This document shows positions 1-64,000 of a stretch of 64,000 bases of DNA, piece after piece. The stretch's first letter is position 1. Each line of letters opens with the position of its first letter. The notes under the pieces were generated by a model, which searched no databases, was not told the DNA's origin, and saw only the letters and a list, made by a program, of their open reading frames with translations. The translations under genes and the position numbers were made by a program. The DNA is from Gottfriedia acidiceleris (lineage in GTDB: Bacteria; Bacillota; Bacilli; Bacillales; Bacillaceae_G), in the NCBI RefSeq assembly GCF_002128425.1, contig NZ_NESS01000008.1, positions 1 to 64,000 of the forward strand, given 5' to 3'.

Positions 1-476
1 CATATATGGGACCAAATGAAAACTTCCCAGCAACAATGCCAGCATATATGGGACCAAATGAAAACTTCCCAGCAACACTACCAGCATATATGGGACCAAA
101 CGCAAACTTCCCAGCAACAATGCCAGCATATATGGGACCAAATGAAAACTTCCCAGCAACAATGCCAGCATATATGGGACCAAACGCAAACTTCCCACAA
201 ACAATGCCAGCATATATGGGACCAAACGCAAACTTCCCACAAACATTACCAGCGTATATGGGACCAAATGAAAACTTCCCACAAACAATGCCAGCTATGG
301 ACTATCCAAAGTTCCAAGGCGGACCAGTTGTTTCACCTTATGCTACTGGACCGAATACTCCAATGTATCGTGATGCATCTGAACCTTATTTTGATCCAAA
401 TTCGCAATTATTTACTCCTTATGCACAAAATCAGTCTTCATACGGAGTGCCATATTTTGAGGAAGATGAACAATAA
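1..476 (+). CDS. safA: SafA-like spore coat morphogenetic protein, C-terminal part (5' truncated by window)
   Basis: The reading frame is already open at base 1 (ending ...A-Y before the first Met in view), so only the C-terminal portion is present. It consists of seven consecutive 14-residue repeats of the type MGPNENFPATMPAY (A/E at position 5, A/Q at 9, M/L at 11), then a non-repeated tail rich in P, Y and Q ending near position 476. SafA is the LysM-containing inner-coat/cortex interface protein that works with SpoVID and is cross-linked in the coat; its C-terminal part is low-complexity and P/Y/Q rich in bacilli. The assignment rests mainly on position: coxA follows directly, as in B. 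subtilis. The LysM domain that would confirm it lies outside the window, so another repetitive coat protein remains possible. A hairpin terminator follows. Confidence 0.6.
   Translation, partial: YMGPNENFPATMPAYMGPNENFPATLPAYMGPNANFPATMPAYMGPNENFPATMPAYMGPNANFPQTMPAYMGPNANFPQTLPAYMGPNENFPQTMPAMDYPKFQGGPVVSPYATGPNTPMYRDASEPYFDPNSQLFTPYAQNQSSYGVPYFEEDEQ
6..299 (+). repeat. Seven 42-bp in-frame tandem repeats in safA
   Basis: Units begin at 6, 48, 90, 132, 174, 216 and 258, each 42 bp with only a few substitutions. The array runs off the left edge. Because 42 is a multiple of three and the unit lacks stops in a second frame, an alternative frame is also open, but that is a by-product of the repetition. 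Confidence 0.95.
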
Positions 477-500
477 CGAATATAATTTGAAAAGGCAAAA

Positions 501-527
501 GGCGATTAATTTTTAATCGTCTTTTTT
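501..527 (+). terminator. Rho-independent terminator of safA
   Basis: Arms ggcgattaa (501-509) and ttaatcgtc (513-521) pair, with one G-U, around a 3-nt loop and run into a T tract. Confidence 0.85.
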
Positions 528-726
528 TATTTTTTCTATTTTAATACAGGAATTAATTGGAGAAGAAATTAATTCCTCATGTAAAAGCCTTTAGAGACCA
601 CTTTTTGACTTAAAATGAGTTTCAAACCATCAATTAACAATTTAAAATCCACCTAAAAAGGTCAACCTAACTTTGTAATACAACATGAGTATTACAATTA
701 GCTGTAATTAAAGGGAGGGTTTTATA

Positions 727-1500
727 TTGAATAAAAAAGGTCTTATCGTTGCTACAGGTACGGTGCTAACAGCTTTAACATTATCTGCTTGTGGAACAAA
801 TAATAATGCTATGAATGACCACAAAAGAAATGTTGGTTATGAAAAAGTAGATTTCAATAGACCGACAAACCCTTATGCTGTTAATTATCGTTATGAAAAC
901 GTAAACTATCCAAATAATAAAGATTTTTTCACAAAGAAAAATAATCATTACGGAAATGATCGCATAAATGAAGGTTTAAGTAGTGAGTATTCTAATGATG
1001 GCGTAATCCATGACGGAACATATGGAAGAAATGTCAATTATACGAATAGAAACTACACGATGGATCAAGTTCGTTATACTAACGATTTAAACACAGCTCC
1101 TCTTGTACCGTATACAAATATTAGTACAAACACTAATATGAATGCAGGTGAACGAAAGTTTGCGGACCAAATTTCTAAACGAGTAGAACAAATGTCTAAT
1201 GTAGCCGACGCAAACACGGTTGCTGTTGGTGATCAGGTTCTCGTTGCAGTAGATTTGGTAAATGAAAATGTTGATGAAAGCGCATTTCGATCAAAAATCA
1301 AAGACGCTTTATCACCATACACTAGTGGTAAAAAAGTTTATGTAACATTCGATGGAACAATTAGAAATAATTTAAATAACGGTTTAAATAACGTTCCAAA
1401 AGCCACTAAAAATGTATTATACGATACAAAAGAAAATGTTAAACATATGTATCGTAATGTAAAAAATGATGTTAAGGATGTAACTAATCCTAACCGATAA
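727..1500 (+). CDS. coxA: YhcN/YlaJ-family sporulation lipoprotein (CoxA-like)
   Basis: The protein is 257 residues and starts at TTG 727 behind a good ribosome site (gggagg, 713-718). The N-terminus is a lipoprotein signal: positive MNKK, hydrophobic stretch, then lipobox LSAC with Cys at about residue 22. The middle (residues 25-140) is Asn/Tyr-rich low complexity. The C-terminal third (about 145-215) has the alpha/beta pattern of the YhcN/YlaJ family (AGERKFADQISKRVEQM..., AVGDQVLVAVDL). Family members are spore-associated lipoproteins; CoxA is a cortex-associated protein. Its place immediately after safA supports the name. The gene is monocistronic with its own terminator. Exact function is not established by the sequence. 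Confidence 0.8.
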   Translation: MNKKGLIVATGTVLTALTLSACGTNNNAMNDHKRNVGYEKVDFNRPTNPYAVNYRYENVNYPNNKDFFTKKNNHYGNDRINEGLSSEYSNDGVIHDGTYGRNVNYTNRNYTMDQVRYTNDLNTAPLVPYTNISTNTNMNAGERKFADQISKRVEQMSNVADANTVAVGDQVLVAVDLVNENVDESAFRSKIKDALSPYTSGKKVYVTFDGTIRNNLNNGLNNVPKATKNVLYDTKENVKHMYRNVKNDVKDVTNPNR

Positions 1501-1520
1501 AACATCAATTTTTTACACTA

Positions 1521-1552
1521 AAAAGGAAGAAGCCCTTGCTTCTTCCTTTTTT
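1521..1552 (+). terminator. Rho-independent terminator of coxA
   Basis: Perfect 13-bp stem (1521-1533 with 1538-1550), 4-nt loop, followed by T residues. Confidence 0.9.
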
Positions 1553-1578
1553 CATGCAGTTGAGAAAGAATTTATCAC

Positions 1579-1660
1579 TGATAAGTAAGTTGTGTGATAT
1601 TGATTTCCACTACAGGGTGCTCGCTTTCAATAACATTTAGAACAATTTAAAAGCTCCAAT
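1579..1660 (+). repeat. Internally deleted copy of the dispersed Bacillaceae repeat
   Basis: Bases 1579-1628 match the left end and left flank of the full copy at 40459-40615 (shared runs gataagtaagttgtgtgat and tgatttccactacag, then gctcgctttc). After unrelated AT-rich sequence, agctccaatca at 1650-1660 resembles the right end. The GC-rich centre is missing. The rest of the 335-bp gap before the next gene holds only the coxA terminator and the operator described next. Confidence 0.65.
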
Positions 1661-1778
1661 CATTTTTTTCCCTTTCAACTCTTTAATTTGATTGTGAAAA
1701 ATAAGTTCCTTTTAGTTCTTAGAATAGTTAAACAATTCGTTTGATGAGGGTTAAACAATATGGTAAAGTGATTTTTAT

Positions 1779-1805
1779 ATTGACCAAAAGTTTGAAGTGG
1801 TCAAT
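1779..1805. promoter_or_regulatory. Perfect inverted repeat, candidate operator for the TetR gene
   Basis: attgacca (1779-1786) and tggtcaat (1798-1805) form a perfect 8-bp inverted repeat with an 11-nt spacer, ending 30 bp before the TTG start of the TetR gene. TetR-family proteins usually bind such palindromes in their own promoters, so autoregulation is inferred. Confidence 0.55.
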
Positions 1806-1835
1806 TGGTTAATTAGAGAACTTGAGGTGAGTTTT

Positions 1836-2402
1836 TTGAAAAAGCAAAATATTTTACAAGCTGCCACAAAGTCATTTACCATTTTTGGCTATAAAGCAAC
1901 TACAATGAGTCAAATCGCAAAACAGGCAAATGTGGGAAAGGGAACAATCTATACTTTCTTCAAAAATAAAGAAGAATTGTTTGATGAAATCATAAATAAT
2001 TTAATTACTGAAATGAAATTTTTAGCAGAACAATCCATTCGTGATGAAGATTCATTCATCGAAAAAGCTCATAAAGGAATAGAAGTTTTTATAGCCTTTC
2101 ATAATGAACATGAATTAACAATAAAGTTACTTCAAGAACAAAAAGAAATTGGAACGACTATTGTACATGACGCATTAAAACGATTGAATCAATCAATCAT
2201 TTTATACATACAGAAAAAAATTGAAGAAGCAATAGCAAAGAAAGAAATCGTTGAATGCGATCCTGAAATAACTGCTTTGGTAATGTTTCGACTTTATACA
2301 ACACTAAAAATTGATTGGGAGAAAGAGCACGAAGCATTAAGTCCTAAAAAAATTACTGAGTTATTTAACTTTTATATCCTAAATGGTTTATCAAAAGGAT
2401 AG
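1836..2402 (+). CDS. TetR/AcrR family transcriptional regulator
   Basis: A 188-residue protein if started at TTG 1836, which has gaggtga (1824-1830) at proper spacing; an upstream GTG at 1797 lies inside the inverted repeat and lacks a ribosome site. Residues about 5-50 form the typical TetR N-terminal DNA-binding domain: a helix (ILQAATKSF), a helix-turn-helix (TTMSQIAKQANVGKGTIYTFF), then FKNKEELFDEII. The C-terminal two-thirds is the variable ligand-binding/dimerisation region with no recognisable specificity. The GNAT gene 35 bp downstream is co-directional without an intervening terminator, so the pair is probably co-transcribed. The ligand cannot be deduced. Confidence 0.88.
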   Translation: MKKQNILQAATKSFTIFGYKATTMSQIAKQANVGKGTIYTFFKNKEELFDEIINNLITEMKFLAEQSIRDEDSFIEKAHKGIEVFIAFHNEHELTIKLLQEQKEIGTTIVHDALKRLNQSIILYIQKKIEEAIAKKEIVECDPEITALVMFRLYTTLKIDWEKEHEALSPKKITELFNFYILNGLSKG

Positions 2403-2437
2403 GAATAAGGGGCAATGGATTATAGGAGGAGAAAATT

Positions 2438-2896
2438 TTGATTTTTAAATTAGATAATAAAGATAAAAAAATGGCAAATTTAATTTTAAATGTACAGTTA
2501 CTTGCATATAAGGTTGAAGCAAAGTTAATCAATTTCGAAGGGATACCTCAATTACAGGACAATGTCGAAAGTATTAGAAATTCCAAAGAAATCTTTATCG
2601 GTTATATGATTAAGAATGATTTAAAGGGATTTTTGGCATATTCAGAAAACGATACTGAATATCAAATATGTAGATTGGTAGTACATCCTAGTTGCTTTAA
2701 GCGGGGCATAGCTAGAAAATTAGTTAATTATTTTTTAAATGAAATTGCCAAAAAGAAAAAGGTAATTGTTTCAACAGGATCAGATAATTTACCAGCCATT
2801 AATTTATATAAAACTTCTGGATTTAAATTTCATCAGAAAATTGAAGTCGCTCCTAATTTTTTTATTTCTCTATTTGAAAATACACCTGATAATTAA
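2438..2896 (+). CDS. GNAT family N-acetyltransferase
   Basis: 152 residues, TTG start at 2438 behind a strong aggagg (2424-2429). The fold signature is visible: the beta4/loop acetyl-CoA region RLVVHPSCFKRGIARKLVNYF (about residues 78-98) corresponds to motif A (V-x-P-x-x-x-x-x-G-I-A), followed by NLPAINLYKTSGFKF, the motif B region. GNAT enzymes transfer acetyl from acetyl-CoA to amines; the substrate is unknown. It probably shares an mRNA with the TetR gene upstream, which may control it. It is not part of the conserved Bacillus gene order here and looks accessory. Confidence 0.85.
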   Translation: MIFKLDNKDKKMANLILNVQLLAYKVEAKLINFEGIPQLQDNVESIRNSKEIFIGYMIKNDLKGFLAYSENDTEYQICRLVVHPSCFKRGIARKLVNYFLNEIAKKKKVIVSTGSDNLPAINLYKTSGFKFHQKIEVAPNFFISLFENTPDN

Positions 2897-3154
2897 AGAT
2901 ATAATTACAAATAAAAGGTTCTTTTTTAGTAGAAAGATGAAAAAGCTGAGTGATGAGGTTCAGACCTCTCCATTTGGGAAGTTAATTAAATATTAACGTT
3001 ACGAAAACAGTATTTGGTGTTTTAAGAATTAAGTTTTTTCAAAAAGTGTTCATAATAATTATCAAATCTTTAAATAGTTAAATGCTAAAATTATATTGAG
3101 GTTTCATTAACATTATTTGTTAGTGAATCCAGCTATGTTCATTCCATCCCCCTT

Positions 3155-3184
3155 ACCTAAAGACAACTCTTTAGGTTTTTTTGT
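3155..3184 (+). terminator. Hairpin terminator in the gap before bofC
   Basis: acctaaag (3155-3162) pairs with ctttaggt (3169-3176), followed by T residues. It is about 260 bp downstream of the GNAT gene. The rest of the 400-bp gap 2897-3296 is AT-rich; I see only a small gaggttcagacctc inverted repeat at 2955-2968 and no gene. Confidence 0.65.
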
Positions 3185-3296
3185 TTAAAAGCTTAATGGT
3201 CATCTCAAGTTAAAAATATGAACATTTTGGATAAAGATAAATAGAATGGTCAAACTAAAAAAGCTTGTATGATTTTGTCTAAAGGAGTGGATGTTT

Positions 3297-3806
3297 GTGA
3301 AAAAGTTCATTTTATTATTTGTTTGTTTCCTAGCTTTGTTTATACCGGCACAAACTGAAACATTGGCAGCTCATAATGATGTTCATCATAGTTCTAACAT
3401 TAAGGGGATTACGATCATTTTACATAAAGTTTATATAAACGGTGAAGTGATTGAAGAAATTTATATTAATCAACATAAAAAGCTAGGTCAAGTAAAGAAA
3501 GAATTTAAGGGTTGGAAAGTCATAGAAGAGAATGATGATCAAATCGTACTATTGAAAAAAATCAATGATCTTTCACCTACTTTGAAGTCGAAAGGTTACT
3601 TAGGAATAAATTCAAATGGTGTGTTGAATTTATATATTGGAGTGCCAAGTGGTAATAATATTATTGAATCTTTTTTTCAAATAGATACAAATAAATTAGA
3701 AGTAAATAAACAAAATCAGCTTGAAAAAGGGATTAAAATTTCGACTAAAAATCATTACGAATATCTATTACATTACTTAAAAGAGTATGAAAGAATCGTA
3801 AATTAA
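3297..3806 (+). CDS. bofC: BofC, forespore-secreted regulator of pro-sigma-K processing
   Basis: 169 residues from GTG 3297; the ATG two codons earlier (3291) lies too close to aaaggag (3281-3287). An N-terminal signal peptide (KKFILLFVCFLALFIP, cleavage likely near AQTETLAA) fits export from the forespore. The mature part matches the BofC pattern: GITIILHKVYINGEVIEEI, a tryptophan-containing linker, KKINDLSPTLKSKGYLGI, then IIESFFQIDTNKLE. In B. subtilis BofC is made in the forespore, secreted to the intermembrane space and restrains SpoIVB-dependent activation of the SpoIVFB protease that processes pro-sigma-K. The gene lies upstream of ruvA as in relatives, but here an acetyltransferase gene separates them. 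sigK itself is in this window (59309-60028). Confidence 0.85.
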   Translation: MKKFILLFVCFLALFIPAQTETLAAHNDVHHSSNIKGITIILHKVYINGEVIEEIYINQHKKLGQVKKEFKGWKVIEENDDQIVLLKKINDLSPTLKSKGYLGINSNGVLNLYIGVPSGNNIIESFFQIDTNKLEVNKQNQLEKGIKISTKNHYEYLLHYLKEYERIVN

Positions 3807-3870
3807 ATTTTGGGATTCGACTATGGTCAATCGTAATCGGCTGTGTCTAAATGTTATGTAAATAAAGAAG

Positions 3871-3897
3871 CCACAAGGTAATTTCCTTGTGGTTTTT
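3871..3897 (+). terminator. Terminator between bofC and the convergent GNAT gene
   Basis: ccacaagg (3871-3878) pairs with ccttgtgg (3885-3892), then a T run; it serves bofC and possibly the opposing gene too. Confidence 0.8.
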
Positions 3898-3917
3898 CAG
3901 TATTTCTATCGTTTAAG

Positions 3918-4496
3918 TCATTTTCTATGTCTCGAACTTCCTTTTTGCTCAATTCTTTTCCATTCACTTCGCAAAATTGAATAAACATATGTATCATGCG
4001 CTGTACTACCTTGTATTAAATACTCGCGTAGTAGACCCTCATTCGTAAATCCTATTTTTTCAAGAAGTTTTTGGGAAGGTACATTTTCTGGATAAACGAT
4101 CGCTCCAATTCGATTTAATTGAAGAATATCAAATCCATATGATAATAATGCTTTTAAAGCTTCTGTGGCAAAGCCTTTTCTCCAATAGTCGGGGTGTAAC
4201 TCATAGCCAACTTCAGCCCTTTTGTTTCGTTCTTGGTAGGCATTAAATCCACATGTTCCGATTAGTTTGTTTGTTACATTATTAATCATCGCCCAACGGA
4301 TGCCTTGGCGCGTTTCATACATTTCTCTAAAATAATGAATTACGTCCAATACTTCACTACTATTTTTTAGCGCATCTAGTCCATAATATTTCGTGACATC
4401 TTCCCTTGATAAAATATTAAACATTCGATTAAGATCAGTGACTTTAATTTCTCTTAAATAAAGTCGCTCTGTAGTTAGAATTGGAAACATGTTCAA
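3918..4496 (-). CDS. RimJ/RimL-type GNAT N-acetyltransferase
   Basis: The minus-strand frame can be extended to an ATG at 4553 (211 residues), but that ATG has no ribosome site. TTG at 4496 lies 9 nt after gggagg and gives about 192 residues beginning MNMFPILTTERLYLREI, the classic start of this subfamily, so I prefer it. Conserved RimL-like features follow: RWAMINN, LIGTCGFNAY, AEVGYELHPDYWRKGFATEAL with the acetyl-CoA-binding loop, and NVPSQKLLEKIGFTNEG. Such enzymes acetylate ribosomal protein N-termini or small amines; the substrate is not predictable. It is oriented against the surrounding operons and is an accessory insertion between bofC and ruvA. Confidence 0.85.
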   Translation of the reverse strand: MNMFPILTTERLYLREIKVTDLNRMFNILSREDVTKYYGLDALKNSSEVLDVIHYFREMYETRQGIRWAMINNVTNKLIGTCGFNAYQERNKRAEVGYELHPDYWRKGFATEALKALLSYGFDILQLNRIGAIVYPENVPSQKLLEKIGFTNEGLLREYLIQGSTAHDTYVYSILRSEWKRIEQKGSSRHRK

Positions 4497-4635
4497 ATCG
4501 AATGGCCTCCCTATAGAATTTCTTAAGTATCGAGTTTTAAAATGTTTATACATTTTTATATAAATTTTTAAGATAAATTATATGTATAAAATTTTTATTT
4601 TCGACAGCCGTCTATTTTTTTCCTTCTTCTATCTA

Positions 4636-4644
4636 TGGTACAAT
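4636..4644 (+). promoter_or_regulatory. Extended -10 promoter for ruvA operon
   Basis: TGG directly before TACAAT (4639-4644) forms an extended -10 element about 28 bp upstream of the ruvA start; no good -35 is seen. Confidence 0.45.
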
Positions 4645-4672
4645 GGAATACATGTAAAAAGGGGAGAAAACC

Positions 4673-5290
4673 ATGTACGAATACATAATTGGAAAGATAG
4701 AATGGGTTGGACCAGAATATATAGTAATTGATCATAATGGAATGGGCTATCAATTATTTACACCTAATCCATATGTTTTTAGACCTTCAAATGAAATCTT
4801 AAAAGTTTATACTCATCTTTATGTAAGAGAAGATGTTATGATGTTATATGGTTTTAAAACATTAGATGAACGTACTTTATTTCAAAAATTGTTAAGTGTG
4901 TCAGGGATCGGTCCAAAAGGTGCCTTGGCAATTGTTGCGACTGGAGAACCAAATCAAATAGTTCATGCGATCGAAGAAGAGGACGAGGTATTTTTAACAA
5001 AATTTCCTGGTGTTGGTAAAAAGACAGCAAGACAAATGATCCTTGATTTAAAAGGAAAACTTGAAAAAGTCTTTGGAGCTGTTCAAGTCGATTTATTTAC
5101 TGACATGGATGCTATTGAAGAGAAGGAAAGTGCAGCATCTTCATTAGATGATGCAATTGAAGCTTTAAAAGCATTAGGCTATGCAGAAAAAGAAGTTAAA
5201 AAGATTGTACCTTTATTAAAGAATGAGACACTTTCAACTGATGAATATATTAAAAAAGCACTTCAATTACTATTGCAAGCTAAGAGGTGA
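4673..5290 (+). CDS. ruvA: Holliday junction branch-migration DNA-binding subunit RuvA
   Basis: 205 residues, the normal length. Domain order is clear: N-terminal OB fold ([20 protein letters not shown]), two helix-hairpin-helix motifs ([15 protein letters not shown], about residues 74-88, and [16 protein letters not shown], about 108-123), an acidic linker, and domain III ([17 protein letters not shown]) that contacts RuvB. The RuvA tetramer clamps four-way junctions and loads RuvB hexamers for branch migration. A ribosome site (aaggggag) precedes the ATG. It heads an operon with ruvB only 5 bp downstream. Confidence 0.97.
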
Positions 5291-5295
5291 TATAA

Positions 5296-6297
5296 ATGGA
5301 TGACCGAATTTTATCAAGTGAAAGTAGTGGCGAAGAATTTGATCAAGAACTTTCACTAAGGCCTCAATCATTAAGGGAATATATCGGGCAAGATAAAGTT
5401 AAAAAGAATTTGCAAGTCTTTATTGAAGCTGCAAAAATGCGAAATGAGTCTTTAGATCATGTTCTATTATATGGTCCTCCTGGATTAGGTAAAACTACTT
5501 TAGCAGCGATTATTGCGAATGAACTAGGTGTTGGATTCAAAACGACTTCAGGACCAGCGATTGAGCGTCCAGGAGATTTAGCGGCTATTTTGACTTCACT
5601 TCAACCAGGCGATGTATTATTTATCGATGAAATTCACCGATTGCCTCGTACAGTAGAAGAAGTACTCTATCCAGCAATGGAAGACTTTTTCTTTGATATC
5701 GTAATTGGAAAGGATGCAACTGCTAGGTCGGTAAGAATTGATTTGCCACCATTTACATTAATAGGTGCAACAACTAGAGCAGGACTGCTATCTTCACCAC
5801 TTAGAGATCGTTTTGGTGTATTAAATCGTTTAGAATTTTATACAGTTGAACAGCTCGCATTGATCGTTAAAAGAACAGCGGAGTTATTTGGAATGGAAAT
5901 TGAAAACGATGCTGCTTTAGAGGTAGCTAGAAGGTCGCGAGGTACACCTCGAATTGCAAACCGTTTATTACGAAGAGTTAGAGATTTTGCTCAAGTTCAA
6001 GGTAGTGGAATCATTACTTTTACGATTGCAAAAGACTCTTTAATTCAAATGCAAGTAGATGAAGCAGGTCTAGACCATATTGATCATAAATTGTTACTAG
6101 CTATTATTGAACGATTTCGAGGAGGCCCTGTTGGAGTTGATACGATTGCAGCTTCGATCGGAGAAGAATCTCAAACGATTGAAGATGTATATGAGCCCTA
6201 TTTACTGCAAATTGGATTTCTTCAGCGGACTCCAAGGGGACGAATTGTTACTGATTTAACATACAAACATTTCGGTTTGCAGGTGCCAGAGAAATGA
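5296..6297 (+). CDS. ruvB: Holliday junction branch-migration helicase RuvB
   Basis: 333 residues. AAA+ ATPase with Walker A GPPGLGKT (60-67), Walker B DEIH (111-114), sensor GATTRAG and the C-terminal winged helix ([19 protein letters not shown]... RTPRGR). The RuvB hexamer pumps DNA through the RuvA-bound junction using ATP. Translational coupling is likely: it follows ruvA by 5 bp and its stop overlaps the next ATG (ATGA, 6294-6297). Confidence 0.97.
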
Positions 6298-6491
6298 TTG
6301 ATTTGTCAAAAATTTTAATTACACTTGGAATTATATTATTAGTTGTTGGTTTGTTTATTCGTTTTGTTGGGAAACTTCCAGGCGATATTTTTATTAAAAA
6401 AGGAAATGTATCGTTTTACTTTCCGATTGTAACATGTATTATCATAAGTATTTTACTTTCACTTATTTTTTCACTATTTGGGAGAAAATAA
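6294..6491 (+). CDS. DUF2905 small membrane protein
   Basis: 65 residues with two transmembrane segments: about 6-28 ([19 protein letters not shown]...) and about 41-62 ([18 protein letters not shown]). Between them lies the family core [20 protein letters not shown], which identifies DUF2905. Overlaps the ruvB stop by 4 bp, so it is co-translated with ruvB. Function is unknown; it recurs at this position in bacilli. Confidence 0.85.
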
Positions 6492-6578
6492 GTGAGTAGG
6501 AATAAATAGAGTTTGGAGAAGGGAATTGTGGATAACCTCCCTTTTTCTTTACTCCTGAAATTTATGAGGTGTATAGAA

Positions 6579-8767
<2,189 letters not shown>

Positions 8768-8794
8768 AATTTACATATTGAAAGGAAGATATGA

Positions 8795-9079
8795 ATGAAC
8801 TTAGGATCTTTAGGTGGAATTTTACCACTAATATTAATGTTCGTAATTTTCTACTTCTTACTAATCCGTCCACAACAAAAGCGTCAAAAACAAACAGCTG
8901 CTATGCAAGCTGGAATTAGTAAAGGCGATACGGTTGTAACAATCGGTGGATTACACGGATTAGTTGATGCGGTTAACGAAGAGAATAATACAATTACATT
9001 AAAAACTGCTGACGGATCACGTATGGTATTTGAAAAAAACGCAATTCGTGAAACAAGAACACAAGCTAAAGGTAATTAA
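8795..9079 (+). CDS. yajC: Preprotein translocase accessory subunit YajC
   Basis: 94 residues with one N-terminal transmembrane helix (GGILPLILMFVIFYFLLI) followed by the invariant RPQQKRQK and a small cytoplasmic domain (GDTVVTIGGLHGLVDAV). YajC associates with SecDF in the Sec holotranslocon; secDF lies about 3.6 kb downstream. Last gene of the ruvA operon, with a terminator following. Confidence 0.95.
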   Translation: MNLGSLGGILPLILMFVIFYFLLIRPQQKRQKQTAAMQAGISKGDTVVTIGGLHGLVDAVNEENNTITLKTADGSRMVFEKNAIRETRTQAKGN

Positions 9080-9093
9080 TTGTAATCGTAAAG

Positions 9094-9129
9094 AAACGCT
9101 AGTTCCAATTTGGTGACTAGCGTTTTATT
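9094..9129 (+). terminator. Terminator of the ruvAB-queA-tgt-yajC operon
   Basis: aaacgctagt (9094-9103) pairs with actagcgttt (9116-9125); T-rich tail. Confidence 0.9.
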
Positions 9130-9208
9130 TATATTCTAAGAAATCAAAATGATGTCCGAAGTCGATGCCAGTTCTACTTCGCCTAAAAAACTCGTCAATA
9201 GACGAATT

Positions 9209-9592
9209 TTATTTATTATAAGATTTATTACTTGCAGCATTCACTCCAAAAATTGAGCCTAACATACAAACGCCTAAGAAAATACCATGATACATTATTT
9301 GTTCTTGTGAAAAAGTTCGATCATAACCAAGAAACTGTACAAAAAATACAAAAATGGAATACGCTCCACTCGTTAATAATCCAAGAATCCACCCTTTTTC
9401 TTTTCCTTTTGCTCCCGTAACAAAACCACCAATTAACATAACGATAAATGATAGGATAAGAGTTGTTGTCGTGACACTTGCTTCTGTAAGAGAAGTTAGT
9501 TTAAGTAATAATGATAAAATCAAACTAATTGACAATACTAATAATAGAATAGTTAAAAAGCCAAAAGAGACAGCTACAGCTGTTTTTTTCAT
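9209..9592 (-). CDS. yrzE: TIGR04086-family membrane protein (YrzE)
   Basis: 127 residues, almost entirely hydrophobic, with four predicted helices: AVSFGFLTILLLVLSISLILSL, TLILSFIVMLIGGF, GLLTSGAYSIFVFFVQFL and IFLGVCMLGSIFG. The GAKGKEKGW loop between helices 2 and 3 is typical of the family. A strong ribosome site (aaggggg) lies before the ATG. B. subtilis carries yrzE at the same place between yajC and yrbG. No biochemical role is known to me. Confidence 0.8.
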   Translation of the reverse strand: MKKTAVAVSFGFLTILLLVLSISLILSLLLKLTSLTEASVTTTTLILSFIVMLIGGFVTGAKGKEKGWILGLLTSGAYSIFVFFVQFLGYDRTFSQEQIMYHGIFLGVCMLGSIFGVNAASNKSYNK

Positions 9593-9814
9593 TCATATTC
9601 CCCCTTGTACACTCTTTTAATACAAGCATATTCATGAGATGAATTTTTAGAATACTTATAGGGCAATTACAAATAGTAAAATTATGAACAAAATTCTACT
9701 ATTATTTTCTTTAGGGGAAATTAGTTGTATTTGGGCTCATATTTACAGGTATTAAGCGCTAACTTAATATCATGTTTTTGATATCAACAAGTTTTGGATG
9801 TGAGGGTAAGTAAA

Positions 9815-10465
9815 ATGGAATTAGGTTCTATGACGATTCGTACCATTTCGATCTATTTAATTATTGCATTTTTCTTTCGGTTAATGGGAAAGAGAGAAAT
9901 TGGAGAGTTAAGTTTATTAGATTTAGTAGTATATATATTGTTAACTGAAATAGCAGCCATCGGAATTGAAACCCACAATGAACCGATAATAAAAGTGATT
10001 TATCCAATGTTTTTAATTGTGGTTATCCAAATAATTTTTTCTCTAATCTCCTTAAAAAGTGTTATGTTCAGAAAAATATTAGATGGACATCCTGTATTAA
10101 TCATTAGCAAAGGTAAAGTTTTAGAGAAAGAGATGAAAAAACAGAGATACACATTTGACGACCTATTACTCCAACTAAGAGAGAAAGATATTGGAGATGT
10201 ACGAGATGTCGATTATGCAATACTAGAGCCTACAGGAAAATTATCAATATTTAAAAAGGAAATAAACGGTGATATAAATTATAGTTCACTCACATTTCCA
10301 TTAATATTAGATGGTGTCGTACAAGAAGATAATTTAAATCAGTATCATAAAGATAAAGAATGGTTACTAGAGCAGTTGAAAGAACATGGTTATGATGGTT
10401 TTAAACAAGTATCTTATTGTAGTTTACGAGGCGGAGAAATATTTTTTGATAAGAAAGACGTTTAA
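9815..10465 (+). CDS. yrbG: DUF421 (YetF-like) membrane protein YrbG
   Basis: 216 residues from ATG 9815, with gagggtaag (9802-9810) upstream; an in-frame TTG at 9794 is less likely. Three N-terminal membrane helices contain the family signature FFFRLMGKREIGELSLLDLVVYILLTEIAA. The cytoplasmic DUF421 domain follows: GHPVLIISKGKVLEKEMKKQRYTFDDLLLQLREKDI, then DVDYAILEPTGKLSIFKK. YetF/YrbG proteins are widespread in spore formers, some in sporulation regulons; biochemical function is poorly known. Confidence 0.85.
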   Translation: MELGSMTIRTISIYLIIAFFFRLMGKREIGELSLLDLVVYILLTEIAAIGIETHNEPIIKVIYPMFLIVVIQIIFSLISLKSVMFRKILDGHPVLIISKGKVLEKEMKKQRYTFDDLLLQLREKDIGDVRDVDYAILEPTGKLSIFKKEINGDINYSSLTFPLILDGVVQEDNLNQYHKDKEWLLEQLKEHGYDGFKQVSYCSLRGGEIFFDKKDV

Positions 10466-10565
10466 TGAAGATCAAGAGATAACAGTATCCTTATGTGGAT
10501 TTCATCTAACATATACATATTAGGCAAAATAACCTGGATAAAAATTAATCAAAGAAAATAAAAAT

Positions 10566-10600
10566 AAACCACAAAGTACATTAAATTCTTTGTGGTTTTG
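10566..10600. terminator. Bidirectional terminator between yrbG and spoVB
   Basis: aaaccacaaag (10566-10576) and ctttgtggttt (10588-10598) pair; A-rich on the left and T-rich on the right, so it can work for both convergent genes. Confidence 0.85.
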
Positions 10601-10615
10601 TTAAGGTTTAAGTAA

Positions 10616-12172
10616 TTATCTCGTAATTAGCTTTTTAAAGAATGGGATTCGGATAATTTCGTCTTTCTTAACTAGGTTAAATAATAGAATTAATAAGATA
10701 TACATTAATGTGACAACAGAAATACTTGCTAAGGTTTGTACTAATAAAGAGGATGAAAAAACTACATATTCCTTGATGAATTTTCCAACATAAATACAAA
10801 TACCTAAAATGATTAGACAATAAACATAATCCTTAACGTAAATTGAAAAATTGATGGCCTTTAATACAGTGAAATAGTGTAGAACTGTTATTGTTACAAT
10901 ACTAATATTCATAGCTAAGGCAACACCGTTAATACCAAACTTTGGATTTGTTGCTAGTAATAAAATACTAGCGATTTTTACGACTGAGCCGACAAAGCTA
11001 TTGATCATGGCTGAATTAGCAAGATTAAGTGCTTGCAATACAGCTTGTAGAGGACCTTGGAAATAGTAAAAAATAAAGCAAGGTGCTAATAGTAATATAA
11101 AATTCGTAGCTTGGTCACTTTTGTACATTAGCGTTAATATCGGTGAGGCAAAAACGTATAAAATAACTACAGACCAACCACCCGCAATCATTGAGTAGCG
11201 TAGAGCTTGCTGCAATCTTCTTTCGACAGTTACACGATCTTTTTTGGCCATTGCTTCACTAATCGCTGGTACAAGTGAAGTAGATAATGCATAAGTAATA
11301 AACGCTGGTAAAAGTAATAGTGGTAAAGCGTAACCTGCAAGTAATCCATATTGTTTAGTTGCAACAGCTGCGGTTACCCCTGCAATTGCTAAACTTTGTG
11401 AGACAACTATTGGTTCTAAAAACATTGATATTGAACCAATTAAACGACTTCCAGTTGTTGGAAGTGCAATGCTTAATAAGTCGCTAAGCGTTTTTCTTCC
11501 ATCTTTAATATTGTTCTTAAATCCAGAAATGAACTTTGCATTTTTTTCTTTCTTAAAAACATAAAGCATATAAATTAAAGAAGCTAATTCTCCTAAAACA
11601 GAAGAGATAATGGCTCCACTAGCGGCAAATTCAACTCCATATGGTAAAAAAGTTTTAGTACATACAGCAACTAGTACAATACGAACAACTTGTTCAATAA
11701 CTTGAGAAAAGGAAGAAGGTCGCATATTCTGTACACCTTGAAAATATCCACGTAAAACTGATGAGATAGCAATAATCGGAACAACTGGAGCGATTGCAAT
11801 TAGTGGGTACATAGTCCTTGCGTCCGTTAATAAGTTTTTAGCAATAAAAGGGGATAAAAAGATCATTGCTGTTGTAAAAATAATACTTAAAACGCCAGTA
11901 ATTGACATTGAGACAGCTAAAATCTTTTTTATCCGATCTTGTCTATTTTGAGCAACAGCTTCAGCAATTAATTTTGAGATGGCAATTGGTAAGCCGAGTT
12001 GTGTCAGTGTCATAACCAAAAATAGTGTAGGAACAGCCATCATAAATAATCCTACGCCTTCTTCACCCATTATTCTTGCTACTACAATTCGATTAAAAAA
12101 TCCTAATATTCTTGTAATAAGCCCTGCAATAAGTAAAAAAAACGTTCCTCTTAAAAACGTTTGCTTTGTCAT
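10616..12172 (-). CDS. spoVB: Stage V sporulation protein B, MOP-superfamily flippase
   Basis: 518 residues from ATG 12172, which follows gaaggtgg; the frame runs 24 codons further upstream without a ribosome site. About 14 transmembrane helices with the polysaccharide-synthase/MATE pattern: TRILGFFNRIVVARIMGEEGVGLFMMAVP at the N-terminus, PIAISKLIAEAVAQN, VLRGYFQGVQNM. SpoVB acts in the mother cell during cortex synthesis and is thought to flip lipid-linked peptidoglycan precursors across the outer forespore membrane; flippase function is inferred from the family. Transcribed divergently from comN. Confidence 0.93.
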   Translation of the reverse strand: MTKQTFLRGTFFLLIAGLITRILGFFNRIVVARIMGEEGVGLFMMAVPTLFLVMTLTQLGLPIAISKLIAEAVAQNRQDRIKKILAVSMSITGVLSIIFTTAMIFLSPFIAKNLLTDARTMYPLIAIAPVVPIIAISSVLRGYFQGVQNMRPSSFSQVIEQVVRIVLVAVCTKTFLPYGVEFAASGAIISSVLGELASLIYMLYVFKKEKNAKFISGFKNNIKDGRKTLSDLLSIALPTTGSRLIGSISMFLEPIVVSQSLAIAGVTAAVATKQYGLLAGYALPLLLLPAFITYALSTSLVPAISEAMAKKDRVTVERRLQQALRYSMIAGGWSVVILYVFASPILTLMYKSDQATNFILLLAPCFIFYYFQGPLQAVLQALNLANSAMINSFVGSVVKIASILLLATNPKFGINGVALAMNISIVTITVLHYFTVLKAINFSIYVKDYVYCLIILGICIYVGKFIKEYVVFSSSLLVQTLASISVVTLMYILLILLFNLVKKDEIIRIPFFKKLITR

Positions 12173-12329
12173 TACTTTTACCACCTTCTCAAACAGCCTA
12201 GAATGATTTACAATTATATATATGCAAGAAATGTAGGCAAGCATGACAAGTTAGTTCAACATCTAGGAAATGAAATGTAAAGGTCTAAAATCATTTTTCT
12301 AAAAATACAGAAAATTAGGGGGGAAGAGT

Positions 12330-12608
12330 ATGTCGACATTTCATCAACAAGCTGCAGAATTTAAGCCTAAGCTACAGGTAGTAATTGAAAGTAAACTAGA
12401 TGAATTTAGAATGCTTGGATTCGATACTGTCAGTGAGGATGACTTATGGGAATGCCTCGAAAAAACCTTATGGCGAAAGAAAGAGGATGAACCAAAGCTT
12501 TTTCAACTCGTAGAAGACATACTCTCATTAACTGTAAACGATTATATGAATTATATTCGAATCGAGGCATTTAAATCACCTACTTGGCAGTTTGGGGAGT
12601 CAGTTTAA
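12330..12608 (+). CDS. comN: Post-transcriptional regulator ComN
   Basis: 92 residues, no membrane segment or signal. Matches the ComN (YrzD) family: KPKLQVVIESKLDEFRMLGFDTVSEDDLWECLEKTLWRK, then LVEDILSLTVNDYMNYIRIEA. In B. subtilis ComN affects comE mRNA localisation and interacts with DivIVA. Position between spoVB and secDF is as in B. subtilis. A ribosome site (gggggaagag) precedes the ATG. Confidence 0.85.
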   Translation: MSTFHQQAAEFKPKLQVVIESKLDEFRMLGFDTVSEDDLWECLEKTLWRKKEDEPKLFQLVEDILSLTVNDYMNYIRIEAFKSPTWQFGESV

Positions 12609-12615
12609 CCATTAA

Positions 12616-12645
12616 TTGACAATAAAAAAATTGCATTTGTATAAT
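12616..12645 (+). promoter_or_regulatory. Sigma-A promoter for secDF
   Basis: TTGACA (12616-12621), 18-bp spacer, TATAAT (12640-12645), only just downstream of the comN stop. Both hexamers are perfect consensus. Confidence 0.85.
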
Positions 12646-12710
12646 ATAAGAATGAAAACATACCATTTTCGTACTAGAACTTGAACTAGTTAGAGGAGGA
12701 AATTCACAAC

Positions 12711-14948
12711 ATGGTGAAGCGTAACAGAATTGTTGCTTTCTTCTTAATTATTGCTGTTTTAGCAGCAGTTATCGGAACAACTGTCTTTGGTACCGCGAAA
12801 AATATAAAGCTTGGTCTGGATTTACAGGGTGGCTTTGAGGTGCTTTACAAAGTTAAGCCGATTAAGAAAGGCGACAAAATTAACAAAAATGTTTTAGTAA
12901 GTACAGCAAAAGCTCTTGAAAAACGTGTAAACGTATTAGGGGTAAGTGAACCAAACATTCAAATCGAAGGAAAAGATCGTATACGTGTACAATTGGCTGG
13001 TATAAAAGATCAAGCTAAAGCACGTGATATTCTTTCTACTGAAGCGAATTTAACAATTCGTGACGTAAATGATAAGGTTCTAATGACTGGAGCGGATTTA
13101 AAAGAAGGCGCTTCAAAGCAAACATTTGACCAAATGGGTAAACCTAGTGTATCAATCACATTTAAGGATGCTTCTAAGGTTAAGGATGTTACAAGTAAAG
13201 TTTTAAAAATGGGTGCTCCAAATAATATGATGGTTATTTGGTTAGATTTTAAAGAAGGAGAAGACTCTTTCAAAAAGGAATCTGCAAAAGCAAAGCCTAA
13301 ATTCTTATCTGCAGCAAGTGTAAATCAAGTATTTACCGACGATTCACTTTCTATTGTTGGTTCTACATTTACAGTTGAAAGTGCAAAAGAACTTTCAGAC
13401 TTATTAAATGCAGGGGCTCTTCCAGTGCACCTTGAAGAAATGTATTCAACATCAATCGGTGCAAAGTTTGGTACAGATGCTCTGCATGAAACTATCTTTG
13501 CTGGAATTATTGGTGTATCAGTTATTTTCTTATTTATGCTTTATTTCTATCGCTTACCAGGTTTAATCGCAAGCATTATGTTAATGGCTTATACATACGT
13601 AACATTACTTGTATTTGACGGCATGAATGCAGTATTAACACTTCCAGGTATTGCTGCATTAATACTCGGAGTAGGTATTGCGGTTGATAACAACATTATT
13701 ACTTTTGAAAGATTGAAGGACGAGCTTAAACTAGGAAAATCAGTTGCATCAGCGTATCGTGCTGGTAATCAGCGTTCATTTGGAACTATTTTTGATGCTA
13801 ATATTACAACTTTACTTGCTGCGGTAGTATTGTTCATATTTGGAACAAGCTCAGTAAAAGGATTTGCAACAAGTTTAATTGTAAGTATTTTAGTAAGCTT
13901 TTTAACTGCAGTTTTCGGAACTCGTTTATTACTTTCATTATTAGTTCAAAGTCGATACTTAAATAACAAGAAAACTTGGTTTGGTATTAAGCAAAGTGAA
14001 ATTCTTGGTTTAAATCATAATTTATCACATCCTCCTACAAAATATGATAAGGTCGATTTTGTAAGTATTGGTCGTAAATTTGTTTATTTTTCAATTGTTA
14101 CATTAGTTGTCGGTGTCATTTTACTTTCAATTTTCCGACTAAATTTAGGAATTGATTTTGCAAGTGGTACACGTGTAACATTTGAATCTAAATCGGCAGT
14201 TACAAAACAAGTTGTTAATGATGAAGTTTCAAAAATGGGTTTAAAGCCTGAGAGCATTACCGTTTCAACAAATGATGCAAAAACAGGTTCAATCGTATTT
14301 AAAGGTGTATTAACAAAGGATCAGATTAATGATTTGAAAAAGGATTTTACGACTAAATTTGGGGTAGAACCAAACGTGAGTACTGTTGATCCAGTTGTTG
14401 GTAGAGAATTAGCAGCTAATGCCATTAAAGCATTAATTATCGCGTCAGCAGGTATTATTCTTTACGTATCATTACGTTTCCAATTCTCATACGCAATTGC
14501 TTCAGTAATTGCCCTACTACATGATGCATTTTTCATCGTTGTAGTATTTAGTATTTTTAGATTAGAAGTAGATATAACCTTCATCGCAGCGGTTCTAACG
14601 ATTGTTGGTTATTCAATTAATGACTCGATTGTTACTTTTGACCGAGTTCGTGAAAATATGAAGCTTAAGAAGAAAATTCGTACTAGAGAAGAATTGAAAG
14701 AAGTTGTAAATGAATCAATTCGTCAAACTTTAGGTCGATCTGTTAAAACAGTTCTAACTGTCGTATTAGCAGTACTTGCATTGCTTTTATTCGGAAGTCA
14801 TGCAATTCTTAACTTCTCACTTGCATTATTAATAGGTTTAGTCGTTGGAACGTATTCTTCAATCTTTATCGCTTCACAAATTTGGTTATTTATTAAAGGT
14901 CGCCAACTTGATAAAAACCAAGTAATCGATGTTGAAGAAGCTAAATAA
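12711..14948 (+). CDS. secDF: Fused protein translocase subunits SecD/SecF
   Basis: 745 residues. The SecD half comes first: an N-terminal helix, LGLDLQGGFEVLY (DLQGG signature), a large extracytoplasmic P1 domain, then helices including GVGIAVDNNIITFERLKDEL. The SecF half starts near residue 445 with the second first-type helix, LGIDFASGTRVTF, the smaller P4 domain, and VGYSINDSIVTFDRVRENM. Fusion into one chain with 12 helices is the normal Bacillus arrangement. SecDF uses the proton motive force to pull exported proteins from SecYEG. Strong promoter and ribosome site (gaggagg); monocistronic with a terminator. Confidence 0.97.
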   Translation: MVKRNRIVAFFLIIAVLAAVIGTTVFGTAKNIKLGLDLQGGFEVLYKVKPIKKGDKINKNVLVSTAKALEKRVNVLGVSEPNIQIEGKDRIRVQLAGIKDQAKARDILSTEANLTIRDVNDKVLMTGADLKEGASKQTFDQMGKPSVSITFKDASKVKDVTSKVLKMGAPNNMMVIWLDFKEGEDSFKKESAKAKPKFLSAASVNQVFTDDSLSIVGSTFTVESAKELSDLLNAGALPVHLEEMYSTSIGAKFGTDALHETIFAGIIGVSVIFLFMLYFYRLPGLIASIMLMAYTYVTLLVFDGMNAVLTLPGIAALILGVGIAVDNNIITFERLKDELKLGKSVASAYRAGNQRSFGTIFDANITTLLAAVVLFIFGTSSVKGFATSLIVSILVSFLTAVFGTRLLLSLLVQSRYLNNKKTWFGIKQSEILGLNHNLSHPPTKYDKVDFVSIGRKFVYFSIVTLVVGVILLSIFRLNLGIDFASGTRVTFESKSAVTKQVVNDEVSKMGLKPESITVSTNDAKTGSIVFKGVLTKDQINDLKKDFTTKFGVEPNVSTVDPVVGRELAANAIKALIIASAGIILYVSLRFQFSYAIASVIALLHDAFFIVVVFSIFRLEVDITFIAAVLTIVGYSINDSIVTFDRVRENMKLKKKIRTREELKEVVNESIRQTLGRSVKTVLTVVLAVLALLLFGSHAILNFSLALLIGLVVGTYSSIFIASQIWLFIKGRQLDKNQVIDVEEAK

Positions 14949-14961
14949 ACTTTAAAGAGTT

Positions 14962-14996
14962 AAAAGAGTATAAGCACATGCTTATACTCTTTTTTG
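14962..14996 (+). terminator. Terminator of secDF
   Basis: Perfect 14-bp stem (14962-14975 with 14980-14993), loop acat, then T residues. Confidence 0.92.
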
Positions 14997-15093
14997 TATT
15001 AAACTCATTATGAATTGAAGATACTAATATAATGTGTTAATAATGGTTAGTGTAATTTTTTTAGAGTTAGAAAAAGGGAAGTAGGTAAAGTAT

Positions 15094-16005
15094 ATGGAAC
15101 AGGAAGAACGTTATAAAGAAGCCAAGAAAGGGGCTTATATTGGAATATATGGAAATTTACTTCTAGCAATTGTTAAAGCAATTATCGGATATATTGGAAA
15201 TAGTAAAGCGTTAATGGCTGATGCAGTACATTCTGCGTCAGATGTGGTCGGTTCGATAGCGGTTTTATTTGGTTTAAGAGCTGCGAAAATGCCTCCAGAC
15301 GATGATCACCCTTATGGTCATGGTAAAGCTGAATCTATCGCTGCAATTATTGTTGCTGTACTTTTATTTATCGTTGGAATTGAAATAACTAAATCCTCTA
15401 TAACCGCATTTTTTAAGCCTGTTCATCCACCAGAATTAATCGCTTTATTAGCGGCTTTTATATCTATATTTTTAAAAGAATGGATGTTTCGCTATAAATA
15501 TGCTTTAGGGAAAAGATTAAATAGTGACGCAATCATCGCTAATGCATATGAACATCGCTCTGATGTATACTCATCTGCTGCAGCTATGGTTGGTATTGGA
15601 ATTGCGATTCTAGGTACTAAATTTAATATGCCAGTACTTTTATATGCTGACCCAGCGGCTGGTCTTATTGTAGCAATTATGATTTTAAAGATGGCATGGG
15701 ATATAGGAGCAGAATCAATACATACGACAATGGATCACGTCCTTCATGAAGAAGATATTGAACCATATAAAGAAATCGTTAGAAATATAGAAGGAGTTAA
15801 GGAAATAAATACTCTTTATGCGAGAGAACACGGATATTACGTCATAATCGATATAAAGGTCTCCGTAGACCCATATATAACGGTTGAAGAAGGGCATAAG
15901 ATAGGAAAAAATGTTAAAGCAAAGTTGATGGAACACAATGATGTGGAAAATGTTTTTGTCCATATTAATCCATATAATGATAAAAATAACTCTTTCATCC
16001 AATAA
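15094..16005 (+). CDS. Cation diffusion facilitator family transporter
   Basis: 303 residues. Six-helix CDF fold: helix 1 GIYGNLLLAIVKAIIGYIG, helix 2 with metal site ADAVHSASDVVGS (H-x3-D), the PYGHGKAES loop, helix 5 with NAYEHRSDVYSSAAA, and a C-terminal ferredoxin-like domain (GVKEINTLYAREHGYYVIIDIKV). CDF proteins export Zn, Mn, Co or Fe by proton antiport and act as dimers. The helix-5 motif reads E-HRS-D, placing Glu where many Zn transporters have His; this may bear on metal choice. It precedes recJ closely on the same strand. Metal specificity is unassigned. Confidence 0.92.
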   Translation: MEQEERYKEAKKGAYIGIYGNLLLAIVKAIIGYIGNSKALMADAVHSASDVVGSIAVLFGLRAAKMPPDDDHPYGHGKAESIAAIIVAVLLFIVGIEITKSSITAFFKPVHPPELIALLAAFISIFLKEWMFRYKYALGKRLNSDAIIANAYEHRSDVYSSAAAMVGIGIAILGTKFNMPVLLYADPAAGLIVAIMILKMAWDIGAESIHTTMDHVLHEEDIEPYKEIVRNIEGVKEINTLYAREHGYYVIIDIKVSVDPYITVEEGHKIGKNVKAKLMEHNDVENVFVHINPYNDKNNSFIQ

Positions 16006-16044
16006 GTTTACTTTAGTATAATAGTACAGTTAGGGGTGAGAGTA

Positions 16045-18396
16045 TTGTTAAAGTCAAAAGCACGTTGGAAACCGAAATTATCGAATCACCAAGAAGAGCA
16101 ATTATTAAGTAAAGAATTACAGATTTCCCCTCTATTAGCTAAGCTACTTGTTACTCGTGGATTTAATACAGTAGATACAGCAAGTAAGTTCTTATATGAA
16201 GATCAAATGAACTTTCATGACCCGTTTTTATTAGAGGGTATGGATATTGCAATTGACAGAGTATTTCAAGCGATTGAAGAAAATGAAAAAATATTAATTT
16301 TTGGCGATTATGATGCAGATGGAGTTAGCAGTACTTCAGTATTGTATTTAACATTAATCGAACTAGAAGCAAAAGTAGATTTTTATATACCAAATCGTTT
16401 TACTGAAGGGTATGGCCCAAATAAGAATGCTTTTAAATGGGCGAATGAACAAGGTTACTCATTAATCATTACTGTAGATACAGGTATTTCCGCAGCAGAG
16501 GAAGTTAACTTTGCAAATGAACTAGGTATTGATGTAATTATTACGGATCATCATGAACCACCAGAGGTGCTACCAAACGCTATTGCTATTCTTCATCCAA
16601 AGCTAAGTCCAAGCTATCCTTTTAAAGAATTAGCAGGTGTAGGAGTTGTGTTTAAATTTGCTACCGCATTATTAGGTAGGGAGCCTGAGGAATATTTGGA
16701 ACTAGTTTCAATTGGAACGGTTGCTGATTTAGTACCTTTAGTTGATGAAAATCGTTTAATCGTAAAAAAAGGTGTAAGGCAACTGAAGCAAACTAAGCGA
16801 GAAGGACTAAGAGCTCTTTTAGAAATTAGTGGAACTACAACAGATTCAATTACTGAAGAAACAATTGGATTTGCAATTGGTCCTAGAATTAATGCAGTTG
16901 GTAGACTTGGTGATGCTAAGCCTGCAGTAGATTTAGTTTTAGAAAATGATAGAGCACTTGCTAAAAAAAGAGCAGAACAAATTGAAATTCTAAATAAGGA
17001 ACGACAAGAATTAGTATCACGTATGACAGAAGAGGCAATTAAGCAAGTTAACGAGCTGGATTCATCTTGTTCAAACAAAGTGATTATTGTAGCAAAAGAA
17101 GGCTGGAATGCAGGAGTAGTTGGAATTGTTGCTTCGAAATTAGTTGATCGCTTTTACAAACCAGTAATTGTTCTAAGTATTGATCGTGAGAAGGGAATAG
17201 CAAAAGGTTCAGCAAGAAGCATTGAAGGTTTTTCGCTATTTGAAAACTTAACAAAATGTAAAGATATTTTACCTCATTTTGGAGGTCATACACTTGCTGC
17301 TGGAATGACATTGGCAATTGAAGATGTCGAGTTATTAAGACATCGTTTAAATGAATATGCTGATCAAATAATGACAGATGAAGACTTCATCCCGTTAAAA
17401 GAAGTCGATTTAAAATGTCAGGCTAGTGAAGTTTCAATTTCATTTATTAATGAGTTAAATATGCTGGCACCTTTTGGGATGCATAATCCAAAACCTGTTT
17501 TAGAAATAAACGAGGTTGATGCTCTAAATATTAAACAAATCGGTAATGAAGGTGCACATCTTAAAGTACAACTAAAAGATGACATTACATTCCTTGATGC
17601 TGTAGGGTTTGGATTTGGACATGTTGCAAATGAAATTGCAAGCGGGTCAAAAGTATCTTGCTTAGGAATGGCTTCTATTAACGAATGGAATGGTAAACGT
17701 AAACCACAATTAATGATTCATGATATTAAAGTAAATCATTGGCAGTTATTTGATTTAAGAGGTCAAGAACCACACCGGTTAACTTTACCTATGAACGAAG
17801 AAAAATTTATATTCTTACATCAATCTTTAAATGAATATGAAAATTTAAAGACAAAATATCCTATTTCAAAGTTTGTTGCATATGAAGATGTACTAGACTT
17901 AGATGTTAATATACAAAATAATTATGTGATTCTACTTGATTTACCAAGTTCTGAAAATGATTTAAAAGAAGTTTTTCGAAATGGTTTATCAGAACGGATC
18001 TACTTAATTTTTAATCAAGAAGAATTACATTTCTTCTCACCAATTCCAAGTAGAGAAAGTTTTAAAAAATTCTATTCAATCTTAGCAAATACCAATCCAT
18101 TTGACATGAACATGTATGAAGTGGCATTATGTCGTAAGATGGGATGGAAAAAAGAACAAGTCGATTTTATGACAAAGGTGTTTTTTGATTTAGAATTTGT
18201 TACAATAGAGGATGGAAAAATTCGTTTGTTGCCACAAACTGAGAAGAAAGATCTCTCTTTATCTAATACGTATGCAAAAAAATTAGCTAGTATTGAACTA
18301 GAACGTTTGTTTCTGTACTCAAAATGTGATGAATTAACTACATTTTTTCAAAATATGAAAAGTCATTTTTCCGAAAATGGGGAGGCACTTATTTAA
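16045..18396 (+). CDS. recJ: Single-stranded-DNA-specific 5'-3' exonuclease RecJ
   Basis: 783 residues from TTG 16045, preceded by aggggtgag (16032-16040); the GTG at 16036 is within that ribosome site. DHH phosphoesterase motifs: [14 protein letters not shown] (motif I), [17 protein letters not shown] (DHH, motif III), [15 protein letters not shown]1 motif [12 protein letters not shown], and an OB region with [10 protein letters not shown]. It has the C-terminal extension usual in Bacillus. RecJ degrades 5' single-stranded ends in repair and recombination. Its stop overlaps the apt start (TAATG), implying translational coupling. Confidence 0.96.
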
Positions 18397-18908
18397 TGAA
18401 TTTAAAAGATTATATTACAATTGTACCGGACTGGCCTAAAGAAGGCGTTCAGTTTAAAGATATTTCGTCATTAATGAATGATGGAAAAGCTTATAAAGAA
18501 GCAACAGATCAAATTGTAGCTTATGCAAAAGAAAAAAACGTAGATTTAGTAGTTGGACCAGAAGCTCGTGGATTTATCGTTGGTTGTCCAATTTCTTACG
18601 CTTTAGAAATAGGTTTTGCACCTGTTCGTAAACCAGGAAAATTACCTCGTGAAGTAATTAGCTACAATTATGATTTAGAATACGGTACAAATACGTTAAC
18701 AATGCATAAAGATGCTATTAAACCAGGTCAACGTATACTGATCACTGATGATTTATTAGCTACTGGTGGTACGATTGAAGCTACAATCAAACTAGTTGAA
18801 GAATTAGGTGGAATCGTAGTTGGAATTGCTTTCTTAATTGAGCTTTCTTACCTAGAAGGACGCAAAAAATTAGAAGGTTATGATATATTTACACTAATGA
18901 CATATTAA
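18396..18908 (+). CDS. apt: Adenine phosphoribosyltransferase
   Basis: 170 residues, usual length. PRTase signature [14 protein letters not shown] (about 111-124) binds [37 protein letters not shown] is the characteristic Apt hood and loop. Catalyses adenine + PRPP to AMP + PPi for salvage. Overlaps the recJ stop by one base; recJ-apt-relA clustering is conserved in Firmicutes. Confidence 0.97.
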
Positions 18909-18937
18909 TTTTTAACATATTATAATGTTATCTAGAC

Positions 18938-18968
18938 AGGGTACTCTGATGAATCAGAGTGCTCTTTT
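18938..18968 (+). terminator. Terminator after apt
   Basis: Arms agggtactctgat (18938-18950) and atcagagtgctct (18953-18965) pair with two G-U pairs; T run follows. Confidence 0.85.
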
Positions 18969-19013
18969 TCTATCAAAGATTTGCAAAAAAAATTGAAATT
19001 TGACGACTCCTGC

Positions 19014-19042
19014 TTTACAAAAAACGAAATTTTCATGATAAT
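19014..19042 (+). promoter_or_regulatory. Sigma-A promoter for relA
   Basis: TTTACA (19014-19019), 17-bp spacer, GATAAT (19037-19042), 28 bp upstream of the relA ATG. Confidence 0.6.
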
Positions 19043-19070
19043 AAAAGAAATAATGATTTAAGGTGATTAG

Positions 19071-21266
19071 ATGGCTACTGAGCAAGTTTTGACAGCAGAA
19101 CAGGTTTTAGAGCAAGCGTCCCATTATTTAAAAGAAGATGATGTGGCGTTTATTAAACGTGCTTATGAATATGCTCGTGACGCACATAGTGAGCAATTTC
19201 GTAAGTCAGGAGAACCATATATTATACACCCGGTTCAAGTAGCAGGTATCCTTGTAGGCTTAGAGATGGATGCTACAACCATTAGTGCTGGTTTTCTTCA
19301 TGATGTAGTAGAGGATACAGAAGTATCTAAAGAGGACTTAGAGAACCATTTTGGCAAAGAAGTATCTATGCTTGTAGATGGTGTAACAAAGTTAGGTAAA
19401 ATCAAGTTTAAATCGAAGGAAGAACAGCAAGCTGAAAATCATCGCAAAATGTTCGTAGCGATGGCACAGGACTTGAGAGTAATATTAATTAAATTAGCCG
19501 ATCGCCTTCACAATATGAGAACGTTAAAACACTTACCTCAAGAAAAACGTATGCGAATTGCAAATGAAACGTTAGAAATATTTGCACCGCTAGCTCATCG
19601 ACTAGGGATTAGTAAAGTAAAGTGGGAGCTTGAAGATACAGCGCTACGCTATTTAAATCCACAGCAATACTATCGAATAGTTAATTTAATGAAGCGAAAA
19701 AGAGCAGAGCGCGAGCAATATTTAGAAGAGGTTATTAACGAAATCTCAACTCAACTTGAAGACGTTGAAATTAAAACAGAAATTTCTGGACGTCCTAAGC
19801 ATATCTATAGCATTTATCATAAAATGGCTAAGCAGAATAAACAATTTAACGAGATCTATGACTTATTAGCTGTACGTGTAATTGTTAATAGTATTAAAGA
19901 TTGCTACGCTGTTTTAGGCGTTATTCATACATGCTGGAAACCGATGCCTGGTCGTTTTAAAGATTATATTGCAATGCCTAAGGCAAATTTGTATCAATCT
20001 CTTCATACGACTGTAATCGGTCCAAAAGGTGAACCACTAGAAGTACAAATTCGTACAAAGGAAATGCACCAAATTGCTGAATATGGTGTTGCAGCACACT
20101 GGGTATACAAAGAAGATAATGCAAATCTTCCTTCACAAAAAACGTTAGAAAATAAATTAAGTTGGTTCCGTGAAATTATCGAATGGCAAGATAATTCTAC
20201 AAATGCAGAAGAGTTCATGGAATCAGTAAAAATGGACTTATTCTCTGATATGGTTTTTGTATTTACTCCAAAAGGTGATGTATTTGAATTACCACTAGGA
20301 TCTGTTCCAATTGATTTTGCTTACCGAATTCACTCTGAAATTGGAAATAAAACAATTGGCTCAAAAGTAAATGGGAAAATGGTACCACTTGATTATAAAC
20401 TTAAAACCGGTGATATCGTTGAGATTATGACATCGAAGCATTCATACGGACCTAGCCAAGACTGGTTGAAGGTCGCTCAGTCTTCACATGCTAAAAATAA
20501 AATACGTCAATATTTTAAAAAGCAAAGAAGAGAAGAGAATGTTGAAAAAGGCAAGGAATTAGTTGAAAAAGAAATTAAAGCTTTAGAATGTGATTTAAAA
20601 GAAGTTTTAACGTCTGAAAATTTAAAACGCGTCGCAGAGAAATTTAATTTCTCTAATGCAGAAGATATGTATGCAGCCGTTGGATACAATGGAATTACTG
20701 CAACACAGATTGCTCACCGTTTAACAGATAAATTCCGTAAACGTACTGAAATTGAGCTAGAAGACCGATTAAAAGAACTTTCTTCGGACCTTAAAAAAGC
20801 TCCATCACGTCGTAAAGATGCTGGTATTTCAGTAAAAGGTGTAGATAATTTATTAATCCGTTTATCAAAATGCTGTAATCCCGTACCTGGTGATGATATT
20901 GTTGGCTATATCACAAAAGGCAGAGGAATATCAGTTCATAGAAGCGACTGTGTAAACATGTTAAATGATAGTGAAGAAGATCGTTTTATTGAAGTTGATT
21001 GGGAGGAAAGTCCTACATTTGAGCGTGATTATAACGTTGATATAGAAATCTTCGGTTATGATCGTCGTGGTCTTTTAAATGAAGTTCTTTCAGTTGTAAA
21101 TGAAACAAAAACAAATATTTCTTCAGTAACAGGAAAAAATGACCGAAATAAAATGGCAACTATTACAATGAGTTTGTCTATTCGTAATATAAACCACCTG
21201 CAAAAAGTTGTGGATAAGGTTAAACAAATTCCAGACATTTACTCTGTGAGACGTATTTTTCACTAA
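19071..21266 (+). CDS. relA: Bifunctional (p)ppGpp synthetase/hydrolase Rel
   Basis: 731 residues. Order of domains: HD hydrolase with GFLHDVVEDT (HD at 77-78) and KLADRLHNMRTL; synthetase domain with YDLLAVRVIV and PKANLYQSLHTTV; TGS domain (VFVFTPKGDVFELPLGSVPIDFAYRIHSEIG); zinc-finger region with KCCNPVPGDDI; and ACT domain at the C-terminus. The intact HD pocket indicates both synthesis and degradation of the stringent-response alarmone. Start ATG 19071 has aaggtga upstream; dtd follows by 15 bp. Confidence 0.97.
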   Translation: MATEQVLTAEQVLEQASHYLKEDDVAFIKRAYEYARDAHSEQFRKSGEPYIIHPVQVAGILVGLEMDATTISAGFLHDVVEDTEVSKEDLENHFGKEVSMLVDGVTKLGKIKFKSKEEQQAENHRKMFVAMAQDLRVILIKLADRLHNMRTLKHLPQEKRMRIANETLEIFAPLAHRLGISKVKWELEDTALRYLNPQQYYRIVNLMKRKRAEREQYLEEVINEISTQLEDVEIKTEISGRPKHIYSIYHKMAKQNKQFNEIYDLLAVRVIVNSIKDCYAVLGVIHTCWKPMPGRFKDYIAMPKANLYQSLHTTVIGPKGEPLEVQIRTKEMHQIAEYGVAAHWVYKEDNANLPSQKTLENKLSWFREIIEWQDNSTNAEEFMESVKMDLFSDMVFVFTPKGDVFELPLGSVPIDFAYRIHSEIGNKTIGSKVNGKMVPLDYKLKTGDIVEIMTSKHSYGPSQDWLKVAQSSHAKNKIRQYFKKQRREENVEKGKELVEKEIKALECDLKEVLTSENLKRVAEKFNFSNAEDMYAAVGYNGITATQIAHRLTDKFRKRTEIELEDRLKELSSDLKKAPSRRKDAGISVKGVDNLLIRLSKCCNPVPGDDIVGYITKGRGISVHRSDCVNMLNDSEEDRFIEVDWEESPTFERDYNVDIEIFGYDRRGLLNEVLSVVNETKTNISSVTGKNDRNKMATITMSLSIRNINHLQKVVDKVKQIPDIYSVRRIFH

Positions 21267-21281
21267 TAGGAGGTTGCTATC

Positions 21282-21722
21282 TTGAAAGTATTATTACAGC
21301 GCACAAAAGAAGCAAAAGTCGTAGTAGACGGACAAGTAGTAGGTCAAATACCTAAAGGATTATTATTGCTAGTCGGAATTACGCATGAAGACACAATTGA
21401 AGATGTTAAATATTGTGCTGACAAAGCAGTTAACCTAAGAATTTTTGAAGATGAACTTGGAAAAATGAATTTATCATTAAATGATGTTGGAGGCCAGATT
21501 CTATCTGTTTCTCAATTCACTTTATATGGAGATACTAGAAAAGGTAGACGTCCAAGCTTCACAGATGCAGCCAAGCCAGAAATCGCAAATGAATTATACG
21601 AATATTTTAATTCATATTTACGCGAGCAAGGTTACGAAGTACAAACGGGTATTTTTGGTGCAGATATGGATGTAACATTTACAAACTGGGGACCAATTAC
21701 AATTATGATTGAAAGTAAATAA
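21282..21722 (+). CDS. dtd: D-aminoacyl-tRNA deacylase
   Basis: 146 residues, TTG start behind aggagg (21269-21274). Motifs of the DTD family: [47 protein letters not shown] (near 79-95) and the proline-bearing loop [12 protein letters not shown]; here the usual GP dipeptide is W-G-P-I. It hydrolyses D-amino acids mis-charged on tRNA. Co-transcribed with relA. Confidence 0.96.
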
Positions 21723-21734
21723 GCTAATCTTTAA

Positions 21735-21770
21735 CCTCCTTTTTCCAATTAAAAAGGAGGCATTTTTTTT
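21735..21770 (+). terminator. Terminator of relA-dtd
   Basis: cctccttttt (21735-21744) pairs with aaaaaggagg (21751-21760); nine T's follow. Confidence 0.92.
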
Positions 21771-21857
21771 TAGAATTAATTTTTAAAATAATAACTTCAT
21801 ATTGCGAATATACTGAAGTACACGGGTTCTTACAAAGAATTCAGAGGAGGTAATTAT

Positions 21858-22037
21858 TTGGACATAATTACAATTGTGTTAATCCTTATCGCTGGTGTAA
21901 TTTTGTTTACAATCCTCAAAAGCTTCTTTAAAGCACTTTTATTTGTCATTTTAATCATTCTAGTTTATTACGGATTAATGTATTTCATTGACGGGTCAGT
22001 TGAAAGCATTCAATCTAATTTAAGAATATTTCATTAG
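21858..22037 (+). CDS. Small hydrophobic membrane protein (59 residues)
   Basis: TTG start at 21858 with a strong aggagg (21845-21850) eight bases upstream. Conceptual product begins MDIITIVLILIAGVILF and is nearly all hydrophobic in residues 3-45, enough for two membrane helices split by a KSFFK turn near residues 21-25; it ends DGSVESIQSNLRIFH. A dedicated terminator follows immediately at 22039. The ribosome site and terminator together argue it is expressed. I do not recognise a family. Confidence 0.7.
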   Translation: MDIITIVLILIAGVILFTILKSFFKALLFVILIILVYYGLMYFIDGSVESIQSNLRIFH

Positions 22038-22038
22038 G

Positions 22039-22063
22039 CCATGGTGTGTACCATGGTTTTTTT
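22039..22063 (+). terminator. Terminator of the small membrane protein gene
   Basis: ccatggt (22039-22045), loop gtgt, accatgg (22050-22056), then seven T's; begins directly after the stop codon. Confidence 0.9.
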
Positions 22064-22109
22064 AGTTGAGATGAAGATTTGTTGGATGTAGTACATAATA
22101 ACTGGGAAT

Positions 22110-22408
22110 GACAATTAAATACAAGGAATCGCAAATAAAAATCGAGAATCGCAAATAAAACCTTGTGATGGCAAATAAAAACTGGAAGTGGCAAATAAAT
22201 ATAGGGAAATGCAAATAAAAGCTGGTGATGGCAATTAAAAATAGGAATTGAAAAAAAGACCGAGAATCGCAAATAAAAACTGGAAGAGGCAAATAAATAT
22301 AGGGAAACGCAAATAAAAGCTGATGAAGGCAATTAAAAATAGGAATGGCAAATAAAAACCGAGAATCGCAATTAAAAATCAGAAATCGCAAAATAATAAC
22401 TGATATTC
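22110..22408. repeat. Array of fifteen ~20-bp direct repeats
   Basis: Units start with gcaaataaaa or gcaattaaaa followed by a 10-nt variable part (for example ctggaagtgg, tagggaaatg, cgagaatcgc). Boundaries fall at 22131, 22151, 22171, 22191, 22211, 22231, 22269, 22289, 22309, 22329, 22348, 22368 and 22388, so the period is exactly 20 bp in most of the array. Units 22171-22250 and 22269-22347 are the same four variants in the same order, showing a later block duplication of about 98 bp. Minus-strand open frames across it are products of the periodicity. The remaining gap to 22663 is AT-rich with no other feature seen. Confidence 0.93.
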
Positions 22409-22663
22409 ACAATTAAACTTAGTAGCTTTATGAAATTTGCAATAATATCATAAATTTTACTAATTAAAATCTCCTTTCAAGATTATCCATATTAAAAACT
22501 ACTCTAATCTAATCAAATTCCAACTTTCTAAATCCATGGAACTAGATAAGTGCTGAACAAACTCAAGTAAAAGATTCCTTAAGTTTTCAATAATATTTTA
22601 ATTGTTTAATCCATTAATATTTGGACATCCTATATAACAACATACTTGGAAGGAGACTGCAGC

Positions 22664-22837
22664 ATGAGAATAAATAATCGTAATAGTCTAGGATCAGGTA
22701 GAAAAGGTGTCTTGAATATGGATTTTCATGAGTTTCAAAATAGAGGACAAGAATCCAATTCATTAGAGATGGCGAGTGAGTTTGGCTTAACTTTAAGAGA
22801 AGTGCGTGATTTAAAAAGACAGTTGGAGCGTTCGTAA
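22664..22837 (+). CDS. Small predicted helix-turn-helix protein (57 residues)
   Basis: ATG 22664 has aaggag (22649-22654) upstream, favouring it over an in-frame codon at 22646. The C-terminal half, SLEMASEFGLTLREVRDLKRQLERS, resembles a single helix-turn-helix like sigma region 4 (helix MASEFG, turn, recognition helix REVRDLKRQL). The N-terminal half is polar (NNRNSLGSGRKG). It sits just before the hisS promoter, on the same strand. I cannot place it in a named family with confidence. Confidence 0.7.
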   Translation: MRINNRNSLGSGRKGVLNMDFHEFQNRGQESNSLEMASEFGLTLREVRDLKRQLERS

Positions 22838-22854
22838 AAAATTTTTAACTGTTC

Positions 22855-22883
22855 TTGACATTTGTTGTATCCGAACGTAAGAT
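22855..22883 (+). promoter_or_regulatory. Sigma-A promoter for the hisS-aspS operon
   Basis: TTGACA (22855-22860), 17-bp spacer, TAAGAT (22878-22883), just before the T-box leader. Confidence 0.85.
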
Positions 22884-22889
22884 ATTAAA

Positions 22890-23167
22890 TAACATATTGA
22901 TACATAGTAACATTCCATAGACGGAGAAAAGTAGGATAGGATCTCTTGGAGAGAGAGGAAGTGCCGTGGCTGAGAGCATTTCCACAAGTAGACTATTTGA
23001 AAGACACTCCCGAGGCTTTATTCTGAACGATTTCTAGTAAGAATAAACGTAATCGGCGTTAACGATGAAAGTGGGAGAACAGTTTATTGTTCTTCAATTA
23101 GGGTGGCACCACGGGCTTATAACTCTCGTCCCTACTGTTTTTATTTCAGTAGGCACGAGGGTTTTTT
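22890..23167 (+). promoter_or_regulatory. T-box leader of hisS-aspS with overlapping Asp/His specifier
   Basis: Contains the conserved T-box sequence agggtggcaccacggg (23100-23115) that pairs with the tRNA acceptor end, and a terminator stem (23125-23137 with 23147-23159, T run after 23161). In the Stem I specifier loop, after gaaa, the sequence reads GACAC (23003-23007): GAC for Asp and CAC for His overlap by one base. Uncharged tRNA binding stabilises the antiterminator and permits expression of both synthetase genes. Confidence 0.9.
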
Positions 23168-23203
23168 GTATTTATAAAGGTTTATTATTTAGGAGGATTT
23201 AAA

Positions 23204-24469
23204 ATGTCGATTAATATTCCAAGAGGTACACAGGATCTTTTACCTGGTACGATTGAAAAATGGCAGTATATTGAAAAGTTTGCAAGAGACTTATGCAAAC
23301 GATATAACTATAACGAAATTCGAACACCAATCTTTGAACATACTGAATTATTCCAGCGTGGTGTTGGAGATACAACGGATATTGTTCAAAAAGAAATGTA
23401 CACATTTACAGATCGTGGAGATCGTCAATTAACATTACGTCCAGAAGGAACTGCGTCAATTGCTCGTTCTTATGTTGAAAATAAAATGTACGGAAATAGC
23501 AATCAACCTACAAAGTTGTACTATATCGGACCTATGTTCCGTTATGAACGCCCACAGGCTGGTCGCTATCGTCAATTCGTACAATTCGGTATAGAAGCTT
23601 TAGGTAGTAATGATCCTTCTATCGATGCAGAAGTATTAGCTCTATCAATGGAATTATATCGTGGTCTTGGATTGAAAAATGTTAAGTTAGTTATTAATAG
23701 TTTAGGTGACTTAGAAAGCCGTAAAGCACACCGTGAAGCGCTTGTGAATCATTTTAAACCGGTAGCACATGAGTTATGTAGTGATTGTAATAATCGTTTA
23801 GAAACAAATCCATTACGTGTTTTAGATTGTAAAAAGGATCATGATCACCCTTCAATGAAGACAGCACCATCGATTTTAGACTATTTAAATGAAGAATCTA
23901 TGAACTATTTCGAAGCTGTTCAATCTTACTTAACAGCTATGAAAATTCCGTTTGAGATCGATGCAAATTTAGTACGTGGTTTAGATTATTATAATCACAC
24001 TGTATTTGAAATCATGTTAGAAGGTAAAGGATTCGGTACAATTTCAACTTTAAGTGGTGGTGGTCGCTATAACGGATTAGTTGAAGAAATCGGCGGACCG
24101 AATACTCCTGGTATTGGTTTTGCATTAAGTATAGAGCGTTTAATATTAGCTCTTGAAACAGAAGGAATCGAACTTCCAATCCAACAAGAAATGGATGTTT
24201 TCTTAATTGGCCTTGGAGAAGAAGTGAAAAAAGAAGCGACTGCTATTTTATATCAATTGCGTAAAGCTGGTCTTGTTTGTGAAAAAGATTATCAAGACCG
24301 TAAAATAAAAGCACAATTCAAAGCAGCGGACCGTTTTAAAGCGAAATATGTAGCGGTTCTAGGTGAAGAAGAATTATCTCGAGGAGTCATTAATTTAAAA
24401 GACCAAGAGACTGGTGTACAAGAGGAAGTTGCATTAGACATCTTTGTAAAATACGTAAGCTCTAAATAA
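23204..24469 (+). CDS. hisS: Histidyl-tRNA synthetase
   Basis: 421 residues. Class II synthetase: motif 1 near [20 protein letters not shown], motif 2 [16 protein letters not shown], histidine-specific motifs [14 protein letters not shown] and [14 protein letters not shown], motif 3 [12 protein letters not shown], and a C-terminal anticodon-binding domain. Starts ATG 23204 behind taggagg. Charges tRNA-His. Expression is controlled by the T-box upstream. Confidence 0.97.
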
Positions 24470-24488
24470 ACAAATGGGGGAATTGAAA

Positions 24489-26258
24489 ATGGAACAACGA
24501 ACGCATTTATGTGGGGAACTAAGAGAATCCCATATCGGTCAAAGTGTAACACTTAAAGGATGGGTACAAAAAAGACGTGATTTAGGTGGATTAATTTTTA
24601 TTGATTTACGTGACCGTTCTGGACTTGTACAAATCGTTTTTAATCCTGAAACTTCAGGTGAAGCTTTAGCTCTAGCAGAAACTGTACGTAATGAATTTAT
24701 TCTTCATGTTCATGGGAAAGTATTATCTCGTGGTGAAGGTACAGTTAATACAAATCTTGAAACGGGAGCAGTTGAAGTTTCTGTTGAAAAACTTGAGATT
24801 ATTAATAAAGCTAAGAATCCTCCATTTGCAATTGAAAATAAAACGGAGGTAGCAGAAGACCTTCGTTTAAAATATCGTTATTTAGATCTACGTCGTCCAG
24901 TTATGTATGACACATTTAAATTACGTTCAAAAATTACAAAATCAATTCGTGATTTCTTAGATGGTGAAGACTTCTTAGAAGTTGAAACGCCAATTTTAAC
25001 GAAGAGTACACCAGAAGGAGCGCGTGACTATTTAGTACCTAGCCGTGTGCATCCAGGTGAGTTTTATGCATTACCACAATCACCTCAAATTTTTAAACAA
25101 TTATTAATGGTTTCAGGCTTCGAACGCTATTTCCAAATTGCACGATGCTTCCGAGACGAAGATTTACGTGCTGACCGTCAACCAGAATTTACTCAAATAG
25201 ACATTGAAACAAGTTTCCTTTCTCAAGAGGAAATTATGGAAATGACTGAAAGAATGATGGTTAAAATGATGAAGGAAACAAAAGGTGTTGAGTTAGTTAC
25301 ACCACTTCCTCGTATGAGCTATGAAGTAGCGATGAATCGTTACGGTTCTGATAAGCCTGATACTCGTTTTGGATTAGAGCTAATTGATGTTTCATCTTTT
25401 GCTAAAGAAAGTGGATTTAAAGTATTTACTTCAGCTGTTGAAAACGGTGGCCAAGTAAAATGTTTAAACGTAAAAGGTCAAGCAGCAAATTATTCTCGTA
25501 AAGACATTGATGGCCTTCAAGAATATGCTAGTCGTTATGGAGCAAAAGGTCTTGCTTGGTTAAAACTTGAAGAAGATGGTTTCAAAGGTCCAATCGCTAA
25601 ATTCTTTAGTGAAGAAGAGTTTGCTACATTAAAATTAGCTGTAGAAGCAGAGGTAGGTGACTTAATTTTATTTGTAGCTTCAGATGCTTCAGTAGTTGCA
25701 AATAGCTTAGGTGCACTTCGATTAAAACTAGGTAAAGACTTAGATTTAATTGATCAATCTAAATTCAATTTCTTATGGGTTACTGACTGGCCATTACTTG
25801 AGTATGATGCAGAATTAGATCGTTATTTTGCGGCTCATCATCCATTTACTTCACCAGTTCGTGAAGATATTGAGAAACTTGATACTGACCCAGGTAGTGT
25901 AAAAGCTCAAGCTTATGACTTAGTATTAAACGGTTACGAGCTTGGTGGGGGATCTGTTCGAATTTACGAAAGAGACGTACAAGAAAAAATGTTCAAATGC
26001 TTAGGATTTTCTGAAGAAGAAGCGCAGGCACAATTTGGTTTCTTAATGGAAGCATTTGAATATGGTACTCCACCACATGGCGGAATCGCGTTAGGCTTAG
26101 ACCGTATTGTTATGTTGCTTGCAGGTCGCTCAAATTTACGTGACACAATTGCATTCCCTAAAACAGCATCAGCAAGTTGCTTATTAACAAATGCACCAAG
26201 TGCAGTTTCTTCTGCACAATTAGAAGAATTAGCGTTAAAAACAACTGTAGAAGAGTAA
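24489..26258 (+). CDS. aspS: Aspartyl-tRNA synthetase
   Basis: 589 residues from ATG 24489, which has ggggg (24476-24480) at the right distance; the ATG at 24474 overlaps this site. N-terminal OB anticodon domain ([22 protein letters not shown]), class II motif 2 [19 protein letters not shown], bacterial GAD insertion domain (about 290-400), and motif 3 [13 protein letters not shown]. Separated from hisS by 19 bp, so both genes share the T-box leader. Whether it is discriminating (Asp only) or also charges tRNA-Asn is not decided here. Confidence 0.97.
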
Positions 26259-26260
26259 AA

Positions 26261-26307
26261 TAAAAAGGAAGGGTGAAGGAATTAATTTTCTTAATCCTTT
26301 CCTTTTT
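26261..26307 (+). terminator. Terminator of hisS-aspS
   Basis: Imperfect long hairpin: aaaaaggaa on the left pairs with ttccttttt on the right, with an inner ggaattaa/ttaatcc segment. Confidence 0.65.
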
Positions 26308-26423
26308 CATGTTGTTAGGTTAAGAAAAATTCTGTTTTTCTTTAATTCAAGCTTGATGTAAATAGCTTGTATCATGTATATTTAAATCATTGTAATCTGA
26401 TTAAGATAGTGGGAGTTGAATAA

Positions 26424-27191
26424 ATGTTACACCAATTTTCTCGTAATGAGCTTGCTTTTGGTAAAGCAGGTTTAGAGCGATTACAAAACAGTACGGTAGC
26501 TATTTTAGGTATTGGAGGCGTTGGCTCATTTTCTGCAGAAGCTTTAGCGCGTTCTGGAGTCGGCCGTTTAATACTAGTGGATAAAGATGTTATTGATATA
26601 ACAAACGTGAATAGACAAATTCATGCATTATTATCAACAGTTGGAGAGCCTAAAGTAGAAATGATGAAGCAACGTATTCTTGAGATTAATCCTGAGTGCG
26701 AAGTAATTACACATAGAATGTTTTATACAGAAGAAACATTTGAAAAGTTTTTCGAAATTCCATTAGATTTTGTAATTGATGCTTCTGATACAATTACATA
26801 TAAAATTCACTTAATTAAAGAGTGTCGTCGTAGAGGAATTCCACTTATTTCAAGTATGGGTGCAGCTAATAAGATGGATCCAACTCGATTTAAAATTGCT
26901 GATATATCTAAAACAACTCATGATCCTATTGCAAAGGTTATTCGAACTAAACTTCGCAAAGAAGGTATTCAAAAAGGGGTAACAGTTGTTTATTCAGACG
27001 AAAGTCCTATTGTTATTCGTGAAGATGTACGTAAAGAAATCGTGCCAGATGAAAATACAAAAATTCGTAAAGCAAAGATGCCACCATCTTCAAACGCCTT
27101 TGTACCATCAGTTGCTGGCTTAATCGCAGCTAGTCATGCAGTACGTGAATTAATAAAGGATATTGAAATTAAGCGTGTAGGTAAAGAATAA
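26424..27191 (+). CDS. tcdA: tRNA threonylcarbamoyladenosine dehydratase TcdA
   Basis: 255 residues. E1-like fold: nucleotide-binding GIGGVGSFSAEALARSGVG (residues about 30-48), then ILVDKDVIDITNVNRQIHA, VIDASDTITYKI and the SSMGAANKMDPT segment. No catalytic E1-type cysteine motif is evident, in line with TcdA. The enzyme uses ATP to cyclise t6A37 to ct6A in ANN-decoding tRNAs. Corresponds to B. subtilis YrvM, and lies after aspS as there. Confidence 0.93.
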   Translation: MLHQFSRNELAFGKAGLERLQNSTVAILGIGGVGSFSAEALARSGVGRLILVDKDVIDITNVNRQIHALLSTVGEPKVEMMKQRILEINPECEVITHRMFYTEETFEKFFEIPLDFVIDASDTITYKIHLIKECRRRGIPLISSMGAANKMDPTRFKIADISKTTHDPIAKVIRTKLRKEGIQKGVTVVYSDESPIVIREDVRKEIVPDENTKIRKAKMPPSSNAFVPSVAGLIAASHAVRELIKDIEIKRVGKE

Positions 27192-27221
27192 CTAAAAGAT
27201 GTTCATGCTGGAAACAGTCTG

Positions 27222-27252
27222 ACTGTAGGAATTAATTTCCTACAGTTTTTTT
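27222..27252 (+). terminator. Terminator of tcdA
   Basis: actgtaggaa (27222-27231) pairs with ttcctacagt (27237-27246); T run. Confidence 0.9.
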
Positions 27253-27292
27253 ATTTATTAATGTAAAAACTACCTTCAATAGGAGGTGTTTG

Positions 27293-27541
27293 ATGTTGAA
27301 TAGAGTGTTGAAAGTATTTTGTACTTTCGGATTATCTTTAACAATTTTAACTGCTTGTAATAGTACTAGTGACGTGGAAAAAGATCCAAAACAGCATAGT
27401 GTAGATAATTTATCCAATCGGATTAATGTTAAGTATAAAAAGCAAAATAATGTTGTCGAGAAAAATGGTAAGGTTGGCAATGATGGTGTTGTAAACGATA
27501 TGGAATCCATTGAAATGAATAAAAGAAAGCCTAGTAAGTAA
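27293..27541 (+). CDS. Small putative lipoprotein
   Basis: 82 residues from ATG 27293 with aggagg (27281-27286) six bases upstream. Signal peptide LKVFCTFGLSLTILTAC with a lipobox LTAC, Cys near residue 21. The mature part is short, charged and Asn-rich (VKYKKQNNVVEKNGKVGNDG). No family recognised. The convergent gap 27542-27635 contains two GC-rich hairpins (accccca/tgggggt at 27548-27568 and tgggg/cccca at 27595-27611). Confidence 0.75.
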   Translation: MLNRVLKVFCTFGLSLTILTACNSTSDVEKDPKQHSVDNLSNRINVKYKKQNNVVEKNGKVGNDGVVNDMESIEMNKRKPSK

Positions 27542-27635
27542 AAAAATACCCCCATTCAGATTGGGGGTTGCAGGGATTTTATAACTTTGTCTTTTGGGGA
27601 GTATGGCCCCATATATCCGTTTAGCGTGAGAAGGA

Positions 27636-27854
27636 TTACATAGTTAAATCCTTCTCATTTTTTGCTTTATTTTTACGTCTTCTCACAATTTGGCGACCAA
27701 TAATCGAAATTACTAAAAGTCCAACTACAAGAAGTAGAATTTGAATAGATGATAAGTTAAAGTATTTAGCACCAGTAATAATTAAAAGTGAGGATAACGT
27801 ACCTTTAATAATAAAAAATATAATTATCCATAAACCGCCTTTTTTCCAATTCAT
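27636..27854 (-). CDS. Small two-helix membrane protein
   Basis: 72 residues. Two hydrophobic segments: about 7-28 (LWIIIFFIIKGTLSSLLIITGA) and about 36-54 (IQILLLVVGLLVISIIGRQI), then a basic tail RRRKNKAKNEKD. A ribosome site (aaggag) lies nine bases before the ATG. A 10-bp hairpin (27628-27637 with 27647-27656) overlaps its last codons. No known family. Confidence 0.7.
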   Translation of the reverse strand: MNWKKGGLWIIIFFIIKGTLSSLLIITGAKYFNLSSIQILLLVVGLLVISIIGRQIVRRRKNKAKNEKDLTM

Positions 27855-27953
27855 TTCATTATACTCCTTACTAATGCATGCAATTTGTTACTTCATTATA
27901 CAATAGTCCAAGATATAATATACTGTGAATGTTTTACATTATTTTGTCCAAAG

Positions 27954-28385
27954 TTATTCTGTTAGATTGACCAATACATTTTGTTTCTTTTGGATTAATG
28001 TTTTTAAATTAACAATTTTTTTGTTTAGATTTTCATTTTCTATTTTTATTTTGCTTACTCTTTCTTTTAACTGCCTATTTTGATCTGAAGCTTGAAGCTT
28101 TTGTTCAAAATTCATTAAAAATTGGATAATCATTTCTATATCTAGTGAATGATGATTTATAGTCTTATTAGATTCAGTAATTTCATTCGGTTTGTTTATT
28201 TCTTTAAATTGACTTTTTGATAATTTTCGGTATCTTGAAGCACATGCTGCTTTTGTCCGATTAATAATATTTGCTACCATTTCAAATGCTTCTTGCTTCG
28301 ATTTACCTTTACATTCATAATTTTCAACTAGTTCAATTAATGTATTTTCATCTTCGAGTGACCATTTTGTTTTCGGAGCATTCAT
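27954..28385 (-). CDS. RsfA-like Myb/SANT-domain regulator
   Basis: 143 residues. The N-terminal 55 residues form a SANT/Myb-like helix-turn-helix: KWSLEDENTLIELVENYECKG, then KQEAFEMVANIINRTKAACASRYRKL, the arrangement seen in the RsfA/YlbO family of sporulation regulators. The C-terminus (about 85-140) is a predicted coiled coil (NRQLKERVSKIKIENENLNKKIVNLK). RsfA modulates sigma-F-dependent genes in the prespore; the exact paralog cannot be told. The start has a good site (aaggtg). Confidence 0.7.
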   Translation of the reverse strand: MNAPKTKWSLEDENTLIELVENYECKGKSKQEAFEMVANIINRTKAACASRYRKLSKSQFKEINKPNEITESNKTINHHSLDIEMIIQFLMNFEQKLQASDQNRQLKERVSKIKIENENLNKKIVNLKTLIQKKQNVLVNLTE

Positions 28386-28522
28386 TTTTTCACCTTCTTA
28401 ATTTCATCTATTATTATCTTCACCAAATAATTGTTTAGTAAAAAGAAATATTTTCAGGTGCAGATGAAAAATGTTTCCAATTCATTTACAATAGAAAAAA
28501 GAGTTATAAAGGAGGGAGAAAA

Positions 28523-29812
28523 ATGAGTCATGAACCTCTAGCATACCGTATGAGACCAAGAACGATTGATGAATTAATTGGTCAGGAAAAAATTATCGGA
28601 AAAGAATCAGCGTTATATCGATTAATACATAACGGAAGAGTTCCTTCTATGTTAATACACGGGGAACCAGGAATAGGTAAGACATCGTTTGCCCATGCAA
28701 TTGCTGGTACTGTTGATAAACGTTTTGTAACTGTAAATGCGACTACTTCTGGTAAAAAAGAACTTGAGGATATCGTTCATGAGGCGAAAATGTTCGGTGA
28801 GATCATTCTTTTTGCAGATGAAATTCATCGTTGGTCAAAGCTACAGCAGGATTATTTATTATCATATGTAGAAAGCGGGTTTATCACGTTAATTGGAGCA
28901 ACAACGGAGAATCCATACCATGATGTTAACAGTGCGATACGATCTCGATGTAACCACATATTAAAATTAGAACCGCTCTTACCAAAACATATTTATAAAT
29001 TACTAGATAAAGCTTTAAGAGATGAGGATAGAGGGTTAGGCAATCTGCAAATCCAAATTTCAGAGGAACAAATTTTAAAAATTGCTCATGGGGTAAACGG
29101 TGATGCAAGGTCATCATTAAATATTTTGGAATCAATTGTATACGGTTCTCCAAAAGAATCAGATGGAACGATTGTCGTACAAGATGAAATTATTGATGAA
29201 TTTCTTCGTTCAAAAGGTTTTAATCATGATAAAAATGGAGACTTTCATTATGACACATTGTCTGGTTTCCAAAAGAGTATTCGTGGAAGTGATGTAAATG
29301 CAGCACTTTATTATTTGGCAAGGCTCATTGAAGCGGGCGATATAACGAGTATTATTCGAAGATTATTAGTTATTGCTTACGAGGATATCGGCTTAGCTGG
29401 CGATCCATGGAAGGTTGTACTGGCATGTGAAGCCGCAAAGCAAGTTGGATTTCCTGAAGCAAGAATTATTCTTTCAAATGCGGTAATAGAGCTTTGTTTG
29501 TCATCCAAATCTAATTCTAGTGTTACATCAATTGATCGAGCATTAAATGATGTGAGAAGTGGGCTACATGATGATATCCCAGCACATTTAAAGGATAGTC
29601 ATTATGCTGGTGCCAAAGATATGGGGCATGGGATTGGATATATTTATCCGCATGATCATCCATTAGGTAATTTTGGCGGTTGGGTAAATCAACAATATCT
29701 TCCAGATCGACTTGTAAATCAAGTTTACTATAAACCAAAAGAAGCAGGTAACGAAAAACGTTACGGTGCCATTTTTGAAAAACTACAGCAGTTCAAGAAA
29801 AATCAGAATTAG
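28523..29812 (+). CDS. rarA: Replication-associated recombination ATPase RarA (MgsA)
   Basis: 429 residues. AAA+ clamp-loader-like ATPase: RMRPRTIDELIGQEKIIG, Walker A GEPGIGKT (47-54), Walker B region LFADEIHRW, sensor GATTENPY, and the C-terminal tetramerisation domain (YEDIGLAGDPW, AKDMGHGIGYIYPHDHP). Acts at stalled replication forks together with SSB and recombination proteins. Equivalent of B. subtilis YrvN. Strong ribosome site (aaggaggg). Confidence 0.95.
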   Translation: MSHEPLAYRMRPRTIDELIGQEKIIGKESALYRLIHNGRVPSMLIHGEPGIGKTSFAHAIAGTVDKRFVTVNATTSGKKELEDIVHEAKMFGEIILFADEIHRWSKLQQDYLLSYVESGFITLIGATTENPYHDVNSAIRSRCNHILKLEPLLPKHIYKLLDKALRDEDRGLGNLQIQISEEQILKIAHGVNGDARSSLNILESIVYGSPKESDGTIVVQDEIIDEFLRSKGFNHDKNGDFHYDTLSGFQKSIRGSDVNAALYYLARLIEAGDITSIIRRLLVIAYEDIGLAGDPWKVVLACEAAKQVGFPEARIILSNAVIELCLSSKSNSSVTSIDRALNDVRSGLHDDIPAHLKDSHYAGAKDMGHGIGYIYPHDHPLGNFGGWVNQQYLPDRLVNQVYYKPKEAGNEKRYGAIFEKLQQFKKNQN

Positions 29813-29830
29813 TTCATAAAATTAACGAGA

Positions 29831-29877
29831 AGGTAGATTAAAAGCGGGGTTAGTCGCCTAATCTACCTGCTTTTTTA
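29831..29877 (+). terminator. Terminator of rarA
   Basis: aggtagatta (29831-29840) pairs with taatctacct (29859-29868), with a smaller inner hairpin; gctttttt follows. It overlaps the 3' end of the convergent gene. Confidence 0.85.
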
Positions 29878-30490
29878 ATATGATCCACTCGATCATGATT
29901 AAATTGATTAATAAACCTACCCATATATTAACGTTTAGAGCTTCCTCAACCATTCGTTCTCTTCCACCAGGTACATGCAATCCATTTAGCAAAAAGTAGG
30001 CTAATAAAATAAATGGCACTAAAACTCTACCACTAACTGCTACTAATGTGATTCCAAAACTCCGAGTCATCCAGATTTGATGGGCTATGTAATTTTTCTT
30101 CTTACTGCTATGAACACCTTTAAATGTAGTAAAAATCCAAAGTATAGCTAAAACAAGAAAAGACATTACTTTTGAAAAATTATCAATATACAAAATTACA
30201 ATCAATGACAAAATTCCACTTATAAAAACACTAGTATAGTAAATCTTTCCGATCATTCGATGGATTTTTGGAGATCGAGTTCTAATTCTTTTTACAAACT
30301 GTAAGAATCCAGTAATTAAAGCAATAAATGCAAAAAAGATATGTGTAATTAAAGCAGGATATTGAATTGAAGTTGAACTAATATGGATACGACTTTTCTC
30401 AGGATCTATTAGAAAATAAGGAGTCATAAATGGAACGATGACACAAAGCGAAATAATAAATAAAATCCACCAACTTTTTTTAGAATACAT
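29858..30490 (-). CDS. DUF2306-like multi-pass membrane protein
   Basis: 210 residues with six or more transmembrane helices: WWILFIISLCVIVPFM near the start, ALITHIFFAFIALITGFLQF, IYYTSVFISGILSLIVILY, VMSFLVLAILWIFTTF, FILLAYFLL, and INLIMIEWIILK. Conserved His/Arg features (IHRMIGKIYY and HQIWMTRSFGITLVAVSGR) fit DUF2306, whose function is unknown. The ATG at 30490 lacks an obvious strong ribosome site in the reverse strand, though gggggacaagtt is nearby. Transcribed in the same direction as the 586-residue gene behind it, but separated from it by a strong terminator. Confidence 0.75.
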   Translation of the reverse strand: MYSKKSWWILFIISLCVIVPFMTPYFLIDPEKSRIHISSTSIQYPALITHIFFAFIALITGFLQFVKRIRTRSPKIHRMIGKIYYTSVFISGILSLIVILYIDNFSKVMSFLVLAILWIFTTFKGVHSSKKKNYIAHQIWMTRSFGITLVAVSGRVLVPFILLAYFLLNGLHVPGGRERMVEEALNVNIWVGLLINLIMIEWIILKKQVD

Positions 30491-30571
30491 AAACTAACTT
30501 GTCCCCCGATATTTAGTATGAAAATCTTATTAAGTAATATCATAACAACCTAATATGAACGGAACATGAAT

Positions 30572-30602
30572 AAAAAAAGTCGAGACTCGAGTCTCGACTT
30601 TT
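30572..30602 (-). terminator. Perfect 28-bp palindrome, minus-strand terminator
   Basis: 30575-30602 is its own reverse complement (centre gactcgagtc). On the minus strand it ends in a T run and overlaps the last two bases of the stop codon of the gene at 30601-32361. Confidence 0.88.
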
Positions 30603-32361
30603 AAGCACTAATATCATTTTCAAAAACCTCGATAGTTGGAGAATCAACTAAATGGCTTGTTAATAATTTTATCTCGAGGAAAAGTAGATCAGGTTTAATA
30701 AAAGTTGAAGGAATTGATAAAATTTCTTTGTCATCCTTATCATAGAAAACAATATAATTTACTTTTCGTTGATATGCTGCCGTTTTCCCTTCGTTTTTAC
30801 CCCATTTTCGGAGTTCAATCGTCATTCGGTTTATCTTATGAAGCTCAATTGACTTCAATATATTTCCTATTTTTAATGTTAGTTGTCTACTAGTTAAAAT
30901 TAATTTAGACTCTTTTCGTAGTTGAATTGTTGCATACACTTTATATAAGAAAATAAGCCATAGTAAAGCTAATAATAAAAAATAAATAGGATCATGATTT
31001 CCAAAAGCAGTTCCTGTTCTAACAGCTGTTAAAAATCCAAGAAAATAAGTACCAAAATGCCAGCTTGGTTTTGATTCCAAAATGACTTCTTGACCTAATT
31101 TATCGGTTTCCTCTTTATTCAATAATTCAAGTTGGGTTTTATGTTCATCCTCAGTGAATTTGTCCCATTTTGTAAATGCCGTAATTGTTTCATCATAAAA
31201 TTTTGGACTAGGAATTTGATCAGAAATATAAGCTCCTACATATGCAGCCATCCAATCTTTTTCTTCCCAATTTTCTTGTTGACTGCGAAATCTAGTTAAA
31301 TAATAAGTTACTTCTTGTTCATAATAGTTTGAAGTTTCATATCGTTTTACAACTTCTATTTCATCGGGGATTACACCAAAATCTTCATGAGCAATTAAAT
31401 AAAGAAACAGTCTGTTTTTCACAAAACTAAGTTGATGTTCTTCCGTAAATGAGTAAATATTTTTCTTTGAAAATTCATTTAATTTTGTATAAAACCATAC
31501 AGCAGATTCAATATTGTGAGCACAATAATCTAGGATTTCTTTTTCAATTTGTACGCCTTGTTCCATCAGTGATATAACAGCATCGACTTTTAGGTAAGGA
31601 TCTTTATAATCAAGTGCTTCTTTTAAATATACATGAATACGATCGTCAACATAAAATTGCATTAATTGAAGGCAAATACCCATCTCTGTTCGAACGATTA
31701 GGTAAGATTCCTTCCAAGCCTGGTATACATATTTTAAGTTGTAAGCTTGATCATAATTCAAATATGAATCTCGTTTATTCTTGTAAAAAACTTTAATTTG
31801 TTCGATTATATAATCGTTCTCAGCAGATGTAAAAGGTAGAGAAATTGAATTCCTTTTACATAATAAAATCAGATGGAAAATTGAAACAGCAGTTTCTTCA
31901 TTTTCGATTAAACGTATTAATTTTTTTACAAGTTCAGGAGCCCAATCTGTCTCTTCAAAAATGAATTGAACATCGATATCTAGCGAGAATCGATTACTAT
32001 TTTTTTTAATGATTCGGATATAAGCATCTCTAGCTAACTCTGATTTTAGACTGATTAATAAATAGAGAGCTTGAAGTTTTGCTCGTTCACTATATGCTTC
32101 AAAATTCATTTCGATTGGAGTTATTAATTCTTGAACCTGGAACTCTGAACAAAATCCAACTAAGTGATAGCTTCCATCGTCCCAATCTTCTATTGATTTC
32201 GGGAAATTAGTTCCCGCTTCTTCTAATAAATAAATTAATGATTCAATAGAAGCACTTGATTGAAGAGACTTTCTAAGTTGGTCTATGCCTTTTGCACGCT
32301 GATATAGATCTTGGTGGCGTAATTGATTTACTATTTTCTTGAATTTTCTTTGTACGGCCAA
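30601..32361 (-). CDS. Uncharacterised membrane protein with helical-repeat N-terminus and C-terminal PH-like region
   Basis: 586 residues, TTG start with a strong gaggagg seven bases upstream. Residues 1-430 are soluble and alpha-helical with repeating hydrophobic patterns (KAKLQALYLLISLKSE..., YLKVDAVISLMEQG...), suggestive of HEAT/ARM-type solenoid repeats. About 432-480 hold two closely spaced hydrophobic segments (WHFGTYFLGFLTAVRTG and IYFLLLALLWLIFLYKVY). The last 95 residues (LILTSRQLTLKIGNILKSIELHKINRM..., NYIVFYDKDDKEILSIPSTF) alternate beta strands in a manner like a bacterial PH/GRAM domain. No enzyme motif is seen. I do not recognise a family. Its own terminator and isolated location indicate a single-gene unit. 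Confidence 0.8.
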   Translation of the reverse strand: MAVQRKFKKIVNQLRHQDLYQRAKGIDQLRKSLQSSASIESLIYLLEEAGTNFPKSIEDWDDGSYHLVGFCSEFQVQELITPIEMNFEAYSERAKLQALYLLISLKSELARDAYIRIIKKNSNRFSLDIDVQFIFEETDWAPELVKKLIRLIENEETAVSIFHLILLCKRNSISLPFTSAENDYIIEQIKVFYKNKRDSYLNYDQAYNLKYVYQAWKESYLIVRTEMGICLQLMQFYVDDRIHVYLKEALDYKDPYLKVDAVISLMEQGVQIEKEILDYCAHNIESAVWFYTKLNEFSKKNIYSFTEEHQLSFVKNRLFLYLIAHEDFGVIPDEIEVVKRYETSNYYEQEVTYYLTRFRSQQENWEEKDWMAAYVGAYISDQIPSPKFYDETITAFTKWDKFTEDEHKTQLELLNKEETDKLGQEVILESKPSWHFGTYFLGFLTAVRTGTAFGNHDPIYFLLLALLWLIFLYKVYATIQLRKESKLILTSRQLTLKIGNILKSIELHKINRMTIELRKWGKNEGKTAAYQRKVNYIVFYDKDDKEILSIPSTFIKPDLLFLEIKLLTSHLVDSPTIEVFENDISA

Positions 32362-32660
32362 CTTAAAACCTCCTCTAGCTTCTTTTTAATACAAATATAT
32401 CATAATAAGGGTAATGGAAAATAGTTAAATAGTCTTATAGTATATTTGCTTAAATAATAATACAGGACTTTTAACTTGTTTTTTGTCACAATTGGATAAT
32501 TTTTACAAATTGTTTTGAAAATTTATTATAATAATAAGAACAAGCTGTTCATATTTTAATAAGGAACTTGTCCAATTCTAGCGATCATTTCGATTAATTT
32601 ATTCTCGAAAAGAAAGTAGGAATTTTTTTTTGTACCTAAAAATTAGAATGGAGGATGAAC

Positions 32661-32993
32661 ATGGTTAAACTCTATGTCCTGGCGGTTGTCATTGGTGGAG
32701 TGACCGGATTTATTTTTCACATCCTGTTTAACAAAGGTACGATTATGCTTCCGGTGAGACGTAAGAAAGGCTTTTATTTAGGTTTTCTTGCAGATATTTT
32801 ATTTGGAGCAACAGCCGCGACATTATTTGTTTCTTTATTTATACCAGAAAACATGTTAAAAGATATGCGTATGGTAATTGGTTACTGTATATTAGCTGGT
32901 CTCTCATCACAAAGCTTTCTTTTAAGTAGGGCACTTAACACTGAACGGGAAAGGGTAAGTTCACTGCATAATATTTCTAAGCAAATTGTGTAG
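32661..32993 (+). CDS. DUF4257-like small membrane protein
   Basis: 110 residues from ATG 32661, six bases after ggagg; a second ATG at 32655 overlaps the ribosome site. Three hydrophobic helices: LYVLAVVIGGVTGFIFHILF, FYLGFLADILFGATAATLFVSLFI, and MVIGYCILAGLSSQSFLLS. The RKKGFYLGFLADILFGA stretch resembles DUF4257 proteins of Bacillus as I remember them; this match is tentative. Followed 43 bp later by a small gene in the same direction, probably one transcript. Confidence 0.75.
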   Translation: MVKLYVLAVVIGGVTGFIFHILFNKGTIMLPVRRKKGFYLGFLADILFGATAATLFVSLFIPENMLKDMRMVIGYCILAGLSSQSFLLSRALNTERERVSSLHNISKQIV

Positions 32994-33036
32994 TATTTTC
33001 AATAATGTACTTAGCAAAATTTGAAGGAGGCATGTA

Positions 33037-33249
33037 ATGAGGCTAGTGCTAACACCTGAAGAAAAAGCTATTTATTTAGATTTATTAGAGGATTTATTAA
33101 ATGCTGATACTGAATACGAAATAAAAAGTATCGAATTCCAAGTCATAAGCTTTTTGAAAAACATAAAAGAATCTAGGAAAAATGTTGAAGATTTCGATGA
33201 AAAAGCGGCAGCGGCTCAATTTGTACGTGCTGGTAAATTGAAAAGTTAA
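33037..33249 (+). CDS. Small soluble protein of unknown function
   Basis: 70 residues behind a strong aaggagg. Helical and charged, starting RLVLTPEEKAIYLDLLEDLL and ending KAAAAQFVRAGKLKS; no cysteines or membrane segment. Lies 43 bp after the DUF4257-like gene and ends at a terminator, so the two likely form an operon. Confidence 0.7.
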   Translation: MRLVLTPEEKAIYLDLLEDLLNADTEYEIKSIEFQVISFLKNIKESRKNVEDFDEKAAAAQFVRAGKLKS

Positions 33250-33278
33250 GCGATTTTTTAATTGACTTTTTTCAACAA

Positions 33279-33640
33279 CTAAAAATTGGAACTCAAAATA
33301 GAGTTCCAGTTCTTTTTTTTAGTTAATTTTACTTTAATTGTTTGGATTGTTTGAACATTAAGTTCTTGAACTGGACTTGGTGTATCTAACACATAATCAT
33401 TTTCTTTTAAATAATTTGATTCTAGTAATTTAAACTCCGTAGTTGCTCTTCTCAAATCTTTGTCTACCCCTTCCGAAAATAGTAAAGAGTTTACTATGTA
33501 CCTTTACATACTCATCTGCTTTCGTATCGAATACTAGATTTCAATGTAATGTTAGATGTTAAACTTGTTGTACCGCTAGTAGTGAAACCTTGATTTAACA
33601 ACAATTCGTGTATAAAAATATTGGGCGGATTTTTAGGATT
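33279..33640 (-). pseudogene. Decayed protein-coding remnant
   Basis: On the minus strand, three successive segments in different frames read as ordinary protein: approximately 33630-33540 (NQGFTTSGTTSLTSNITLK), 33535-33471 (VFDTKADEYVKVHSKLFTIF) and 33467-33279 (VDKDLRRATTEFKLLESNYL..., NDYVLDTPSPVQELNV..., ending KVKLTKKKNW and a stop). Two frameshifts and no start codon with a ribosome site indicate an inactive gene. The source family is not recognised. The rest of the gap up to 33888 carries only the cymR promoter region. Confidence 0.5.
33287..33320 (+). terminator. Terminator after the small gene at 33037-33249
   Basis: tggaactc (33287-33294), loop aaaata, gagttcca (33301-33308), then nine T's. 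Confidence 0.88.
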
Positions 33641-33888
33641 AGTAGATTAATTGTGAAATGAAGTAGTATATTTAAATTTTTTGGTTTGTCAGGTAGTTAG
33701 TAAAACTTAAAATTCTTATATATTATTTTTAAGGTAGATATTGCACTTTTCCAATTGGTTTAGTGCATTTTTTTCTCCACATGTGAATTTATAGAATAAA
33801 TAGTGTACAATAATTGTATTACTACAGTTTAAAAATAGGATAAATCTGATTAAAATAAGAGATACAGTTTATTGAACGGAGTGAATAA

Positions 33889-34305
33889 ATGAAGATTTCA
33901 ACTAAGGGAAGATACGGACTGACAGTTATGATTGAATTAGCTAAAAGATATTGTGATAAACCAATTTCACTTAAGAGTATTGCGAAAGCACAAAATCTTT
34001 CTGAGCATTATTTAGAACAAATTATTTCATTATTACGTAATGCAGGATTAGTTAAGAGTATTCGCGGAGCATATGGTGGGTATATTTTAACAAAGGAACC
34101 AAATGAAATTTCTGCAGGTGAAGTGATAACTGCACTTGAGGGATCACTATCACCAATCGAAAATCTTGAAGATGAAAATCCTGCACAAAGAGAGTTATGG
34201 ACTCGTGTTCAAAAAGCGATTAATGAAGTGTTAGACCATACGAGTCTTGAGGACTTAGCAAAATTAGAATCTGATGATTTAAACGGATATATGTTTTATA
34301 TATAA
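33889..34305 (+). CDS. cymR: Rrf2-family regulator CymR
   Basis: 138 residues. Starts MKISTKGRYGLTVMIELAKR, the hallmark of Rrf2 proteins; winged helix includes ISLKSIAKAQNLSEHYLEQIISLLRNAGLVKSIRGAYGGYIL. No cysteines for an Fe-S cluster are present, which separates CymR from IscR. CymR, in complex with CysK, represses cysteine and sulfur-uptake genes. Upstream is a TACAAT -10 (33806-33811) with a GTGAAT -35. Followed by the cysteine desulfurase gene as in B. subtilis. Confidence 0.92.
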   Translation: MKISTKGRYGLTVMIELAKRYCDKPISLKSIAKAQNLSEHYLEQIISLLRNAGLVKSIRGAYGGYILTKEPNEISAGEVITALEGSLSPIENLEDENPAQRELWTRVQKAINEVLDHTSLEDLAKLESDDLNGYMFYI

Positions 34306-34360
34306 TTTTAGTGCGTTCAAGTTTGATTGGAACGCTTCATAAAGAAAGGGTTTAATAAAA

Positions 34361-35506
34361 ATGGAACGAATTTATGTAGATCATGCTGCGACTTCTCCAA
34401 TTCATCCAGAAGTAATCGAAAAGATGGTTGTAGAAATGCAAGAAACTTTTGGAAATCCATCTAGTATTCATTCTTTTGGCCGACAAGCGAGACAAAAGAT
34501 TGATACTGCACGCATGATTTGTGCCAATAGTATTGGAGCAAAAGTTAACGAAATTATTTTTACAAGCGGTGGAACTGAAAGTGATAACCTTGCAGTTCGA
34601 GGTGCTGCTTATGCAAATCAAAAATATGGTAAGCACATTATTACCTCTAGCATTGAGCATCATGCTATATTACATACATGCCAAGCTCTTGAAAAAGAAG
34701 GCTTTGAGGTTACGTATTTACCTGTTGATGATACAGGCCGAGTGAATGTAGAGGACGTTAAGGCTGCGCTTCGTGATGATACGATTTTAGTATCTATCAT
34801 GATGGTTAATAATGAAATCGGAACAGTTCAACCAATTAAAGAAATTGGTGAACTTCTTTGTGACCATAAAGCTCATTTCCATACAGATGCAGTGCAAGCT
34901 TACGGCTTAATTCCTATTAATGTTGAAGAACTTGGTGTCGACTTTTTATCAATTTCATCACATAAAATTAATGGGCCTAAAGGTGTAGGTTTTCTTTATG
35001 TAAGTGAAAATGCAATCTTTACACAATTGCAATTCGGGGGTCAGCAGGAGCGTAAACGTCGTGCTGGTACAGAAAATGTTCCCGGTATTGTTGGATTAGC
35101 AAAAGCGGTGGAAGTTATTCACATTGAAAGAGATGACCGTGTAAAAAGCTATTTACGTTTCCAAGAAATCTTAATGAATGTTCTAAAAGAGAATGGAATT
35201 CAGTTTGAAAAAAATGGAAATGAGATGTTTTTTGCACCACATGTGTTAAACTTATCATTTGAAGATATTTCAATTGAATCATTTTTGGTAAACCTTGATT
35301 TATCAGGCATAGCAGCTTCAAGCGGATCTGCTTGTACAGCTGGTAGTATAGATCCATCACATGTTTTAGTTGAAATGTTTGGAATAGATTCACCTAAAAT
35401 ACGTTCTTCGGTTCGATTCAGCTTTGGTTATGGAAATACAGACGAACAAATCCGTATACTTGGAGAACGTGTATCTTCAATTGTAAAGCGATTAGTTAAA
35501 ATATAA
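34361..35506 (+). CDS. yrvO: Cysteine desulfurase (YrvO/IscS-type)
   Basis: 381 residues. Class V PLP enzyme: MERIYVDHAATSPIHPEV, FTSGGTESDNLAVRG, SSIEHHAIL, PLP-binding lysine in SSHKINGPKGVGF (K202), and catalytic Cys325 in SSGSACTAGS. Donates sulfur from cysteine, in this setting to MnmA encoded 27 bp downstream, for 2-thiouridine in tRNA; YrvO and MnmA are known to suffice for s2U34 in B. subtilis. NifS/IscS assignment by sequence; partner by gene context. Confidence 0.94.
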   Translation: MERIYVDHAATSPIHPEVIEKMVVEMQETFGNPSSIHSFGRQARQKIDTARMICANSIGAKVNEIIFTSGGTESDNLAVRGAAYANQKYGKHIITSSIEHHAILHTCQALEKEGFEVTYLPVDDTGRVNVEDVKAALRDDTILVSIMMVNNEIGTVQPIKEIGELLCDHKAHFHTDAVQAYGLIPINVEELGVDFLSISSHKINGPKGVGFLYVSENAIFTQLQFGGQQERKRRAGTENVPGIVGLAKAVEVIHIERDDRVKSYLRFQEILMNVLKENGIQFEKNGNEMFFAPHVLNLSFEDISIESFLVNLDLSGIAASSGSACTAGSIDPSHVLVEMFGIDSPKIRSSVRFSFGYGNTDEQIRILGERVSSIVKRLVKI

Positions 35507-36652
<1,146 letters not shown>

Positions 36653-36660
36653 ATCTGTTT

Positions 36661-36693
36661 ACCCCAATCGTAATGGTTGGGGTTGTTTTTTTG
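36661..36693 (+). terminator. Terminator of cymR-yrvO-mnmA
   Basis: accccaa (36661-36667) pairs with ttggggt (36677-36683); T run. Confidence 0.85.
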
Positions 36694-36873
36694 AATAAAA
36701 ATAACCAATTAATCGCTATAATTTTGAAGAAACGTTCCTTTGAAATGTATTCGACGGTGTGATAGTGTTAAATAGATATCGTAAGTTTATAATATTTAGT
36801 AAGCTTAAGAATTAAAAAAATAAAATGGAGTTTATCCAAAATAATTAAAAGAAAATACATAGAGGTGTCACAC

Positions 36874-37533
36874 ATGAATAATTTTGAACGTGGAGTAGCA
36901 GCCCTGCAAGAGGGAAACTTAGAGGATGCAGCTAATTTTTTAACGAAAGAGATTGAAGAAAATCCTACTAATTCATTAGCGTATGTTAATTTTGGTCAGC
37001 TTTTACTATCGATGGGAGATGTAGAACGAGCTTGTCGTTTTTTTGAAAAGGCTTTAGAAATTGATCCAGAATTGGCAGCAGCCCATTATGCAGTTGGGAC
37101 AGTGTATTTTGAAGACGGAAAGTTTGAAATAGCTAAAAAACATTTTCAACATTGTGTAAAACTTGGCATGAATGATAGTGATGTTCATTTTATGATTGGA
37201 TTATGCTGTGTTAATAATGGAGAAGATCGTTTTGCACTTCCGTTTTTTCAACGTGCGATTGAGTTAGATGATAAAGATGTAGACGCATTATTCCAATATG
37301 GCCTTACTTTAGCAAAATTAGAAATGTTAGATGAAGCAAAAATAAATTTAGAAAAGGTTTTACAATTAGATGAACTACATGCTGATGCACATTATAATCT
37401 AGGCATTATTGCGATGTTTAATGATCAAGTTACAACTGCAAAAGACCATTTTAATAAAGCAATTGAAAGTCAAGATGATCATATGCTTGCTATGCATGCA
37501 TTAAAAGTAATTGAAAATAAAGAAGAGGAATGA
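36874..37533 (+). CDS. yrrB: TPR-repeat protein YrrB
   Basis: 219 residues from ATG 36874 with agaggtg upstream. Six tandem 34-residue tetratricopeptide repeats (for example NSLAYVNFGQLLLSMGDVERACRFFEKALEIDPE, ELAAAHYAVGTVYFEDGKFEIAKKHF), so the whole protein is a TPR superhelix for protein binding. Cytoplasmic, no signal. Conserved between mnmA and recD2; partner unknown. Confidence 0.9.
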   Translation: MNNFERGVAALQEGNLEDAANFLTKEIEENPTNSLAYVNFGQLLLSMGDVERACRFFEKALEIDPELAAAHYAVGTVYFEDGKFEIAKKHFQHCVKLGMNDSDVHFMIGLCCVNNGEDRFALPFFQRAIELDDKDVDALFQYGLTLAKLEMLDEAKINLEKVLQLDELHADAHYNLGIIAMFNDQVTTAKDHFNKAIESQDDHMLAMHALKVIENKEEE

Positions 37534-37570
37534 AGCTCTTTTAATTGTTTAAGATTGGGGAGGTGAAGAA

Positions 37571-39928
37571 ATGCAAACCCAAAGTGAAATGGAATTGTTT
37601 GTTGATGAGACACCATATATTAAAGGGCATATCACGACAATCATCTTTTATAATGCCGAAAATTTTTATACTGTTGCAAAGGTAAAAGTGGTCGATACAA
37701 ATTTATCAAATTGTGAACAGGAAATGACCATTACAGGCAATATTCCAAGGATGAATGAAGATGAAGCATATACATTTAAGGGGATTGTAAAAGACCATCC
37801 GAGGTATGGTAAACAATTTCAAATTTCTTCATTTGAAAAAGAGCTTCCATCTACTAAAAAAGGTGTTATCCAATATTTATCTTCAGATTTGTTTAAAGGA
37901 ATTGGAAAGAAAACGGCTGAGAAAATCGTTGATCATTTAGGTGAGGATGCAATTAATAAAATTTTAGATAACTCTGATAGCTTAGAAGGAGTTCCTGGGC
38001 TGGCAAAATCCAAAGCTAAAGAAATTTATGAAACAATTCTATCTCATCAAGGGCTTGAAAAAGTAATAAGTTTTTTAAGCAGTTACGGTATTGGTACGGG
38101 CTTATCGATTAAAATTTATAAGACTTATAACGAATCAACTCTAGATGTTATCCGAACGAATCCATTTAAGTTAATTGAAGATGTGGATGGGATTGGGTTT
38201 GGAAGAGCAGATGAAATTGGACGAGCAATAGGTATTACAGGTAATCATCCAGATCGGATTCGTGCGGGTTGTATTTATATTTTAGAGCATTTATCGATGC
38301 AAGAGGGACATGTTTATATAACACAAGATCAGTTTATTGATGAAACTAGACAACTATTAATGAAACAAGATAAAGAGCTTGTCGAAGCAGTCGACATTTC
38401 TCGGGAAATGAAAAGATTGGTAGCAGACGGAAAGCTAGTAATGGAAGACGAGCGAATCTATTTAGCTGCTCTTTATTATGCCGAGAAAGGCATTGTAAAC
38501 GCGATCCAAAAACTATTGAGCAGTGCTCCAGATTTAGGAGAAATGACTGAGACTAGATTTGCAAAAGAGCTAGAAGTACTTGAATCAAAAATGAATGTAA
38601 AATATGCACCTTCACAAGCGCAAGCGATTAAAAAGGCTATGGAGTCACCTATGATGGTCCTTACTGGTGGGCCAGGGACAGGTAAAACGACAGTTATTAA
38701 AGGAATCGTAAATCTATTTTCAACAATCCATGATTTATCACTAGATCAGCATTCTTATCCGAAAGATGACCCATTCCCTTATTTACTTGCTGCACCGACA
38801 GGTAGAGCGGCAAAACGAATGAGTGAAGCGACTGGATTACCGGCAGTAACAATCCATCGTTTACTTGGTTGGACAAGAGAAGGGGAGTTTAGCCATCACG
38901 AGGAAAATCCTTTAAATGGAAAATTACTGATCATTGATGAGTTTTCAATGGTCGATGTTTGGTTAGGCAATCAATTATTGAAAAGCATTCCAGAAGGCTG
39001 CCAAGTAATTTTTGTAGGGGATGAGGACCAATTACCTTCAGTTGGCCCAGGCCAAGTCTTAAAGGATTTATTAAACTCTGGTACAGTTCCAACAGTACGA
39101 TTAAAAGACATTTACCGTCAATCAGAAGATTCCTCAATTATTACGCTTGCACATTATATAAAAGATGGAACAATTTCTGAGGATTTATTTGAACAAAGAA
39201 AAGATCGTTCATTTATCGGGTGTTCAAGTCAGCAAGTTGTTGATGTCGTTAAAAAGGTGTGTGAAAACGCCAATAAAAAAGGTTTTCCAGTAAGAGATAT
39301 CCAAGTATTAGCACCGATGTATCGTGGTCCAGCAGGAATTGATGCCCTAAATGAAGGGTTACAAGAGGTGTTTAATCCAAAAAAAGAAAAGCAACGTGAA
39401 ATGAATTTTGGTGATACAACTTTCCGTACAGGTGATAAAATTCTCCAACTCGTAAATGTTCCTGAAAACAATGTTTTTAATGGAGATATGGGTGAAATTG
39501 TGAACATTTTTTTCGCGAAAGAAAATGTAGAACAACAAGATATTATAATCGTTTCATTTGATGGAAATGAAGTCACCTATACTAGACCGGATTTTTCTCA
39601 ATTAACACTTGCATACTGCTGTTCAATTCATAAGTCGCAAGGTAGTGAATTTGATATTATTGTGCTTCCAATTGTCAAAAGTTATTATCGAATGCTTCGA
39701 AGAAATTTAATTTACACTGCAGTGACAAGAAGTAAAAAGTTCTTAATCATGTGCGGTGAACAAGATGCATTTATTCAAGGCATTGGAAGAACAGATGATG
39801 GTCAAAGACAAACTACTTTATGTATGAAACTAAAAGGGATTGAAAATGGTGAAGTACATTTAAACGAAGATTTACCATTTCAGCTTTCAGATGAATTACC
39901 AAATCTTTCACCTTATGATTTCATGTAA
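37571..39928 (+). CDS. recD2: RecD2 5'-3' DNA helicase (RecD-like, RecBC-independent)
   Basis: 785 residues. The N-terminal 190 residues carry an OB-like domain and helix-hairpin-helix motifs (LFKGIGKKTAEKIVDHLG) typical of RecD2. Helicase motif I GGPGTGKT (366-373), motif II IIDEFSMVD, motif III FVGDEDQLPSVGPG, IYRQ, and motif VI YTAVTRSKK, with a SH3-like insertion region GDKILQLVNVPENNVFNGDMGEI. A superfamily 1B helicase in replication-fork repair. YrrC in B. subtilis. 37 bp after yrrB, likely co-transcribed. Confidence 0.95.
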   Translation: MQTQSEMELFVDETPYIKGHITTIIFYNAENFYTVAKVKVVDTNLSNCEQEMTITGNIPRMNEDEAYTFKGIVKDHPRYGKQFQISSFEKELPSTKKGVIQYLSSDLFKGIGKKTAEKIVDHLGEDAINKILDNSDSLEGVPGLAKSKAKEIYETILSHQGLEKVISFLSSYGIGTGLSIKIYKTYNESTLDVIRTNPFKLIEDVDGIGFGRADEIGRAIGITGNHPDRIRAGCIYILEHLSMQEGHVYITQDQFIDETRQLLMKQDKELVEAVDISREMKRLVADGKLVMEDERIYLAALYYAEKGIVNAIQKLLSSAPDLGEMTETRFAKELEVLESKMNVKYAPSQAQAIKKAMESPMMVLTGGPGTGKTTVIKGIVNLFSTIHDLSLDQHSYPKDDPFPYLLAAPTGRAAKRMSEATGLPAVTIHRLLGWTREGEFSHHEENPLNGKLLIIDEFSMVDVWLGNQLLKSIPEGCQVIFVGDEDQLPSVGPGQVLKDLLNSGTVPTVRLKDIYRQSEDSSIITLAHYIKDGTISEDLFEQRKDRSFIGCSSQQVVDVVKKVCENANKKGFPVRDIQVLAPMYRGPAGIDALNEGLQEVFNPKKEKQREMNFGDTTFRTGDKILQLVNVPENNVFNGDMGEIVNIFFAKENVEQQDIIIVSFDGNEVTYTRPDFSQLTLAYCCSIHKSQGSEFDIIVLPIVKSYYRMLRRNLIYTAVTRSKKFLIMCGEQDAFIQGIGRTDDGQRQTTLCMKLKGIENGEVHLNEDLPFQLSDELPNLSPYDFM

Positions 39929-40041
39929 TTGACTAAGAATATATAGTGCAAGACGATTCCTGTACTAACGTATATTTTTATGAAAATTTGGTCACAATGC
40001 ATAGAAACATTGCCTTTTTTAAGGCTAAGGGAGCGAGCGTT

Positions 40042-40230
40042 GTGATTTGTCCAAATTGTCATAGTAAAGACTTAGGGAAAATAGGTGTAAATCAATATTA
40101 TTGCTGGGGTTGTTATATTGAACTAACAATTAATAAAGGCATCATTTACACCCACCAAGTTGAAGAAGATGGTACGTTAAGTTCGTTAGATGATTTATTT
40201 GACGAAGAGGATCGAAAACTTAGTATGTAG
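40042..40230 (+). CDS. Small zinc-ribbon-like protein
   Basis: 62 residues when started at GTG 40042, six bases after aaggga; the open frame extends upstream to 39946 but without a ribosome site. CPNC at residues 3-6 and CWGC at 21-24 form a likely four-cysteine zinc ribbon; the tail is acidic (SLDDLFDEEDRK). Function unknown. Followed 14 bp later by another tiny gene. Confidence 0.75.
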   Translation: MICPNCHSKDLGKIGVNQYYCWGCYIELTINKGIIYTHQVEEDGTLSSLDDLFDEEDRKLSM

Positions 40231-40243
40231 GAGTGGGTAATTG

Positions 40244-40378
40244 ATGGCTAGAAAAAGCTCTTTATTAGGTTTAGGTTTAGGTGCAGGTGCACTTGCGATG
40301 AAATTAATGTACGATAACAAATGGCTTACTCAAAAGAATATGAAACGAATGAGAAAGTCATTGAAAAAGATGCTTTAA
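40244..40378 (+). CDS. Tiny basic protein (44 residues), DUF3918-like
   Basis: ATG 40244 with aggag (40230-40234) upstream; the product begins MARKSSLLGLGLGAGALAM and ends in a strongly basic helix (KNMKRMRKSLKKML). A short glycine-rich hydrophobic segment precedes the basic region. This resembles the small YrzQ/DUF3918 proteins of bacilli, a match from memory. Ends at a clear terminator. Probably co-transcribed with the zinc-ribbon gene. Confidence 0.65.
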   Translation: MARKSSLLGLGLGAGALAMKLMYDNKWLTQKNMKRMRKSLKKML

Positions 40379-40384
40379 TTTTTT

Positions 40385-40417
40385 AAGCACATGTCTATAA
40401 AGGCATGTGCTTTTTTA
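40385..40417 (+). terminator. Terminator after the 44-residue gene
   Basis: aagcacatg (40385-40393) pairs with catgtgctt (40404-40412); T run. Confidence 0.88.
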
Positions 40418-40458
40418 CTGTCGAAAAAGAGTTTGTCAATTAAATTGTTGGATTGATC

Positions 40459-40615
40459 ATTGATAAGTAAGTTGTGTGATATGATTTCCACTACAGTGTG
40501 ACTCGCTTTCCATGGGGCGAGAATTCTTTAGCCTCCTCGGCGTGCGCCTGTGGGGTCTTTAGCCTTCCCGCTAATCCCATAGGAGCCTGGCACCCTTTCG
40601 TTCCAATCAACTTCT
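40459..40615 (+). repeat. Full copy of a dispersed Bacillaceae repeat element
   Basis: Starts tgataagtaagttgtgtgat / tgatttccactacag, continues through gctttcc, a GC-rich palindromic centre (agcctcctcggcgtgcgcc, then tgtggggtctttagcc) and ends ggcacc...gttccaatcaac. This composition differs sharply from the AT-rich surroundings and resembles short repeats I recall from many Bacillaceae genomes. No protein is encoded; a short frame across it is incidental. The remaining part of the 40379-41045 gap shows no gene. Confidence 0.8.
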
Positions 40616-40884
40616 TTTTTAAAAAAATAATCTTAAAAACAATAGAATCGTCAATTGAACGAATGAATTACCCTTTATTGATCAAATTGTAACTTATAAT
40701 GACGACTTACACATCTTTACAAATATTGATCGTCAAAAGAGAAAATATTATAATTTTTTCAAGTTAGTTCACCCAAAATCACTTGTTTATTTATCCTTGA
40801 AAAGAAGAGTTAGATTAACTAAAATCAACGAACTTATCAGTAATCATTACTTAGTTTTCTAATTATCGTTTAAAAAAGCTGTCT

Positions 40885-40917
40885 GCACATGTCTATAAAG
40901 GACATGTGTGCTTTGTT
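40885..40917 (+). terminator. Second copy of the gcacatgtctataaagg hairpin
   Basis: Bases 40885-40901 repeat 17 bases of the terminator at 40387-40403. Here cacatgtc (40886-40893) pairs with gacatgtg (40901-40908), then a T-rich tail. It has no gene directly upstream to terminate. Confidence 0.65.
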
Positions 40918-41045
40918 TTTCCTAGATTTTTTGTTCAACGTATTTCATCCAATCCTCTACCTGCTATCAATTCTAAAATTTTTTCATTGAAAATATAACC
41001 ATGTTCTTTTATGATTTTAAAAAACATGGAAAAGAGATGGTAAAT

Positions 41046-41600
41046 ATGGGAGTGAGAGTTAAGGTTGTTAAAAACGATTTAAAGTATGCAGAGCAGGTAT
41101 TTAAGTTATCATCAGATCCAGGTGTGAAAGATGTATTAGGAATAAAAGTAGATAATATTGAGGATACAATTGGATTTATTAACTATATTGTTGATCAGGA
41201 ATTAGAAGGTAAAGTAATAAATCGGATAATATTGAATGAGGAAGATGAAGTAGTTGGTATAACAAGTTTAAAGCACATTGACCGAAGAGATGGAATTTGT
41301 CATATAGGTACTTGGATTGGGGTTCCATATTGGGGGCAAGGATATAATGAAGCCTCAAAAATTGAAATTTTAAAAATTGCTTTTAATGAGTTAAAAATGG
41401 ACTATGTTTTTGCTGGTGCAAAAGAGTCTAATATTAGATCAAGACGTGCACAAGAAAAGTTGGCTTATATGACAATTGGTGTTGAGATGGAATTTCCAAA
41501 AGAACTAACAATCATTGAAAAAGAAGCAAAAACTAAATGTGTATTGAATGTAGTTAAGAGAGAAGAATTCCTAAAATTTTTAATACATCACATAATTTAA
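41046..41600 (+). CDS. GNAT family N-acetyltransferase
   Basis: 184 residues if started at ATG 41046, with a modest agagatgg seven bases upstream; ATG 41037 or 41001 remain possible. RimL-like features: NRIILNEEDEVVGITSLKHID, HIGTWIGVPYWGQGYNEASKIEILKIAF (acetyl-CoA loop near G-Q-G-Y-N), and SNIRSRRAQEKLAYM. Substrate not known. An accessory gene placed between the repeat region and yrrI; its terminator carries the ribosome site of yrrI. Confidence 0.82.
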   Translation: MGVRVKVVKNDLKYAEQVFKLSSDPGVKDVLGIKVDNIEDTIGFINYIVDQELEGKVINRIILNEEDEVVGITSLKHIDRRDGICHIGTWIGVPYWGQGYNEASKIEILKIAFNELKMDYVFAGAKESNIRSRRAQEKLAYMTIGVEMEFPKELTIIEKEAKTKCVLNVVKREEFLKFLIHHII

Positions 41601-41603
41601 TTG

Positions 41604-41639
41604 AAAACCTCCATACTATTATCAGTATGGAGGTTTTTT
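41604..41639 (+). terminator. Terminator hairpin that also contains the yrrI ribosome site
   Basis: Perfect 14-bp stem (41604-41617 with 41624-41637), 6-nt loop, ending in TTTTTT. The 3' arm includes ggagg (41629-41633), six bases before the yrrI ATG at 41640. Confidence 0.88.
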
Positions 41640-42707
41640 ATGGACGGGTTAAAGTTAAAATGGATTTATCGGTTATGTTTAATTTTGTTAATTGGATTAG
41701 TTGGAATTGTTTTTTATTATTTAAAACCGGTTTATTTACATATTGTAATTAGTGTTTTAAAATCGATGGTTCCATTTTTGATTGGATTAATAATTGCCTA
41801 TTTGTTACATCCAGCAATTGAATTCATTCATAAAAAAGGGATAAAACGAGTATTTGCGATTTTATTGATCTATTTATTATTTTTTGGGGGTTGTGTACTA
41901 GGACTTTATTTACTACTCCCTATTTTTAAACAACAATGGCAAGATATTTTAAAATCCTTCCCTAAAGTAATGGCATTATATGATACTTTTTTATCAAAAA
42001 TAGAACGAAAGACTTCAAGAATGCCAATTTTTATTCATAATCGAATTGATTTAATGATTAATGGTGCTGAAAAATCAGGGTTATCATTATTGAATAAATC
42101 TGGAGAATGGATGAAGCAATTAGTAAATAATATTATTTCACTCTTTATCATTCCATTTATCGTATTTTACTTTTTAAAAGACTATAAGGTCTTATCGAAT
42201 ATGTTTTGGAAAATTATCCCTTATAAATGGCGATACGAAACAAAAGGTTTAGCAAAAGAACTTAATAATACATTTGGAAAATATATTCGAGGTCAAATAC
42301 TTGTATGTTTTTTACTTTTCGTATTAGCAACAATATTTCTTTGGATTATTCGAATGAAATATGCACTAGTATTAGGAGTGATTATAGGCATAACAGATAT
42401 AATTCCGTATTTCGGACCGGTTATTGGAGCTGTGCCTACTCTGTTTCTAGCCGCTTCGGAAGGGACAAGTTTATTAATTCGAGTAGGTATTGCATTAATT
42501 GTTTTACAATTGATCGAAGGGAACGTCCTTTCTCCGCTCATAATTGGAAAGTCAATTCACACTCATCCGGTTATTATTATGTTTTCTTTATTAGTTGCAG
42601 GTGAAATAGCTGGTTTTATAGGTTTGTTAATTGCCGTTCCAGCATTAGTCGTCATTATTTCAGTTATTCGCTATTACAGTAATAGAAAAGAACGTCTCTC
42701 AACTTGA
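41640..42707 (+). CDS. yrrI: AI-2E family transporter (PerM-like) YrrI
   Basis: 355 residues from ATG 41640. About eight helices in the UPF0118/AI-2E pattern: two at the N-terminus (WIYRLCLILLIGLVGIVFYYL, MVPFLIGLIIAYLLHPAIEFI), a long amphipathic middle, then FIIPFIVFYFLKDY, GQILVCFLLFVLATIFL, GVIIGITDIIPYFGPVIGAVP (signature) and GLLIAVPALVVIISV. Family members export autoinducer-2 or other solutes; substrate here is unknown. Position before alaS as in B. subtilis. The start codon lies 2 bases after a terminator T run. Confidence 0.9.
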   Translation: MDGLKLKWIYRLCLILLIGLVGIVFYYLKPVYLHIVISVLKSMVPFLIGLIIAYLLHPAIEFIHKKGIKRVFAILLIYLLFFGGCVLGLYLLLPIFKQQWQDILKSFPKVMALYDTFLSKIERKTSRMPIFIHNRIDLMINGAEKSGLSLLNKSGEWMKQLVNNIISLFIIPFIVFYFLKDYKVLSNMFWKIIPYKWRYETKGLAKELNNTFGKYIRGQILVCFLLFVLATIFLWIIRMKYALVLGVIIGITDIIPYFGPVIGAVPTLFLAASEGTSLLIRVGIALIVLQLIEGNVLSPLIIGKSIHTHPVIIMFSLLVAGEIAGFIGLLIAVPALVVIISVIRYYSNRKERLST

Positions 42708-42716
42708 CTTTCATTT

Positions 42717-42745
42717 TTGACAATGATACTATTTTTTCATACAAT
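42717..42745 (+). promoter_or_regulatory. Sigma-A promoter of alaS
   Basis: TTGACA (42717-42722), 17-bp spacer, TACAAT (42740-42745), directly upstream of the T-box leader. Confidence 0.88.
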
Positions 42746-42754
42746 TTATATTTG

Positions 42755-43024
42755 CAAAATTTTGAAGGAACAAGTATGTCACTAAACCATTTAAGCTTAC
42801 GCAAAAGAGAGAAGTTTCCTAGGCTGAAAGAAACTTTAATGAAGGGTGACAGAAAAGCTACTCCTGAATGCAGCTAATCACTGACGCGTCAGACCACGTT
42901 ACGGTCTCTTGAGGTGATGAATAGACTTCGAGGCAGTAATTTGCCTAAGCAATATGCTTTCTATTCATAATCAGGGTGGTATCGCGAGTACATCTCGTCC
43001 CTGTTTTAGGGACGGGATTTTTTT
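42755..43024 (+). promoter_or_regulatory. Alanine-type T-box leader of alaS
   Basis: Conserved T-box core agggtggtatcgcgagt (42973-42989) and terminator ctcgtccct/agggacggg (42994-43002 with 43008-43016) plus T run. The specifier region reads gaat-GCA-GCT (42866-42875); by analogy with gaat-TAC in the aroA leader, GCA (Ala) at 42870-42872 is the likely specifier. Monitors uncharged tRNA-Ala. Confidence 0.88.
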
Positions 43025-43066
43025 GTTTTTATAACATTATAAATTTATTAAATGGAGGTTAATATA

Positions 43067-45718
43067 ATGAAAAAGCTAACTGCTGCTCAAATTCGCCAAA
43101 TGTACTTAGATTTCTTTAAAGAAAAAGGTCACTCTATTGAGCCAAGTGCATCTTTAGTACCAGTAGAAGATCCAACTTTATTATGGATTAATAGTGGTGT
43201 AGCGACTTTAAAAAAATATTTTGATGGTCGAGTAATTCCAGAGAATCCAAGGATAACAAATTCACAAAAATCAATTCGAACAAATGATATTGAGAATGTT
43301 GGAAAAACAGCTCGTCACCATACATTTTTTGAAATGTTAGGTAATTTCTCAATCGGAGATTATTTCCGTGAAGACGCTGTTACTTGGGGTTGGGAACTTT
43401 TAACTTCATCTAAATGGTTTGGTTTTGAAAAAGAAAAATTATACGTGACTGTATATCCTGAGGATAAAGAAACGTACAATTTATGGATTAAATTAGGGTT
43501 AGACCCTGAGCATATTATCCTGTTAGAAGGTAACTTCTGGGAAATTGGTGAAGGACCATGTGGACCATGTACAGAGATTTTCTATGATCGTGGGACAAAA
43601 TATGATCCAGAAAACATTGGGATTAAGTTATTAAAAGAGGATTTAGAGAATGATCGATATTTAGAAATTTGGAATATTGTATTCTCTCAATTTAATTCAA
43701 AAGAGGGCTTAGACCGCAAAGAATACCCTGAATTACCAAACAAAAACATTGATACTGGAATGGGCTTAGAACGTATGGCAAGTGTACTACAAGAAGTAGA
43801 CACAAACTTTGACACTGATTTGTTTATGCCAATTATCAATGTAGTTGAAACAATCTCAGGTCAAAAATATCGAAATGGACAATTAGATCAAGATACTGCT
43901 TTTAAAGTAATTGCTGATCATATTCGTACTGTATCATTTGCTGTTGCAGATGGCGCTCTTCCTTCAAATGAAGGTCGTGGATATGTACTACGTCGCTTAA
44001 TCCGTCGTGCTGTTCGTTTTGCTAAAAAATTAGGAATTGAACGTCCATTTATGTTTGAACTTGTGCCAGTTGTTGCAGAAATCATGGAAAGCTACTATCC
44101 AAATGTGAAAGAAAAAGTACCTTTCATTCAAAAAGTGATTAAAAATGAAGAAGAGCGTTTCCATGAAACATTACATGAAGGATTATCACTTCTTACAAAT
44201 GTAATGAAGGATGCGAAAGCAAAAGGAAGTACTGTAATTAAAGGTGAAGATGTTTTCCGTCTTTATGACACATATGGATTCCCAATTGAATTAACAGAAG
44301 AATATGCAGAAGAAGAAGGATTAACAGTAGATCATGACGGTTTTGAAGTTGAAATGGAAAAACAACGTGAGCGTGCACGTTCTGCAAGACAAGATGTTGA
44401 CTCAATGCAAGTACAAAGTGAGGCACTTCGTGAAATCAAGGAAACTTCAGCTTTTGTAGGTTATAGCGAAGGTTCAGTTGAATCTAAAGTTCTTGTTCTA
44501 GTGCAAGACGGAGAAAGAGTTGAAGATGTAGCAAATGGTGAAGAGGCTCATTTAATTCTTGATGTAACTCCTTTCTATGCTGAAAGTGGAGGTCAAATTG
44601 CAGACCGTGGAACTTTAACGGCTCCTGGATTAAAGGTAGAAGTGCTTGATGTTCAAAAAGCTCCAAACGGACAAAATTTACATCGAGTGAAGGTTGTTGA
44701 AGGTGCGTTATCAGTTGGTGCTAAAGTTGAATCAACAATTAATAAAGCTAACCGTTCAAGTATTGTAAAGAACCACACAGCTACTCACTTATTACACCAA
44801 GCATTAAAGGATGTACTTGGAACTCATGTAAATCAAGCTGGTTCATTAGTAAACCAAGAACGCCTACGTTTTGACTTCTCGCATTTCGGTCAAGTAACGG
44901 CTGAAGAACTAGAAACAATTGAAAAAATTGTGAATGAAAAAATTTGGGAAAGCATTCCTGTTCAAATTTCTGAAAAAGCAATTGCTGAAGCAAAAGCAAT
45001 GGGAGCAATGGCATTATTCGGTGAAAAATATGGTGATGTAGTACGAGTAGTTCAAGTTGGAGATTATAGTCTTGAGCTATGTGGCGGTTGTCATGTTGAT
45101 AACACAGCATCAATCGGTACATTTAAAATAATTTCTGAATCAGGAATTGGAGCTGGTACTCGCCGTATTGAAGCAGTAACTGGCAAATCAGCTTATGAAT
45201 ATATGCAAGAACAAATTGGTCAGCTAAAAGAAGCGGCTAGCCTATTAAAATCAAATACGAAAGACGTTGTTGCTCGTATTGAAACTTTACAATCAGATTT
45301 AAAACAAGTACAAAAAGAGAATGAATCACTTTCTTCAAAATTAAGCAATATTGAAGCAGGAAATATTAGTAATAACGTAAAAGAAGTAAATGGAGTGAAA
45401 TTCGTTGCTGCTAAAGTTAATGGAGCAGATATGAATAGTCTTCGCACAATGGTTGATGATCTTAAAAATAAACTTGGATCTGTTGTTGTATTACTTGGTT
45501 CTGCGAATGAAGGTAAAGTAAACTTAATCGCTGGTGTCACAAAAGATTTAGTAGGTCAAGGATATCATGCAGGAAATTTAATAAAAGAAGCTGCTTCAAT
45601 TTGTGGCGGAGGAGGCGGGGGCCGTCCTGATATGGCTCAAGCTGGCGGTAAGGATCCTTCGAAATTAGACGAGGCTGTTGCTTTTGTTGAAAAATGGATG
45701 AACACGATTTCAAATTAA
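43067..45718 (+). CDS. alaS: Alanyl-tRNA synthetase
   Basis: 883 residues from ATG 43067 with tggagg upstream; the ATG at 43052 lies in front of that site. Class II aminoacylation domain ([46 protein letters not shown]), editing domain with [11 protein letters not shown] and CGGCHV zinc/editing motifs, and C-terminal C-Ala domain ending with [14 protein letters not shown]. Charges tRNA-Ala and clears Ser/Gly mischarging. T-box controlled. Confidence 0.97.
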
Positions 45719-45832
45719 TACAAAAATCGTGTACAATAACAGAAATAAAAATTTTTAGCTGATTCGTAACTGCGTAATAAAAATGGTACAATGTAATTAG
45801 CTAAAAATATACGGATAAGTGGGGTGCTTTGT

Positions 45833-46099
45833 ATGGATTCATTTGATAAAACGATGAAGTTTAGTTTGCAAGATGAAGGTCAAGATATACGAGTTAATGA
45901 AGTTTTGTTAAAGGTTCATGACGCGTTACAAGAAAAAGGCTATAATCCAATCAATCAAATAGTAGGATACTTACTATCAGGTGATCCTGCATACATTCCT
46001 CGTCATAATGACGCAAGAAGTATGATGAAAAAATTAGAACGTGATGAAATCATTGAGGAATTAGTTAAATCTTACTTACAACAACATCGTGGAGAATAA
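45833..46099 (+). CDS. ireB: IreB family regulatory phosphoprotein (YrzL)
   Basis: 88 residues from ATG 45833; an in-frame GTG at 45824 is within the ggggtg ribosome site. Matches Ire[63 protein letters not shown]-terminal Thr residues (KTMKF) are the known region of phosphorylation by the PASTA kinase IreK in Enterococcus. Conserved order alaS-ireB-ruvX-yrzB-mltG. Confidence 0.93.
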
Positions 46100-46102
46100 T
46101 TA

Positions 46103-46519
46103 ATGAGAGCACTTGGGCTAGATGTAGGTACTAAAACAATTGGTGTAGCTGTAAGTGATGCTCTTGGTTGGACAGCTCAAGGTATTGAGACAGTCAGAAT
46201 TGATGAAGAACGTCAGAAATTTGGACTAGACCGACTAAAAGAAATCATCGATAGTTACGAAATCGAAAAAATAGTTGTAGGCTTACCTAAAAATATGAAC
46301 GGAAGTATTGGAGAACGCGGTGAAGCTTGCAAGCGTTTTGGAAAAATGATTGAAGAAGAATTCAAACTTCCGGTTATACTATGGGATGAAAGACTTTCAA
46401 CTATGGCTGCCGAACGATTTCTAATCTCTGCCGACGTAAGTCGTAAGAAAAGAAAACAAGTAATCGATAAAATGGCAGCAGTAGTTATTTTACAAAACTA
46501 CTTGGATAGTATAAAGTGA
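46103..46519 (+). CDS. ruvX: Putative Holliday junction resolvase/pre-16S rRNA nuclease RuvX (YqgF family)
   Basis: 138 residues. RNase-H-like fold: [22 protein letters not shown] with the first catalytic Asp, [32 protein letters not shown] with the D-E-R catalytic motif, and [14 protein letters not shown]. Starts 3 bp after ireB. YqgF proteins process pre-16S rRNA ends and may resolve junctions. YrrK in B. subtilis. Confidence 0.94.
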
Positions 46520-46537
46520 TATAGAAGAATGGAGATT

Positions 46538-46571
46538 GGCCGCACAAAAAGGATTACCTTACTTTGCGGCC
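46538..46571. other. GC-rich hairpin between ruvX and yrzB
   Basis: ggccgca (46538-46544) pairs with tgcggcc (46565-46571); the loop has an inner aagg/cctt. No T run follows, so it is not a typical terminator. Confidence 0.6.
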
Positions 46572-46632
46572 CCTCCACCTATTCACTTTTATACTCATAC
46601 ATAAAAGGATTAAAATAATAGAGGTGATATAA

Positions 46633-46923
46633 ATGGAACACGGTGAAGACAGACAAATTACAATCATCGATGAGGAAGGTAATGAGATTCTTTGTAATAT
46701 TATTATGACTTTCGAATCAGATGATTATGGTAAATCATACGTAATCTATAGTCCAGTTGGACAAGAGTTTGATGAAGATGGAGATCCAATCTACCATGCA
46801 TCTAGCTTCATTCCTGCAGAAGACGGTGAAGATGGAGAGTTATATCCAATCGAATCTGACGAAGAGTGGGAAATGGTTGAAGAAGTATTAAACACTTTCT
46901 TTGATGAAGAAGAAGGAGAATAA
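46633..46923 (+). CDS. yrzB: DUF1292 protein YrzB
   Basis: 96 residues, very acidic (many E/D), no membrane part. The DUF1292 pattern is clear: [33 protein letters not shown], then [24 protein letters not shown]. Ribosome site gaggtgat precedes the ATG. Conserved between ruvX and mltG; function unknown. Confidence 0.92.
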
Positions 46924-47044
46924 TATTCTCGGATTCAAAAATGCTAATCACTTATAAAAGTGTTTAGCATTTTTTTATGTAGAAAAATTGCCGATTTTGC
47001 ACTTATTTGTAGTATACTATAACGTGGAAAAGGAGGTAGGTAAG

Positions 47045-48139
47045 TTGTCATTTAATGATTTTGATAAAAATGGATACAAGAATACAAATAAAAAAAGCAA
47101 AGGTATGCTTATTTTTACATATTTTATTATTGCTTGTATTGTCGTAGTTGGAGCGGGATTTGCAACTTATAAATATATGTTAAAACCTGTTAATTCAGCA
47201 AACAAACAAATTAAGTTAGTAACCATCCCTGAAGGAAGCTCAGTTAATGATATTGCAGCAATTTTCAAAAAGAAAAACTTAATAAAAAATGCATCAATTT
47301 TTAAACTATATGTGAAGTTGCATAACAACGCTAGTCTAAAATCAGGGAACTATCATTTCAGTGAAAACCAAGGAGTAGCAACGATTGTAAACCACTTACA
47401 GGTAGGTGGTAAATATCAAGTTGCTGTTAAGGATTTAATGATTCCTGAAGGTTCTCAATTAAACGAGATCGCAGCGCTTATTGCAAAAGAATTTAAATTA
47501 GATCAAACAGCTGTACTAAAACAGTTGAATGATAAAGCATTTATTCAGGGACTACAAAAAAAGTTTCCTCAATTAATAACAAATGATATTTTTAAACCTG
47601 GAATTCGCTATCCATTAGAAGGGTACTTATATCCTTCAACATATATGTATGGGGATTTTACTCCAAGCTTAGAGGGTATAATTACACCAATGTTAACTGA
47701 AACAGTGAAAATATTAGACCAATATAAAACAGAAATGAGTAATAAAAAGCTTACTCCACATCAGACATTAACAATGGCCTCGTTAATTGAGGAAGAAGCC
47801 ACTGGTACAACAGATCGAAAGTTAATTTCAAGTGTATTTTATAATCGTCTTAAAATAGGTATGCCATTACAAACGGATCCAACAGTTTTGTATGCATTAG
47901 GTAAACATAAAGAACGCGTATTATATAAAGATTTAGAAGTTAAATCCCCTTATAATACTTACTATGTTAAAGGGTTACCAGTAGGACCAATCGCAAGTGC
48001 TGGCGTTGATAGTATTGTAGCTGCTCTTGAGCCTGCCAAATCAGATTATTTATATTTCCTTGCTGATAAAACAGGGAAAGTAATCTTTACAAAATCGCTA
48101 CAAGAGCACAATACTGAAAAAGAAAAGCATATAAAATAA
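47045..48139 (+). CDS. mltG: Endolytic murein transglycosylase MltG
   Basis: 364 residues from TTG 47045, preceded by aaaggagg (47030-47037); the frame extends to 46988 without a site. Basic cytoplasmic N-terminus, one membrane helix (about 20-42: MLIFTYFIIACIVVVGAGFATY), LysM-like domain (IPEGSSVNDIAAIFKKK), and the YceG catalytic domain with LASLIEEEATG (catalytic Glu) and TDPTVLYALG, then GLPVGPIASAG. Cuts nascent peptidoglycan glycan strands at the membrane. YrrL in B. subtilis. Confidence 0.95.
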   Translation: MSFNDFDKNGYKNTNKKSKGMLIFTYFIIACIVVVGAGFATYKYMLKPVNSANKQIKLVTIPEGSSVNDIAAIFKKKNLIKNASIFKLYVKLHNNASLKSGNYHFSENQGVATIVNHLQVGGKYQVAVKDLMIPEGSQLNEIAALIAKEFKLDQTAVLKQLNDKAFIQGLQKKFPQLITNDIFKPGIRYPLEGYLYPSTYMYGDFTPSLEGIITPMLTETVKILDQYKTEMSNKKLTPHQTLTMASLIEEEATGTTDRKLISSVFYNRLKIGMPLQTDPTVLYALGKHKERVLYKDLEVKSPYNTYYVKGLPVGPIASAGVDSIVAALEPAKSDYLYFLADKTGKVIFTKSLQEHNTEKEKHIK

Positions 48140-48169
48140 AAAGTTGGAAATACTTGTATACGAAATATT

Positions 48170-48208
48170 AAATTCCTCAGTAGTATAAATAGTCTACTGA
48201 GGAATTTT
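48170..48208 (+). terminator. Terminator hairpin of mltG
   Basis: Perfect 14-bp stem (48170-48183 with 48194-48207), 10-nt loop, short T tail. Confidence 0.7.
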
Positions 48209-48243
48209 GTAAATTTAAATATAGTGAAAGCGTTGCAACAATT

Positions 48244-48271
48244 CTTGGTACTAGCCAAGGGTCTTTTTTTT
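48244..48271 (+). terminator. Second terminator before trmR
   Basis: cttgg (48244-48248) pairs with ccaag (48255-48259), then gggtc and eight T's. Confidence 0.65.
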
Positions 48272-48373
48272 ATGTTAGAATATTACGGGTCTAAAAAATT
48301 CAGATACTCAAGAAATTTTACTTACACCTTGTTTTTAGACAAGGTTGTATTTCTATTGGAGGCTTTATAAGCA

Positions 48374-49033
48374 ATGAATGACGTTTTAGTTCGTCAATAC
48401 TTGGCGAATTTTTATAAACATAGAGAACCTTTTATAGAAGAAATGGAAACTTATGCATTTGAGCATCATGTGCCAATTATGGATAAAGCAGGCATGGAAT
48501 TTATGCTTGGTTTACTTTATTTAATACAGCCAACTTCCATTCTTGAAATTGGCAGTGCAATAGGTTATTCAAGTATTCGAATGGCAAAAGAGTTTCCAAA
48601 TGTGAAGATTGTTACAATGGAGCGAAATGCAGAGAGAATTCGAAAAGCAAAAGAGTTTATTGAGCGAAGTGATTACAGTAATCGAATTCTACTTTTAGAA
48701 GGTGATGCTTTACTTTTAAAAGAAAAGTTGCCTGAAAACAGACAATTTGATGTAATTTTTATCGACGCAGCTAAAGCTCAGTATAAACGATTTTTTGAAT
48801 TATATGAGCCTTTGTTATCAGACAGAGGTGTTATCATTTCAGATAATGTTTTATTTAAAGGCCAAGTTGCTGAAAGTGCGGAACTTGTTGATGATCGACG
48901 AAAGAAAGCTTTAATAAAAAAGATTCAAAATTACAATGAATGGCTAATGAATCACCCTAAGTATGATTCGACAATTATACCAATTGGTGATGGAGTTGCT
49001 ATTAGTAAGAAAAGGGGAGTTAATAATGATTAA
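48374..49033 (+). CDS. trmR: tRNA 5-hydroxyuridine methyltransferase TrmR (YrrM)
   Basis: 219 residues. Class I O-methyltransferase of the catechol-OMT type: ILEIGSAIGYSSIRMA (SAM site), IVTMERNAERIRKAKEF, LLLEGDAL, and metal-binding FDVIFIDAAKAQYKRFFE. In B. subtilis YrrM (TrmR) methylates ho5U34 to mo5U34 in tRNAs, with YrrN/YrrO supplying the hydroxylation. Here it overlaps yrrN by 8 bp. A small hairpin (48326-48345) lies in its leader. Confidence 0.9.
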   Translation: MNDVLVRQYLANFYKHREPFIEEMETYAFEHHVPIMDKAGMEFMLGLLYLIQPTSILEIGSAIGYSSIRMAKEFPNVKIVTMERNAERIRKAKEFIERSDYSNRILLLEGDALLLKEKLPENRQFDVIFIDAAKAQYKRFFELYEPLLSDRGVIISDNVLFKGQVAESAELVDDRRKKALIKKIQNYNEWLMNHPKYDSTIIPIGDGVAISKKRGVNND

Positions 49034-49958
49034 GCCAGAATTATTAGTTACGCCAACTAACCTAAATGATATAGATAAATTAGCCGATGCCGGTGCAGAC
49101 GCTGTTATTATTGGTGAACAACGTTTTGGATTGCGTTTAGCGGGCGAATTTAATCGTGAAGATGTAAAAGAAGCAGTACAAATTGCACATAAAAAAAATG
49201 TAAAAGTATATGTTGCGATGAATGGTGTTTACCATAATGAAATTCTTGATGAAATTGAAGATTATATTGCTTTTTTAAGAGATGCAAATGTGGATGCAAT
49301 TGTATTCGGAGATCCTGCAGTTCTAATGTCAGTACGTCAGATTGCACCTAATATGCAATTACATTGGAATACAGAAACAACGGCTACAAACTGGTTTACA
49401 TGTAATTACTGGGGTAAACGTGGATCTAAACGTGCGGTATTAGCTAGAGAATTAAGCTTTGAGGCTGTCGCTGAAATTAAAGAGAACGCTAAAGTAGAAA
49501 TCGAAGTACAAGTACATGGGATGACTGCTATGTTCCAATCAAAACGTTCACTTGTCGGTAACTATTTTGAATACCAAGGAAAGAATTTAGAAATCGTTCA
49601 ACAAAAGAAATACGAAGAAAATATGTTCTTAGTTGACCACGAGCGCAATAATAAATATCCAATTTTTGAAGATCAAAATGGAACGCATATTATGAGTCCA
49701 AATGATATTTGTATTGTTAACGAGTTAGAAGAATTAGTTGATGCAGGTATTGATTCATTCAAAATTGACGGAGTCTTAAAATCTTCTGAATATATCATTG
49801 AAGTAACAAAACTATACAGACAAGCTATTGATTTATGTGTAGAAGACCGTGAAGCTTACGAAGAAATCAAAGACGAACTTTTCGACAAAATCGAAGCAAT
49901 CCAGCCTGTAAACAGACCACTGGACACAGGATTCTTCTTTAAAGAAACGGTGTATTAA
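49026..49958 (+). CDS. yrrN: Peptidase U32-family tRNA hydroxylation protein YrrN
   Basis: 310 residues from ATG 49026 with agggga upstream; the frame opens earlier inside trmR. Begins MIKPELLVTPTNLNDIDKLADAGADAVIIGEQRFGLRLAGEF, the U32 TIM-barrel start. Its counterpart of the U32 signature reads EVQVHGMTAMFQSKRSLVG, lacking the cysteines present in YrrO. In B. subtilis YrrN and YrrO together take part in prephenate-dependent 5-hydroxyuridine formation at tRNA position 34; the name peptidase is historical. Confidence 0.9.
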   Translation: MIKPELLVTPTNLNDIDKLADAGADAVIIGEQRFGLRLAGEFNREDVKEAVQIAHKKNVKVYVAMNGVYHNEILDEIEDYIAFLRDANVDAIVFGDPAVLMSVRQIAPNMQLHWNTETTATNWFTCNYWGKRGSKRAVLARELSFEAVAEIKENAKVEIEVQVHGMTAMFQSKRSLVGNYFEYQGKNLEIVQQKKYEENMFLVDHERNNKYPIFEDQNGTHIMSPNDICIVNELEELVDAGIDSFKIDGVLKSSEYIIEVTKLYRQAIDLCVEDREAYEEIKDELFDKIEAIQPVNRPLDTGFFFKETVY

Positions 49959-50069
49959 TAGAAGTAGTTTAAATCATGGAATAGCAGGATTACCAGGGAA
50001 TTCTAATGCAGTAATAGCAGTATGATAGAGCCTTGGACCATAGTCCTGTATTAAAGAGGAGGATTAATA

Positions 50070-51347
50070 ATGGCAATTGGACAATTAGATAAAATAGTTG
50101 ATGGCAAACGTGTAATCGTGAAGAAACCTGAGCTATTAGCACCGGCTGGTAATTTAGAAAAATTAAAAATTGCAGTAAGATATGGCGCTGATGCCGTATT
50201 TATTGGTGGTAGAGAGTTTGGTTTACGTTCGAATGCAGATAACTTCTCTTTAGAAGAAATGGCTGAAGGTGTAGAATTTGCAAATAAATTTAATGCGAAA
50301 ATTTATGTAACAACAAATATATTTGCTCATAACGAAAACATGGACGGATTAGTTGAGTATTTACAAGGAATTGAAGCTGCAGGAGTTACAGGTATTATTG
50401 TAGCTGACCCATATATTATTGAAACATGTAAAGAGGCTGCTCCTAAATTAGAGGTACATTTAAGTACACAACAGTCTTTATCAAATTATCGTGCTGCACA
50501 GTATTGGAAAGAAGAAGGATTACATCGATTAGTATTAGCACGTGAGACAAGCTATGAAGAAATTAAAGAAATCAAGGAAAAAGTAGACGTAGAAATTGAA
50601 ACATTTATTCATGGAGCAATGTGTATTGCTTATTCTGGCCGTTGTACTTTGAGTAATCATATGACTGCACGTGATTCGAACCGTGGTGGCTGCTGTCAAT
50701 CATGTCGTTGGGATTACGATTTAGTTCAAACTGAGTCACAAAATCCGGATGCTTCAGAAAATGCTTTATTTGCTGAAGAAGATGCACCATTTGCAATGAG
50801 CCCTAAAGATTTAAATTTATTACGTTCAATTCCTAAATTTATTGAAATGGGTGTAGATAGTTTAAAAATTGAAGGACGTATGAAATCAATTCATTACGTA
50901 GCAACAGTTGTATCTGTATACCGTAAAGTAATTGATGCATATTGTGCTGACCCAGAAAACTTTGAATTTAAAGAAGAATGGGTTGAAGAACTAGATAAAT
51001 GTGCAAATCGTGACACTGCTTCTTCATTCTTTGAAGGGTTCCCAGGAATGAAAGAACAAATGTATGGAAATCATAGCAAAAAAACAACGTATGATTTTGC
51101 AGGTCTTGTATTAGACTATGATGAGCAAACAGGTATCGCAACAATCCAACAACGTAACTACTTCAAACCAGGTGACCAAATTGAATTCTTTGGACCTGAA
51201 ATTGAAAACTTCAAACAAACAGTTGGTGTAATTGTTAATGAAGAAGGAACGGAAGTAGACGCTGCAAGACATCCATTAGAGATTGTAAAAATTAAAGTGG
51301 ATCAAAAAGTTTATCCTTACAACATGATGAGAAAAAAGTTAGTTTGA
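50070..51347 (+). CDS. yrrO: Peptidase U32-family tRNA hydroxylation protein YrrO
   Basis: 425 residues. Complete U32 signature IETFIHGAMCIAYSGRCTLS, followed by the CCQSCRW cysteines, consistent with an Fe-S cluster. Start KPELLAPAGNLEKLKIAVRYGADAVFIGG is typical; the C-terminal domain (YGNHSKKTTYDFAGLVLDYD) is a beta-barrel-like U32 C-terminal domain. Partner of YrrN in ho5U34 formation on tRNA. Strong site gaggagg; followed by udk 20 bp on. Confidence 0.92.
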   Translation: MAIGQLDKIVDGKRVIVKKPELLAPAGNLEKLKIAVRYGADAVFIGGREFGLRSNADNFSLEEMAEGVEFANKFNAKIYVTTNIFAHNENMDGLVEYLQGIEAAGVTGIIVADPYIIETCKEAAPKLEVHLSTQQSLSNYRAAQYWKEEGLHRLVLARETSYEEIKEIKEKVDVEIETFIHGAMCIAYSGRCTLSNHMTARDSNRGGCCQSCRWDYDLVQTESQNPDASENALFAEEDAPFAMSPKDLNLLRSIPKFIEMGVDSLKIEGRMKSIHYVATVVSVYRKVIDAYCADPENFEFKEEWVEELDKCANRDTASSFFEGFPGMKEQMYGNHSKKTTYDFAGLVLDYDEQTGIATIQQRNYFKPGDQIEFFGPEIENFKQTVGVIVNEEGTEVDAARHPLEIVKIKVDQKVYPYNMMRKKLV

Positions 51348-51367
51348 TAAGAAAGAGGGATTGAAGT

Positions 51368-52003
51368 ATGGGGAATAAGCCCATTGTAATTGGAATTGCT
51401 GGAGGGACTGGCTCTGGTAAAACTTCTGTAACAAAAGCAATCTATGATCAATTTAAAGGTCATTCAATTTTAATGATTCAGCAAGATTCTTATTATAGAG
51501 ATCAAACGCATTTACCAATGGAAGAAAGATTGAAAACAAATTATGACCATCCATTAGCATTTGATAATGATTTGTTTATTGAGCATATAAAAGATTTATT
51601 GCAATACAAAGCAATTGAAAAACCTGTATATGACTATACAATTCATACAAGATCTTCAGAAACAATCCCTGTAGAACCAAAAGAAGTTATTATTTTAGAA
51701 GGTATTCTAGTATTAGAAGACGAGCGTTTACGTGACTTAATGGATATAAAGATATTTGTAGATACGGATGCTGACTTACGAATCCTTCGTCGAATACAAC
51801 GAGATATTAAAGAACGTGGAAGAACAGTTGATTCTGTAGTAGATCAATATGTAAATGTTGTACGCCCTATGCATAATCAATTCTGTGAACCATCAAAGAA
51901 ATTCGCAGATATTATCATACCAGAAGGCGGTCAGAACTTTGTGGCTATTGATTTAATGGCTACAAAAATTCAGACTATACTTGAAAGAGTAAGTGTATTA
52001 TAA
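51368..52003 (+). CDS. udk: Uridine kinase
   Basis: 211 residues. P-loop [14 protein letters not shown] (about 9-22), [29 protein letters not shown], and [20 protein letters not shown] lid region. Phosphorylates uridine and cytidine with ATP/GTP. Last gene of the trmR-yrrN-yrrO-udk cluster. Confidence 0.96.
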
Positions 52004-52043
52004 TACGTTCATATGAGAGAATAATTCCTAAAAATAATTTTGG

Positions 52044-52076
52044 AAAGATGGAGAAGCGTTCACTTCTTCATCTTTC
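52044..52076 (+). terminator. Terminator-like hairpin after udk
   Basis: 13-bp stem with one G-U pair (52044-52056 with 52063-52075), loop cgttca; the tail is only weakly T-rich. Confidence 0.6.
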
Positions 52077-52212
52077 TATATAAAAGAATGCGTTTTCATA
52101 AGTTGAATGTTTCATTAATTATTCTCATACACTGTTTGTACAACTATATTGTATAAACATATATTAGAAGTTCTACATAAAGAAACGGTGGATACTAAAA
52201 GGAGTGTACAAA

Positions 52213-52689
52213 ATGGCTAACGAAAAAAAATTCCCTATGACTTTAGCTGGGAAACAAAAATTAGAACAAGAATTAGAAAATTTAAAAACAGTAAAGCGTG
52301 CTGAAGTAGTAGAGCGTATTAAAATTGCTCGTAGCTTTGGTGACCTTTCAGAGAACTCTGAATACGATGCTGCAAAAGATGAACAAGCGTTTGTTGAAGG
52401 TCGTATTACAACTTTAGAAAATATGATCCGTAATGCTGAAATTATTACTGAAAATAATGATGCATCAGATACAGTAACTTTAGGTAAATCTGTAACTTTC
52501 TTAGAATTACCAGCTGGTGACGAAGAAACTTACACAATAGTAGGTAGTGCTGAGGCTGATCCATTTGATGGTAAAATTTCAAACGATTCTCCAATCGCAA
52601 AAAGCTTATTAGGTAAAACTGTTGGTGAAGAAGTAACAGTAAATACTCCAGGTGGAGATATGCAAGTAAGAATTATTGCTGTTAAATAA
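52213..52689 (+). CDS. greA: Transcription elongation factor GreA
   Basis: 158 residues from ATG 52213 with aaaggag upstream. N-terminal coiled coil with the acidic tip ([26 protein letters not shown]) and C-terminal FKBP-like domain ([43 protein letters not shown]). Stimulates transcript cleavage in backtracked RNA polymerase. Monocistronic; its terminator overlaps the pbpI ribosome site. Confidence 0.97.
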
Positions 52690-52727
52690 TTTGATTTGTT
52701 TAACAATTTAATTGTTTGAAAAAAGAG

Positions 52728-52760
52728 CACCCCGTCTACACTGTAGATGAGGTGTTTTTT
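52728..52760 (+). terminator. Terminator of greA that carries the pbpI ribosome site
   Basis: caccccgtctaca (52728-52740) pairs with tgtagatgaggtg (52742-52754) with one mismatch and one G-U, then six T's. gaggtg in the 3' arm is the only ribosome-binding sequence for the ATG at 52763. Confidence 0.8.
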
Positions 52761-52762
52761 AT

Positions 52763-54523
52763 ATGCATAGACGGATAAAAGCCATATTAATTATATTTTC
52801 GTTACTATTTTCATTAATCGTATACAGATGTTTAGATATTGGTGTACTTCATCAAAAGAATTTTGGTCCACAAAAGGTAAATTTGATCGAACGAAGTGTA
52901 GCTCAAAGAACATTTCAGTTTCGGATCGATAATGGACGTGGAAAAATACTTGACCGGAATGGAAAATTATTAAGTGCAGCATACACGCCAAAAGTTATTC
53001 TATTTCCATTTTTAAAAACAATTGATTGGCCGATTGAAAAATTATCGTCGATTACAGGAGTACCAGTTGCAACAATTAAAAATCAGTTTAATGGTAAAAA
53101 AGAACCTTTTACATTAGAAGGAATTAAAGCAACATTAACTTCTGAAAAAATTGATGAAATAAATAATTTACATGTTTCTGGATTAATTTCCATGTTGTCT
53201 CAAGACAAAGACGATAAACAATTGGCAGAACACCTTATTGGTATAGCTAGAGAAAATAAAGAACAATATGAAAAACAATATGAAAGTGATCGTGATTATA
53301 AGCCTAAAGAATTTGGCGTAATTGGTTTAGAAGCTCAGTTTGAAGATTTCTTAAAATCTGATGGCACTTCAAATTTAATGCTCCATGTTGATAATTTAGG
53401 TAAGCCGATGTTTGGAAATGAAGTAAAATATGCGAAACCTAGTAATCCATTTTATCCAGTTTCCCTTTCTACAACACTAGATAAAGATTTACAACAAATT
53501 TTAGAACAAGCTGTTGACCAAGCAAAACTTCAAAAAGGTGCTGCAGTGCTAATTGACGTAAAAACTAACAATTTATTAGCCATGGTTAGCCGACCAAATA
53601 TGAATTTCCAAAATTTATTTTCTACGAATGATAATACAGCGACTAATTATGCACTATTAGCTAGTACACCTGGTTCCGTCTTTAAAACAGTTGTAGCGGC
53701 TGCCGCAATTGATCAAGGAATCGTTAAAGAAAATCAAGTGTATAATTGCAATAATAATCTAGTTGGTAAATACGAAGATGAAGAGAAAAAGCGAAAAGGT
53801 AATTTAACTTTTCAACAAAGTTTCTATGAAAGTTGTAATTACACATTTGGGCAATTAGGTAAGCAATTAACTTTAAAAAATAAGGATATGTTTCAAACAT
53901 ATGCCAAAAAGCTAGGTTTAGATGGTCCAGTAGGATGGACAGGATCTGTCTATCATGAGGCTAATTTTAGTCAATTTCAAAACGAGGGGAAACCAACTTA
54001 TTTTGTAGGAAACTATTTAAGTGATAAGCTCTTAAATACATCTATTGGGCAACAGGATGTGAAAGTATCCCCTTTAGCAGTAGCTAATATGATGGCTACC
54101 ATTGCACGAGGTGGAAGCCCAAAACAAGTAAAAGTAGTAGATTCTGTATTATATAAAAATGGTACAGAAATGTTTAAGTTCCCAGAACAGACATTAGTTG
54201 ATGATTATCTAGCTCCAGATTCAATGCAACAATTAAGAGAGCTACTCAGAGGTGTAGTTACGGATGCGAAAGGTACGGGAAATCGATATACTAGTTTGCC
54301 TTACACTTTAGCAGGGAAAAGTGGAACAGCGGAAACAAAAGTAGTAGATGGAAAAATAGTCGAACAAAACAAATGGTTTGCAGGTTATTTTCCATATGAG
54401 AAGCCAAGATATGCATTCGCAGTAGTTAGTTTAAATGTTCCAAACGAAGTTACATCTACTTCAGACACTGTTACAAATTTAATAAAATCTATAAATAACT
54501 TTGATAAAAGCCACACAAAATAG
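52763..54523 (+). CDS. pbpI: Class B penicillin-binding protein (PbpI/YrrR-like)
   Basis: 586 residues. One N-terminal membrane anchor (AILIIFSLLFSLIVYRCLDIGVL), a dimerisation region starting RGKILDRNGKLL, and the transpeptidase domain with SVFK (Ser305), SCN (357-359) and KSG (519-521). It lacks a glycosyltransferase domain, so it is a monofunctional transpeptidase in septal or sporulation-associated wall synthesis; PbpI (PBP4b) of B. subtilis lies in the same position before yrrS. Confidence 0.92.
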   Translation: MHRRIKAILIIFSLLFSLIVYRCLDIGVLHQKNFGPQKVNLIERSVAQRTFQFRIDNGRGKILDRNGKLLSAAYTPKVILFPFLKTIDWPIEKLSSITGVPVATIKNQFNGKKEPFTLEGIKATLTSEKIDEINNLHVSGLISMLSQDKDDKQLAEHLIGIARENKEQYEKQYESDRDYKPKEFGVIGLEAQFEDFLKSDGTSNLMLHVDNLGKPMFGNEVKYAKPSNPFYPVSLSTTLDKDLQQILEQAVDQAKLQKGAAVLIDVKTNNLLAMVSRPNMNFQNLFSTNDNTATNYALLASTPGSVFKTVVAAAAIDQGIVKENQVYNCNNNLVGKYEDEEKKRKGNLTFQQSFYESCNYTFGQLGKQLTLKNKDMFQTYAKKLGLDGPVGWTGSVYHEANFSQFQNEGKPTYFVGNYLSDKLLNTSIGQQDVKVSPLAVANMMATIARGGSPKQVKVVDSVLYKNGTEMFKFPEQTLVDDYLAPDSMQQLRELLRGVVTDAKGTGNRYTSLPYTLAGKSGTAETKVVDGKIVEQNKWFAGYFPYEKPRYAFAVVSLNVPNEVTSTSDTVTNLIKSINNFDKSHTK

Positions 54524-54590
54524 CTATTTTTAATTAATTAACTCTATGTTAAAATAGGGAAAAATTAGTTGTTTTTGGAGGATTTTGTCA

Positions 54591-55187
54591 ATGTCTTCAA
54601 TTGAACCAAACAAAAGGGTCCAAAAATTAAGACGAGTACGAAGAGGAAATTATTTTTTCCGCATATTACTTATTCCACTGCTTTTTGGAATCATCTATTT
54701 AGGGATAAAAATAACTTTACCGATCATTAATCAACAAAAAATAGAGCCTAACACTGCAGAAGCTAAGTTTACTACGATTGCTCAAGAACCGAAGCAAATG
54801 ACAGATATACCGAATCCTTATCAAGCAAAATATCGTGATAAAGTAAATGAGATCATTAGAGATTCAATAAATGATGAAAATATTATAGAATCGACTGTGA
54901 AAGAATGGGTACCTAACAAAACAAGACAAGCTGAGCCTCATATAGTTCATTATAGTCATAGGTCTCAAGATTTTTATGAAATAGAAGAAGCGGTATCAAA
55001 TGCGATTTCTTTAACAAAAGAAGATTATTCAGTTTGGCATCTTGGTCAAGGATACGATCAACAAAGTATAAAAGTATACGTTGCCACAAACGACTTAAGC
55101 TATAAATATGTAGTTTACTTACACTGGGTTGTAAAAGAAGGCTGGCTACCTATTTTGGTACAAGAAGTAAAAGAGTTAAAGTATTAA
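54591..55187 (+). CDS. yrrS: YrrS family membrane-anchored protein
   Basis: 198 residues from ATG 54591, eight bases after ggagg. Basic N-terminus (KRVQKLRRVRRGNYFFR), a single membrane helix (ILLIPLLFGIIYLGIKITL) and an extracellular C-terminal domain ending KYVVYLHWVVKEGWLPILVQEV, which fits DUF1510. Follows pbpI by 67 bp, as in B. subtilis where the pair is sporulation-expressed; the role is not defined. The identification rests on position and the C-terminal pattern. Confidence 0.8.
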   Translation: MSSIEPNKRVQKLRRVRRGNYFFRILLIPLLFGIIYLGIKITLPIINQQKIEPNTAEAKFTTIAQEPKQMTDIPNPYQAKYRDKVNEIIRDSINDENIIESTVKEWVPNKTRQAEPHIVHYSHRSQDFYEIEEAVSNAISLTKEDYSVWHLGQGYDQQSIKVYVATNDLSYKYVVYLHWVVKEGWLPILVQEVKELKY

Positions 55188-55204
55188 ATGGACAAGGAAT
55201 TGAG

Positions 55205-55270
55205 CCTATACAGGAGAAAAAGTTAAGCTTTAGACAAATGGAAAGCGGTCACCTGTATAGGAAATCAACG
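55205..55270 (-). repeat. Short remnant of the dispersed repeat with a 10-bp inverted pair
   Basis: cctatacagg (55205-55214) and cctgtatagg (55252-55261) are inverted copies 37 nt apart. The right side, ggaaagcggtcacctg...ggaaatcaac, resembles the end of the element seen at 58805-58857 and, reversed, at 40459-40615. No T run, so it is not a plain terminator. Confidence 0.5.
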
Positions 55271-55384
55271 TTCTTCTTTTTAAGATTTAAATTGTTTTTT
55301 GTTGCATGCATTCTTAAAGATGAATGATATGTCTCTATATGGTAAAATGATTAAAGTTTGAAAGAGAAAGTAGGGAATTAAAGA

Positions 55385-56077
55385 ATGAAAATAGCTATTA
55401 TTGGAGCAATGGAAGAAGAAGTACATGTATTACGTGATAAATTAGACAACCTGAAAAAAGAAGAAGTTGCAGGCTCAGAATATAACATTGGTACATACGA
55501 AGGAAAAGAAGTGATTTTATTAAAATCTGGAATTGGTAAAGTTAATGCAGCAATGGCAACAGCAATTCTTTTAGAAAAATATCAGCCAGATGTTGTTATT
55601 AACACTGGTTCTGCAGGCGGACTTCATACTGATTTAAATGTTGGCGACGTAGTGATTTCAACTGAAGTGCGTCATCATGACGTTGACGTTACTGCATTCA
55701 ATTATGAATATGGTCAAGTACCAGGTATGCCAGCAGCATTCCCTTCTGATGACAAATTAAAGTCTATCGCAAAAAAATGTGCTGAAAAAATTAATGGTAT
55801 CCAAGTTGTTGAAGGATTAATTGTAACTGGTGATTCATTTATGAACGATCCGGTACGAGTTGACTTCGTAAAAGAAAAATTTGGTGATCTATATGCTGTA
55901 GAGATGGAAGCAGCTGCAATCGCTCAAGTTTGTTATGCTTTTAAAGTACCATTTGTTGTAACACGTGCATTGTCAGATATCGCTGGTAAAGAATCAAATA
56001 TTTCATTTGATCAATTCCTTCATACGGCAGCTGTTAATTCAACATTAATGGTTGAGGAAATGATAAAAGCTTTATAA
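55385..56077 (+). CDS. mtnN: 5'-methylthioadenosine/S-adenosylhomocysteine nucleosidase
   Basis: 230 residues. Motifs: [74 protein letters not shown] and the catalytic Asp in [11 protein letters not shown]. Cleaves MTA and SAH to adenine and a ribosyl thioether, feeding the activated-methyl cycle. Terminator follows. Confidence 0.97.
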
Positions 56078-56084
56078 ATCTTAT

Positions 56085-56120
56085 AAAGAAAGATGTCTTA
56101 TAGGCATCTTTCTTTTTTGT
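56085..56120 (+). terminator. Terminator of mtnN
   Basis: aaagaaagatg (56085-56095) pairs with catctttcttt (56105-56115); T run. Confidence 0.9.
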
Positions 56121-56132
56121 TCAAATAGATTG

Positions 56133-56146
56133 AGTGAGTACTCACT
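56133..56146. promoter_or_regulatory. Upstream operator palindrome of the ABC operon
   Basis: agtgagtactcact (56133-56146) is a perfect 14-bp palindrome, six bases before the -35 at 56152. The same sequence recurs at 56191-56204. Confidence 0.8.
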
Positions 56147-56151
56147 TTTTG

Positions 56152-56180
56152 TTGACTCGTAATAAAAAGTGAATTAAGAT
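56152..56180 (+). promoter_or_regulatory. Sigma-A promoter of the ABC transporter operon
   Basis: TTGACT (56152-56157), 17-bp spacer, TAAGAT (56175-56180); predicted start near 56187 falls at the downstream operator. Confidence 0.82.
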
Positions 56181-56189
56181 GTAAGTATA

Positions 56190-56205
56190 GAGTGAGTACT
56201 CACTC
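56190..56205. promoter_or_regulatory. Downstream operator palindrome of the ABC operon
   Basis: gagtgagtactcactc (56190-56205) is a perfect 16-bp palindrome over the expected transcription start, 58 bp centre to centre from the upstream copy. Likely bound by the TetR protein encoded by the third gene of the operon. Confidence 0.82.
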
Positions 56206-56250
56206 ATTATGGATACTATGAAAGAAAATAGACTTGAACGGAGGAATAAG

Positions 56251-56970
56251 ATGAGCGATGTTGTTCAAATCCAAAAAGTTGATCGTTTATTTGGAAAAAG
56301 AACTGTGCTAAAAAATATTTCAATGAACATTCAAGAAGGTGAGATTTTTGGGATTTTAGGCCCATCAGGTTCTGGCAAAACAACTTTAATAAAATTAATT
56401 GCTGGGATTGACAAAAGTTCAACAGGAGAAGTATTAGTTTACAATAAAAAAATGCCTAATTTCACAGTCCTTCCGTTAATAGGTTACATGGGACAATCTG
56501 ACGCTTTATATAGTGATTTAACGGGAGCTGATAATTTAAGTTTCTTTGGTGCGCTATATAACTTAAAAGGTAAAGAACTTAAGTCCAGAATTAAAGAAGT
56601 AGCTGAAATCGTTGGTTTAGAGAATTCATTAAACAAGCAAGTTAATCAATACTCTGGCGGAATGAAAAAACGACTTTCTCTTGCAATTTCAATCCTTCAT
56701 AAACCTACATTACTAATCCTTGATGAGCCAACAGTTGGAATTGATCCAGTATTAAGAAAGCAAATTTGGAATCAATTTTTTGATATGAAAAAACAAGGTA
56801 CTACGATCATCATTACAACCCATATCATGGAAGAAGCTGAAAAATGTGAACGGATCGGATTAATTAGAGAAGGAGAATTAATCGCTTTAGATACAACTGA
56901 AAATTTAATCTCGCAATCAAAAACAGGCAAAATCGAAGACCTATATTTTAATACTGAGGTGAGCTCATGA
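56251..56970 (+). CDS. ABC transporter ATP-binding protein (drug/antibiotic exporter type)
   Basis: 239 residues from ATG 56251 with ggagg seven bases upstream; an earlier ATG at 56209 lies next to the operator and has no site. Walker A GPSGSGKTT, signature YSGGMKKRLSL, Walker B LLILDEPTVG and the switch His region TTHIMEEAEKC. Closest in style to the CcmA/DrrA subfamily. Pairs with the permease whose ATG overlaps its stop (ATGA). Substrate unknown. Confidence 0.93.
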   Translation: MSDVVQIQKVDRLFGKRTVLKNISMNIQEGEIFGILGPSGSGKTTLIKLIAGIDKSSTGEVLVYNKKMPNFTVLPLIGYMGQSDALYSDLTGADNLSFFGALYNLKGKELKSRIKEVAEIVGLENSLNKQVNQYSGGMKKRLSLAISILHKPTLLILDEPTVGIDPVLRKQIWNQFFDMKKQGTTIIITTHIMEEAEKCERIGLIREGELIALDTTENLISQSKTGKIEDLYFNTEVSS

Positions 56971-57983
56971 GAGTCTTTGCTATTTCTAAACGAATAATAA
57001 AACAATTTTTAAAAGATAGAAGATCTCTTGCAATGATTTTTATTGCTCCTATCGTATTATTGTTTTTATTTTCGTATATTTTAAAACAGGATGATACTAA
57101 ACCAACTTTAGCCTTAGTGGATGCCCCTCCAGCATTTGAGCAAATTGTGAAAGATTATGCGAAAGTAAAAAATGTAAATCCTTCAGACATTGAAGATAAA
57201 TTGAAAAATATGGATCTTGATGGCGCTGTCTTGTTTAAATCCGGTAAAATAGTTGTACAGTTTGAAGGGACTGATAAGGCAAGAACTACTGCAGTAATGG
57301 ATGCTATTCAATCTGCAGTTAAGGAAAACACACCTTCTAATCTTAAAATTGTAATGGACCCGATTTATGGTAGTAAAAATATGGAATCATTTGATTCAAT
57401 TGGACCAATTTTTATTGGATTTTTCTCGTTCTTATTTGTATTTATCTTATCAGGTATTTCATTTGTAAGGGAACGATTAACAACAACACTTGAAAGATTA
57501 CTTGTCACACCAGTCAAAAGATGGGAAATCGTAGTTGGTTATATTTTAGGCTTTGGATTTTTTGCTTTAATACAATCGATTATTATAACTGTCTTTTCAA
57601 TCAGTGTATTAGATATGTATAATGTAGGAAGTGCATGGGAAGTCTGCGTAGTTAATATTCTTTTATCTCTTACTGCTCTTACACTTGGCATGCTGTTATC
57701 TGCATATGCAAATAATGAATTTCAAGTTGTACAATTTATTCCAGTAATTGCTGTCCCTCAAATACTTTTTTCAGGTATTTTCTCAACAGCGTTTTTACCA
57801 AATTGGTTCAAATTGATTGGGGACATTTTACCACTTACGTATGGGGCAGAAGCTCTTAGAGGTATTATGATAAAAGGGCAGTCGCTTTTCGATGTTGTAT
57901 TTCAATTATTGATCCTACTTGGATTTTCAATAGTGTTTATTTCTTTAAATATATTTGCTTTAAAGAAACAGCGTTCAATTTAA
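56967..57983 (+). CDS. ABC-2 type permease
   Basis: 338 residues. One membrane helix near the N-terminus (RSLAMIFIAPIVLLFLFSYIL), an extracytoplasmic domain of about 140 residues, then five helices (IGPIFIGFFSFLFVFILSGISFV..., GYILGFGFFALIQSIIITVFSI, VCVVNILLSLTALTLGMLLSA, and the C-terminal VVFQLLILLGFSIVFISLNIF). The RERLTTTLERLLVTPVKRWEI loop is the ABC2_membrane signature that contacts the ATPase. Translationally coupled to it. Exports an unidentified compound. Confidence 0.92.
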   Translation: MRVFAISKRIIKQFLKDRRSLAMIFIAPIVLLFLFSYILKQDDTKPTLALVDAPPAFEQIVKDYAKVKNVNPSDIEDKLKNMDLDGAVLFKSGKIVVQFEGTDKARTTAVMDAIQSAVKENTPSNLKIVMDPIYGSKNMESFDSIGPIFIGFFSFLFVFILSGISFVRERLTTTLERLLVTPVKRWEIVVGYILGFGFFALIQSIIITVFSISVLDMYNVGSAWEVCVVNILLSLTALTLGMLLSAYANNEFQVVQFIPVIAVPQILFSGIFSTAFLPNWFKLIGDILPLTYGAEALRGIMIKGQSLFDVVFQLLILLGFSIVFISLNIFALKKQRSI

Positions 57984-57986
57984 GGA

Positions 57987-58631
57987 GTGTTACCAATTAA
58001 ATTAGAAGAGTTTTTTCCAGAAGAAAAATTACAAGAAATGAATGAAAAAGAAATTAAAATTCTTGAAGCTGCAATTGAAATATTTGCAGAAAAAGGTTTT
58101 GTTAGTACGTCAACTAATGAAATTGCAAAAAAAGCAAATGTTGCTGAAGGAACTATTTTTCGTTACTTTAAAACAAAAAAAGATTTACTGAAAAGTATTA
58201 TCAAACCTACATTAGTTAAAACAATTGCGCCTTTTGAAATGGATCGTTTTTCTAAAGCAGTATTTCATTTAGAATACGAAACATTCGAAGATTTTCTTAA
58301 TGCGCTAATTAAAAATCGCATGGAATTTGCAAAGAAAAATAAAGCAGTTGTAAAAATAATCATACAAGAAATGCCTTTCCAAGATGATATGCAAGAAGAA
58401 CTAAAAAGACTCTTTAAAGATAAAATGTACCCTAGAGTTGCTACTGTATTACAATCGTTTATCGATAAAGGTCAAATAAAAGAACTGCCGATTCCGACAG
58501 TACTCAGACTAATTATTTCAACTGTAATTGGTCTTGTCATCTCAACAATCGTATTAGAAAACACACCGTTTTGGAACGAAGAACAAGAAACCTTGCGCAC
58601 GATCGAATTTATAAAGAATGGGTTAAAATAA
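57987..58631 (+). CDS. TetR family regulator of the ABC operon
   Basis: About 214 residues if started at GTG 57987. That GTG overlaps aaggag (57982-57987), so true initiation may be elsewhere: ATT 57996 is at ideal spacing, and an internal ATG is at 58038. N-terminal DNA-binding domain: [47 protein letters not shown]. The C-terminal ligand domain carries a hydrophobic helix ([19 protein letters not shown]). As third gene of the operon, with two matching palindromes at the promoter, it very probably represses the operon until the transported compound or a related signal binds. Confidence 0.88.
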
Positions 58632-58659
58632 CTTAATAGCTGAGTTAGTGAAAACATTT

Positions 58660-58698
58660 AAAGAAGAAAGGGATTTTAAATAATTCCTTTCTTCTTTC
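58660..58698 (+). terminator. Terminator of the ABC-TetR operon
   Basis: aaagaagaaagg (58660-58671) pairs with cctttcttcttt (58686-58697). Confidence 0.75.
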
Positions 58699-58804
58699 TG
58701 TTGAAATAACTACAATTAGTAAGTTGTAATGTTTTATCAATAAAGTTTTAGAAACAAATCAACATAACCGATTTCTGTGACATTTTTATTTGTTTCTTTT
58801 TTGC

Positions 58805-58857
58805 AAGCTCAGCTCATGCCCCATGGAAAGCGAGCACTCTGTAATGGAAATCAACAA
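58805..58857 (-). repeat. Truncated, inverted copy of the dispersed repeat
   Basis: On the minus strand it reads gttgatttccattacagagtgctcgctttccatggggc, matching the left end of the copy at 40459-40615, then diverges. The rest of the gap 58632-59001 shows no gene; a frame that begins in this repeat reaches yrhC but has no ribosome site. Confidence 0.75.
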
Positions 58858-59001
58858 GATATTACTTATATTTTTGACAACTTCTTTTTGTTTTTCTTGT
58901 ACTTACTAATCCCTACATATATTGCCTTTAATTACCTTCACTATTTTAGTATAAAGTATGTTAAAGTTATTAAGTCAACAAGAAAGGAAGGTGTAGTATT
59001 C

Positions 59002-59235
59002 GTGAATTTAAAAAAGCTACAGGCGAAGGTTAATGATTTTAAAACATTTGGAGCAATAACAACAGCATTGGCTACTTTTTTCTATATCGGGACTCTCCTT
59101 CCAAAGGACGGATTAACCCAACATAAAATATTAATAGTCGAAAGTATCGTGTTTACAATGCTGATTTTTGCATTAGGTTTCTTTTTAACATCTAATTATT
59201 TTAAACGAAAAATTCAAAACGAAGAGCAAGCATAA
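59002..59235 (+). CDS. yrhC: YrhC family small membrane protein
   Basis: 77 residues from GTG 59002, preceded by aaggaagg (58985-58992). Two membrane helices (FGAITTALATFFYIGTLL, and ILIVESIVFTMLIFALGFFL) flanked by charged ends, the normal size and layout of YrhC. In B. subtilis yrhC closes the mtnN-mccA-mccB operon; here those genes are absent and an ABC operon lies between mtnN and yrhC. Function unknown. Confidence 0.75.
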   Translation: MNLKKLQAKVNDFKTFGAITTALATFFYIGTLLPKDGLTQHKILIVESIVFTMLIFALGFFLTSNYFKRKIQNEEQA

Positions 59236-59309
59236 AACCACTACAAATGAATTCACTCCAATTGTTAGATCTGACTAACAATTGGAGGTCATATTCATCT
59301 GTAGTGGTT
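59236..59309. terminator. Long bidirectional hairpin filling the yrhC/sigK gap
   Basis: Outer arms 59236-59252 and 59293-59309 pair at 16 of 17 positions; inner arms ccaattgttag (59258-59268) and ctaacaattgg (59275-59285) pair perfectly around a 6-nt loop. It spans from one stop codon to the other. Confidence 0.88.
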
Positions 59310-60028
59310 TATTTTTTATCTTTTTTCTTTTCTTTTTCAGCTCTTAAAAACTCATGGTACATTTTCATTAAAGCACGTTTTTCAATTCGCGAAACATAAC
59401 TTCTTGAGATTCCTAATTTCTTTGCGATTTCACGTTGCGTTAGTTCTTTATCCATATCAATACCAAACCGCTGAATAATTACATCCTTTTCGCGGTCGTC
59501 TAGAATCTTAATATATTGCTTGATTTTTTCTAATTCCATATTAAGTTGAATTTGATCAACAACATCTTCCGTCTCCGTTTTTAATATGTCTAATAGTGAA
59601 ATTTCATTGCCTTCTTTATCCTGACCTATCGGATCATGAAGGGAAACATCTTTTTTGGTTTTCTTTAGAGCACGTAAATGCATAAGTATTTCGTTCTCAA
59701 TACATCTAGCTGCATATGTGGCTAATTTTGTTCCTTTACCTTGAACAAAGCTTTCAATCGCCTTAATTAAGCCGATTGTACCAATCGAAATTAAATCTTC
59801 AGCATCTTCCCCGGTATTTTCAAATTTTTTGACGATATGAGCAACGAGTCTTAAATTATGTTCAATCAATAAATTTCGTGCTTCTCCATCTCCGTTTGCC
59901 ATACGATTTAAGTAAAGTGTTTCTTCGGCTTGAGAAAGAGGTTGAGGGAAGGCATTATTTTTAACATAAGAAACAAACACAAACACTTCTTTTAAGAAAA
60001 GACTTAAGGCGGTAAATAAACCAGGCAT
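59309..60028 (-). CDS. sigK: RNA polymerase sporulation sigma factor SigK (pro-sigma-K)
   Basis: 239 residues in one continuous frame. A hydrophobic pro-sequence of about 20 residues ([21 protein letters not shown]) precedes sigma region 1.2; region 2 has [43 protein letters not shown]; region 4 has [29 protein letters not shown]. Sigma-K directs late mother-cell transcription after SpoIVFB removes the pro-sequence. A good ribosome site (aggagtg) precedes the ATG. No skin element interrupts it. Confidence 0.95.
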
Positions 60029-60215
60029 ATAATCACTCCTAAGGAAGGTAAGGTTAGTTGTTATTTATATATTTATGTAATGTACAAATTCTGTGTGTCT
60101 GTACCATAAAAAAAATGTAAGTAGTATAAAAAAAATGTTGAAAATAGTAAGCGCTACCAATTCAGTAATAATGTATCTTTTTAAAAATCGTTACATATTC
60201 TAGAAAAAAAATGCA

Positions 60216-60245
60216 TTGACAGTCTATTTAAACGTACTTTATAAT
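60216..60245 (+). promoter_or_regulatory. Sigma-A promoter of aroA-tyrA
   Basis: TTGACA (60216-60221), 18-bp spacer, TATAAT (60240-60245), both perfect consensus. Confidence 0.9.
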
Positions 60246-60254
60246 CCTCATTAA

Positions 60255-60537
60255 TAACTTTTTTAATGAATCTTTTGACAATTAAATATATTGCGTTGAT
60301 AAGGGCACAGTAAGCATAACTTCCCTGTTTAAGAGAGCTGACGTAAGCTGCGAGTCAGTACATAAGGTATGCTGAATTACATTCTTGGAGCAATTTCTAT
60401 TTTTTAGTTAATGAAAATAGAAACGGTCATTTTTGATCGTTAACAAAATGAAGGTGGTGAACGATTTTTGTTCACAACTAGGGTGGTACCGCGATTAATT
60501 AATTCGTCCCTACTGTTTATTCAGTAGGGACTTTTTG
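60255..60537 (+). promoter_or_regulatory. Tyrosine-type T-box leader of aroA-tyrA
   Basis: T-box core agggtggtaccgcg (60480-60493) and a perfect terminator stem gtccctactg/cagtagggac (60506-60515 with 60522-60531) plus T run. Stem I specifier gaat-TAC (60378-60380) indicates tRNA-Tyr. It senses tyrosine starvation and allows read-through into the aromatic pathway genes. Confidence 0.9.
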
Positions 60538-60619
60538 TTTTCATTTTTTACATACTTACTTTTTGATAAAAGAAGAGGTATTGGAATATTAATTTTAAAA
60601 ATTTGAGGAGGAAAAAGAA

Positions 60620-61702
60620 ATGAGTACAAACAATGAATTATTGCAATTACGTGACAAGGTTGATGAGATTAATTTAAAAATCGTTGAATTATTAAACGAG
60701 CGTGGAAAAGTTGTTCAAGAAATTGGTCAACAAAAGATTAAACAGGGTATCAAGCGTTTTGATCCAGTTCGTGAGCGTGAAGTTTTAGATATGATTGCAA
60801 ATGTGAATGAAGGACCATTTGAAACTTCAACTTTACAACATATTTTCAAAACAATCTTCCAAGCAAGCTTAGAGCTACAAGAAGATGATCACAGAAAAGC
60901 TCTTTTAGTTTCAAGAAAGAAAAAGCCTGAAAATACAATTGTTAGAGTGAAAAATGATATCCTTGGTGACGGCTCTCAATCATTTATTATGGGTCCATGT
61001 GCAGTTGAAAGCTACGAACAAGTACGTGCAGTAGCACAAGCTATGAAACAACAAGGTTTAACAATGATGCGAGGCGGTGCATTTAAACCTAGAACTTCTC
61101 CATATGATTTCCAAGGGCTTGGATACGAAGGACTACAAATTTTAAGAGAAGTTGCAGATGAGTTTGATTTAGCTGTTATTAGTGAAATACTAAATCCAAA
61201 TGATGTTGAAAGAGCTCTAGAATATGTTGATGTAATTCAAATCGGTGCACGAAATATGCAAAACTTTGATTTACTTAAAACAGTTGGTCAAGTAAATAAA
61301 CCAGTTTTATTAAAACGAGGACTTTCAGCAACAATTGAAGAGTTTATAAATGCGGCAGAGTACATTATTTCACAAGGGAATGACCAAATTATTCTTTGTG
61401 AAAGAGGAATTCGTACGTACGAGAAAGCAACTAGAAATACATTAGATATCTCAGCTGTACCGATTCTAAAGAAAGAAACACATTTACCAGTTGTAGTTGA
61501 TGTTACGCATTCAACAGGACGTAAAGACTTACTATTACCGGCAGCAAAAGCAGCTTTAGCAATTGGAGCGGATGCAGTTATGGCTGAAGTACACCCTGAT
61601 CCAGCAGTTGCTTTATCAGATTCAGCTCAACAAATGAATATCCCACAATTTGAAGAATTTATGTTTGAGTTAAAAGACTTCCGTGCAAAACTTCAATCAT
61701 AA
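60620..61702 (+). CDS. aroA: Bifunctional chorismate mutase / DAHP synthase
   Basis: 360 residues; symbol follows B. subtilis usage, not the EPSP synthase of E. coli. The first 90 residues are an AroQ-type chorismate mutase ([28 protein letters not shown]). The rest is a type I-beta DAHP synthase: [66 protein letters not shown]. The enzyme begins the shikimate pathway; the mutase domain gives prephenate feedback. Controlled by a Tyr T-box with tyrA. Confidence 0.96.
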
Positions 61703-61738
61703 ATAATATTACTTTATGAAGGATAGGCGGTGAATGCC

Positions 61739-62839
61739 TTGAAAAAGAATGTCCTTTTAATTGGCACAGGACTAATCGGAGGCTCAATTGCCTTGGCAAT
61801 AAAAAAAGTTCATGATGTAAATATAATTGGATATGATATAAACGAAAAACAACTTGAAATCGGTAAAAGAATTCAAGTTTTAGATGAAACCTCGGTACAG
61901 CTTAAAAACTGTGCCGAGAAAGCTCATCTAATCATTTTTTCTTGTCCTGTAGAGGAATCAATAAAATATATACATATGTTAAGTGAATATGAACTAAAGA
62001 ATGATGTCATATTAACTGATGTAGGTAGTACGAAAAGTGAAATTATGAGACATTCAAAGACTCTTACAGATAAAGGTTATTGCTTTATTGGCGGTCATCC
62101 AATGGCAGGGTCGCATAAAACTGGCATCGAGAGTGCAAAAGTTCATTTATTTGAAAATGCATATTTTATTTTGACACCAAGTGAAAATACTCAATATGCG
62201 CAAATAGAAGAATTAAAAGAATGGCTTAAGGGAACAGGTTCACATTTCGTTGTAATAGATGAAGAAACACACGATCAAATAACAGGAGTGGTAAGTCATT
62301 TTCCACACCTAATCGCTGCTAATCTTGTAAAACAAGTTAAATCTTACTCGAAGGATGAGCCTTTAGTATCAGCACTAGCTGCCGGAGGGTTTAGAGATAT
62401 TACTAGAATTGCATCAAGTAGCCCGAAAATGTGGACTGATATTGTGATTCAAAATAAGGATACATTGCTTTCATTAATTTCAAATTGGATTGATGAAATG
62501 AAACAAATGTATCAGCTTGTTGAAAGCCAGAATAAAGAAAATATCTTTCACTATTTCAAGGATTCAAAAGATTTTAGAGACAATATGCCAGCAAAAGCAA
62601 ATGGAGCTATCCCGAGTTATTTTGATTTGTATGTAGACGTTTTAGATCGAGTAGGTGAGCTTGCGAACATCACGACAATCTTATCGATTCATCAAGTAAG
62701 TATTACAAATCTAAGGATAATTGAATCGCGTGAAGGTTTACCAGGTGTACTAAGAATAAGCCTTCAAACAGAAAATGACAGAGAGAAAGCTGAAAAATTC
62801 TTAAATGTTAATGGTTATGAGACGTACATTGTTTCATAA
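61739..62839 (+). CDS. tyrA: Prephenate dehydrogenase
   Basis: 366 residues if started at TTG 61739, six bases after ggcggtga; GTG 61730 is within that site. NAD-binding LLIGTGLIGGSIALAI (residues about 5-20), catalytic region FIGGHPMAGSHKTGIESAK, then SHFPHLIAANLV, and a C-terminal ACT domain (LANITTILSIHQVSITNLRII) for tyrosine feedback. Converts prephenate to 4-hydroxyphenylpyruvate. Second gene of the T-box operon. Confidence 0.95.
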   Translation: MKKNVLLIGTGLIGGSIALAIKKVHDVNIIGYDINEKQLEIGKRIQVLDETSVQLKNCAEKAHLIIFSCPVEESIKYIHMLSEYELKNDVILTDVGSTKSEIMRHSKTLTDKGYCFIGGHPMAGSHKTGIESAKVHLFENAYFILTPSENTQYAQIEELKEWLKGTGSHFVVIDEETHDQITGVVSHFPHLIAANLVKQVKSYSKDEPLVSALAAGGFRDITRIASSSPKMWTDIVIQNKDTLLSLISNWIDEMKQMYQLVESQNKENIFHYFKDSKDFRDNMPAKANGAIPSYFDLYVDVLDRVGELANITTILSIHQVSITNLRIIESREGLPGVLRISLQTENDREKAEKFLNVNGYETYIVS

Positions 62840-62865
62840 AAAAGTTAAGACTATATTTACACATT

Positions 62866-62893
62866 AAAGCACTTGTGAAGGTGCTTTTTTTTG
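62866..62893 (+). terminator. Terminator of aroA-tyrA
   Basis: aaagcact pairs with ggtgcttt (G-U at one position) around a short loop; eight T's follow. Confidence 0.85.
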
Positions 62894-63057
62894 TTAAAGA
62901 GCGACAACTAGATCAAGTTCTTTGCTAATTTACTAGAGTCTCTCTGACATTTCAAATAAAAATGAATAGTCAGTCTCTTTTGTGTACCAATTTTCTGAAC
63001 TTTATATTATAATTTAGAAGGTTAGATTTTTAAATCGTTAAACATGGAGGGATATCA

Positions 63058-64000
63058 ATGTCTCAGTTTGAAAAATCATTAGAAAAATATGCTGAACTTG
63101 CGGTGAAAAGTGGAGTTAATATCGTACCAGGTCAAACACTACAAATAAATGCACCAATCGGAGCTGCTGAATTCGTTCGTAAAGTTGTAAAATACGCTTA
63201 TGAAGCTGGAGCTAAAAATGTAAACATCGATTGGAATGATGATGTAATTACTCGTACAAAATACGAATTAGCACCAGATGAAGTTTTTGCAGAATTTCCA
63301 GGCTGGAAAGTAACTGCTTTGGAAGAATTAGCTGAAAACGGTGGTGCCGTTTTATCAGTTATTTCACCAAATCCTGAATTATTAAAAGGAATCGATCCAA
63401 AACGTATTGCTACTTTTAATAAAACTGCAAATACAGCATTACATAAATATCGTGAATTCATGATGGCTGACCGCATTCGTTGGTCAATCGTTGCAATTCC
63501 ATGTGTTGAATGGGCTGAAAAAGTTTATCCAAATGAATCAATTGATAAAGCAATGGATTTACTTTGGGATTCAGTTTTCAAAATTTGCCGAGTTGACAAC
63601 GAAAATCCAGTAGAAGCTTGGGTTAAACATAACGATTTCTTACAAGAAAAAGTTGTTGAATTAAATGACAAGCGTTATAAAACATTACATTACACAGCAC
63701 CTGGAACTGACTTGAAACTAGATCTAGTAGATAATCATGTTTGGAAAGGTGGCGGAGCAAATAGTGAAGATGGAAAATGGTTTAATCCAAATATTCCAAC
63801 TGAAGAAGTTTTCTCTATGCCACATAGCCATGGTGTAAATGGTACTGTTAAAGCAACTTTACCATTAAATTACGGTGGAAATTTAATTGAGAACTTCTCT
63901 TTAACATTTAAAGATGGAAAAGTTGTCGATTTCACAGCTGAAAAAGGCTATGATACATTACAACATTTATTAGATACTGATGAAGGTGCTCGTCGTCTAG
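63058..64000 (+). CDS. M29-family aminopeptidase (AmpS/PepS-like), 3' truncated by window
   Basis: The frame opens at ATG 63058 behind tggaggg and runs off the right edge, giving 314 codons without a stop. It begins MSQFEKSLEKYAELAVKSGVNIVPGQTL, typical of thermophilic-type M29 metalloaminopeptidases; later APGTDLKLDLVDNHVWKGGG, FNPNIPTEEVFSMPHSHGVNG (substrate/metal region) and LIENFSLTFKDGKVVDFTAEKG match the family. These dimeric cobalt/zinc enzymes remove N-terminal residues from peptides. The C-terminal metal ligands lie beyond the window. Confidence 0.92.
   Translation, partial: MSQFEKSLEKYAELAVKSGVNIVPGQTLQINAPIGAAEFVRKVVKYAYEAGAKNVNIDWNDDVITRTKYELAPDEVFAEFPGWKVTALEELAENGGAVLSVISPNPELLKGIDPKRIATFNKTANTALHKYREFMMADRIRWSIVAIPCVEWAEKVYPNESIDKAMDLLWDSVFKICRVDNENPVEAWVKHNDFLQEKVVELNDKRYKTLHYTAPGTDLKLDLVDNHVWKGGGANSEDGKWFNPNIPTEEVFSMPHSHGVNGTVKATLPLNYGGNLIENFSLTFKDGKVVDFTAEKGYDTLQHLLDTDEGARRL

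Follow-up and report, generated by a model that had tools for sequence, protein, structure and literature searches.

The tandem array that lies downstream of the dtd gene in the window (the whole stretch of 64,000 nucleotides that was analysed) is a member of a scattered family of intergenic repeats, and not a lone product of slippage. As to its nature, we give about an even chance to the reading, made from sequence, that its roughly 16 units form a lattice of sites bound by a putative sequence-specific DNA-binding protein.

Architecture and surroundings of the array

The array (Table 1) was delimited both by eye and by script, and two of its 16 unit positions are degenerate; the fifteen-unit array of 20-bp repeats reported in the earlier note is thus real, with 16 positions by our count. 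Clear cores start at 22111, 22131, 22151, 22171, 22191, 22211 and 22231 in a first run, and at 22269, 22289, 22309, 22329, 22348, 22368 and then 22409 in a second; the degenerate positions are found near 22250 and at 22388. Steps between units are mainly of 20 bp, although steps of 19 and 21 bp also occur. Tandem Repeats Finder reports a period of 20 with 15.4 copies (22095-22401) and also a period of 98 with 2.1 copies (22171-22378, 91% matches). The higher-order duplication that had been described is therefore present, but its proposed extent of four units was too short: the block spans 98 bp and includes a fifth unit, of which copy 1 has a degenerate version. The chain score of the array, which favours the core and steps of 19-21 bp by construction, is 34, versus 10 for the highest of 500 dinucleotide-preserving shuffles; the runner-up in the window, where 20 called gaps of >150 bp were compared, scored 5.

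The description of the unit as half conserved and half variable holds for the core, which is kept, but the second half is not freely variable and has a weak consensus, many 20-bp units ending in AATC and many 21-bp units in ACT. Similarly, the suggestion that all units occupy one face of the helix is only approximately correct. Steps of 21 bp keep phase, whereas 20 bp corresponds to 1.90 turns at 10.5 bp/turn; because about 34 degrees are lost per unit, a pure 20-bp array is a slow helix of sites and not a straight face.

The dtd gene served as a syntenic anchor in all 13 genomes of the genus. Neither of the two small ORFs that flank the array matched a Pfam family; the 59 amino acid ORF has an ATG start in several syntenic genomes, and the start of the 57 amino acid ORF is present at 10 of the 13 syntenic loci, the stretches read in G003, G008 and G011 being without it. 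The position of the latter presumably resembles that of Bacillus subtilis YrzK. The terminator said to lie 5' of the array is indeed there. Of the Rfam matches, only the T-box scored above its gathering score; this leader is strong and precedes the synthetase gene 3' of the array, which by inspection reads as hisS. Coding on the minus strand (ORFs of 105 and 109 amino acids) was considered and rejected, as the reading frame changes from species to species with the mixture of 19-, 20- and 21-bp steps; the 109 amino acid frame matched no Pfam family. At the start of the window, positions 1-295 hold a separate 42-bp tandem repeat of seven copies (92% matches).

Table 1. Features at and around the array, in window coordinates
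Feature	Position	Strand	Evidence or remark
dtd, D-aminoacyl/D-Tyr-tRNA deacylase	21282..21722	+	Pfam PF02580, E 1.1e-58; upstream of array
Small hydrophobic ORF, 59 aa, TTG start	21858..22037	+	Open frame; between dtd and array
Intrinsic terminator of upstream unit	22036..22062	+	10-pair stem 22036-22059 and T run
Array	22095..22428	+	16 positions, core GCAAWTAAA, steps 19-21 bp
98-bp higher-order block, copy 1	22171..22268	+	Tandem Repeats Finder period 98, 91%
98-bp higher-order block, copy 2	22269..22366	+	Tandem Repeats Finder period 98, 91%
Post-array sequence	22429..22645	+	Alignable by eye in several syntenic array-bearing species; G010 without it
Small ORF, 57 aa, downstream of array	22664..22837	+	Open frame
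T-box leader of following gene	22909..23136	+	Rfam RF00230, 131.9 bits, E 1.9e-30

Distribution, history and placement

The pattern GCAAWTAAA-N10-12-GCAAWTAAA has 58 matches in the 4.77-Mb genome from which the window is taken (G000), versus none for the reversed pattern. Scanning 27 stretches of this genome with a chain rule of at least three units gave at least 27 arrays in 24 intergenic gaps, three stretches having none by that rule. Within Gottfriedia, nine of 13 genomes carry 53 to 319 pattern matches and four have zero; six genomes examined from other genera of the family also have zero. A search of relatives for units at 20-bp spacing, as the earlier note had advised, thus uncovered an array family that is patchy across the order: of 397 genomes, 23 contain GCAAATAAA pairs and 12 have at least 10 matches, namely seven Gottfriedia together with G276, G279, G281, G353 and G357. 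Summed over the 397 genomes, there were 395 matches versus 8 for the reversed control pattern. Patchiness extends to single genera, as G357 has 29 matches while 12 of the 14 genomes listed for its genus have zero, and G281 has 37 while three of the four genomes of its genus have zero.

A stricter exact pattern, run over 84,980 named species, returned 88 stretches, and taxon details rest on 80 of these. Among the matches listed, four or more clear cores were found in Gottfriedia, several Bacillus sp. isolates, Gracilibacillus, Metasolibacillus, Cytobacillus, Metabacillus, Bacillus infantis and uncultured Bacillus; lone core pairs in unrelated phyla look like chance. Up to 30 clear cores occur at a single locus, L123. 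Runs of N break the arrays at L073 and L127, both from draft assemblies, and array lengths in short-read genomes are thus probably underestimated. At L118:1145-1344 (Gracilibacillus oryzae), units with a GCAAGAAAG core are followed without a break by GCAAATAAA units at much the same spacing, a hint of core variants outside the search patterns. The window array had no match in the plasmid collection. Among viral contigs, 13 and 36 contained a single pair each but no array of this family; eight chains of three or four cores passed a loose threshold, and of the seven inspected, five are located in ORFs and none extends into a long array.

The earlier note had taken the absence of a conserved position in sister strains as an argument for neutral slippage. 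On the contrary, an array or a remnant of one, with differing unit variants, occupies the dtd site in all nine array-bearing Gottfriedia species. Clear cores range there from 1 to more than 20, being down to one or two in G002 and G006, and the arrays of G008 and G011 run off contig ends. In this comparison, which left out G003, there was no array in G005, G007 or G010. At a second site, fetched via its neighbouring gene, an array is present in G000, G004, G006, G008 and G009 and absent from G001, G010 and G011; G012 gave only partial matches there and four genomes gave no match. In G005 (L205) and G007 (L204), the gap at the dtd site contains a dispersed, GC-rich repeat of some 120 bp, GAGACTCC...AGCGAGCATCCTGGAG, which also lies close to the second site (L293, L294, L297 and L298); similar sequences are present in many Bacillus genomes. 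Overall, both sides of 9 of the 24 G000 loci are syntenic to a fetched G001 array locus, and both sides of 3 of the 24 to one of 14 fetched G002 loci, these counts being lower bounds because the loci are limited to those with exact pattern matches.

In a tree of recJ and relA-dtd (4,467 columns), G010 is nested in an array-bearing clade: the split joining it with six carriers has a support of 96, and that adding G000 has 100, while the carriers G011 and G012 fall outside the clade. Neither the core pattern nor the tail described below has a single match in G010, and since it is nested among carriers, loss of the arrays in G010 would be the simpler reading. As G010 lives without any match, the arrays are dispensable. 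Its branch is the longest within the array-bearing clade, which suggested a loss of mismatch repair; this was rejected, as mutS is found in all 13 genomes and is intact in G010.

Many Gottfriedia arrays are part of a larger dispersed element. At several loci, semi-fixed units with steps such as 21, 21, 18, 20 and 21 are followed by a conserved tail starting ATTACCCATACCnGTTAnGGTATTATG. With a G000 tail as query, every one of the nine carriers gave 6-23 places, and the four non-carrier Gottfriedia genomes gave none. Conservation is limited to about the first 135 bases, and the tail ends are not sharp. The hairpin tail of other loci could not be recognised at the dtd-site array (22429-22645). 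An RNA structure in the tail was also considered, but its five hairpin pairs showed zero compensatory changes and it is thus unsupported.

Gottfriedia arrays favour convergent gaps and avoid divergent ones. The 56 arrays of G000, G001 and G002 occupy 22 convergent, 32 co-directional and 2 divergent gaps, whereas among control gaps (150 bp or longer, from the same stretches) the counts are 14, 86 and 37, respectively; the Fisher p-values of 9e-6 and 1e-4 are too small because syntenic Gottfriedia loci were counted separately. None of the 56 lies within a called gene. Outside Gottfriedia the convergent trend is weaker (6/23 versus 7/43 controls, and 7/30 versus 15/91), and 2 of 25 and 3 of 33 arrays (5/58) overlap called ORFs, all of which have negative coding scores. 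Where the flanking Gottfriedia genes are co-directional, 18 arrays run with them and 14 against them; over all sets, 43 arrays are oriented with the upstream gene and 24 against it (p 0.027), a weak bias for which an RNA-level role could account. The array strand is that of the local majority of genes in 20 of 34 stretches, local gene strand being the sole gauge of replication-strand polarity.

Constant core and step, drifting spacer, and their possible meaning

Among array-bearing genomes outside Gottfriedia, seven of which were read, all that is common is a GCAAATA(AA) core recurring every 20 or 21 bp; the spacers differ by genome. Counted by the chain rule, the step is always 21 in G276 (19/19) and G353 (16/16), always 20 in G281 (13/13), and mixed in G279 and G357. 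When units were chained by a rule favouring 19-21 bp, 749 of the 839 steps measured 20 or 21 bp, and the raw spacing of exact cores, with no chaining, has the same preference.

Units picked by their core will of course look core-conserved, and the rates of divergence were thus determined on units not selected in this way: starting at an exact seed pair, further units were added on the outside, each by its best identity across the full 20 bases, and unit 3 was compared with unit 4. With pairs identical at fewer than 10 of 20 bases over the whole unit dropped, and with chance identity lifted somewhat by the A-rich core, the core was identical at 312/342 positions (0.91) in other genera versus 201/418 (0.48) for the spacer (38 pairs, 9 dropped); the corresponding values were 617/783 (0.79) versus 464/957 (0.48) in G000, G001 and G002 (87 pairs, 35 dropped), 651/765 (0.85) versus 488/935 (0.52) at the named loci (85 pairs, 73 dropped), and 83/99 (0.84) versus 57/121 (0.47) at the dtd site (11 pairs, 1 dropped). 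A comparison of syntenic arrays gave 813/921 for the core, 826/1131 for the spacer and 3954/4516 for the upstream flank, but it is biased, as units were picked by core in one genome, and the upstream flank is kept as well as the core. At the second site, genomes outside those defining the grid had nearly equal values for core and spacer (e.g., 58/63 versus 54/68). We therefore relied mainly on the within-array comparison, and not on the syntenic one, for the contrast between core and spacer.

Several families have such arrays independently, the core is kept at a step of about two helical turns while the spacers drift, and the arrays, in either orientation, lie away from genes and promoters; taken together, this suggests that the units are bound by a protein acting along one side of the DNA helix. 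Each site of the putative lattice would be a GCAAWTAAA core, with the next site 20-21 bp away. Proteins at adjacent sites would share nearly the same face and may bind cooperatively, giving a stiff or wrapped nucleoprotein patch. Since the arrays lie downstream of genes, often convergent ones, and in either orientation, such a patch would most likely act as DNA, either as a boundary to supercoiling or to read-through transcription, or as a nucleoid anchor. Arrays would gain and lose length through duplication of single units or of blocks of several, with selection or the protein itself maintaining core and step against a drifting spacer; a dispersed element with a tail would, in Gottfriedia, also have incorporated such an array, made of semi-fixed units. 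The arrays, their step and placement, the keeping of core over spacer and the patchy distribution are observed; the protein, its cooperativity and the boundary or anchor role are what we infer from these properties. A protein-binding role had been thought possible in the earlier note, and is supported indirectly both by the recurrence of core and step in unrelated genera with different spacers and by the keeping of the core between neighbouring units; that no protein was found for GCAAWTAAA arrays counts against it. More speculatively, and we think this rather unlikely, a protein gained and lost horizontally among Bacillales may coat arrays of GCAAATA sites, about two helical turns apart, at gene 3' ends and drive or select their independent origin in each genome; where it was lost, arrays would vanish genome-wide, as perhaps in G010.

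A different explanation, possible although we doubt it, is that the arrays are selfish or neutral dispersed repeats that spread with a larger element and persist, with little harm, in gene-free and promoter-free gaps, the core being kept by a spreading enzyme or recombination step and not by any host function. Patchy spread with sister genomes at zero, a composite element whose tail has its 6-23 matches in each of the same nine genomes, presence in some and absence in others at the same site, avoidance of divergent gaps and the lack of any match in G010 are all in its favour, but a matching mobile gene was not found. The Y1 transposase (PF01797) does not track the arrays: it is absent from the array-rich G004 (the richest), G009, G012, G276 and G281, and present in the array-free G003 and G010, in the latter intact. 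Outside Gottfriedia no common flank was recognised by eye, core and step alone being shared, and the viral contigs and the plasmid collection, as described above, were negative. Nor was a target duplication or a terminal inverted repeat seen at the one site where filled and empty forms were compared by eye.

It is quite improbable, in our judgement, that the arrays act at the RNA level, terminator read-through yielding a long RNA that would be unstructured, present a bound motif at intervals of 20-21 nt, and act on 3' ends or titrate an RNA-binding protein. As RNA, the plus strand has unusually little structure (z 3.34, with a better fold in each of 100 shuffles; z 1.83 for the DNA fold), and there is thus no hairpin logic in the array; however, direct repeats in general lack structure when the unit cannot pair with itself, and the z-score is therefore weak evidence. 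The overall lean of orientation toward the upstream gene would also fit, but it is only 18 to 14 in Gottfriedia, many arrays are antisense to both neighbours, the terminator lies 5' of the window array, and a step close to the helical repeat would have no reason in RNA. We regard as least probable, and as already disfavoured, a plain satellite grown by slippage with no part under selection. Block duplications in the dtd-site array and wide changes of copy number there among sister species are in its favour, and growth by block duplication, part of what had been proposed earlier, is supported both by Tandem Repeats Finder and in G011. Slippage alone, however, leaves the kept core and drifting spacer unexplained: from one unit to its neighbour the spacer changes far more than the core, and genomes of other families have the identical core and step although their spacers differ.

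The putative lattice is of interest because distant genera share a core and step with unrelated spacers, and because one genus offers nine carriers and a nested non-carrier, which together form a natural experiment in gain and loss that may lead to the protein reading the arrays. It could thereby reveal a DNA-organising or boundary system of Gram-positive bacteria.

Comparison with known repeat systems

In the portions of the PMC open-access literature that were seen, with subscription journals and bioRxiv outside this scope, no account of a GCAAWTAAA repeat was recognised. We claim no membership for these arrays in any of the systems compared. CRISPR arrays have repeats of at least 23 bp and unique spacers of about 30 bp, whereas the core here is 9 bp and the spacers, of 11-12 bp, are related. 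The repeat unit of the pSK41 parC centromere is 20 bp, and the trait of ParR-type centromeres, a continuous block of ~20-bp tandem repeats, is present in the dtd-site array. Type II parC is likewise a run of continuous tandem repeats, coated there by the small DNA-binding protein ParR; plasmid parC is, however, one site beside its parM-parR operon (PMC5016525), whereas G000 has at least 24 chromosomal sites. No array that was read adjoins a par operon, the window site lying between dtd and the T-box gene.

REP and BIME elements often lie at gene 3' ends. Like the arrays, they are extragenic and are targets of insertion sequences, as was also seen here in G279 (PMC2817692, PMC1525189). REP is palindromic (PMC2817692, PMC1525189), whereas array units are non-palindromic, with no hairpin beyond shuffles, and the Y1 transposase of RAYT-associated REP does not track GCAAWTAAA arrays. 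In G279, identical IS256-type transposase genes of 391 amino acids (L274:6427-7996, L275:5033-6586 and L277:4837-6389; the L275 copy is PF00872) split array halves at three of the five array loci fetched, as if this insertion sequence preferred landing in arrays.

The TAACTGA repeats of marine Beggiatoaceae are also sets of intergenic direct repeats at many loci, patchy across distant lineages, and an RNA-level role has been proposed for them; they are heptamers of another sequence, without resemblance to our core (PMC4679880). The closest published kind found was the STAR elements (Staphylococcus aureus repeats), from which the arrays are set apart by core, composition and spacing. The STAR core is a GC-rich 14-mer, T(G/A/T)TGTTG(G/T)GGCCC(C/A), the copies lying at least 40 bp apart and numbering no more than seven at a locus (PMC3532100), whereas the arrays here have a 9-bp AT-rich core in several families, steps of 20-21 bp and up to 30 clear cores at L123. 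STAR elements have been assigned neither a function nor a mechanism of spreading (PMC3532100). Both are nevertheless interspersed intergenic direct repeats of related orders, at several loci per genome, with a short constant motif between more variable stretches, a copy number that varies by locus, and an uneven spread among species (PMC3532100).
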